Positions 1 through 32,744 of a stretch of 32,744 nucleotides of DNA are shown here, piece by piece. A program made the position numbers and the translations under genes. A model generated the notes under the pieces. That model was given only the letters and a program-made list of their open reading frames with translations, was not told where the DNA came from and did no database searches. Each line of letters starts with the position of its first letter. The first letter of the stretch is position 1. This DNA comes from Candidatus Tanganyikabacteria bacterium. Its GTDB lineage: Bacteria > Cyanobacteriota > Sericytochromatia > S15B-MN24 > VGJW01. The DNA lies in the NCBI GenBank assembly GCA_016867235.1, contig VGJY01000034.1, positions 1 through 32,744 of the forward strand. Reading direction: 5' to 3'.

Positions 1-150
1 CAGCGGGCCGGCCGCCGGAGTCGCTGCAGGCCCGCCGGGCGCGGGACCGGGCCCGAGGCTGCCGGTCAGGGGCCCGAGAGCGAGCGCGCAACCCTGGAGG
101 GCGGCGGCGGCGCAGAGTAGCAGGGAGGGAGAAGGGCGGCGTACTGGCAT
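1..150 (-). CDS. Lipoprotein, N-terminal part only (runs off the window)
   Basis: Only the first 50 codons lie in the window; the gene continues past position 1. It opens with MPVRRPSPSLLLCAAAALQG followed by Cys: a short basic stretch, a hydrophobic core and an L-Q-G-C lipobox with the modified cysteine at residue 21. The mature start is rich in Gly, Pro and Ala, as in the linker of many surface lipoproteins. An in-frame stop lies just upstream of the ATG, so this is the first possible start. No clear ribosome binding site is seen. The function cannot be told from this fragment. It points the same way as the subtilase gene upstream of it (316-1491) and may be cotranscribed with it. Confidence 0.6.
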   Translation of the reverse strand, partial: MPVRRPSPSLLLCAAAALQGCALALGPLTGSLGPGPAPGGPAATPAAGPL

Positions 151-247
151 GATGCGTCCAGCCTAGGCGCCGGGGATCAAGGCAAGATTGACCCTCCGCT
201 TCCCGGGTTTGTAGCAACCCCTGCTAGCCACGCCTGCTTTCCCCCCT

Positions 248-300
248 GGTGGGGCAGGCCTCCGCGCCTGGCGGGTGGGGCCACCCACCGTGCCGGCCTG
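248..300. repeat. Degenerate GC-rich palindromic elements
   Basis: Two imperfect hairpins lie side by side here, AGGC-CTCCGC-GCCT and GGGTGG-GGCC-ACCCACC. Each resembles the GGGCCGGC/GCCGGCCC element found elsewhere in the window (20056, 27042, 30337, 32473), but the arms are mutated. They sit just after the stop codon of the minus-strand subtilase and could act as its transcription terminator, although no T-run follows. The rest of the gap 151-315 shows nothing recognisable. Confidence 0.35.
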
Positions 301-315
301 GATGAGCCAGCCCCG

Positions 316-1491
316 CTAGGGCAGCAGCGTGTAATCCAGGCGGCCGAGGCGGTCGCCGTGCCCGGCAAGCGGTACCGCGGCCCCCTGTACGGCTTTCTCG
401 ACCTGCTCCACCGTCCAGTCGGGATGACGCGCCCAGACGATCGCCGCGGCGGCAGACACGAAGGGGGCGGCCATCGACGTGCCGCTGTCGTTGGCGTAGC
501 GTCCGCCGGGGACGGTCGAGAGGATGTCGTCGCCCGGGGCCGCCAGGCGAACGGTGGCGCCGAGATTCGAGTAGCCCGCCACGCTCGTGCCGTTGCCGGC
601 GAGGGCCGCCACGGCCAGGACGCCCGGCGTGTTGGCCGGCTGGGTCACGGGCCCGCCGTCGTTGCCGGACGCGCCCACCACGACGGCACCCTGCTGCCTG
701 GCGAACGCCACCGCGTCGGTGTACCCCTGGGAAATGGTCCGGTCCTCGGAGTTGAAGGACATGTTGATGACCTTGGCGCCGTTGCGAGCCGCGTAGGAAA
801 TGGCGGCCAGGGCCGCGGCGTCGTTGCCGCCGTCGCGGTCGAGGACCTTGAGCGCCATCATTTTCACATTCCATGTGACCCCCGCGACTCCGAGGGCGTT
901 GTTGCCGGCCGCGCCGATGATGCCGGCCACGTGCGTGCCGTGCCCGTCGCGATCCAGGACGTCGCGCGAAGCGGGCCGCTCCAGCGTGTTGATGCCGAGC
1001 AGGACGCGGCCGGCCAGTTCGGGATGAACGTAGTCGATGCCGCTGTCCAGGACGGCTACGACGACCGCTGACGCATCGTCCTGGCGATCCCAGAGTTGCT
1101 GCGCCCGCAAGCCCGAGCGCGCGCCGTTCACCCACCATTGCCGGTACACGAGCGGATCGTTCGGACTCAGCGACCACGTCTTGGCGCGGTTGGGAGTCGC
1201 CCCCCGCACTCCGGGCAGCCCCTGGATCTGGCGGGCGGCCTCGGGCACCGACAGCGGAGCCGGGACGTCGAGGACCTGGACCTTGCCGATGAGGTCGAAT
1301 TCGTCCACGACGTTGAGGCGTTGCTCCCGGAACTCCAGCGGACGCGGTTCGACCCCCGGTTCGTACAGGACGATGAGTTGCCGGTTGGTGATCTCGGCGC
1401 GGGTAGGCCCCGCGCCCACCGGGGCGAGGAGCCCGCACCCCGAGGCCACCAGGGCAAGCGCCCAGCCGAGGGATCCGTACCGCGTAGCCAT
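316..1491 (-). CDS. Subtilisin-like serine protease (S8), lipoprotein
   Basis: A 391-residue peptidase S8 (subtilase) protein, predicted to be exported and lipid-anchored. The start MATRYGSLGWALALVASGC gives a signal peptide with Cys19 in an A-S-G-C lipobox; an upstream start at 1563 would put 24 charged residues before the signal and is not preferred. The catalytic triad is complete: Asp149 (VAVLDSGID), His184 (DGHGTHVAG) and Ser339 (SGTSMAAP), with oxyanion Asn277 (GASGND). Residues 30-110 form a propeptide-like region containing the phrase ATPN that precedes many subtilase domains. The protein stops right after the catalytic domain, with no C-terminal extra domain, unlike the two paralogs at 7640 and 9335. 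There is no Shine-Dalgarno sequence, but TATCGT lies exactly six bases before the ATG, which suggests a leaderless mRNA. Confidence 0.92.
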   Translation of the reverse strand: MATRYGSLGWALALVASGCGLLAPVGAGPTRAEITNRQLIVLYEPGVEPRPLEFREQRLNVVDEFDLIGKVQVLDVPAPLSVPEAARQIQGLPGVRGATPNRAKTWSLSPNDPLVYRQWWVNGARSGLRAQQLWDRQDDASAVVVAVLDSGIDYVHPELAGRVLLGINTLERPASRDVLDRDGHGTHVAGIIGAAGNNALGVAGVTWNVKMMALKVLDRDGGNDAAALAAISYAARNGAKVINMSFNSEDRTISQGYTDAVAFARQQGAVVVGASGNDGGPVTQPANTPGVLAVAALAGNGTSVAGYSNLGATVRLAAPGDDILSTVPGGRYANDSGTSMAAPFVSAAAAIVWARHPDWTVEQVEKAVQGAAVPLAGHGDRLGRLDYTLLP

Positions 1492-1766
1492 GCGACGACG
1501 ATAGCCAGGAGTCGATCTCCACCGCCTCGCTACCTCCGCCAAACCACCTCGGCCGATTTGCATGAGCGGGTCACTCCCGGGCCAAGCCCGCGGCTCTATT
1601 TAGCCGGCGTTAACTCCGTTTAGGACCCGGCAAATCAGTTAAGGGACCTTCAAATCTCAGGCCGGGTTAAGTTAAAAATCCGCGTCTTTACCTGGTCTTG
1701 GGTACAACCCCCTCGGCAGATAACCCCTGCTTAACGGAAGAGACCCTAAACCGAGGAGGGACCTGG
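1492..1766. promoter_or_regulatory. Divergent intergenic region with clustered GTTAA motifs
   Basis: This gap separates the minus-strand subtilase from the plus-strand glycoside hydrolase and must hold both promoters. It is locally AT-richer than its surroundings and contains repeated GTTAA-like words near 1609, 1638, 1667, 1672 and 1731. No convincing -35/-10 pair can be assigned for the hydrolase. Its ribosome binding site is the strong GAGGAGGGA at about 1753-1761. For the subtilase, TATCGT at 1498-1503 (read on the minus strand) is the best -10 candidate. Confidence 0.35.
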
Positions 1767-3149
1767 ATGTTGCGGAAGACGGCGAGCCTTGTGGCGGCCG
1801 CTGCGTTGCTGGCAGGCTGCGGCGCTCGCGCCCAGATCGCGCCGACCGCGCCGGCTGGCACGGCCCCCGCGGCGTACACCGCGCAGTCGGTCTACACACC
1901 CACCATCGAGGGCGGCCGCCGGCCGTTCATGTGGGGCGTCTCCACCGCCGGGTACCAGTGGGAAGGCGGCAACATCGCCGCGCAATGGTTCCTCTTCGAG
2001 ATGGCCGGCAAGACGCCCGAGCGGGCCGGCAAGGCCGCCAACGGCCTCAATCAGTACGGAGAGGATGCGCAACTCGCCCGCGGCATGGGCCTCAATGCCT
2101 TCCGCACCAGCATCGAGTGGAGCCGCATCGAGCCCGCCAAGGGCCGCATCGATCCTGCCGGCGTGGCGTTCTACCACAAGCTCTTCCAGACCCTGCGGGC
2201 CAACGGCCTGACGCCGGTCGTCACCCTCATGCACTTCAGCTATCCGCAGTGGCTGGAGGACATGGGCGGCTGGGAGAGCGGCCAGAGCGTCGACGAGTTC
2301 GCCCGCTATGCCGAGTTCGTGTCCAAGGAGTACGGCGGCGAGGTCGACTGGTGGCTGACGTTCAACGAACCTACCGTCTACCTGGCCGGTGGCTACCTGG
2401 CCGGCATGATGCCCCCCGGCAAGAAGAACCCCATCGCCGCGATCAAGGCCGCCACGAACTTCATCGCCTCCCACAAGAAGGCGTATGACGCCATCCACCG
2501 CAACGACCCGGTGGCCAACGTCTCGTTCAACAACTACGCCGCGTCGTACGTCATCGGCAACCCGAACGCGGCCGCCCCGCGCACCACCCAGGCGCTCGAC
2601 GTCAACGGCGACTGGATGATGAACGCGATGCGTGGCCCAAGGGCCAACGGCGAAGGCGTCCGGGGCCGCGGCTACCTCGACTATATCGGCGTCGACTACT
2701 ACTGCCGGTGGACCCTCGGGCTCGGCGCCAAGTTCAAGATGGCCTGGGACTGGGAGATCTACCCGGAAGGCATGTACAACACCGTGAAGAACTACCACCG
2801 GTGGTTCGGCCTACCGGTGCTGGTCGCCGAGAACGGCATGGCCACCGAGGACCTCAAGCCCCGCAAGGACGGCTGGACCCGCGAGGCCTACATGGTCGCC
2901 CACGTGAAGCAGATGAAGCGGGCGATGAGCGAAGGCGTCCCGGTGCTCGGTTACATCCACTGGTCGATCACGGACAACTGGGAGTGGGGTTCCTACTCGC
3001 CCCGCTTCGGCCTGTACGTCGTGGACTGCCGCAATCGCGACTTCCGCCGCGTCCCCACCGCCGGCGTCGACCTCTACCGGCAAATAGTCACCAACAACGG
3101 CACGACGCCTGCCCTGGAGGCCAGGTTCCCGGCGCCCACCAGGGGCTAG
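1767..3149 (+). CDS. Glycoside hydrolase family 1 lipoprotein (beta-glucosidase-like)
   Basis: A 460-residue retaining beta-glycosidase of family GH1. The acid/base is Glu201 in TFNEP and the nucleophile is Glu355 in VAENG. Also present are the substrate-binding Gln64 (GYQWEGG), the EWSRIEPAKG strand and the closing NWEWGSYSPRFGLY segment; its Glu406-Trp407 fits a non-phosphorylated sugar rather than a 6-phospho-sugar. The start MLRKTASLVAAAALLAGC has a clear lipobox (Cys18) and lies six bases after a strong ribosome binding site, so the enzyme is predicted to be exported and anchored, which is unusual for a family that is mostly cytoplasmic in bacteria. Asp310 stands where most members have Asn (GVDYY instead of GVNYY). 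The sugar specificity cannot be read from sequence. It is a single gene with no transporter beside it. Confidence 0.93.
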   Translation: MLRKTASLVAAAALLAGCGARAQIAPTAPAGTAPAAYTAQSVYTPTIEGGRRPFMWGVSTAGYQWEGGNIAAQWFLFEMAGKTPERAGKAANGLNQYGEDAQLARGMGLNAFRTSIEWSRIEPAKGRIDPAGVAFYHKLFQTLRANGLTPVVTLMHFSYPQWLEDMGGWESGQSVDEFARYAEFVSKEYGGEVDWWLTFNEPTVYLAGGYLAGMMPPGKKNPIAAIKAATNFIASHKKAYDAIHRNDPVANVSFNNYAASYVIGNPNAAAPRTTQALDVNGDWMMNAMRGPRANGEGVRGRGYLDYIGVDYYCRWTLGLGAKFKMAWDWEIYPEGMYNTVKNYHRWFGLPVLVAENGMATEDLKPRKDGWTREAYMVAHVKQMKRAMSEGVPVLGYIHWSITDNWEWGSYSPRFGLYVVDCRNRDFRRVPTAGVDLYRQIVTNNGTTPALEARFPAPTRG

Positions 3150-3193
3150 CAAGTTTCCCAACCCAATCCCCCACCGCAACTCCACCAAACCAG

Positions 3194-3225
3194 GCGTGCT
3201 GCCCGGCAAGTTCCGGGCGGCACGC
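3194..3225. other. Strong hairpin between the GH1 gene and gcvT
   Basis: GCGTGCTGCCCGG and CCGGGCGGCACGC can form a 13-bp stem with one G-T pair around the loop CAAGTT. No T-run follows, so it is not a typical intrinsic terminator. The right arm overlaps the place where the -35 box of the gcvT promoter should be, so it may be an operator, a terminator of the upstream gene, or both. Confidence 0.5.
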
Positions 3226-3236
3226 TGCATGACCGG

Positions 3237-3242
3237 TATAAT
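3237..3242 (+). promoter_or_regulatory. Consensus -10 box (TATAAT) for the gcv operon
   Basis: A perfect TATAAT ends 29 bases before the gcvT start. No good -35 hexamer sits 17 bases upstream; that region is the GC-rich arm of the hairpin at 3194-3225. Transcription from here would give a leader of only about 20 bases, which leaves no room for a glycine riboswitch. Confidence 0.55.
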
Positions 3243-3271
3243 GGGGCGTTTCTGATGTTTTGGAGACCCCC

Positions 3272-4357
3272 ATGGCAGACACGGCCACCTCGCGGACGCC
3301 CCTTCACGCGCGGCACGTCGCGCTCGGCGCTCGCCTCGTGCCCTTCGCGGGCTACGAGCTGCCGGTGCAATACGCCTCCATCGTGGCCGAGCACCAGGCC
3401 GTGCGCCAGGCGGCGGGCCTGTTCGACGTGTCGCACATGGGCGAGTTCCTGGTGTCGGGGCCCGGGGCAGCTGCGTTCCTGGCCCGGGCGGTGCCGGGCG
3501 ACGTCCTCGGGATGGACGTGGGCAAGGCGATCTACACCCAGTTCTGCAACGCCGCGGGCGGCGTCGTGGACGACCTGCTGATCTATCGGCTCGCCGATCA
3601 CTACCTCCTGGTCGTCAACGCCTCCAACATCGCCAAGGACTGGGAGCACCTCCAGTCGCTGTCCCCGCCGGCCGACGCCACGCTGATCGACGCGTCGGAG
3701 AAGACGGCCCTTCTGGCGCTGCAGGGCCCTCGCGCCGCGGCGCTGCTGCAACCGCTGGCGGACATGGATCTGTCGGCCCTCAAGGCCTTCCGGCTCGCCC
3801 AGGGCCAGGTGGCAGGGCGCGACGCCATCGTGGCCCGCACGGGCTACACGGGCGAGGACGGCTTCGAGATCGTCCTGTCCGGCGACGACGCCGGTGCGGT
3901 GTGGGATGCCCTGGTCGCGGCAGGCGCCACGCCATGCGGCCTCGGGGCGCGCGACACCTTGCGGCTGGAAGCCGGCCTGCCGCTCTACGGCCACGAGTGG
4001 GACGACGCCACCTCGCCGGTCGCGGCGGGCTTCGGCTGGACGATCAAGAGCGGCGCCGAGTACCTGGGAAAGGCGGCGCTCGCCAGACAGATTCGCGACG
4101 GCACGCCCCTGAAGCTGGTCGGACTCCGGCTCCTGGGCAAGGCCCCGGCCCGGGAAGGCTACGAGGTGCTGCGGGACGCGCACGTCATCGGCCGCGTCGC
4201 CTCGGGCGCCCCGTCGCCCACCCTGGGCCATCCCATCGCCACCGCTTTCGTGCCGGCCGACGTCGCCGTCGGCGACAGGCTGACCGTACGCATCCGGACG
4301 ATCGAAGCGCCCGCCGAGGTCGTCAAATTGCCTTTCTATCGGAGATCACGCAGTTGA
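3272..4357 (+). CDS. gcvT: Aminomethyltransferase, glycine cleavage system T protein
   Basis: GcvT (361 residues) takes the aminomethyl group from the lipoyl arm of GcvH, passes the one-carbon unit to tetrahydrofolate and releases ammonia. Visible family marks are [10 protein letters not shown] near residues 25-34, FDVSHMGE (51-58), the catalytic-region [10 protein letters not shown] with Asp101, ALQGPRA, and [11 protein letters not shown]. The C-terminal barrel includes [10 protein letters not shown]. The ATG at 3272 follows TGGAG at a good distance; an in-frame TTG twelve bases earlier would start inside that site and is rejected. It is the first gene of a tight four-gene operon. Its stop codon overlaps the TTG start of gcvH in the four bases TTGA (4354-4357), which implies coupled translation. 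Confidence 0.97.
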
Positions 4358-4710
4358 AATTCAGCAAGTCTCACGAATACCTTGCGGACGACGGCACCGT
4401 CGGCATCAGCCGGTACGCGGCGGAGCAACTGGGCGACGTCGTGTACGTCGAGTTGCCCGAGCCGGGCAGGACCTTCGCGCAGGGCGAGGAGTTCGGCGTC
4501 GTCGAGTCGGTCAAGGCCGTCTCGAGCCTCTACGCCCCGGTGGCCGGGACGGTCGTCGCCTCAAACGCGGAATTGCAGGAGCACCCCGAGTACGTCAACC
4601 AGGATCCCTACGGCAAGGGGTGGCTGCTGAAGTTCGAGATCGCCGATCCCGCCCAGGTGTCCGCCCTGCTCGACGAAGCGACTTACCAGTCCGAGGTTGC
4701 CACCCACTGA
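4354..4710 (+). CDS. gcvH: Glycine cleavage system H protein (lipoyl carrier)
   Basis: GcvH (118 residues) carries the aminomethyl intermediate between the P, T and L proteins on a lipoyl group. The lipoylated residue is Lys54 in ESVKAVSS, inside the biotinyl/lipoyl fold FGVVESVKAVSSLYAPVAG. The C-terminal YGKGWLLK is also typical. Translation starts at TTG 4354, nine bases after GGAG (4341-4344), overlapping the gcvT stop; no ATG or GTG is available early enough to keep the conserved N-terminus (KFSKSHEYL). The 3' end overlaps gcvPA by one base (TGATG). The gene at 11802 probably encodes the enzyme that loads octanoate onto this lysine. Confidence 0.97.
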   Translation: MKFSKSHEYLADDGTVGISRYAAEQLGDVVYVELPEPGRTFAQGEEFGVVESVKAVSSLYAPVAGTVVASNAELQEHPEYVNQDPYGKGWLLKFEIADPAQVSALLDEATYQSEVATH

Positions 4711-6071
4711 TGCCTTTCAATTACCTGCCCCTCACCGATCCCCAGCGCCGCGAGATGCTGGGCGCCATCGGCGCCGGATCCATGGAGGATCTGCTGATCA
4801 CCATCCCGCGGGAATTGCGGGCCGGGAAACTGGACGTACCCTCCGGCCGCTCGGAGTGGGAGGTGCAACAGCATCTGGCCGGGCTGGCCGCCCGCAACCG
4901 GCCGCTGTCGCAGCAGCGCAGCTTCCTGGGCGCGGGCGTCTCGCTCCGCTACCGGCCGGCGGCGGTCGATCACGTGGCGTCGCGGTCGGAGTTCTTCACG
5001 GCCTACACCCCTTACCAGCCCGAAATCAGCCAGGGTACGCTGCAGGCGATCTTCGAGTTCCAGACCCTGGTCTGCGAGCTCACGGGCATGGATGTCTCCA
5101 ACGCCTCGATGTACGACGGCTCCACCGCGACGGGCGAGGCGGCGCTCATGTGCGTGCGAGCCACCCGGCGCCGCAAGGTCCTGGTTTCCGGCACGCTCCA
5201 CCCGGAGTACGCCCAGGTCGTGCGCACCTACGCCTGGGGGCCGGGGATCGAGATAGTCACCGTGCCGCAGCGCGACGGCGGCATCGACCTGGCGGCGCTG
5301 GACGCCCTGCTCACCGGGGATGTCGCCGGCCTGATCGTGCAGGTGCCCAGCGCCTTCGGCGGCCTCGAACCGGTGGACGAGGTAGCCACCCGGGTCAAGG
5401 CGGCCGGCGCCCTCCTGGCGGTCGTGGCCGATCCGATCTCGCTCGGGCTGCTCGAGGCGCCCGGACGGTACGGGGCCGACATCTGCGTCGGGGACGGGCA
5501 GGCTCTCGGCAATGCCATGTCGTTCGGCGGGCCGCATGTGGGCTTCATGGCCTGCAAGGAACCCCTGCTCCGGCAGCTTCCGGGCCGCATCTGCGGGCAG
5601 ACGGCCGATAGCCGGGGCAACACCTGCTACACCCTGACGCTCCAGACGCGCGAGCAGCACATCCGCCGGGAGAAAGCCGCCTCCAACATCTGCACCAACC
5701 AGGCCCTCAACGCCCTGTTCGCCACGCTGTACCTCGGCCTGGTCGGGAAGGAGGGCCTGCGGGAAGTCGCCAACGTCTCGCTGCAACGGGCTCACTTCCT
5801 GGCCGAGCGTATCTCGCAGGTCCCGGGATTCGCCCCCGCATTCGGCATCGCGTTCTTCAACGAGTTCGTCGTGAAGACCGAACGTCCGGCCGAAGAGATC
5901 GTGCGCGCCCTGGAAGCCAGGGGCATCGTCGCGGGCTTCCCGCTATCGCGCTGGTTCCCCGATCTCGCGCACCACCTCCTGGTCTCGGTCACCGAGGCCA
6001 ACAGCCCCGACGACCTCGACGCGTACGTCGAGGCCCTTCGTAGCAACCACCTGGCGAAGGTGGCGGTCTAG
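4710..6071 (+). CDS. gcvPA: Glycine dehydrogenase (decarboxylating) subunit 1
   Basis: This is the N-terminal half of the split P protein (453 residues). With GcvPB it decarboxylates glycine and passes the aminomethyl group to the lipoyl arm of GcvH. Recognisable segments are MPFNYLPLTDPQRREMLGAIG, the YTPYQPEISQGTLQAIFEFQ region, DVSNASMYDGSTA and GNAMSFGGPHVGFMA, all characteristic of the PA subunit. The cofactor-binding lysine is not in this subunit but in GcvPB. ATG 4710 overlaps the gcvH stop by one base. Its length equals that of PA subunits in Firmicutes and Thermotoga, and there is no sign of fusion with the next gene. Confidence 0.97.
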   Translation: MPFNYLPLTDPQRREMLGAIGAGSMEDLLITIPRELRAGKLDVPSGRSEWEVQQHLAGLAARNRPLSQQRSFLGAGVSLRYRPAAVDHVASRSEFFTAYTPYQPEISQGTLQAIFEFQTLVCELTGMDVSNASMYDGSTATGEAALMCVRATRRRKVLVSGTLHPEYAQVVRTYAWGPGIEIVTVPQRDGGIDLAALDALLTGDVAGLIVQVPSAFGGLEPVDEVATRVKAAGALLAVVADPISLGLLEAPGRYGADICVGDGQALGNAMSFGGPHVGFMACKEPLLRQLPGRICGQTADSRGNTCYTLTLQTREQHIRREKAASNICTNQALNALFATLYLGLVGKEGLREVANVSLQRAHFLAERISQVPGFAPAFGIAFFNEFVVKTERPAEEIVRALEARGIVAGFPLSRWFPDLAHHLLVSVTEANSPDDLDAYVEALRSNHLAKVAV

Positions 6072-6083
6072 CAGGACATGCCT

Positions 6084-7535
6084 ATGGAAACGCTGATCTT
6101 CGACAAGTCGATCTCCGGCCGGCGCGGCGTCACATTGCCCGCGGCCGGCGTCCCCGAGCGGCCGATCGAGTCGCTCGTGCCCGCGGCCCTTGTTCGCAAG
6201 GAGCCGCCAGGGCTGCCCGAGCAGTCCGAACTCGAGGTGGTGCGCCACTACACCCGGCTCAGCCAGCTCAATCACAGCATCGACACGGGCTTCTACCCGC
6301 TCGGCTCTTGCACCATGAAGTACAACCCCAAGGTCAACGAGCAGGCCGCCCGGCTCGACGGCTTCGCCAACCTTCACCCCTACCAGTCGCCCGACCAGTC
6401 GCAGGGAGCGCTGCAACTGATGTACGAGCTCCAGCAATGGCTGGCGGCCATCACCGGGATGGAGCGCGTGAGCCTCCAGCCGGCGGCCGGGGCGCATGGC
6501 GAGCTCACCGGCATCCTGATGATCAAGGCCTATCACGAGAGCCGCGGCCAGAACCGCCGCAAGGTCCTGGTGCCCGACTCGGCCCACGGCACCAATCCCG
6601 CCACCGCGGCGCTGGCCGGCTTCGACGTCGTCACGGTCAAGTCCGACGAGCGCGGCCTCGTATCGGTGGAGAATTTGCGGGAGCATCTCGACGACCAGGT
6701 GGCGGCCCTGATGCTCACCAATCCCAACACGCTCGGGCTATTCGAGGAGGAAATACTCTCCATCCAGCAACTGGTCCACGATTGCGGCGGCCTGCTGTAC
6801 TACGACGGCGCCAATCTCAACGCGATCCTGGGCACGGTGCGCCCCGGGGACATGGGCTTCGACGTCGTGCACATCAATTTGCACAAGACCTTCTCCACGC
6901 CGCACGGCGGCGGCGGTCCCGGCGCCGGGCCGGTCGCGGTGGGCCCGGCCCTCGTGCCGTTCTTGCCCGTACCGGCGATCGAGGTGGACGAGCAGGGCCG
7001 CTACTTCCTCGATGCGGACCGGCCGCGCAGCATCGGCCGGGTCAAGGCGTTCTTCGGCAACTTCGGCATGTTCGTGCGGGCCTATGCCTTCATCCTGGCC
7101 CACGGGGCCGAAGGCCTGGTGCAGGTCAGCCGCGACGCGGTGCTGGGCGCCAATTACCTCAAGGCCCGCCTCCAGGATGCGTTCGACGTGCCGTACGGGC
7201 AGCCCTGCATGCACGAATTCGTGCTCTCGGGCAGCCGGCAGAAAGCCAGGGGCGTCTCGACCCTCGCGATGGCCAAGCGCCTGATCGACTTCGGCATCCA
7301 CCCGCCCACCATGTACTTCCCCCTGGTGGTCCCGGAAGCGATGATGATCGAACCGACCGAGACCGAAGGCAAGGAAACCCTGGATCGCTTCGTCGCGGCC
7401 ATGCGCCAGATCGCCAGCGAGGTCGAGAGCGATCCGGACCTGGTCAACGGCGCCCCGCACTCGGCCCCCATCGGCCGCGTCGACGAGGTCACCGCCGCCC
7501 GCAGGCCCATCCTGCGCTGGCAACCGCCCAGGTAG
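6084..7535 (+). CDS. gcvPB: Glycine dehydrogenase (decarboxylating) subunit 2
   Basis: The catalytic half of the split P protein, 483 residues from this start. Pyridoxal phosphate should bind Lys268 in [51 protein letters not shown] and YYDGANLNA are diagnostic of the family. There are two neighbouring ATG codons: the one at 6084 lies seven bases after AGGA (6073-6076) and is preferred, while 6078 would leave only one base of spacing and adds just Met-Pro. The gap from gcvPA is 12 bases. It is the last gene of the operon. No lpdA (L protein) is in the window, so the dihydrolipoyl dehydrogenase must be encoded elsewhere. Confidence 0.97.
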
Positions 7536-7597
7536 CCTCCCCGGCAAGCCCGGCAAAATAACACCTTCCGCACGGTCAGCCGCGCCGCGCCCCGGCC

Positions 7598-7611
7598 TAT
7601 AAGGTTAACGG
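7598..7611 (+). promoter_or_regulatory. Candidate -10 and TTAA motif before subtilase 2
   Basis: TATAAG at 7598-7603 is the best -10 candidate for the gene starting at 7640, which has its ribosome binding site at 7628-7631 (GAGG). It runs directly into GGTTAACGG, a TTAA-centred word that also appears in varied form before the GH1 gene, subtilase 3 and the last lipoprotein. No good -35 is visible. Confidence 0.3.
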
Positions 7612-7639
7612 TGGGTTGTATTTTGTTGAGGCTTTCTTA

Positions 7640-9235
7640 ATGTCCAAGACGCGGGGGATGCTACTGTCGCTCGTCCTGGCCGCCGCCGGTTGCGGCACGC
7701 CGGCCAGGACCCTCGCGACGCCCGACCTTTCCTGGCAGGTCGCCAGGCCGGCGGAAGCCGCGCCGATCGTGGCGCCCCCGGTCGACGACCAGGCCAGGGC
7801 GGTACCAGGCGAGGTCGTGATCAGGTTCAAGGACGGCACGTATGCCGACGATCGGGCGCCCGAAATCGCCGGCGCCGAGGCGCTCCGGCCCGTCGAGGGC
7901 GTGCCGGGCGCCTGGGTCTACCGCATGACCGGCGGCAAGTACACCACGGCAAACGCCGACACCTTGCGCAACGACCCGCGCCTGGAGTACGCCGAGCCCA
8001 ACTACCGCTACCACATCGTCGAGAGCGAGGTCGCCTACAGTCCGCCCGGCGAGGATCTGAGCGGCTTGTGGGGCGTGCGGCAGATCAAGGCCCCCGACGC
8101 CTGGGACCGCACGCGCGGCAAGTCGTCGGTCCTAATCGCCGTGATCGACACGGGCGTGGACTACCGCCACCCGGATCTCGAGGGCATCGTGGTCAAGGGC
8201 CCCGACGTGACCAACGGCGACAACGACCCGCGCGACGACCACGGGCACGGCACCCACGTGGCCGGCACGATCGCGGCGCGGGCCAACGGCGCGGGCGTGG
8301 TCGGCGTCGCATTCGGGGCGAAGATCCTGGCGATCAAGGCGCTGGATCGCAACGGCAGCGGTCCCGAGGACGGGATCGCCCGCGCGGTGGACGCCGCGGT
8401 CCGCAACGGGGCGAAGATCATCAACATGAGCCTGGGCGGGCCGGAAGACGCGCGCGCCCTGCGCGACGCCGTGGCCCGGGCACACCGCCAAGGCGTGCTG
8501 GTCGTGGTCGCGGCCGGCAACGACGCTTCCACCAGGGCAAGCTATCCTGCGGCCTACCCGGACGCCCTGGCGGTCGGCGCCACCGACTCCCGCGATCGCC
8601 GGGCCTACTTCTCCAACTACGGGTCGTACACGCAGATCGCGGCGCCGGGCGTGGGCGTACTGTCGACCAGCCTGGGCGGCGACTACGAGCGCCTCTCGGG
8701 CACGAGCATGGCCGCCCCGCACGTCGCCGGCGCGGCCGCCTTGCTCCTGTCGGCAAACGGGGGCCTCTCGCCCGCCGCCCTCAAGAAGGCGCTCATCGAC
8801 ACGGGCGACGCCGCCCAGGATTTCCCTTACACGCCGAAAGTGCGGCGCCTCAACGTCGTGAAAGCCCTCGCGGCCGCCGGCCAGGGCGGCACCTCGCCCA
8901 CCCCGGATCCCGGCCCCGGCGATCCCGGCAGCCCGCAAGGCATCTCCGGCATCACGATCGTCAAGCGGTCGGTGGACGGCGCCACCATCAAGTGGCACAC
9001 CGACGTCCCCACCATGGGGTTCGTCGAGTACGGGCCCTCCAAGGAGTACGGCGCGACGACCTTCTACTCCGACGGTTACAAGACCGATCACGAGATGTCC
9101 CTCTCGGGCCTCAAGCGCTGGAAGTGGTACTACTTCCGGGTGCATGGCCGCACGCAGGACGGCCGCCAGTACGTCTCGGAAGGCCAGGAGTTCCTCACCA
9201 AGCTCTGGTTCCTGTTCTCGGTCGCAGAACATTAG
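7640..9235 (+). CDS. Subtilisin-like serine protease with C-terminal FN3-like domain, lipoprotein
   Basis: A 531-residue exported S8 peptidase. The signal MSKTRGMLLSLVLAAAGC puts the lipid on Cys18. Residues 55-125 form a prodomain of the fervidolysin-like type (PGEVVIRFKDG, then VEGVPGAWVYR and a closing YAEPNY). The catalytic domain has Asp170 (AVIDTGVDYRHPDLEG), His203 (HGHGTHVAGT), oxyanion Asn294 (AAGND) and Ser356 (SGTSMAAPHVAG). A Pro/Gly linker (416-434) leads to a fibronectin-III-like domain (435-520) of the kind at the N-terminus of purple acid phosphatases (IKWHTDVPTMGFVEYG). The next gene is a clear paralog with the same layout. Substrates are unknown. The upstream TTG start is rejected because ATG 7640 has the correctly spaced GAGG. 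Confidence 0.94.
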   Translation: MSKTRGMLLSLVLAAAGCGTPARTLATPDLSWQVARPAEAAPIVAPPVDDQARAVPGEVVIRFKDGTYADDRAPEIAGAEALRPVEGVPGAWVYRMTGGKYTTANADTLRNDPRLEYAEPNYRYHIVESEVAYSPPGEDLSGLWGVRQIKAPDAWDRTRGKSSVLIAVIDTGVDYRHPDLEGIVVKGPDVTNGDNDPRDDHGHGTHVAGTIAARANGAGVVGVAFGAKILAIKALDRNGSGPEDGIARAVDAAVRNGAKIINMSLGGPEDARALRDAVARAHRQGVLVVVAAGNDASTRASYPAAYPDALAVGATDSRDRRAYFSNYGSYTQIAAPGVGVLSTSLGGDYERLSGTSMAAPHVAGAAALLLSANGGLSPAALKKALIDTGDAAQDFPYTPKVRRLNVVKALAAAGQGGTSPTPDPGPGDPGSPQGISGITIVKRSVDGATIKWHTDVPTMGFVEYGPSKEYGATTFYSDGYKTDHEMSLSGLKRWKWYYFRVHGRTQDGRQYVSEGQEFLTKLWFLFSVAEH

Positions 9236-9287
9236 CAAAACAATCTCGTAACACCCCCTTTACAGCAGCCGCTCGTTCGGTTAGGAT

Positions 9288-9309
9288 GTTCTTAAGAACG
9301 GGTTAAAAT
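9288..9309 (+). promoter_or_regulatory. Palindrome and candidate -10 before subtilase 3
   Basis: A perfect 12-base palindrome GTTCTTAAGAAC (9288-9299) is followed by TAAAAT (9304-9309), a reasonable -10 for the gene starting at 9335. The palindrome lies in the spacer of the presumed promoter, a place where a dimeric repressor could bind. No strong -35 is visible (TTAGGA at 9281 is the closest). Confidence 0.35.
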
Positions 9310-9334
9310 TAACTGAAATGGGGTGGTGTTGCTC

Positions 9335-10930
9335 ATGCGGGCTCGGCGTTTCTGGTTCCTGTGTCCCCTGGCGATATCGCTGGCGGCTTGCGGCAAGCCG
9401 GCTTCGCTCGCCCCGCAGCCCGCTCCCCTCCTTAACGCCCTCCAGGCCGCCGAGGCCGATCTCCCGCGCATCGCGCCGCCGCCCGAGGAGGGCCAGGCCT
9501 TCCCGGGCGAAGCCATAGTCCGCTTCAAGGACGGCGAGGAGGCGCCCGCGGCGATCCCCGGCGGCGAGCGTCTCCGCCCGGTAGAGGGCGTACCGGGCGC
9601 CTGGGTGTACCGGCTTACCGGCGGCCGCTACACGACCGCCGCCACGGCAGGCTGGGAAGCCGATCCGCGCATCGCGTACGCCGAACCGCTGTACGTGTAT
9701 CGCACCCAGGAGTACCCGGCCGGTGAGGACAAGACGTTGTACGGCCTCAACCGCATCAAGGCCCCGGCCGCCTGGGCGAAGGCCACCGGCAAGAGCGGCG
9801 TGCTGGTGGCCGTCGTCGACACCGGCGTGGACTACAACCATCCCGACCTGGAGGGAGCGGTGGTCAAGGGGCCGGATGTCGTCAACCGGGATAGCGATCC
9901 GCTGGACGATCATGGCCACGGCACGCATGTGGCCGGCACGATCGGCGCGGTCGCCAATGGCTCGGGTATAGTCGGCGTCGCCTACGGGGTCAAGATCCTC
10001 GGCGTCAAGGTGCTGGCGAAATCGGGCTTCGGCTCCCAGGCGGGCATCGCCGAGGGCATCAATTCGGCGGTGAAGAACGGCGCCCAGGTCATCAACATGA
10101 GTCTGGGCGGTCCGGACTCGCGGGCCATGCGCGACGCCATCGTCAGCGCCACGAAGAAGGGCGTGCTGTGCGTGGCCGCCGCCGGCAACGACGGGGACAA
10201 GGATCCGGATTACCCGGGAGCGCAGCCCGAGGCCCTCGGGGTGGGCGCCACGGATTCCGCCGACAAGCGGTCGTACTTCTCCAACTACGGCACGACCGTG
10301 GACATCGCGGCCCCGGGCTCCAACATCTACTCTCTCGGGCTCGGGAAAGCCTACAAGACGATGTCGGGAACCAGCATGGCCACTCCCCATGTCGCGGGCG
10401 CCGCCGCCTTGCTCCTGTCCTTCAAGCCGGATCTCACCGTGGCGCAGTTGCGCAAGATCCTGGAAGAGACCGGCGACGCCGCCTCGGGCTTCACCGAGAC
10501 GCCGCAGGTCAGGCGGCTCAACCTTGAAAAGGCCCTCGCCGCGGCGGAGAAACTGGGTGCGGCCCCCGCACCCACTCCGGGGCCGACCGCGCCGCCGACC
10601 CCGGCCGATCCCCCGCCCGCGGCGGATCCTCCGGCGCCACCCGCCATCACCGGGATCAAGACGAGCGTCACGAGCAACTCCGCCACGATTCGCTGGTCCA
10701 CGGATCTACCCGCCATCGGCTCGGTGGACTACGGGGAGACCACCGACTACGGCAAGGTTGCCGCGAAAGCAGGCAGCTACGCGAAGACGCACGAAGTGGT
10801 GCTGACGGGCCTGAAGTGGCGCAAGATCTACCACTTCCGCATCAATGCCACGACCGAGGCGGGCGGCAAGGCGTCGTCAAGCGACGGCACCGTCGTGCCC
10901 AGGTACTTCGGAATCCTGACCCTGGATTAG
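9335..10930 (+). CDS. Subtilisin-like serine protease with C-terminal FN3-like domain, lipoprotein (paralog)
   Basis: A 531-residue paralog of the preceding gene with the same order of parts: lipoprotein signal (MRARRFWFLCPLAISLAAC, Cys19), prodomain with PGEAIVRFKDG and VEGVPGAWVYR, catalytic domain with Asp162, His195, Asn285 and Ser347 (MSGTSMATPHVAG), a proline-rich linker (410-436), and a fibronectin-III-like domain (437-522; IRWSTDLPAIGSVDYGE). The ATG at 9335 lies eight bases after GGGGTGG; in-frame GTG codons upstream would overlap that site. The linker is longer and richer in proline than in its neighbour, and the C-terminal domains differ more than the catalytic cores do, as expected after an old tandem duplication. 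Its stop overlaps the stop of the convergent merR-like gene. Confidence 0.94.
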   Translation: MRARRFWFLCPLAISLAACGKPASLAPQPAPLLNALQAAEADLPRIAPPPEEGQAFPGEAIVRFKDGEEAPAAIPGGERLRPVEGVPGAWVYRLTGGRYTTAATAGWEADPRIAYAEPLYVYRTQEYPAGEDKTLYGLNRIKAPAAWAKATGKSGVLVAVVDTGVDYNHPDLEGAVVKGPDVVNRDSDPLDDHGHGTHVAGTIGAVANGSGIVGVAYGVKILGVKVLAKSGFGSQAGIAEGINSAVKNGAQVINMSLGGPDSRAMRDAIVSATKKGVLCVAAAGNDGDKDPDYPGAQPEALGVGATDSADKRSYFSNYGTTVDIAAPGSNIYSLGLGKAYKTMSGTSMATPHVAGAAALLLSFKPDLTVAQLRKILEETGDAASGFTETPQVRRLNLEKALAAAEKLGAAPAPTPGPTAPPTPADPPPAADPPAPPAITGIKTSVTSNSATIRWSTDLPAIGSVDYGETTDYGKVAAKAGSYAKTHEVVLTGLKWRKIYHFRINATTEAGGKASSSDGTVVPRYFGILTLD

Positions 10931-11787
10931 ACCCAGAACTGCCACCAGGGGCGCCGCCGTCGCGCCTCGTCCTGGATGGCGGTGACCAGGGTGTCCAGCA
11001 AGCTCTCGTCGTCGCGGCCGGCCGGCGCCTCCTCGCGGGCGACGAATGCCGCCTCGAGATCCAGCAACCGGCGCTGCAGGCCCCTCACCACGTCATCCGA
11101 GGGCCCGTGACGCTTGGCCGCAAGTGCCTCCTCGATGCCTTGCAGCTTCTCTTGCAGCTCCGCAACCAGCTGCTGATCGCCTGATGGCGACCCCTGCGAC
11201 CGGATCTCGCGCTCCAACTCTACAAGTCGCGCCTGGAGCGCCTCGAACTCGTCCGACGCCCCGCCATCGTGCGCATCCACCGCGGACTGCAGCGATTCCA
11301 GGCGCTCCCTGAGCGCGGAGGCCTCCACCTCGCGACTGCTCTCCAGGGCCGCCACCTGCTCGGCCAGGGCCTGCAGTTGCGGATCGGGCTCCTTGGGGGC
11401 CTCGAGGAGCAATTGCACCCTTTCCTGCAGGAGCTTCAGGCTCTGATTCTCCCCGAGTAACTGCCCGATCGCCTGCTGCTGCAGCTTGACGACGCGTTCC
11501 AGCTCGTCCTGCCGGGCAATGAGGGCGCCGATGACGTCCTTGAGGTCGGGTTGCGCTTCCGCGAGGTCCGGGGCGGGCGGCGCGAGTTGCAACCGGATCT
11601 CCTCGATCGGGACGTTCTGGTCGCGGTAGGAGCGGATGATGCGGAGGTTTTCCAGGTCCCGATCGGTGATAATCCGCTGACCGCCCTTAGTACGCCCGAA
11701 GCGAAGCTCGAATTCCTTCTCGTAGTGCCGGATCAGCGACACCGAGATCCCGAGCTTCTTCGCGGCCTGAGCCACCGACATGGCCAT
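10927..11787 (-). CDS. MerR-family DNA-binding protein with long coiled coil
   Basis: A 286-residue protein. Residues 1-70 form a MerR-type winged helix (SVAQAAKKLGISVSLIRHYEKEF, then RFGRTKGGQRIITDRDLENLRIIRSYR). From about 75 to 260 the sequence is Glu/Leu/Gln-rich with heptad-like spacing, indicating a long coiled coil. It ends in the unusual basic and aromatic tail RRRRPWWQFWV. There is no metal- or drug-binding domain as in ordinary MerR regulators. The long coil and aromatic tail recall proteins that tie DNA to another structure, such as RacA, but this is inference from architecture. No ribosome binding site is seen; TAAGAT lies exactly six bases before the ATG, which suggests a leaderless mRNA. 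The divergent lipM starts only 14 to 38 bases away, so the protein may control that gene. It meets the upstream subtilase gene tail to tail with overlapping stop codons (TTAG, 10927-10930). Confidence 0.8.
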   Translation of the reverse strand: MAMSVAQAAKKLGISVSLIRHYEKEFELRFGRTKGGQRIITDRDLENLRIIRSYRDQNVPIEEIRLQLAPPAPDLAEAQPDLKDVIGALIARQDELERVVKLQQQAIGQLLGENQSLKLLQERVQLLLEAPKEPDPQLQALAEQVAALESSREVEASALRERLESLQSAVDAHDGGASDEFEALQARLVELEREIRSQGSPSGDQQLVAELQEKLQGIEEALAAKRHGPSDDVVRGLQRRLLDLEAAFVAREEAPAGRDDESLLDTLVTAIQDEARRRRPWWQFWV

Positions 11788-11825
11788 GGCTCGATCTTAC
11801 AATGCAAGCTACAATTCCGGGAACC
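11788..11825. promoter_or_regulatory. Very short divergent promoter region, merR-like / lipM
   Basis: Two TACAAT hexamers on the plus strand (11798-11803 and 11810-11815) are exactly 12 bases apart and are both good -10 boxes for lipM. On the minus strand TAAGAT (11794-11799) serves the merR-like gene. Both promoters therefore overlap, so a protein bound here would affect both directions. Confidence 0.4.
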
Positions 11826-12602
11826 GTGCGCCTCCTGGTCGATCCACCGGCAGCCGGCGCCTACAACATGGCGCTGGACGAGGCCCTGCTCGAGGCCCTG
11901 GCCGGCGGCCAGGGGTTACCGACGCTCCGCTTCTACGACTGGTCCCCGCCCGCCCTGAGCCTGGGATACGCCCAGCCTGTCGAGGTCGTGGACCGGGACG
12001 CTTGCCGGCGGTGGGGAGTCGACGTGGTGCGCCGGCCCACGGGCGGCCGCGCCGTGCTCCACGACCGGGAATTGACCTATTCCGTGGTGATGCGGGCGGG
12101 GGGCGAGTCGGTGGCGGACAGCTACTGCCGCATCTCGAAGGCGATCGCCCGCGCCCTGGCCGCCATGGGAGTACCGGCGGAGGTGGCCGCCGGAAGCGCC
12201 CGCAAGGCGCCAGGCGTGGCCGATTGCTTCGCCGTAGCGACCCCGGCCGATCTGGTGGCCGGCTCCGGCCGAAAGCTCGCCGGCTCCGCGCAGGTCCGCC
12301 GCCACGGCCGTTTCCTGCAGCATGGTTCCATCAAGCTGGCGCCGTCGCCCATTCCGCTCGGCGAGTTGTTGCCGGGCCAGGCTGCGCCCTCGCCGGCTAC
12401 GGTCGCCGACTACCTGGGCACCCCGGCACCTGACCTAGCCGGCAGGCTGATGCGCGCGATCGCCGCCGAACTGGGCGTCCCCTGGGAACCCGCCGCGCCG
12501 ACCGCCGCGGAACTTCACCTTGCCGCGATCATCGCAGCTCGAACTTCATCCGTACCTGGCCCAGCTGATCGCGTTGCGGCGCGGCCGGATCGAGGGGCGT
12601 GA
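11802..12602 (+). CDS. lipM: Octanoyltransferase LipM-like (lipoate biosynthesis)
   Basis: A 266-residue member of the biotin/lipoate ligase fold. The marks are YNMALDEALLEAL, RRPTGGRAVLHDRELTYSV, and GVADCFAVATPADLVAGSGRKLAGSAQ followed by LQHGSI. Cys142 in DCF is where LipM enzymes carry the octanoyl thioester, and Lys158 (GRKLAGSAQ) is the conserved fold lysine. LipM moves octanoate from acyl carrier protein to GcvH, whose gene is about 7 kb upstream. The true start may be GTG 11826 (VRLLVDPPAAG), closer to where family members begin; neither start has a strong ribosome binding site. The last 24 codons overlap the 3' end of the convergent tonB gene (74 bases). A lipoate-protein ligase is the alternative reading, but the DCF cysteine favours LipM. 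Confidence 0.75.
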   Translation: MQATIPGTVRLLVDPPAAGAYNMALDEALLEALAGGQGLPTLRFYDWSPPALSLGYAQPVEVVDRDACRRWGVDVVRRPTGGRAVLHDRELTYSVVMRAGGESVADSYCRISKAIARALAAMGVPAEVAAGSARKAPGVADCFAVATPADLVAGSGRKLAGSAQVRRHGRFLQHGSIKLAPSPIPLGELLPGQAAPSPATVADYLGTPAPDLAGRLMRAIAAELGVPWEPAAPTAAELHLAAIIAARTSSVPGPADRVAARPDRGA

Positions 12603-13323
12603 ACCTGTAACGCCGGAAAGCCGCCAGCGCCGCCCGGTCGAGGTCGGGATCTCCCGCGGATCGCACCAGGTCCACCTCGACCACCTCTCCGGCAGGCGCG
12701 ACCCGGATCCTGGCGACAACCGTACCCTCCGAGTGGCGCTGCGCGGCCCCCGTGGGATACTCGGGCTCGAAGAGCTGGAAGCCTCGGCCGGCCAGATCGC
12801 CCGTCGCGCCCCGACCGGCTCCCACGGCGCCTCCGGCCGGCGGCGGATCGGCCGCTTCTCCGCGCCCGCCGTGGGCCTGCCTGTCTCCGGCTTCTTCGAG
12901 TTCGCGTCGCCGCGCCTCCTCCACCGAGCGACGGCGCTCTTCCTCGGCGGCCAGCGCGGCGAGATCGGGCTGCCGGACCTCCTCGATCCGCGGCTTGATC
13001 GCCTCGCGCGGGGGAGATGCGGGTACGGGCGCCTGGCGTATGGCCGCCGGCTTCGGCTCCACGACGCGCTCCACCGGCCGCTCGACCGGGACGTTTCGCA
13101 CCGGGGCGGCGACCCGCTTGGGCCGCGGAGCGTCATTCTCGCCGGCGACCTGGTCGCCCGGCGTCCCCAGATCGAGCAGCGTGAGCTCCAGGGGCGTCTC
13201 CGGTGCGACCTCGGTCGCCTTGATCGCGGGAATGAAGAGCAGCACCGCGAGTACCCAGGCGTGGATGACCAGGGACGTGCCCCAGGCCTCCCGGTTGGGT
13301 CGGATTTCGTAGTAACGGATCAC
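12529..13323 (-). CDS. tonB: TonB family energy-transducing protein
   Basis: A 264-residue TonB-like protein. It has a short cytoplasmic N-terminus, one membrane helix (about 15-35, WGTSLVIHAWVLAVLLFIPAI), a long Pro/Lys/Arg/Glu-rich periplasmic stretch (60-180) and a C-terminal TonB domain (185-262, with FEPEYPTGAAQRHSEGTVV, then DPDLDRAALAAFRRYRFTP). The family transmits inner-membrane proton-motive energy to outer-membrane receptors. The GTG start at 13323 lies about eight bases after GAGGAAG; longer open reading frame upstream would run into the preceding gene. It is the last gene of the operon with the barrel protein and the TPR protein. Partner genes exbB and exbD are not in the window. 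The 3' end overlaps lipM. Confidence 0.85.
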   Translation of the reverse strand: MIRYYEIRPNREAWGTSLVIHAWVLAVLLFIPAIKATEVAPETPLELTLLDLGTPGDQVAGENDAPRPKRVAAPVRNVPVERPVERVVEPKPAAIRQAPVPASPPREAIKPRIEEVRQPDLAALAAEEERRRSVEEARRRELEEAGDRQAHGGRGEAADPPPAGGAVGAGRGATGDLAGRGFQLFEPEYPTGAAQRHSEGTVVARIRVAPAGEVVEVDLVRSAGDPDLDRAALAAFRRYRFTPLDPAAPQRDQLGQVRMKFELR

Positions 13324-13336
13324 GGCAGGCTCTTCC

Positions 13337-14947
13337 TCAGAAATCGAGCCCGACGCCCGCGGTGATCTGGGCGGGGGTCGCGAAGTACCCCGCCGCGGGT
13401 TCCTGCTGCCAGACATGCCAATCCTTGCCCGCCACGATGATCTGCATTCCCGAATCCAGCCGGTATGCCGCCTCCCAGTCGGCGCGGACGTCGAGGCCCT
13501 GGCCGCCGCCCTGCGACGCGCCCAGTTCCACGTAGTCGACCGTCATGCCCGCGACCAGCGCCAGCTTGTCATCCAGCCACCTGCTCTCGTGCAAGGTGCC
13601 GCCCGAGAAGACCCGCTCGATCCCACCGGTAGGATTGCGCCAGCGGAGGGAGAATTTCTGCAGGGAGAAGTCCGACCAGATGTACTGGCTCGTCAGGCCC
13701 ATGTCGTAGACCTGCTGCCAGGCCGCCAGGTTTCGCGGCTGCCACAGCCCGTTGCCCGCGGGCGCGTAGTGAATCCAGTCGAGCGCATGCGACACGGCGA
13801 CGTGGGCCGTGCTGTAGGCCCGGTCGCTGAATCGGTGGCCGACTCCGGCCTCCACGCGGGGCGCGATCCGCTGCGGCCGCAGGTCGGCGTTGCCCGCCGT
13901 GCGGGTCCGCGAGAAGTAGAGCTCGTCGAAGCCGGGTTGCCGGGTCTCGGTGCGGACCTCCGCCCAGAACTCCGTCGGCGACGCCGCCACGTCGCCGTCC
14001 GCCACGCGCTGCCCGGGCCGAAACTCGGCGCGCAACCCCGGATCCAGGTAGGTGCTCTGCCGGAACAGCGACAGGCCCAGATCGCCTACCAGGGCGACCT
14101 GGGCGATCGGTTCGAACCGGTCCGCGGCGGACACGCCGAGCAACTGGCTGTTCCAGCCGCTGCCCGCCGGCCCCGCGGCGCCGAGTTGCCCGAGTTCCAG
14201 GCCCAGTTTCACCTGGTGGTCGCGCCAGAGCGGCTCCGGCTGGAAGTCGGCCCGTGCGGTCAAACCGTAGGCCAGCACGTCGCCAGGCGCGGCCGCGACC
14301 CGCCCCACCTCGCCCTGTATGTCGAGACAGAGAGCGTCGCTGCCGAGAGTGACTCCCAGCTTACCGCTCTCCTGCACCGCCGATGCGGCATTCGCTGCCG
14401 TCTGGCCCTCCCGGCGGTACCCGGCCGTGGCCCGGTACGCCTCGCTCCATGCGAGCTGCTGCCCGAACCGGATGCTCGACCAGCCGTCGAGGCCGTGCAG
14501 GTTGACACCCGCATCCGTCAGTGACCAGAGATCCCCGATCCGGCGGCCGTGGTAGAGACTCGCGTCGTAGCTGCCGAGGTGCCCGAGAGGCAGCGCGCCG
14601 AGGCCGCCCCGGAGGGACGTGAGGGGCTCCCGGTCGGACGGCGCGCCGACATCCTGCATGGCGTCGGGCGGCGCCGGCACGGCGAGGCGCAGCCTGTCCA
14701 GCAGCTCGGTGGTCGCTCGCACTGGAGCGGGAGGAGGCAGCGCGGCCACCGAGGCCGTGGCCTCCAGCGCCAGCTTGCTGCCCAGATTCACGTCCGGCTT
14801 CACCTCGTGGCCGATCACGCGCAGTTCGGGCAGGTCCACCGGCAGCTTCTCGACGGAGCGCTCTTCCGGCGGGCGCTCGGGCTCCGCGCTCGCCCCCACC
14901 GGCAGCAGCAGCACCCCGGCGGCGCAGCCGACGATCAGTCGCTTCAT
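13337..14947 (-). CDS. Outer-membrane beta-barrel protein, TonB-dependent-receptor-like
   Basis: A 536-residue predicted outer-membrane protein. MKRLIVGCAAGVLLLPVGASA is a cleavable signal peptide. Shortly after it comes KLPVDLPELRVIGHE (35-48), which resembles a TonB box. No typical plug domain is evident between it and the barrel. From about residue 115 on, alternating hydrophobic strands with many Tyr and Trp residues suggest a barrel, and the last residue is Phe (GVGLDF), the usual barrel-assembly signal. The start ATG overlaps the stop of the TPR gene (ATGA, 14944-14947), and the tonB start follows 13 bases after its stop, so the three are translated together. It is probably a TonB-energised transporter or a divergent relative; the ligand is unknown. 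Confidence 0.75.
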   Translation of the reverse strand: MKRLIVGCAAGVLLLPVGASAEPERPPEERSVEKLPVDLPELRVIGHEVKPDVNLGSKLALEATASVAALPPPAPVRATTELLDRLRLAVPAPPDAMQDVGAPSDREPLTSLRGGLGALPLGHLGSYDASLYHGRRIGDLWSLTDAGVNLHGLDGWSSIRFGQQLAWSEAYRATAGYRREGQTAANAASAVQESGKLGVTLGSDALCLDIQGEVGRVAAAPGDVLAYGLTARADFQPEPLWRDHQVKLGLELGQLGAAGPAGSGWNSQLLGVSAADRFEPIAQVALVGDLGLSLFRQSTYLDPGLRAEFRPGQRVADGDVAASPTEFWAEVRTETRQPGFDELYFSRTRTAGNADLRPQRIAPRVEAGVGHRFSDRAYSTAHVAVSHALDWIHYAPAGNGLWQPRNLAAWQQVYDMGLTSQYIWSDFSLQKFSLRWRNPTGGIERVFSGGTLHESRWLDDKLALVAGMTVDYVELGASQGGGQGLDVRADWEAAYRLDSGMQIIVAGKDWHVWQQEPAAGYFATPAQITAGVGLDF

Positions 14948-17853
14948 GGCTGGGGCCTCCGCACGTTCGCCTTGATCCAGGCGATGCGTGCCTGCGCTTC
15001 CTGCCGCTCCCGCTCGGGGAGCGTTTGATCGATGGCGACGGTGCCGTAGATGGTTTGCGCTTCGTCCCAGCGCCGCAGCCTTTCCAGCGCCTCGCCCTGC
15101 TTGAGCCATGCGAGGGCCTTCCAGGCCCGGAATGCGCTCGCCGGTTCCTTGCTGCCCGCGGGTTCCTTGGCGGAAGTTAGCGCCGTCAGCTCGAAAAGCG
15201 CGTCCTCGTAGCGCTTGCAGCCGACCAGGGCGTTGCCCAGCGCGTAGCGCACCTTCCAGGCGAACGCCGTTCCCTTGGCGGCCCGTTTCTCGGCCTTGCG
15301 GAAGGCCTCCTCCGCCTGAACGGCGTCGCCCTTGCCGAAGATCGTCTCCCCGAAGCGGTACCAGGCCTGGGCGAGGCGCTCGCCATCCGCACCGGGAGTC
15401 TTCTCCAGCCGTTCCAGCACCTCCCGCTCCAGCTCCCACCGGCCGGCTTCCTCGTAGGCATCGAAAAGCTCGAAGAGCACCGTGGCCGGCTTGACCGCGC
15501 CGTCGGGCTTGACCGCCCCCGCAAGCTGCTTGTAGACCTCGGCCGCGCCGGCGGGGTCGCCGCCCTTGCGCAAGGCGCGGGCCCGCTCCAGCGCCACCGC
15601 CGGGTCTCCGCCCGGGACGGCCGCATAGGCGGCGGCCGCCTGTTGCCACTTGCTCTCCTTGCCGTAGGCCTCGGCGATCTTCACCAGCATCCCGGGCACC
15701 CACGCGTCGCCGGTCGCCGCCGCCAGGACCACGCTCTCGGCCCTGGGCAACTGGCCGGCCCGCAGGTAGGCGCCGGCAAGAGGCTGGAGAACCGACGCGC
15801 GCACCTCGGCCGACGACGACGCATCCTCGAGGACCTGGGCGTACAGCACGGCCGATCGCTCGGCGTCGCCGCCGGATAGGTAGGCAGCGGCGGCGCGTAG
15901 CCGCGGATCGATCTCGCCGCTCCCGGATGCGGAGAGCGCCGGCAGGCCGATCAAGGCTTCGAATGCCTGGGCAGCCTCCCGGTACCGCTCGAGCTGGAGC
16001 AGGATCTGCGCCTGGTAAGTCCGCGCCTGCCGGCCCCGGGCGGAGGCGGGCAGCCGATCGGCGATCTGCGCGAAGCCCCGCATGGCATCGGGTAGCTCTC
16101 CGGCCTTCATGTGGCTCCATGCCAGGTAGAAGGCGCCCTCGGTCGGATCCGCGTCCCCGCCCAGCACCAGCACCTGCTTCAGCGAGGCCTGCGCTTCCTT
16201 GTACGCGCCCGCATCGAGTTGCAGCATCGCGAGGCGTTGGTACGCGTCGCGCTTGCGGTCGCTATCCAGGAGCTTGGCGGCCGCCTGCTTGAATGCCCAC
16301 ATGGCGGCGCCCCGGTTGCCACGCCGGAGCTCCGCCCAGCCCAGCCCGTACGCCGCCTCGGGCGCCTTCGGGGCGTCCGGGTGCCTGGCGACGACCTCCT
16401 CGAACGCGTCGGCGGCCTCGCCGAACCGGCCGAGGCGATAGAGAGCTTCGCCGCGCCAGAACTGCGCTTCGGGCACGAGCGGCCCCGGGTGGCGGACGAC
16501 TTCCTTGAAGGCGGCTTCGGCCGATTCGGTTTCGCCCGCCTTGAAGTAGGCCAGCCCCAGCTTGAACATGACGCGATTGCCTCGCCCCTCCAGGAAAGAC
16601 AGGCTCTCGGGCCGCTTGGCCAGACGCGCGTAGCTCTCGATGGCATCCGAGACCGCGCCGCTGGCGAGCTGCGACTCGGCGAGGAGCCACAAGCCCGGCA
16701 GGGCCAGGCGGCCGGTGGGATAGTCTTCCATGAGGCGCCGGCACCATTTCATCGCCTCCGCGGGCTTTCCCGCGGCGAGCTCCATCCCGGCGAGCTGGAA
16801 CAGCGACTCCTCTCCCCAGCGGCTCCGGCCGCCGGCAAGCACCGCCGAGTAGATCGCCCGCGCCTCGCCTGGCCGTCCCCGCTCCTGGAGGACGCGCCCC
16901 AGGGTATAGCGCGTCGCGAGACGGAAGCGGCTCGCCGGGTACGCCGTCAGGAAGGTTTCGAGGGCGTCCTCGGCCTCGCCGAGCCGGCCGGCCCGCCAAA
17001 GCGCGAAACCCACGCCGTAGCCCGCGGCCTCGGCCCACCGCGGCGACACCGCGGCGCGCCGGTAGGCCTGCGCGGCTCGCACCCAGTCGCCGGCATCGAT
17101 CGCGGCTTCGGCGGCCACGAACTCCGCCGTGTACGCGATCGCGTCGGGGTTGCGCTCTTCAGGATCTTCGGAAGTCGCCCGCAATTGCTCGGCGGCGAAC
17201 GCCAGGCGCCCCATGCGCAGGTAATGGTTGGCGAGGTTGAGGCGGGCCTCCTTGATGCGGGCGCTCAGCGGGAACTCGCGAATGGCTTGCTGCCAGAACC
17301 AGAGCGCACGCGCGTGGAGGCCGGCACGCGTCGCGGCCCAGCCCGCCCCGTACCATGCCGCCTCGCGAAGCGCGGCGTCGTCGCAGTCGTGCAGCGGGCG
17401 ATACGCCTCGATCGCACCCTCGTAGTCGCGAGCCTCCAGGAGCGCCTCTCCCAGGCGCAGGCGGACCGGCAACCCGTCGCGCCAGGGCAACGCATTGATC
17501 TGCGCGCGATAGGCGCGGATCGCCCGCGTCTGCTTGCCCTGCAGGGCGTAGAGATCCGCGAGTTCGCCCGCCGCGCGCGCGAACCAGGCCGACTCGGCCG
17601 GGATCTTCGCGAGGGCGTCCTCGGCTCCGGCCAGATCGCCCAGGCGGCGGCGGGCCTGTCCCAGCAGATAGAGCGCCCGTTCCCGCTCGGCGCCGCGAAG
17701 GCCGGGCAGTTTCCTGGAGAGCGCGAGGGCGGCCTGGCTGTGGGCGCCGCGCTCGAGCAACGCGATGGGCCGCTCGCCGATACCGGGCAATGCCTGGGCC
17801 GGCGCACCGGCCATCAGGCTAAAAGCCAGTAGACAAGCGAACTTCCGGAACAT
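14944..17853 (-). CDS. Large periplasmic TPR-repeat protein
   Basis: A 969-residue protein with a signal peptide (MFRKFACLLAFSLMAGAPAQA, cleavage after Ala-Gln-Ala) followed almost entirely by tetratricopeptide-like helical repeats, for example AEAAFKEVVRHPGPLVPEA, then RLGRFGEAADAFEEVVARHPDAP. TPR arrays hold protein partners; here it would act in the periplasm. It is the first gene of the operon TPR - barrel - tonB, with a four-base overlap to the barrel gene, so it likely assists the assembly or function of that barrel. No enzyme motif is visible. It has no ribosome binding site; TACAAT lies exactly six bases before the ATG, the strongest case in the window for a leaderless start. An upstream ATG at 17889 lacks a signal peptide at its N-terminus and is not preferred. 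Confidence 0.85.
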   Translation of the reverse strand: MFRKFACLLAFSLMAGAPAQALPGIGERPIALLERGAHSQAALALSRKLPGLRGAERERALYLLGQARRRLGDLAGAEDALAKIPAESAWFARAAGELADLYALQGKQTRAIRAYRAQINALPWRDGLPVRLRLGEALLEARDYEGAIEAYRPLHDCDDAALREAAWYGAGWAATRAGLHARALWFWQQAIREFPLSARIKEARLNLANHYLRMGRLAFAAEQLRATSEDPEERNPDAIAYTAEFVAAEAAIDAGDWVRAAQAYRRAAVSPRWAEAAGYGVGFALWRAGRLGEAEDALETFLTAYPASRFRLATRYTLGRVLQERGRPGEARAIYSAVLAGGRSRWGEESLFQLAGMELAAGKPAEAMKWCRRLMEDYPTGRLALPGLWLLAESQLASGAVSDAIESYARLAKRPESLSFLEGRGNRVMFKLGLAYFKAGETESAEAAFKEVVRHPGPLVPEAQFWRGEALYRLGRFGEAADAFEEVVARHPDAPKAPEAAYGLGWAELRRGNRGAAMWAFKQAAAKLLDSDRKRDAYQRLAMLQLDAGAYKEAQASLKQVLVLGGDADPTEGAFYLAWSHMKAGELPDAMRGFAQIADRLPASARGRQARTYQAQILLQLERYREAAQAFEALIGLPALSASGSGEIDPRLRAAAAYLSGGDAERSAVLYAQVLEDASSSAEVRASVLQPLAGAYLRAGQLPRAESVVLAAATGDAWVPGMLVKIAEAYGKESKWQQAAAAYAAVPGGDPAVALERARALRKGGDPAGAAEVYKQLAGAVKPDGAVKPATVLFELFDAYEEAGRWELEREVLERLEKTPGADGERLAQAWYRFGETIFGKGDAVQAEEAFRKAEKRAAKGTAFAWKVRYALGNALVGCKRYEDALFELTALTSAKEPAGSKEPASAFRAWKALAWLKQGEALERLRRWDEAQTIYGTVAIDQTLPERERQEAQARIAWIKANVRRPQP

Positions 17854-17880
17854 GTCTCTATTGTAGGAAGGCCAGGAGGG

Positions 17881-17978
17881 CCCGCGCAAGCCGAACGATC
17901 ACAACCGGACGACTCTTGCGCGGGTCGCCAGGTTCCTTCCGCCATAAGAACCCCGCAACTGCGCGATTTTCAATCGCG
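17881..17978. promoter_or_regulatory. Two inverted repeats in a divergent intergenic region
   Basis: The gap 17854-18019 separates the divergent TPR operon and the lipoprotein pair. CCCGCGCAAG (17881-17890) is repeated inverted as CTTGCGCGGG (17915-17924), ten perfect pairs 24 bases apart. Further on, CGCGATT and AATCGCG (17962-17978) form a second perfect inverted repeat around TTC. Either may be a regulator-binding site or an RNA hairpin in the leader of the plus-strand gene. Confidence 0.4.
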
Positions 17979-18019
17979 ATGGATAACGCGGAAATCCGTG
18001 GCATGAAGTGCTTGTGCCG

Positions 18020-19018
18020 ATGGCGAGGTTGCTAGGCGCGGCCATCACTGGCTTGGCCGTCGCCGTCGGCTGCGCGGGACCGCCCGCGGCGCTGGATGGC
18101 GCGGCGACGGGATTGACGGCCGCGCAGAGCGCGCTGACGCTCGCCGGCCGCGTCGAGTTCGGCGGGCCAGGGCGCCAGACGGCGACGACCATCGGGGAGA
18201 TCGCGGTCGCCGCCACGGTCGCGTTCCTGGACGTGGCGACCAACACGACGGTGACGACCGCCAAGACCGATCAGGACGGCTCCTTCGTCCTGACCTTCAC
18301 CGGCGGCTTCCGGCCCGACCCGGCCAAGTACTACATCATCGAGGCGATCAAGGGCCTCGCCGGCAACATGCCGGGCAACGACGCGGCCCGCGTCCGCACC
18401 ATCGCCAACTGGAACGGCCTGAATGGCTGGCAGTCGATGACGACCGGCGGCCTCAACATCAACCCGACAACGACCTCCCTGGCCATCATGCAGGCGAGTT
18501 ACCTGGCTGCCAGGGTGCCGGGCGCGCGGAGCGATCCGGCCCGCTACATGAACCTGGTCGTCGGCAAGGCTCCAGCGCTCGACCTGCCCGCTCCGCTGGC
18601 GAGCGGCCAGACCACGGTGGATCCCGCGGCCCTCCTGACGGTCCTGCGACTGGTCGCCAAGGCCATCCAGTTCGACGCCGATCCGGTCGCCGCGGTGCTC
18701 TACAACGCCCTGACCGCCACGTTCGGTGCCCCCGCCCTCGCCGTCGCCCCGACCATCGCGGGCCTCGTGCCGGCTGGCGCCGCGCGCGGCACGGACATCA
18801 CGATCTACGGGACGCGGTTCTCGGCCAACAAGGTGCTCAACACCGTCTACATCGGTACCCGCGCCGCGACGGTCCTGGAAGCCACCGAATCGTCGCTGAA
18901 GATCAAGGTGCCCGACGACGCCACTTCGGGCGACGTCAAGGTCGTCACCGCCGACGGCGAGAGCAACAGGCTCGCCTTCACCGTGTTCCCGGATCCGGGG
19001 GGATTCCTGCAACCTTGA
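18020..19018 (+). CDS. Lipoprotein with N-terminal CnaB-like region and IPT/TIG domain
   Basis: A 332-residue exported protein. MARLLGAAITGLAVAVGC gives a lipobox with Cys18. Residues 40-115 look like a carboxypeptidase-regulatory (CnaB-like) beta domain (LAGRVEF, then TDQDGSFVLTFTGG). Residues 105-160 are mainly helical and contain RVRTIANWNGLNGWQSM. The C-terminal part (243-322) is an IPT/TIG Ig-like fold (PTIAGLVPAGAARGTDITIYG, then SGDVKVVTADGES). The first two parts match the N-terminal region of the 1051-residue protein at 20133-23288, so the two are related. The start is uncertain: GTG 18008 is in frame and neither has a convincing ribosome binding site. The stop overlaps the TTG start of the next gene (TTGA). 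Its role is unknown, probably at the cell surface. Confidence 0.78.
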   Translation: MARLLGAAITGLAVAVGCAGPPAALDGAATGLTAAQSALTLAGRVEFGGPGRQTATTIGEIAVAATVAFLDVATNTTVTTAKTDQDGSFVLTFTGGFRPDPAKYYIIEAIKGLAGNMPGNDAARVRTIANWNGLNGWQSMTTGGLNINPTTTSLAIMQASYLAARVPGARSDPARYMNLVVGKAPALDLPAPLASGQTTVDPAALLTVLRLVAKAIQFDADPVAAVLYNALTATFGAPALAVAPTIAGLVPAGAARGTDITIYGTRFSANKVLNTVYIGTRAATVLEATESSLKIKVPDDATSGDVKVVTADGESNRLAFTVFPDPGGFLQP

Positions 19019-20034
19019 AACTCGCCTCCTGGCCCGCCCGCGCGGCCATCGCCGGACTCCTGGCCGGCTGTGTCGGCAGCTTGCAGACCAACCTCGCGGC
19101 GGGGCCGGGCGGCGCGGCGCCCGGCGTGGCCCCGCCCGCGGAAAACGCTTCCCCGCCGCAGGCTGCCATGCCGACCGGCCGGATCGCCATCGCCGTCGTC
19201 TGGCCGGTGCGCGGGCCGGACTACCGGGCGCAGGTCATCCCCGAGAGTGCCAACAGCATCCGGATCCGGGTGATGGACAAGACCGACACGCTGCTTCCCG
19301 GCGGCGAAGCGCTGCTGCGGCGCCCGACCGGCGGATCGCTAGTTTCGACCGCGAGCCTCGACGTGGCGGCCGGCAAGGACCTCAAGGTCGAGGCCAAGGC
19401 ATTCAAGCTGCAGTCGCCTTCCGATTCGACCGTGCCGATCGCGCTGGGCGTCAAGACCGGCGTCACCGTGACTACCAGCTCCCTGACGAGCGTCACCGTC
19501 AGGCTCGACCCGGCAAACCCGCCCGCGATCTCGGATTTCTCGCCGCCGAATGCAGGACCGGGAGCGATCGTGAGGATCCTGGGAGCCAATTTCCTGCTCG
19601 GGTCCGTCAGCGTGCGCTTCACCAGCGAGGCCACGGCGACGATCAGCGTCGCGGGCGACACCGCGCTCTCGGTCGAGGTTCCGACCGGGTCGGTCACCGG
19701 CTTCGTCTCTCTTACCACCGACGGCATCTCGCTGACGAGCACCGCGGCCTTCGTGGTCCTCAAGACCCTGACGCTGTCGCCCGCCGCGACCTCGGGCGTG
19801 GCGACCGGCAGCGCCGTCACGTTCACCCTGGCCGGCAAGGACACGTCGGACGCAACGGTGACGGGCGCCTCGGCGGCCATCACGCTGGAGCCCGCGCCCC
19901 TGGCCGGCGAAGACGGGACCGAGTTCAACGCGAGTGTCGTGGGCTTGCGGGTCACCCCGACCTCGACCGGCTCATGGATCGTCAAGGCCAAGAGCGGCTC
20001 GGTCGAGTCGACCGCCTCCCTGTCGGCCCGCTAA
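19015..20034 (+). CDS. Lipoprotein with IPT/TIG and Ig-like domains
   Basis: A 339-residue exported protein starting at TTG 19015, which overlaps the previous stop in the sequence TTGA; GGGGGA about ten bases upstream can serve as ribosome binding site. MKLASWPARAAIAGLLAGC has a clean L-A-G-C lipobox (Cys19). After an Ala/Pro/Gly linker (20-53), residues 55-165 form a beta-rich domain seen in no other protein here, 169-249 an IPT/TIG domain (PPAISDFSPPNAGPGAIVRI), and 250-336 another Ig-like domain (LTLSPAATSGVATGSAVTFTL) resembling bacterial Ig repeats. There are no catalytic motifs. It probably works with the preceding lipoprotein on the cell surface. Confidence 0.8.
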   Translation: MKLASWPARAAIAGLLAGCVGSLQTNLAAGPGGAAPGVAPPAENASPPQAAMPTGRIAIAVVWPVRGPDYRAQVIPESANSIRIRVMDKTDTLLPGGEALLRRPTGGSLVSTASLDVAAGKDLKVEAKAFKLQSPSDSTVPIALGVKTGVTVTTSSLTSVTVRLDPANPPAISDFSPPNAGPGAIVRILGANFLLGSVSVRFTSEATATISVAGDTALSVEVPTGSVTGFVSLTTDGISLTSTAAFVVLKTLTLSPAATSGVATGSAVTFTLAGKDTSDATVTGASAAITLEPAPLAGEDGTEFNASVVGLRVTPTSTGSWIVKAKSGSVESTASLSAR

Positions 20035-20055
20035 AAGGATTTCGCTTTGAATTGA

Positions 20056-20101
20056 GGGTGGGGCCGGCGTCTCTGCCGGCCGGCACGGAGGTCGGCCCTA
20101 C
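20056..20101. repeat. Composite palindromic repeat between convergent genes
   Basis: This gap element begins with GGGTGGGGCCGGC-GTCTCT-GCCGGCC, nearly identical to the tandem units at 32473-32609. It continues with GGCACGGAGGTCGGCCCTAC, which is the reverse complement of the version before rplK (27042-27065) with one change. Two versions of the element are thus joined head to head. It lies between the convergent ends of two lipoprotein operons, where it could terminate transcription from both sides. Confidence 0.6.
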
Positions 20102-20132
20102 TCGATGTGGATCCGGTCGAGGCGAAACCGGC

Positions 20133-23100
20133 TTAGTACGTGTAGTTGAAGCCGAAGCTGTTGATGGTCGCGTCCACCGACACCGTGGCGCGCCAGCGCA
20201 GGTAGCGGCGCTTCGGCACCGACGCCAGGTTGGTGGTCCACGAACTCCAGGACGACCCGTCGGTGCTCGACGAGAACTCGATCCCGGTGACGTTGCCGCT
20301 GTTGTTGGTCCGCGCCAGCGTGGCCGACGTGAAGGTGGGCTGCACCGAGCGCGAGTCGTAGCCCTTGGAGACCGCGGTTCCGACGTACGGGGCGAGCGGC
20401 GCCGAGGCTGCTCCCGACGAACGCGGCGTGCTGCCGGGCAGTGACGCGGCCTCGTTCCCCGAACTCGGGAAGTTGCTGCCGTTGAGCGTGGCGTACTGGA
20501 GACGGACCCGGCCGAAGCCGCCGTCGCCACCCTTGCTCTGCCCATTGCTGATCGAGCAGTTGCCACGGAAGCAGTTCAAGTACTGGCCCGCCCCCCCGTT
20601 GACGCGGACCGAGCCGCCGGCCAGGGACATCGTGCTGGCGTGCAGGTAGATGGAGCCGCCGCTCCCGCCGCCGGTGTTCCGGTAGCCGTCGGTGCCGCCG
20701 TTGTTGCCGTTGGCCGAGATGATGCCGTTGTTCGTCAGGGTGAGCGCGTGGACGATGACGACTCCCCCGCCGTTGCCGCCGGTGCCCCCGTCGCCGGTGC
20801 TGAAGGCGCCGCCCCCGCCGCCGCCGGCCCCGGGGAAGATGCGCGAGAGGTCGGCCTGGCCTCCGGCGCGGCCGCCGGTGCCGTACATCTGCCACCCCGA
20901 AGATTGCGTCAGGCCCCTCGTGCCGTCTTCGCCGGCCGAGCCGTAGCCGCCGCCGCCGCCGCCGCCCGGGACGTTCGAGCCGCAAGACTCGGACGAGGCG
21001 CCGCCCCCGCCATTGCTGCCGTTGACCGCCTGGCCGCCCTGGCCGCCCCGCGTGGAGCCACCGGCCGGGGAGGAAGCCGATCCGCCTTCGCCGTAGCCGC
21101 CGCCGCCACCGCCCCAGTCCTGGGTGCAGCTCACGAGCGCTCCGCCGGCGCCGCCGCCGTCACTGGCGCTCGCGCGCGGTGCGCCGCCATTCGGGTTGCC
21201 GCCCGAACTCCGGCTGCCGCCCGTCGCGCCCAGGCCGGTCATGTCGATCGAGCCGCCAGAATTGACCGTGACTTGTTTGGCCCGGAAGACGAGCCAGCCA
21301 CCGGTGGAGCTTGCCGTGTCCACCCCCAGACCGGTCAGGCGGCCGGACACCGTCACGGTACCGTAGTGCGGCACTTTCTGCACCAGGGCCTGCCGCGTCG
21401 TGTATGCCACGGATACCGGCGTGTCGAGCGTCAGATCGTTCCCGCCGATCGCCGTGATCGTCCGATAGTCGTACCGCCCGGCGTTGGTACCCCAGAGCGC
21501 GACGATGAAGACTTCCTGGCCGACGGCGAAGCCGCTTGCGCTGACCAGGGTCAGCCGGTTGGCTCCGGCCGGCGCGCTGGCGTTGAGCAACGACCGCGGC
21601 GCGTCGCCGGTCCCGAGCGTCCGCGTCTGGCCGGCGGGCACGGTCAGGTCGCCATCCAGGCCGCCCACCCCGATGGCGTTCGCCGCCCAGTTCACGCCGT
21701 CGGAGAGCGCCGAGTCGTAGTACGTGCTGGTCGTGAAGGTGTCGCTCATGGACGACCGGGCCACGAACGAGCTGAAGTCCTCGCTGTAGTCGCCGACCTC
21801 GTTGATGATGACCACCGGGCCCGAGACGACCTTGGCGGGATTGGGATCGGGCGATAGCGCCACCGCCTTGCCGTCCTGCCAGAGAGAGACCGATTTCGCG
21901 TCGGTACCGTCCTTGCCATTGAAGCGCACCGTGCTGTTGGCCCCCTGCCGGCCGAAATTCGTGCCGGTTATCGTGACCTGCGTGCCGGGAGTGCCCTCGA
22001 AGGGATCGGGTTCGGCCGCGGTGATGACGGGACGATCGATGTTGAAGAAGAAGCCATTGCTGGTGGTCGTGCCCACCTTGAGGGAGAGGTTGCCCGACGA
22101 GGCGCCGCTGGGCACTCTCACGGTGAGGGCATTGAACGAGGCCGTCACGGGGGTGGCGACCTTGTTGTTGCCGAAGGTGATCACGTTGGCCGCGGCAACG
22201 TTCGAGAAGCCCTGCCCCACGATGTTGATCGTGTCGCCCGACCTGGCCGACGGCGGCACGAGATTCGAGATGGCGATCCCGGTGCCGGCCTGCGACGCCC
22301 TGACCGTGAAGGGCACCCCCGCACTGGAGCCGAGCGACGTCGCCACCGACACGTTGCCGCTCACGGCTCCCTGCGGCACGCTCACCAGCAGGGACGTGGG
22401 CGTGGCCAGGTAGACCCCGGCCTGCACACCCGATTCGAACGTCACGACGTTTCCCGACAGCAGGGGCGAGAAGCCGACGCCGTCGATGCGCACCGCCTGG
22501 CCGACCTCGGCCGTGGGGGTGATGGCGTCTACCCGGGGCTTGATCGCCGTGACCGACGAGACCGGGTCGACGTCGCCGGCCAGGAAGCCCAGGATGGCCG
22601 CGGCCAGGCCGTTGATCTCGGCGTCGGGATGGCCGCCGGCCTTGAAGGGCTCGCCCGTCAGGGGGTTGGGATAGGAGACCTTCGCGATCGTGTTGATCGC
22701 CTTGACATTGGCCGGGTCGAGGCTGCTCTCGAGGGCCAGGGCGGTGGTCAGGGCATTGACGACGATGCCGGGGCCGGAAATCGAGTCCCATAGACCGGTC
22801 CAGCGCAGGATGGTGCGGAAGCGCAGGGCATCCTTGCCGGCGGCGTTCTTGGCCAGGTTGCGGCTCGCCTCGAGGAGGTAGGTCGTCTCGCCGGCCCCGG
22901 ACGGGTTGTAGCCGTTGAGGAGCAGCGTGAAGTTGCCGTTGGAATCGGTCTTGCCCACCACGACGGTGGCGCCCGTGTCGTCGTAGAGGGCCAGGGCGGC
23001 TCCCGCCGCCACGTAGTTGGACGATGCCTGGACCTTGAACTCCTGCGGGAACTCGACGCGGCCGCGGATGGCGGTGTCTACCGCCGGGGCGGGCTGGCCG

Positions 23101-23288
23101 AGATCGGGTTGCCGGCCTATGAAGGTGATCGCGTCGGAGGTCGCCCGCGCGGCGTCGCTCGAGGCCCCCGGGCTGCCGGCCCCCGGCGGCACCTGGCAAG
23201 CGACGAGGACGACGCACACCAGGCCGGCGAGCCACCTGAGGAGCGGCAGGCCCAGCGGCCCGGTCTTCCTCGTCGGTGCGTGCGCCAT
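20133..23288 (-). CDS. Very large surface lipoprotein: three IPT/TIG domains and glycine-rich region
   Basis: A 1051-residue predicted surface protein. The signal ends in VVLVAC (Cys31). Domains in order: CnaB-like beta domain (72-140, TDSNGNFTLLLNG) and helical segment (140-245) related to the protein at 18020; IPT/TIG domains at about 251-329, 338-416 and 419-500; a beta-rich region (500-683) with VNWAANAIGVGGLDGDLTVP; a glycine-rich stretch (684-925) with many GGGGG runs; and a C-terminal beta domain (980-1051) ending in FNYTY. Glycine-rich stretches of this kind occur in secreted beta-helical or adhesive proteins. No catalytic motif is visible. It follows the lipoprotein at 23295-24020 after six bases and is in one operon with it. 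The C-terminus might also serve export, but this is a guess. Confidence 0.85.
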   Translation of the reverse strand: MAHAPTRKTGPLGLPLLRWLAGLVCVVLVACQVPPGAGSPGASSDAARATSDAITFIGRQPDLGQPAPAVDTAIRGRVEFPQEFKVQASSNYVAAGAALALYDDTGATVVVGKTDSNGNFTLLLNGYNPSGAGETTYLLEASRNLAKNAAGKDALRFRTILRWTGLWDSISGPGIVVNALTTALALESSLDPANVKAINTIAKVSYPNPLTGEPFKAGGHPDAEINGLAAAILGFLAGDVDPVSSVTAIKPRVDAITPTAEVGQAVRIDGVGFSPLLSGNVVTFESGVQAGVYLATPTSLLVSVPQGAVSGNVSVATSLGSSAGVPFTVRASQAGTGIAISNLVPPSARSGDTINIVGQGFSNVAAANVITFGNNKVATPVTASFNALTVRVPSGASSGNLSLKVGTTTSNGFFFNIDRPVITAAEPDPFEGTPGTQVTITGTNFGRQGANSTVRFNGKDGTDAKSVSLWQDGKAVALSPDPNPAKVVSGPVVIINEVGDYSEDFSSFVARSSMSDTFTTSTYYDSALSDGVNWAANAIGVGGLDGDLTVPAGQTRTLGTGDAPRSLLNASAPAGANRLTLVSASGFAVGQEVFIVALWGTNAGRYDYRTITAIGGNDLTLDTPVSVAYTTRQALVQKVPHYGTVTVSGRLTGLGVDTASSTGGWLVFRAKQVTVNSGGSIDMTGLGATGGSRSSGGNPNGGAPRASASDGGGAGGALVSCTQDWGGGGGGYGEGGSASSPAGGSTRGGQGGQAVNGSNGGGGASSESCGSNVPGGGGGGGYGSAGEDGTRGLTQSSGWQMYGTGGRAGGQADLSRIFPGAGGGGGGAFSTGDGGTGGNGGGVVIVHALTLTNNGIISANGNNGGTDGYRNTGGGSGGSIYLHASTMSLAGGSVRVNGGAGQYLNCFRGNCSISNGQSKGGDGGFGRVRLQYATLNGSNFPSSGNEAASLPGSTPRSSGAASAPLAPYVGTAVSKGYDSRSVQPTFTSATLARTNNSGNVTGIEFSSSTDGSSWSSWTTNLASVPKRRYLRWRATVSVDATINSFGFNYTY

Positions 23289-23294
23289 CTCTCG

Positions 23295-24020
23295 CTACTC
23301 CACCGTCACGTCGAGGCGCCCCTTGGTGGTGATGGTGATGGTCGCCTTGTCGGAGAGCGAACTGCCCTTGGCCGTCGCCGTGATGGTCACGTCGCCGGGG
23401 CTCGCCGACGCCAGCGCCGTGACCGTCCCGTCGCTGCCGACCGTCACGCGCAGCGGATCCGAACTCGTCCAGTCCACGACGGACGTCGTGGCCGCGTCGG
23501 ACAGTGTCACGACCACCGAGAGCTTCATGGTCGAGACGAAACCGGGGAGGTTGGTGCCGGTCGGCGCCTTGGCGTTGAGTTCGCCGGTCTTCGGCGCCAC
23601 CTTCACGCTCGTGGGAAAGGCGGTGGGCTGGGGAGTCGGGGTGGGGGTCGGAGTCGGAGTGGGCGACGGGGTGATCACAGGCTCCGGCGGGAGCGTCCGC
23701 AGCGGCGTCGGTGTGGGATCGGGTACAGGGGTGGACTGGGTGGCCGCGGAGTCCGTCGCGATGGGTGTGGGAGTCACGCCGACGCTGCCCGAGGAGGGCG
23801 ACGCCGACGGGACTGGCGATCCCGTCGCGCTGCCCGTGGCCGGGCTCGCGAATACGTCGATCGAACCGGATGCGTCCACCGGCGCTCTCCCCCCCTGGCT
23901 GCGGATCCGCACCGAGCCGGGCTCGTCGCAGCCCATCGCCAGGGCCAGCAGGCACGCAGCCACCGAGGTGGGAAGCCTTGCTGTTCCCGTGCGAGCGATT
24001 GTTTCGACCTTCTCCACCAC
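23295..24020 (-). CDS. Lipoprotein with Thr-Pro linker and Big2-like domain
   Basis: A 241-residue exported protein. It begins at GTG 24020 (or the adjacent GTG 24017). The hydrophobic stretch ACLLALAMGC gives a lipobox with Cys31. Residues 32-140 are a low-complexity Ser/Thr/Pro linker with a run of Thr-Pro repeats around 115-130. Residues 143-240 form an Ig-like domain of the bacterial Big2 type (VVDWTSSDPLRVTVGSDGTV, then ASPGDVTITATAKGSS). Such domains occur in surface adhesins and polymer-binding proteins. It is the first gene of a two-gene operon with the 1051-residue protein. The linker DNA is itself a GT-rich imperfect tandem repeat and so prone to length changes. Confidence 0.8.
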   Translation of the reverse strand: MVEKVETIARTGTARLPTSVAACLLALAMGCDEPGSVRIRSQGGRAPVDASGSIDVFASPATGSATGSPVPSASPSSGSVGVTPTPIATDSAATQSTPVPDPTPTPLRTLPPEPVITPSPTPTPTPTPTPQPTAFPTSVKVAPKTGELNAKAPTGTNLPGFVSTMKLSVVVTLSDAATTSVVDWTSSDPLRVTVGSDGTVTALASASPGDVTITATAKGSSLSDKATITITTKGRLDVTVE

Positions 24021-24062
24021 GTCCTGGCGCCCAGGGTCTCGTACCCGCGCCAGGAGCGTCGG

Positions 24063-24091
24063 ATTATCGAACCTTCATATGGGCCTTATAA
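24063..24091 (-). promoter_or_regulatory. Candidate promoter of the TIG lipoprotein operon
   Basis: Read on the minus strand, TTATAA (24086-24091) and GATAAT (24063-24068) are separated by exactly 17 bases, and the leader to the start codon at 24020 would be about 36 bases. It lies just downstream of the speD terminator, which fits a separate transcription unit. The -35 match is moderate. Confidence 0.45.
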
Positions 24092-24138
24092 ACAAACACC
24101 GACGCAGGATCGTTTATGGGGCTCATAAGCGTTGCACC

Positions 24139-24176
24139 AAAAAAGGATAGAGCCCGGCACCACCGCCGGGCTCTAT
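24139..24176 (-). terminator. Intrinsic terminator of speD
   Basis: ATAGAGCCCGGC (24147-24158) and GCCGGGCTCTAT (24165-24176) form a perfect 12-bp stem with loop ACCACC. On the minus strand the stem is followed by CC and six T (24139-24144). This is a textbook rho-independent terminator eleven bases after the speD stop codon. Confidence 0.92.
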
Positions 24177-24187
24177 GCGGGTGTCAG

Positions 24188-24616
24188 TCAGGTAGCGGGG
24201 ATCGGAAGCCGCTCCCGCTCCTCGGTCGCGATGCGAACCGCGCGCCCGACGCTGCGGGGAAATTCGCGGCCGCGGCTGACCAGTTGCTTCTCGTAGTGGG
24301 TGGCCCCGAATTCGCGCGTGATGTACTCAACGGCGTAATCCACGTCGAAGTCGCGGCACGAGAACATGTCGAAGCTCAGGTAGCCCTTGTCCGGGAACGT
24401 GTGGATGCTGATGTGGCTCTCGGCAATGAGGACCACGCCGGATACGCCCCAGTCCTCGGGCACTTCGCCCGAATACCGGAATACGTACGGCGGCATGATC
24501 TTGGTCATGTCGATGGCCGGAGGCAGCTCGTCGAGGATGGAAGCCACCAGGCTCATGTCTTCGAGCTTCGCCCGATCGCACCCGTAGGCGTCGACCATGA
24601 GATGTGGACCGAACAT
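24188..24616 (-). CDS. speD: S-adenosylmethionine decarboxylase proenzyme
   Basis: A 142-residue bacterial-type AdoMet decarboxylase (SpeH/class 1B). It makes decarboxylated S-adenosylmethionine, the aminopropyl donor for spermidine. The chain cuts itself between Glu66 and Ser67 in AESHISIHTFP; Ser67 becomes the pyruvoyl group. His72 and Cys87 (FDMFSC) hold the places of the processing and proton-donor residues known from the Thermotoga enzyme. The C-terminal 20 residues are a variable extension. AAAGGAGGTGA upstream is a near-perfect ribosome binding site. The gene has its own promoter (24702-24729) and terminator. No spermidine synthase gene is adjacent, so its partner is elsewhere. Confidence 0.95.
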   Translation of the reverse strand: MFGPHLMVDAYGCDRAKLEDMSLVASILDELPPAIDMTKIMPPYVFRYSGEVPEDWGVSGVVLIAESHISIHTFPDKGYLSFDMFSCRDFDVDYAVEYITREFGATHYEKQLVSRGREFPRSVGRAVRIATEERERLPIPAT

Positions 24617-24621
24617 TTTGT

Positions 24622-24642
24622 CACCTCCTTTCCTGTCAGGTG
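24622..24642 (-). promoter_or_regulatory. Possible hairpin masking the speD ribosome binding site
   Basis: In the speD leader (minus strand) CACCT (24638-24642) can pair with AGGTG (24622-24626), the core of the Shine-Dalgarno sequence, around an 11-base loop. The stem is only five pairs, so it would work only if stabilised, for example by a ligand or protein. Confidence 0.3.
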
Positions 24643-24701
24643 GTTTGCTTTCCGGATCGAGCCCGAGGGGTTAGTATCCGGAATTTTCGGCAAGGAACTC
24701 G

Positions 24702-24729
24702 ATTATATACAGGCATTTCCGCAATTCAA
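24702..24729 (-). promoter_or_regulatory. Promoter of speD
   Basis: On the minus strand TTGAAT (24724-24729) and TATAAT (24702-24707) stand 16 bases apart. Transcription would start near 24695 and give a leader of about 80 bases, long enough for folded control elements. The -10 is perfect; the -35 matches four of six. Confidence 0.65.
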
Positions 24730-24799
24730 CGGTTCAACAGAAAAGTTAACCAAGCGCCACGATCCCGTAGCCACGCGAAAAATTCCGATCCCGGGGCAA

Positions 24800-24878
24800 A
24801 CTGCGGAGCTCTCGATTTCTCCGTTTTTCTCGCTTTTTCTCGCTCGGGCTCGGTCGCGCTCGGTCGATCCCGGAATGT
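24800..24878. other. Short direct repeats downstream of the glycosyltransferase
   Basis: TTTTTCTCGC occurs twice in tandem, followed by GCTCGGTCG twice. This is low-complexity sequence between the stop of the glycosyltransferase gene and the promoter of speD. It contains no coding signal. It may aid termination of the minus-strand glycosyltransferase, but no clean hairpin is visible. Confidence 0.3.
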
Positions 24879-25826
24879 TTAAATTCCGGTTAAATTTTCC
24901 GCGCTCATGGCTGCCAGCTCCTGTCGCAGCGCGGTGTACCCGCGAGGGGCCAGGAGGCCCGGAAGGGCCAGCGCGGCGAGCGCCGGCCGCTCGGCAAGGA
25001 AGCTCACCAGCCGCGGCGAGGCGCCGTCCGGGCGGCGCCAGCCGCCCGTCATGAGCCAGAAGACGAAGTGGTGGAGCGGCGTCAACCCGATCATCAGCCG
25101 AACCTCCCACGTCGGCCGGAGTGCCAGGAACCGCGCGCCCATGCGCCCCCGTTCCTCCTCCAGTCGGGCCAACTTCTCCAGATCCCCGGGTGCGAACGCC
25201 GGATGATAGTGAAAGCCGACGGCGCCCGCGGCGCGCACCTTCCGGACGCCCAGGTCGCGCAGCCGCATCCCGGCCTCCAGATCCTCCCAGCCGTACTGGG
25301 TGAATCTGGCGTCGAAGCCGCCGGCCCGCCGCAGGAGGTCGGTCGGCACCGACACGTTCTTGGTGTCGAAGAAGGCGCGCGAGGGATCGGCGACCGGGAC
25401 TCCGGGGGCTGCCGGATCCACGGGCCGCGTGACGTCGACGCTGACGCCTTGCGCGAAGACCAACCTTCCGCCCGCCCGCCGGTGCGCCGCGGCGTGCGCC
25501 GCGAGGAAGCCGGGCACCACGAACACGTCGCTGTCCACGTAGACCAGTAGCGGCCCCTCGGCAAGCTCCAGGCCCTTGTTGCGCGCGGCGGCGCGCCCGG
25601 CGTTCTCCTGCCAGTGGTACCGCACGCGCGGGTCGAGTAGCGCGGCCAGGTCGCGGGTGCCGTCCCGCGAGCCGTCGTCGACGACCACGATTTCATATGG
25701 CGGCGCGGCCTCCTGGGCAAGCAGGGCCGCCAGGCACCGGGCGAGGAGGTCGGCCCGTTGGTGGGTGGTGACGACGACCGAGATCGCTGGACGCCCAGTC
25801 AGTCGCGTGTTATCTTTTTGTTTCAC
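24879..25826 (-). CDS. Glycosyltransferase family 2
   Basis: A 315-residue GT-A fold glycosyltransferase. The nucleotide-sugar pocket is marked by ISVVVTTHQRADLL (15-28), VVVDDGSRDGT (47-57) and the metal-binding DSD (98-100); the catalytic-base region is YGWEDLEAGMRL (Glu181-Asp182). Such enzymes add sugars to lipids, proteins or cell-surface polysaccharides; donor and acceptor cannot be read from the sequence. The region 235-265 (PTWEVRLMIGLTPLHHFVFWLM) is hydrophobic and may contact the membrane. Start GTG 25826 has no evident ribosome binding site. No other sugar-polymer genes lie nearby. It is divergent from rpmG, separated by 73 bases. Confidence 0.88.
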   Translation of the reverse strand: MKQKDNTRLTGRPAISVVVTTHQRADLLARCLAALLAQEAAPPYEIVVVDDGSRDGTRDLAALLDPRVRYHWQENAGRAAARNKGLELAEGPLLVYVDSDVFVVPGFLAAHAAAHRRAGGRLVFAQGVSVDVTRPVDPAAPGVPVADPSRAFFDTKNVSVPTDLLRRAGGFDARFTQYGWEDLEAGMRLRDLGVRKVRAAGAVGFHYHPAFAPGDLEKLARLEEERGRMGARFLALRPTWEVRLMIGLTPLHHFVFWLMTGGWRRPDGASPRLVSFLAERPALAALALPGLLAPRGYTALRQELAAMSAENLTGI

Positions 25827-25899
25827 AGAGCGTTTTAGGATCCAAGGTGGTCCCTGGCCGGTCGGCCCGGGTCCCTAATTTTAAGAGGCCTCATCCCAA

Positions 25900-26049
25900 A
25901 TGCGCGTCATCATCACTTTGGCTTGCACCGAGTGCAAGCGCCGCAACTACGTCACGTACAAAAATAAGAAAAACGATCCCGATCGCCTGGAGATCAACAA
26001 GTTCTGCCGCTTCTGCCGGTCGTACAAGGCGCACCGGGAAAGCAAGTAA
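25900..26049 (+). CDS. rpmG: Large ribosomal subunit protein L33
   Basis: L33 (49 residues) starts [19 protein letters not shown]. Cys9, Cys12, Cys36 and Cys39 form the zinc ribbon of the C+ type, meaning this copy binds zinc. Its length is that of the family. AAGAGG about eleven bases upstream can serve as ribosome binding site. It is followed after six bases by tRNA-Trp and then secE and nusG, an order common in many bacteria. The organism may also have a zinc-free copy elsewhere. Confidence 0.97.
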
Positions 26050-26055
26050 ACGCTG

Positions 26056-26128
26056 GCGGGGTTAGTTCAGCCGGTAGAACGTCGGTCTCCAAAACCGAAT
26101 GTCGAGGGTTCGAGTCCTTCACCCCGCG
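26056..26128 (+). tRNA. tRNA-Trp (anticodon CCA)
   Basis: A 73-base cloverleaf: acceptor stem GCGGGGT pairs perfectly with ACCCCGC, the anticodon loop is CTCCAAA with anticodon CCA, and the T arm is GAGGG-TTCGAGT-CCTTC. The 3' CCA is not encoded. Bases A36-A37-A38 of the loop are the recognition triple for isopentenylation by MiaA and methylthiolation by MiaB, whose gene is at 30376. It lies between rpmG and secE and is probably processed from their shared transcript. Confidence 0.97.
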
Positions 26129-26157
26129 CTCTGCCCCACCCCCCTGAGACTTTAGAA

Positions 26158-26487
26158 TTGGCCGAAATCAAGCCCCCCAAGCCCCCGGAGGAGGAGCCCC
26201 TCGAGGCTCCGCCCCCGGCCCCGGCGCCCGAGCTCAATCCGGCGCTCACGCTCAAGGGCGCGGGTGGCGTTCCCGCGTTCGATCGCCTTGGCCCGTGGTT
26301 CGGCAAGACGCGCACCTTCTTCCAGGAGGTGGCCGCCGAGTTCAAGAAGATCAGCTGGCCGACCCGCCGCCAGATAGCGGTCGAGACCGGGGTCGTCATC
26401 CTGATCAGCGCGATGCTCACCGGCCTGGTCATGGGCTACGACTGGCTGTTCGCGCTCCTGGCCAACAAAGTTTTCTACGGTCACTAG
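26158..26487 (+). CDS. secE: Preprotein translocase subunit SecE, N-terminally extended
   Basis: SecE (109 residues) is the small essential subunit of the SecYEG protein channel. The core [20 protein letters not shown] (54-73) and a single membrane helix (about 75-100, [16 protein letters not shown]) are clear. It carries about 50 extra N-terminal residues rich in Pro, Glu and Ala, where most bacterial SecE proteins of the one-helix type have about ten. The only usable early start is TTG 26158; no ATG or GTG lies before the core. No strong ribosome binding site is seen, so it may depend on transcription through the tRNA. The nusG gene follows directly. Confidence 0.92.
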
Positions 26488-26513
26488 ATAGTCAAGAGGC
26501 ACATTTGGAAGCG

Positions 26514-27041
26514 ATGTTAGCGACCCGCAAGTGGTATGTGGTCCACACCTATTCCGGCTACGAGGACAAGGTCAAGGAGAACATCCTGCGCCGCGTCGAG
26601 TCGATGAACATGTCGGATCGCATCTTTCACGTGGAGGTGCCCGAAGAGACCGTCGTCGAGATCAAGGAAGGCAAGCGGGTCGAGAAGCCGCGCAAGGTCT
26701 TCCCGGGCTACGTGCTGGTCGAGATGGAGATGAACGAGGAGGCCTGGCACGTCGTGCGCAACACGCCGGGCGTCACGTCGTTCGTCGGGTCGGCCACCAA
26801 GCCCACGCCGCTCTCCGACCGCGAGGTCCGCAAGATCTTCAAGCGGTCGGCCACCAAGACCCGCGTGCAAATCGACCTGCACGTCGGGGAGCACGTCAAG
26901 GTCATCGGCGGCCCGTTCGCCGACTTCTCGGGCGACATCGTCGAGGTCAACCCCGAAAAGGGCAAGGTCAAGGTTTCTGTTTCGATTTTCGGCCGCGCCA
27001 CTCCCGTGGAGCTGGAATTCGGCCAGGTTCAAAAAATATAG
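26514..27041 (+). CDS. nusG: Transcription termination/antitermination factor NusG
   Basis: NusG (175 residues) binds RNA polymerase and links it to ribosomes or Rho. The N-terminal NGN domain begins [20 protein letters not shown] (6-25) and includes [11 protein letters not shown]. The KOW domain is at 123-155 ([20 protein letters not shown]). Start ATG 26514 is taken as the most conserved position; an in-frame TTG at 26505 with AAGAGG five bases upstream is a real alternative and adds only three residues. The spacing from secE is 26 bases. The gene is followed by a palindromic repeat and then rplK. Confidence 0.96.
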
Positions 27042-27065
27042 GTAGGGCCGGCCTCCGTGCCGGCC
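27042..27065. repeat. Palindromic repeat between nusG and rplK
   Basis: GTAGGGCCGGC-CTCCGT-GCCGGCC occupies the first bases after the nusG stop codon. It belongs to the same family as the elements at 20056, 30337 and 32473. It is followed only by the rplK ribosome binding site (GGGAG near 27070). No T-run follows, so read-through into rplK is likely. Confidence 0.65.
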
Positions 27066-27081
27066 GAATGGGAGATTCGCA

Positions 27082-27507
27082 ATGGCTAAGAAAGTCACGG
27101 CCAGGATCAAGCTGGCCCTGCCGGCCGGCAAGGCCAACCCGGCGCCGCCCGTCGGCCCGGCCCTGGGCCAGCACGGCGTCAACATCATGGAGTTCTGCAA
27201 GGCCTACAACGCGCAGACCGCGGACAAGGCCGGCATGATCATCCCGGTGGAGATCACGGTCTTCGAGGACCGGAGCTTCACCTTCATCCTCAAGACCCCG
27301 CCGACGGCGGTGCTCCTGCTCAAGGAGGCCGGCATCGAGAAGGGTTCGGGCGTCCCCAACAAGACCAAGGTCGGGCAGGTAACCAAGGCGCAGGTCCGCA
27401 AGATAGCCGAGATCAAGATGCCGGACCTCAACTGCACGACCATCGACGCGGCGATGCTCCAGGTGGAAGGGTCCGCCCGTTCCGCAGGCATAGTCGTCGT
27501 CGACTGA
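27082..27507 (+). CDS. rplK: Large ribosomal subunit protein L11
   Basis: L11 (141 residues) binds the GTPase-associated region of 23S rRNA. It shows the diagnostic [34 protein letters not shown] at 10-43 (split here by the eye as two motifs, [17 protein letters not shown] and [10 protein letters not shown]) and a C-terminal rRNA-binding part ending AGIVVVD. Length matches the family. GGGAG lies at a good distance upstream. It is cotranscribed with nusG and rplA. Confidence 0.98.
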
Positions 27508-27572
27508 TTCCCCCTTTTCTATCGTGGGAGATCGGCCGCCCGGCTGATCGCCAGCACCACAAGGAGTAAAAC

Positions 27573-28286
27573 ATGGCCAAGAAGACCAAGCGGCAAAAGG
27601 CCGTCATCGCCGAGGTGGACCTCCAGAAGGCCCATGCGCCCACCGAAGCCCTCGCGCTGATCAAGAAGTTCGCCACTTCCAAGTTCGACGAGACCGTCGA
27701 GGTCCATTTCCGGCTCGGCATCAACGTCAAGCACGCCGACCAGCAGGTCCGCACCTCGACCATCCTGCCCGCGGGCACCGGCAAGACCGTGCGCGTGGCG
27801 GTCGTCTGCAAGGGCGAAAAACTCAAGGAAGCCGAGGGCGCCGGCGCCGACGTGGTCGGCTCGGAGGAGCTGATCCCCCGCATCCAGGAGGGCTGGATGG
27901 AGTTCGACGTGCTGATCGCAACGCCCGACGTGATGGGCGCCCTGGGCAAGGTCGGCAAGATCCTCGGCCCCCGCGGCCTGATGCCCAGCCCCAAGGCCGG
28001 CACGGTGACCTTCGAGGTGGCCAAGGCCGTCAAGGAGTTCAAGGCCGGCAAGGTCGAGTTCCGCGCCGACAAGCAGGGCATCTGCCACATCCAGGTCGGC
28101 AAGGCCTCGTTCTCGCCCGAGCAACTGGCCCAGAACCTCGGCTCGGTCGTCGATGCGATCATCAAGGCCAAGCCCGCCGCCGCCAAGGGCACCTACATCA
28201 AGACCGTCTACCTCAGCAGCACGATGGGCCCCGGCCTCAAGGTCGACGTGTCCAAGCTGAACGAGGTCGTCGCGGCGGCCGGCTAA
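27573..28286 (+). CDS. rplA: Large ribosomal subunit protein L1
   Basis: L1 (237 residues) forms the L1 stalk that helps release tRNA from the E site, and in many bacteria represses its own operon. Diagnostic parts are [16 protein letters not shown] near 50 and [19 protein letters not shown] near 130-148. The ribosome binding site AAGGAG lies seven bases before the ATG. It ends the nusG-rplK-rplA unit, because an intrinsic terminator follows and rplJ has its own promoter. In most bacteria rplJ follows directly; here a toxin-antitoxin pair intervenes. Confidence 0.98.
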
Positions 28287-28301
28287 CCGGCGAATCGATC
28301 T

Positions 28302-28332
28302 AGCCGGGGCCGGTCGGCCCCGGCTTTTCTTT
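28302..28332 (+). terminator. Intrinsic terminator after rplA
   Basis: AGCCGGGGCC (28302-28311) pairs with GGCCCCGGCT (28316-28325) around GGTC, followed by TTTTCTTTT. It closes the rpmG-to-rplA unit and separates it from rplJ. The stem resembles the palindromic repeat family but its arms differ. Confidence 0.9.
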
Positions 28333-28432
28333 TGCCCGTCTCTGCCCGGGGCGTCTTCGCGTCGTCCCCTCCGGATCCCTCACCTGAAAGCCGGCTCGGG
28401 AGGCAGGTCGCTGGGCCTCCCCCGGCCCGGCA

Positions 28433-28768
28433 TCAAAGGCCGAGCAAGATGGCCAGTTTCATCTCGACCTCGGCCAACTTGGCTCTCGAGAGGCGCCCCA
28501 GGCGTGACTCCATGCGATCGACCGAGATCGACCGGACGGCCTCGCAAAGCACCTGGCAGGTCCTGGGCAATCCTCCATCGGGAGGCCGGAGTTCCACATG
28601 CTGGGGCATGGGCCGCGCCGAGGCCGAAATCGGGATCACGATGCTGATGCCGGCGCGAGAATGGTTGAGCGCATCGTCCGAAATCACCAGGGCGGGCCGC
28701 CGACCTGCTTGCTCATGGCCCTGGGCCGGGTCGAGATCGACCCACCAGACCTCTCCGCGGTCAGGCAC
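28433..28768 (-). CDS. mazF: PemK/MazF-type endoribonuclease toxin
   Basis: A 111-residue MazF-like protein. Members are sequence-specific RNases that halt growth until bound by the antitoxin. Typical elements are RGEVWWVDLDPAQGHEQAGRRPALVIS (split motifs EVWWVDLDP and GRRPALVIS) and IVIPIS, then HVEL. Arg24 is the catalytic arginine; the second catalytic position, usually Thr, is Ser48. The GTG start at 28768 places GAGG eight bases upstream and overlaps the antitoxin stop by eight bases; an ATG at 28789 is possible but would add seven unconserved residues. It lies on the opposite strand between rplA and rplJ. Confidence 0.88.
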   Translation of the reverse strand: MPDRGEVWWVDLDPAQGHEQAGRRPALVISDDALNHSRAGISIVIPISASARPMPQHVELRPPDGGLPRTCQVLCEAVRSISVDRMESRLGRLSRAKLAEVEMKLAILLGL

Positions 28769-29042
28769 CGTCGGGCCTCGCGAGAGCATCGCCCACCGTC
28801 ACGTCCCAGGCCGCAAGTTCGGCCCGATACGCTTCGAAGGCGGCCTCGTCGCGCGCCAGGTCCTCGAAGGCGGACGCCATGTCCTCGAGGAAGCGCCTGC
28901 GCTCCAGGTCGGCGACCGCGCGTTCGACGACCTCGCGGTGCGACTGGCCGAGGAGTTTCGTCAGCCGCGCGACCCGTGCGTGCGTCTCGTCGCTGACCCG
29001 CAACAGCTTGCCCTTGGCCTGTCGGCCGTTCTGCCCCGGCAT
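28761..29042 (-). CDS. Ribbon-helix-helix antitoxin of the MazF-type toxin
   Basis: A 93-residue protein just upstream of the toxin, overlapping it by eight bases. Residues 11-52 (KLLRVSDETHARVARLTKLL, then SHREVVERAVADLE) fit a ribbon-helix-helix DNA-binding fold, and the acidic helical C-terminus (53-85) is the likely toxin-binding tail. Antitoxins of this type repress their own promoter: a perfect inverted repeat lies just upstream (29049-29068). ATG 29042 is used because that repeat then sits wholly in the leader; an ATG at 29057 lies inside it. No Shine-Dalgarno sequence is seen for either start. Confidence 0.75.
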   Translation of the reverse strand: MPGQNGRQAKGKLLRVSDETHARVARLTKLLGQSHREVVERAVADLERRRFLEDMASAFEDLARDEAAFEAYRAELAAWDVTVGDALARPDGA

Positions 29043-29048
29043 GCGGCT

Positions 29049-29076
29049 AGTATACATCTGCGTATACTGAATTGTA
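29049..29076 (-). promoter_or_regulatory. Promoter and operator of the toxin-antitoxin pair
   Basis: AGTATAC (29049-29055) and GTATACT (29062-29068) form a perfect 7-base inverted repeat around ATCTGC. On the minus strand TACAAT (29071-29076) is a good -10, which places the RNA start inside the repeat. That is the classic position for autorepression by an antitoxin. Confidence 0.7.
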
Positions 29077-29139
29077 AACGCCTTGGACTACACCCGGATG
29101 GAGGAGGCGGTCCCATCGACGACCTGGTGCGCCACCGGT

Positions 29140-29169
29140 TTGCGGAATCGGGCCATTCCACGGTAGAAT
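29140..29169 (+). promoter_or_regulatory. Promoter of rplJ-rplL
   Basis: TTGCGG (29140-29145) and TAGAAT (29164-29169) are 18 bases apart and lie directly before the L10 leader. RNA would start near 29176. This gives rplJ-rplL a transcription unit separate from rplK-rplA. Confidence 0.6.
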
Positions 29170-29177
29170 GCCCTTGC

Positions 29178-29245
29178 CACCGGAGACAGCAGGTCAGCCG
29201 TCAGGCTCTTAATCGGACCCTCGGGTCCGGCCCGCCGAGGTCGCG
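29178..29245 (+). ncRNA. Ribosomal protein L10 leader
   Basis: The rplJ leader RNA contains GGAGACAGCAGG (29182-29193), CTTAAT (29207-29212), the hairpin CGGACCC/GGGTCCG (29214-29229) and CCCGCCGAGGT. These are the conserved elements, in the right order, of the L10 leader found before rplJ in many bacteria. L10 (with L12) binds it to control its own synthesis. A second hairpin, CGAAGGG/CCCTTCG (29263-29280), follows and may be part of the switch. The remainder of the leader up to 29354 shows only the strong ribosome binding site AAAGGAGGTGAA. Confidence 0.8.
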
Positions 29246-29354
29246 ATATCGGTCGAACACCGCGAAGGGACACCCCTTCGTCCAGGTGGTCGAGCGGATC
29301 GGCCAACAACCGGTTCCGGCTCCCACTCTTGGACGAAAGGAGGTGAATCCCCCA

Positions 29355-29894
29355 ATGCCAACCAAGCAGCAGAAGCACGACACGCTCGGCTCGCTCAAGA
29401 CGCAATTCGGCAAGGCCCAGGTCGCCCTGGTGACCGATTACCGCGGCCTCACGGTCGCCGAGATCACCGATCTGCGGCGGCGCCTGCAGAAGGTCGGCGC
29501 CGATTTCACGGTTGCCAAGAACACCCTCATCAAGCTCGCGACCAAGGACGACACCGACTGGCAGTTGCTAGACAGCCTGCTCGAAGGTCCCACCGCCCTG
29601 GCCATCGGCTACGACGACGCCGTGGCTCCTGCGAAGGTCCTCCAGGACTTCGCCAAGGAGAAGCGCAAGGTCGTCATCAAGGTCCGCGGCGGCGTGCTCC
29701 AGGGCAAGATGCTCAACGAAGCGGGCGTCAAGGCCCTGGCGTCCTTGCCGAGCCGCGAGCAACTGCTCGCGCAGCTCATGGGCTCGCTCAACGCGCCGGC
29801 CACCAACCTGGTGTCCGTCACGGCGGGCGTCGCCCGCAAGCTCGTGTACTGCCTCGAGGCGCGTCGCAAGCAACTCGAAGGCCAGACCGCCTAG
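29355..29894 (+). CDS. rplJ: Large ribosomal subunit protein L10
   Basis: L10 (179 residues) is the base of the ribosomal stalk; its C-terminal helix holds L7/L12 dimers. Seen are VALVTDYRGLTVAEITDLRR (27-46), ADFTVAKNTLIKLA and LVYCLEARRKQLEG at the C-terminus. ATG 29355 is preceded by AAAGGAGGTGAA. A long open frame runs in the same phase from 28332, but it crosses the toxin genes and the leader and has no meaning as protein. It is under L10 leader control and cotranscribed with rplL. Confidence 0.97.
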   Translation: MPTKQQKHDTLGSLKTQFGKAQVALVTDYRGLTVAEITDLRRRLQKVGADFTVAKNTLIKLATKDDTDWQLLDSLLEGPTALAIGYDDAVAPAKVLQDFAKEKRKVVIKVRGGVLQGKMLNEAGVKALASLPSREQLLAQLMGSLNAPATNLVSVTAGVARKLVYCLEARRKQLEGQTA

Positions 29895-29936
29895 TTAGTC
29901 AGTTTTTCAGTTCGATCGATAGGAGATACATAGAAA

Positions 29937-30317
<381 letters not shown>

Positions 30318-30336
30318 CACCCGTACGTGTGCCACC

Positions 30337-30360
30337 GGGGCCGGCCTTCGCGCCGGCCCT
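30337..30360. repeat. Palindromic repeat between rplL and miaB
   Basis: GGGGCCGGC-CTTCGC-GCCGGCCCT lies 20 bases after the rplL stop. It belongs to the repeat family at 20056, 27042 and 32473. No T-run follows (TATACTTC), so it may weaken rather than end transcription into miaB, whose start is 16 bases downstream. Confidence 0.65.
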
Positions 30361-30375
30361 ATACTTCAAAGAGTG

Positions 30376-31755
30376 ATGGCCAGAGTCTTCCTGAAATCCT
30401 TCGGCTGCCAGATGAACCTCTCCGACGGGGAGCGGGTGCTGGGGCTCCTGGGCGAGCGCGGGTTCGGTTTCACCGACGACGAGAGTGCCGCCGACGTCCT
30501 GGTGGTCAACACCTGCGCGATCCGCGAGAAGGCCGAGGACAAGCTCTTCTCGCTGCTGGGCGAGTGGCGGGCGCTCAAGCGCCGGCAACCCGACCTGGTG
30601 ATCGCCGTGATGGGCTGCGTGGCCCAGAGCGCCAAGGACGAGATTCGCAGGAGGAATCCGGCCGTGGACGTGGTCGTGGGCACCCACAACTTCCACGAAC
30701 TGCCCGATCTGGTGGCGGAAGTGCTGGTCAACCGCCAGCCGATCACGCGCATCGGCAAGTTGCGCGACGCCATCCCCGACGACCTGCCGGCGCGCCGCGA
30801 GGGCAGATACCATGGCTGGGTGCCCGTCATCTACGGCTGCTCGTACTTCTGCTCGTTCTGCATCGTGCCGTTCACCCGCGGGCCCTTCCAGAGCCGGCAA
30901 CCCGAGCAGATCGAACGCGAGGTGCGTTCCCTGGTCGGCGAGGGCGTCAAGGAGATCACCTTGCTGGGCCAGACCGTCGATCACTACGGCAAGGACCTCG
31001 CGGACGGCCCCACAACCCTGGCGGCCCTGCTCCGCAGGCTGTCGCCCATCCCGGGCCTCGACCGCATCCGCTTCCTCACGTCCCACCCGGTGGACCTCGA
31101 CGAGGAACTGGTGCGCACCGTGGCCGAATTGCCAAACGTCACCGAGTACTTCCACTTCCCCATCCAGGCCGGCTCCGACAAGGTCCTGGCCGAGATGAAG
31201 CGGCAGCACACCGTGGCCGAGTACCTGGCGAAAGTCGCCATGATCCGCCGCCACATCCCCGACGCGGCCATTTCTGGCGACCTGATCGTGGGCTTCCCGG
31301 GCGAGACCGACAGGGACTTCGAGGCGACGCTGCAAGTGGTCCGCGAGGTCGAGTTCGACACCAACAACACGGCCACCTACTCGATCCGCCCCTGGACGCC
31401 CGCCGGCAAGCGCCCCGACCAGGTACCCGATGAGATCAAGCGCGAGCGCCTGCAACGCCTCAACGAGTGCGTCGCGGAGACGGCCCTGCGCCGCAATCGC
31501 CGGCTGGTCGGCTCCATCCAGGAGGTTCTCGTCGAGGGCCCCTCCTCGCGCAATCCCGAGATCTACACCGGTCGCACGCGCGGCAACAAGGAGTGCTTCT
31601 TCCCCGGCACGACGGATCTGGCCGGCCGCCTGGTAGAGGTCGAGATCACCGATGCGCGCCCCTTCACCCTGCGAGGCGCGGTTGTAACGGAATCTAAAGA
31701 GCCCGCAAGGCACGGCCAAGATGCCGCCGGCGCCATCGCTTCGGCCGCTTATTAA
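30376..31755 (+). CDS. miaB: tRNA-2-methylthio-N6-dimethylallyladenosine synthase
   Basis: MiaB (459 residues) adds a methylthio group to i6A37 of tRNAs that read codons starting with U. Three N-terminal cysteines (Cys11, Cys47, Cys81) bind the auxiliary 4Fe-4S cluster, and CSYFCSFC (Cys155, Cys159, Cys162) the radical-SAM cluster. IVPFTRGP and GFPGETDRDF are typical, and a C-terminal TRAM domain (about 370-440) binds tRNA. ATG 30376 is used; an adjacent GTG at 30373 is possible. The last 20 residues are an unconserved tail. miaA is not in the window. The tRNA-Trp at 26056 has the A36-A37-A38 triple that makes it a likely substrate. Confidence 0.95.
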   Translation: MARVFLKSFGCQMNLSDGERVLGLLGERGFGFTDDESAADVLVVNTCAIREKAEDKLFSLLGEWRALKRRQPDLVIAVMGCVAQSAKDEIRRRNPAVDVVVGTHNFHELPDLVAEVLVNRQPITRIGKLRDAIPDDLPARREGRYHGWVPVIYGCSYFCSFCIVPFTRGPFQSRQPEQIEREVRSLVGEGVKEITLLGQTVDHYGKDLADGPTTLAALLRRLSPIPGLDRIRFLTSHPVDLDEELVRTVAELPNVTEYFHFPIQAGSDKVLAEMKRQHTVAEYLAKVAMIRRHIPDAAISGDLIVGFPGETDRDFEATLQVVREVEFDTNNTATYSIRPWTPAGKRPDQVPDEIKRERLQRLNECVAETALRRNRRLVGSIQEVLVEGPSSRNPEIYTGRTRGNKECFFPGTTDLAGRLVEVEITDARPFTLRGAVVTESKEPARHGQDAAGAIASAAY

Positions 31756-31869
31756 GCATTGTAAACCGACTTCTTCTCGGGGGCTTAAATCAGACTTTCT
31801 CTCGGCTTAACTTGGCGCTACGCTGAAAGCATCAAGAGCGCCCCGACTTGCTGGAGGTTGATCCAAGAG

Positions 31870-32430
31870 ATGTCCCGAACTGCTCGCCTTTCCCTGATTC
31901 TTCTGGCCGCCACGATCGCCCCGACCCTGGCCGGCTGCGGTTCGACCGCGGGCATCGCGACCCCGGCGAATTCCGCCGGCAAGACGCAGACGCAGGCGGC
32001 GCGGCCCAGCATCCCGACCCTCGACCGCGCCAAGCTGCAGTCCACCAAGGACGGCATCTCGGCAAGCAGCTACTACACCGTGGACCGGGCCCGCCGGCGG
32101 GCCAGCGACGCCCTCTGGCGCTACCAGGACCTCCGCGAGGACTGGCAGCGCGCCTGGTCCGACGACGAGAAGGACCGCATCGAGCAGCGGATGCTGGTGG
32201 TCCTCACCGACGGCGGCACCGACATCCGGCGGATGACGGCCAACTCCTGGGACTACGACGATCGCCGCCTCAACGACATGGCCGAGCGCATGCTCCAGGA
32301 GTACGACTACCTTCGCCGCGAGTGGCAGCAGACCTGGGACACCGGCCGCAAGCGCGAAATCGTCAACCAGATGCTGATCGTGCTCACCCGCGGCCTCCAG
32401 GAGGTGGCAAACTTCTACCGCTCCCGCTGA
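31870..32430 (+). CDS. Small lipoprotein with a 60-residue internal duplication
   Basis: A 186-residue exported protein of unknown function. MSRTARLSLILLAATIAPTLAGC gives a lipobox with Cys23 (written here as its first 20 plus AGC). After a Ser/Thr/Ala linker, residues 85-123 and 145-180 are two copies of one helical unit: Tyr85/Tyr145, Leu88/Leu148, Arg89/Arg149, Trp92/Trp152, Gln93/Gln153, Trp96/Trp156, and MLVVLT (108-113) against MLIVLT (168-173), always exactly 60 apart. Both copies are rich in Trp, Arg and Glu, suggesting amphipathic helices. GGAGG lies 12 bases upstream of the ATG; a TTG at 31858 would sit directly on that site and is rejected. The gap 31756-31869 before it is AT-richer with CTTAA words but no clear promoter. 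Confidence 0.8.
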   Translation: MSRTARLSLILLAATIAPTLAGCGSTAGIATPANSAGKTQTQAARPSIPTLDRAKLQSTKDGISASSYYTVDRARRRASDALWRYQDLREDWQRAWSDDEKDRIEQRMLVVLTDGGTDIRRMTANSWDYDDRRLNDMAERMLQEYDYLRREWQQTWDTGRKREIVNQMLIVLTRGLQEVANFYRSR

Positions 32431-32448
32431 TCCCCTTCCGACTCGACC

Positions 32449-32470
32449 GGGCCGGCCTGCGGGCCGGCCC
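32449..32470 (+). terminator. GC hairpin after the last lipoprotein gene
   Basis: GGGCCGGCC (32449-32457) and GGCCGGCCC (32462-32470) form a strong stem 18 bases after the stop codon. There is no T-run. It has the arms of the palindromic repeat family and may be the first, diverged unit of the array that follows. Confidence 0.45.
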
Positions 32471-32472
32471 GA

Positions 32473-32609
32473 CGATTTCGGGTGGGGCCGGCGTCTCTGC
32501 CGGCTCTACGATTTCGCGTGGGGCCGGCGCCTATGCCGGCCCTAAGATTTCGGGTGGGGCCGGCGTCTCTGCCGGCCCTAAGATTTCGGGTGGGGCCGGC
32601 GTCTCTGCC
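32473..32609. repeat. 36-bp tandem array of the palindromic element
   Basis: Three full units of exactly 36 bases (32473-32508, 32509-32544, 32545-32580) and a partial fourth (32581-32609) repeat the pattern GATTTCGGGTGGGGCCGGC, loop GTCTCT or GCCTAT, GCCGGCCCTA. Each unit is one hairpin plus the short spacer GATTTCG. Units three and four are identical over their shared length, while one and two have a few changes. The remaining sequence 32610-32744 has no recognisable gene; an ATG at 32727 runs off the window after six codons and has no ribosome binding site. Confidence 0.85.
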
Positions 32610-32744
32610 TCAGGTTTCTTCACATCTCGCCGAGGCTGAGGCGTGGCGAGCGTTCCAGCGCCTCGTTTCGGGCGTGCCGCGCTGAAACGCTAGACAGAAC
32701 AGGCAAACTGCGATCTCTTGGTCTTTATGACGAAGCAATCAGCT

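What the first reader, a model, noticed from the sequence alone, without database searches (positions are those of the whole stretch)
18020..23288. A shared N-terminal domain in two TIG lipoproteins
Residues about 42-160 of the 332-residue protein and 75-190 of the 1051-residue protein share a pattern: GRVEF, KTDxxGxFxL, then LAxNxxGxDAxRxRTIxxWxGL, and a Thr/Ala/Leu stretch. It includes a CnaB-like beta part and a helical part not seen elsewhere in the window. It may be a new domain that precedes TIG folds.
Basis: seen in the sequence. Interest (0 to 1): 0.5.

Follow-up and report, generated by a model that had tools for sequence, protein, structure and literature searches.

The report
New base domain of surface lipoproteins
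Two neighbouring lipoproteins start with the same previously unnamed protein domain, which one class of non-photosynthetic Cyanobacteria relatives uses dozens of times as the foot of lipid-anchored proteins carrying many different binding heads.

Summary
The shared segment is one domain of about 190 residues (P0001 about 38-226, P0002 about 72-248), not 115. A profile trained only on other genomes finds both copies (152 and 140 bits; best shuffle 4.6), and its second half alone also finds both. No Pfam or NCBIfam family covers it. The first half is a remote CarboxypepD_reg/CnaB/transthyretin-like beta sandwich, far below Pfam's cut-off; the helical cap is unnamed. The window's genome has 28 matches and related genomes up to 33. 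All lie in the class that holds Candidatus Sericytochromatia; 226 other Cyanobacteriota genomes have none. The domain occurs once per protein, just after the lipidation cysteine, and is followed by TIG, NHL or Kelch propellers, carbohydrate-binding and LamG domains or a Gly-rich region. Best explanation: a membrane-proximal foot/spacer of surface lipoproteins, working like the unrelated Bacteroidota domains DUF1735 and BACON. Genes often sit beside another copy (70 of 106), commonly short plus long, so a role in pairing is possible but unproven. Function is inferred, not shown. Distribution outside the phylum is only partly tested.

The parts
18020..19018 (+). P0001, 332-aa short lipoprotein: signal peptide, N-terminal domain, one TIG
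18071..18073 (+). presumed lipidation Cys18 (AVGC; a somewhat loose lipobox)
   Evidence: read from the translation; pattern counted across the family
18131..18697 (+). the new N-terminal domain in P0001, about residues 38-226 (beta sandwich plus helical cap)
18749..18979 (+). TIG domain of P0001 (residues 244-320)
   Evidence: E 3.8e-9
20133..23288 (-). P0002, 1051-aa long lipoprotein: signal peptide, N-terminal domain, TIG domains, Gly-rich region
23196..23198 (-). presumed lipidation Cys31 (LVAC)
   Evidence: read from the translation
22545..23075 (-). the new N-terminal domain in P0002, about residues 72-248
21903..22535 (-). TIG domains of P0002 (three stretches; approximate limits, residues 252-462)
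20469..21017 (-). Gly-rich region of P0002 (residues 758-940), weak match to AgmC_N below its cut-off
   Evidence: 54.5 bits, cut-off 275
19015..20034 (+). P0003, neighbouring lipoprotein of another family; partner in the four-gene clusters of L042 and L049
23295..24020 (-). P0004, neighbouring lipoprotein with Pro/Thr linker and Big_2; partner in the four-gene clusters

Best explanation
The segment is a single new domain family of about 190 residues: a CarboxypepD_reg/transthyretin-like beta sandwich followed by a helical cap. It is confined, as far as tested, to the class containing Candidatus Sericytochromatia. It works as the membrane-proximal foot of lipid-anchored, probably surface-exposed, outer-membrane lipoproteins. 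The Cys is lipidated, a short linker follows, the domain folds next to the membrane as a rigid spacer, and a variable head (TIG, beta-propeller, carbohydrate-binding/LamG, Gly-rich) is held out to bind glycans, proteins or surfaces. Shown by computation: family, limits, fold model, single N-terminal copy after a Cys, variety of heads, copy number and distribution. Inferred: lipidation, outer-membrane and surface location, spacer role, and what the heads bind.
For: Profile statistics without the window's genome. AF2 models of P0001 (pLDDT 85.8, pTM 0.74) and of the P0002 domain alone (pLDDT 84.0, pTM 0.84) both give a sandwich plus helices. 115 domain proteins, none with two copies; 93 of 107 with enough sequence upstream have a lipobox-like Cys by a simple rule, median 21 residues before the domain. 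Of the other 14, most show a Cys after a hydrophobic stretch by eye. Heads vary: TIG 51, NHL 25, Laminin_G_3 4, Kelch_6 3, CBM_4_9 2 of 78 tails; CBM_4_9 + LamG in one protein. 28 matches in G000 and 33 in G006. The design matches that reported for DUF1735 (abstract and section 15 of PMC11216935).
Against: No experiment. No surface-export signal or localisation was tested. The conserved W, RxRT and DP residues could serve binding, not just folding; no coordinates were available to see whether they are exposed. The frequent adjacency of two copies suggests more than a passive spacer. 36 of 106 domain genes have no domain neighbour within 1.5 kb, some of them at contig ends.
Confidence: 0.62

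Rival explanations
1. The domain is an assembly module: short (domain + one TIG) and long (domain + head) lipoproteins, or two long ones, pair through their N-terminal domains into hetero-complexes at the membrane.
For: 70 of 106 near-complete domain genes have another domain gene within 1.5 kb, and 16 of 26 short genes have a long one. Five loci in five genomes (L024, L048, L051, L053, L055) each hold one member of the same two clades. Adjacent pairs are as distant in the tree as other same-genome pairs (median 2.40 vs 2.36), so most are not recent duplicates.
Against: Adjacency also follows from old tandem duplication plus co-expression. The test that pairs span the deepest tree split was negative (15 of 40; permutation mean 17.4; 1699 of 2000 at least as high). 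No complex was predicted or measured. In the window the two genes are convergent, 1.1 kb apart.
Confidence: 0.2
2. The domain itself binds a ligand (glycan, metal or peptidoglycan) near the membrane.
For: Nearly invariant Trp, Tyr, Arg and Asp-Pro positions. The best whole-domain structural look-alike is the non-heme domain of the cytochrome PgcA (9i0d, Z 7.4, 101 aligned, 3.1 A), whose entry title names the mutations D208A D212A.
Against: Z below 8 may be only a common arrangement (note). Conserved aromatics may lie in the core. No ligand evidence.
Confidence: 0.12
3. It is simply a divergent CarboxypepD_reg/CnaB domain followed by a disordered or non-homologous linker, with nothing new.
For: 42 of 77 members have a CarboxypepD_reg match at E <= 1, best 4e-4.
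Against: No copy in the own genome reaches the cut-off and matches stop near profile position 46 of 82. The second half is conserved on its own and is modelled as helices with high confidence.
Confidence: 0.06

Closest known systems
DUF1735 (Pfam PF08522, BT_3987-like_N) of Bacteroidota
   Same: N-terminal, mostly after a lipoprotein signal, in front of varied heads such as Laminin_G_3; dozens of copies per genome; confined to one lineage; beta sandwich (PMC11216935, abstract and section 15)
   Different: No sequence match in the window's genome; ours has a helical cap, a different lineage, and no link to polysaccharide loci was examined
BACON (PF13004) and SusE/SusF N-termini
   Same: Proposed N-terminal spacers at the foot of surface lipoproteins (PMC11216935, section 15)
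   Different: One sub-cut-off BACON match in the genome, not in the window's contig
CarboxypepD_reg (PF13620) / CnaB / transthyretin-like sandwiches
   Same: First half of the domain: weak sequence match and similar fold (UafA E 0.18; transthyretin-related 2g2n Z 6.8, 95 aligned, 3.2 A)
   Different: Below cut-off, partial match only; the helical cap and its motifs are not in that family
PgcA non-heme domain (PDB 9i0d)
   Same: Best structural match spanning the whole model, 5..182; PgcA is a triheme cytochrome of extracellular electron transfer (PMC11520253, abstract start in the listing and passages)
   Different: Z 7.4 only; no sequence match; relationship unproven
TIG + NHL lipoproteins such as BT_3476 (PDB 3tc9)
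   Same: TIG fold of P0001 and, in relatives, TIG followed by an NHL propeller; that 3tc9 itself is a TIG + NHL lipoprotein is recalled, not from a call
   Different: Matches cover the TIG only, not the new domain

Membership tests
CarboxypepD_reg (PF13620) | score over Pfam's gathering cut-off (32.3 bits) | tested here: not met
   15.5 (P0002) and 14.2 bits (P0001); no domain copy in G000 over the cut-off
CarboxypepD_reg (PF13620) | match over most of the 82-position profile | tested here: not met
   positions 6-42 and 11-43 only for the two window copies
Transthyretin/CnaB-like beta sandwich (fold) | clear structural match of the beta half | tested here: inconclusive
   Foldseek 0 matches at E <= 1e-3; VIA Z 6-7 over model 5-115
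DUF1735 (PF08522) | profile match | tested here: not met
   0 matches in the own genome at E <= 1
DUF1735-like N-terminal lipoprotein spacers (functional class) | single N-terminal copy directly after a lipidated Cys | tested here: met
   115 proteins, none with two copies; 93 of 107 lipobox-like by rule, distance 7-46 residues; lipidation itself not shown
DUF1735-like N-terminal lipoprotein spacers (functional class) | varied C-terminal heads, including sugar-binding ones | tested here: met
DUF1735-like N-terminal lipoprotein spacers (functional class) | encoded in polysaccharide utilisation loci | not tested
BACON (PF13004) | profile match | tested here: not met
   one match at E 0.5 on contig C390, below cut-off; none on C34
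TIG (PF01833), for the following domain | score over cut-off (20.9) | tested here: met
   36.9 bits P0001, 54 bits P0002

The most novel reading that the evidence does not exclude
The domain is the coupling part of a large, lineage-specific surface system: each genome encodes a battery of matched, non-identical lipoprotein pairs that join foot to foot at the outer membrane and display interchangeable heads, much as Bacteroidota use Sus-type lipoprotein sets, but evolved separately in the sister class of Cyanobacteria.
Probability: 0.17. Interest if true: 0.65.

Novelty: new variant of a known kind. Interest (0 to 1): 0.42.

Why it matters
It defines an apparently undescribed domain present about 28-33 times in the two richest genomes of a barely studied class, and gives a handle for recognising many of its multi-headed surface lipoproteins. 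It also suggests that the 'spacer foot plus exchangeable head' design known in Bacteroidota arose independently next to the Cyanobacteria.

Tried and rejected
Rejected: chance or composition. Rejected: membership of CarboxypepD_reg, DUF1735 or BACON. PADLOC (defence) gave nothing for the four proteins. Viral contigs: no stretch with the motif. Plasmids: four Hymenobacter records, TIG part only. The whole-P0001 fold search told nothing of the domain because TIG filled the list, so the P0002 domain was modelled alone. That gave no Foldseek match at E <= 1e-3 in PDB or among viral proteins; a missing match does not make the fold new. The test that adjacent copies come from opposite sides of the deepest tree split failed, and midpoint roots differed between the two trees. 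Distribution outside the Cyanobacteriota could be tested only by one exact-motif scan of 84,980 species (27 stretches, 11 relatives), by plasmids and by viral contigs, so it is not settled. Rows dropped: A1 took 77 of the 82 domains (incomplete ones left out); the pair statistics took 106 of 115. A4 took 78 of the 79 tails listed. Papers: searches (Sericytochromatia with lipoprotein, surface protein, TIG domain, NHL, S15B-MN24; Tanganyikabacteria; PgcA; BACON) listed nothing describing this domain. Of the papers listed there, I read passages of PMC11520253 and PMC8245535 and the abstract and section 15 of PMC11216935; of the rest only the listings. The library is open-access only.

Full report
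Observation. P0001 (332 aa) and P0002 (1051 aa) align over P0001 41-322 and P0002 74-329 (E 2e-20, 31%). Pfam sees only TIG domains, plus sub-cut-off matches (bMG3 at E 0.05 in P0002); NCBIfam adds a sub-cut-off AgmC-type match to the Gly-rich part of P0002.

A domain family. Searching the window's own genome with P0001 gave 31 matches on many contigs. An iterated profile from 38 stretches of seven genomes plus the window gathered 82 domains, model length 192. A profile built from rows outside the window's genome (54 rows before a gap filter) scores P0001 152.0 and P0002 140.2 bits, against 4.6 for the best shuffle and 1.8 for the best other ORF of the window. The second half alone gives 44.4 and 55.8 bits against 5.0. 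The nearly invariant positions include A-T, G.F, Y..E..K, R.RT, W, TTA and DP.

Known families. Of 77 members scanned on their own, 42 show a CarboxypepD_reg match at E <= 1 (best 4e-4), 15 bMG3 and 11 Big_6 (25 of 36 families shown); NCBIfam gave no consistent family, the commonest being an ECF transporter model in 10 of 77. In the own genome CarboxypepD_reg scores 15.5 and 14.2 bits on the two window copies (cut-off 32.3) and matches about half of its profile. DUF1735 has no match and BACON none over its cut-off. PDB sequences give only a weak CnaB-type match, UafA, E 0.18.

Structure. The AF2 model of mature P0001 has mean pLDDT 85.8 and pTM 0.74: strands up to residue 130 (precursor 147), helices 132-146 and 185-200, then TIG. 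The P0002 domain alone gives pLDDT 84.0, pTM 0.84 and the same order. Both rest on small alignments (24 and 23 sequences). PDB comparison of the domain alone: no Foldseek match at E <= 1e-3. The second look ranks the PgcA non-heme domain first (Z 7.4, 101 aligned, 3.1 A, spanning model 5-182), then mostly transthyretin-like proteins (Z about 6-7, model 5-115). These Z values are middling and do not prove kinship.

Distribution. With the A1 profile, 11 of 18 genomes of the class match at E <= 0.001, one of them (G008) only weakly: G000 28, G006 33, G003 17, G001 13, G002 7, G004 6, G010 6, G014 5, G009 4, G008 2, G015 1 matches, fragments included. The other seven have none. Of 244 genomes of the phylum, the same 11 match; the 226 outside the class do not. 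Named relatives include Candidatus Sericytochromatia S15B-MN24 CBMW_12 and Candidatus Tanganyikabacteria. Their contig lengths equal those of G009 and G002, which places the window in that class (lineage). That last step is inference.

Architecture. Among 115 domain proteins none has two copies. 93 of 107 with enough upstream sequence have a lipobox-like Cys 7-46 residues before the domain (median 21) by a simple rule, and most of the other 14 show one by eye. Pfam on 78 tails: TIG 51, NHL 25, Laminin_G_3 4, Kelch_6 3, CBM_4_9 2. Single proteins show NHL without a TIG match, CBM_4_9 + LamG, an FGE-sulfatase-type domain, or no known family. So the domain is the constant foot and the head varies.

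Gene pairs. Among 106 near-complete domains, 70 genes have another domain gene within 1.5 kb, and 16 of 26 short genes (tail of at most 130 aa) have a long neighbour. There are 40 adjacent pairs; their tree distance is on median the same as for any two copies of one genome (2.40 vs 2.36), so adjacency is mostly not recent duplication. In five genomes the same two clades sit side by side (L024, L048, L051, L053, L055). A test for pairs spanning the deepest split was negative. The P0002 group includes L049 (G001) and two copies in L042 (G006); P0001 groups with L040 (G003) and L041 (G009). In L042 (twice) and L049 the relatives of P0001, P0002, P0003 and P0004 form one cluster on one strand. In the window the same four genes lie as two convergent pairs.

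Mechanism. The best reading is a membrane-proximal foot that holds varied binding heads off the outer membrane. The same design is reported for DUF1735 in Bacteroidota: exclusive to that phylum, 46 copies in B. thetaiotaomicron, mostly N-terminal with lipoprotein signals, in front of Laminin_G_3 and other heads (abstract and section 15 of PMC11216935). Ours works like it but is no member: there is no profile match, and a helical cap is added. Lipidation, surface location and spacer action are inferred. Pairing of neighbours through the domain is the boldest reading left open.

Verdict. A real, apparently undescribed domain family, lineage-restricted as far as tested; a new variant of a known kind of module. 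Literature searches listed nothing describing it.

Noticed in passing
window 19015-20034 (P0003) and 23295-24020 (P0004): P0003 has 25 matches in the window's genome and matches in 12 of 18 class genomes, some through TIG only. P0004-like genes often sit directly beside P0003-like ones: 16 of the 28 P0004 matches examined. This may be a second lipoprotein pair system.
   Followed up: partly
window 18008-24020: The four lipoprotein genes are two convergent pairs here but one same-strand cluster in L042 (twice) and L049, suggesting an inversion in the window's lineage.
   Followed up: partly
window 12529-17889 (-): A TPR protein, a predicted secreted protein without a Pfam match and a TonB_C protein lie in a row, divergent from P0001; the envelope context fits a diderm cell.
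   Followed up: no
window 20469-21017 (P0002 residues 758-940): Long Gly-rich stretch with a sub-cut-off match to the gliding protein AgmC N-terminal model (54.5 of 275 bits). Among the ORFs searched, the region after residue 490 matched only L042 13376-16114 besides itself.
   Followed up: partly
L044 2747-10532 and L045 2962-12351: Four tandem domain genes each, whose copies alternate between two clades (ABAB), as from duplication of a pair.
   Followed up: no
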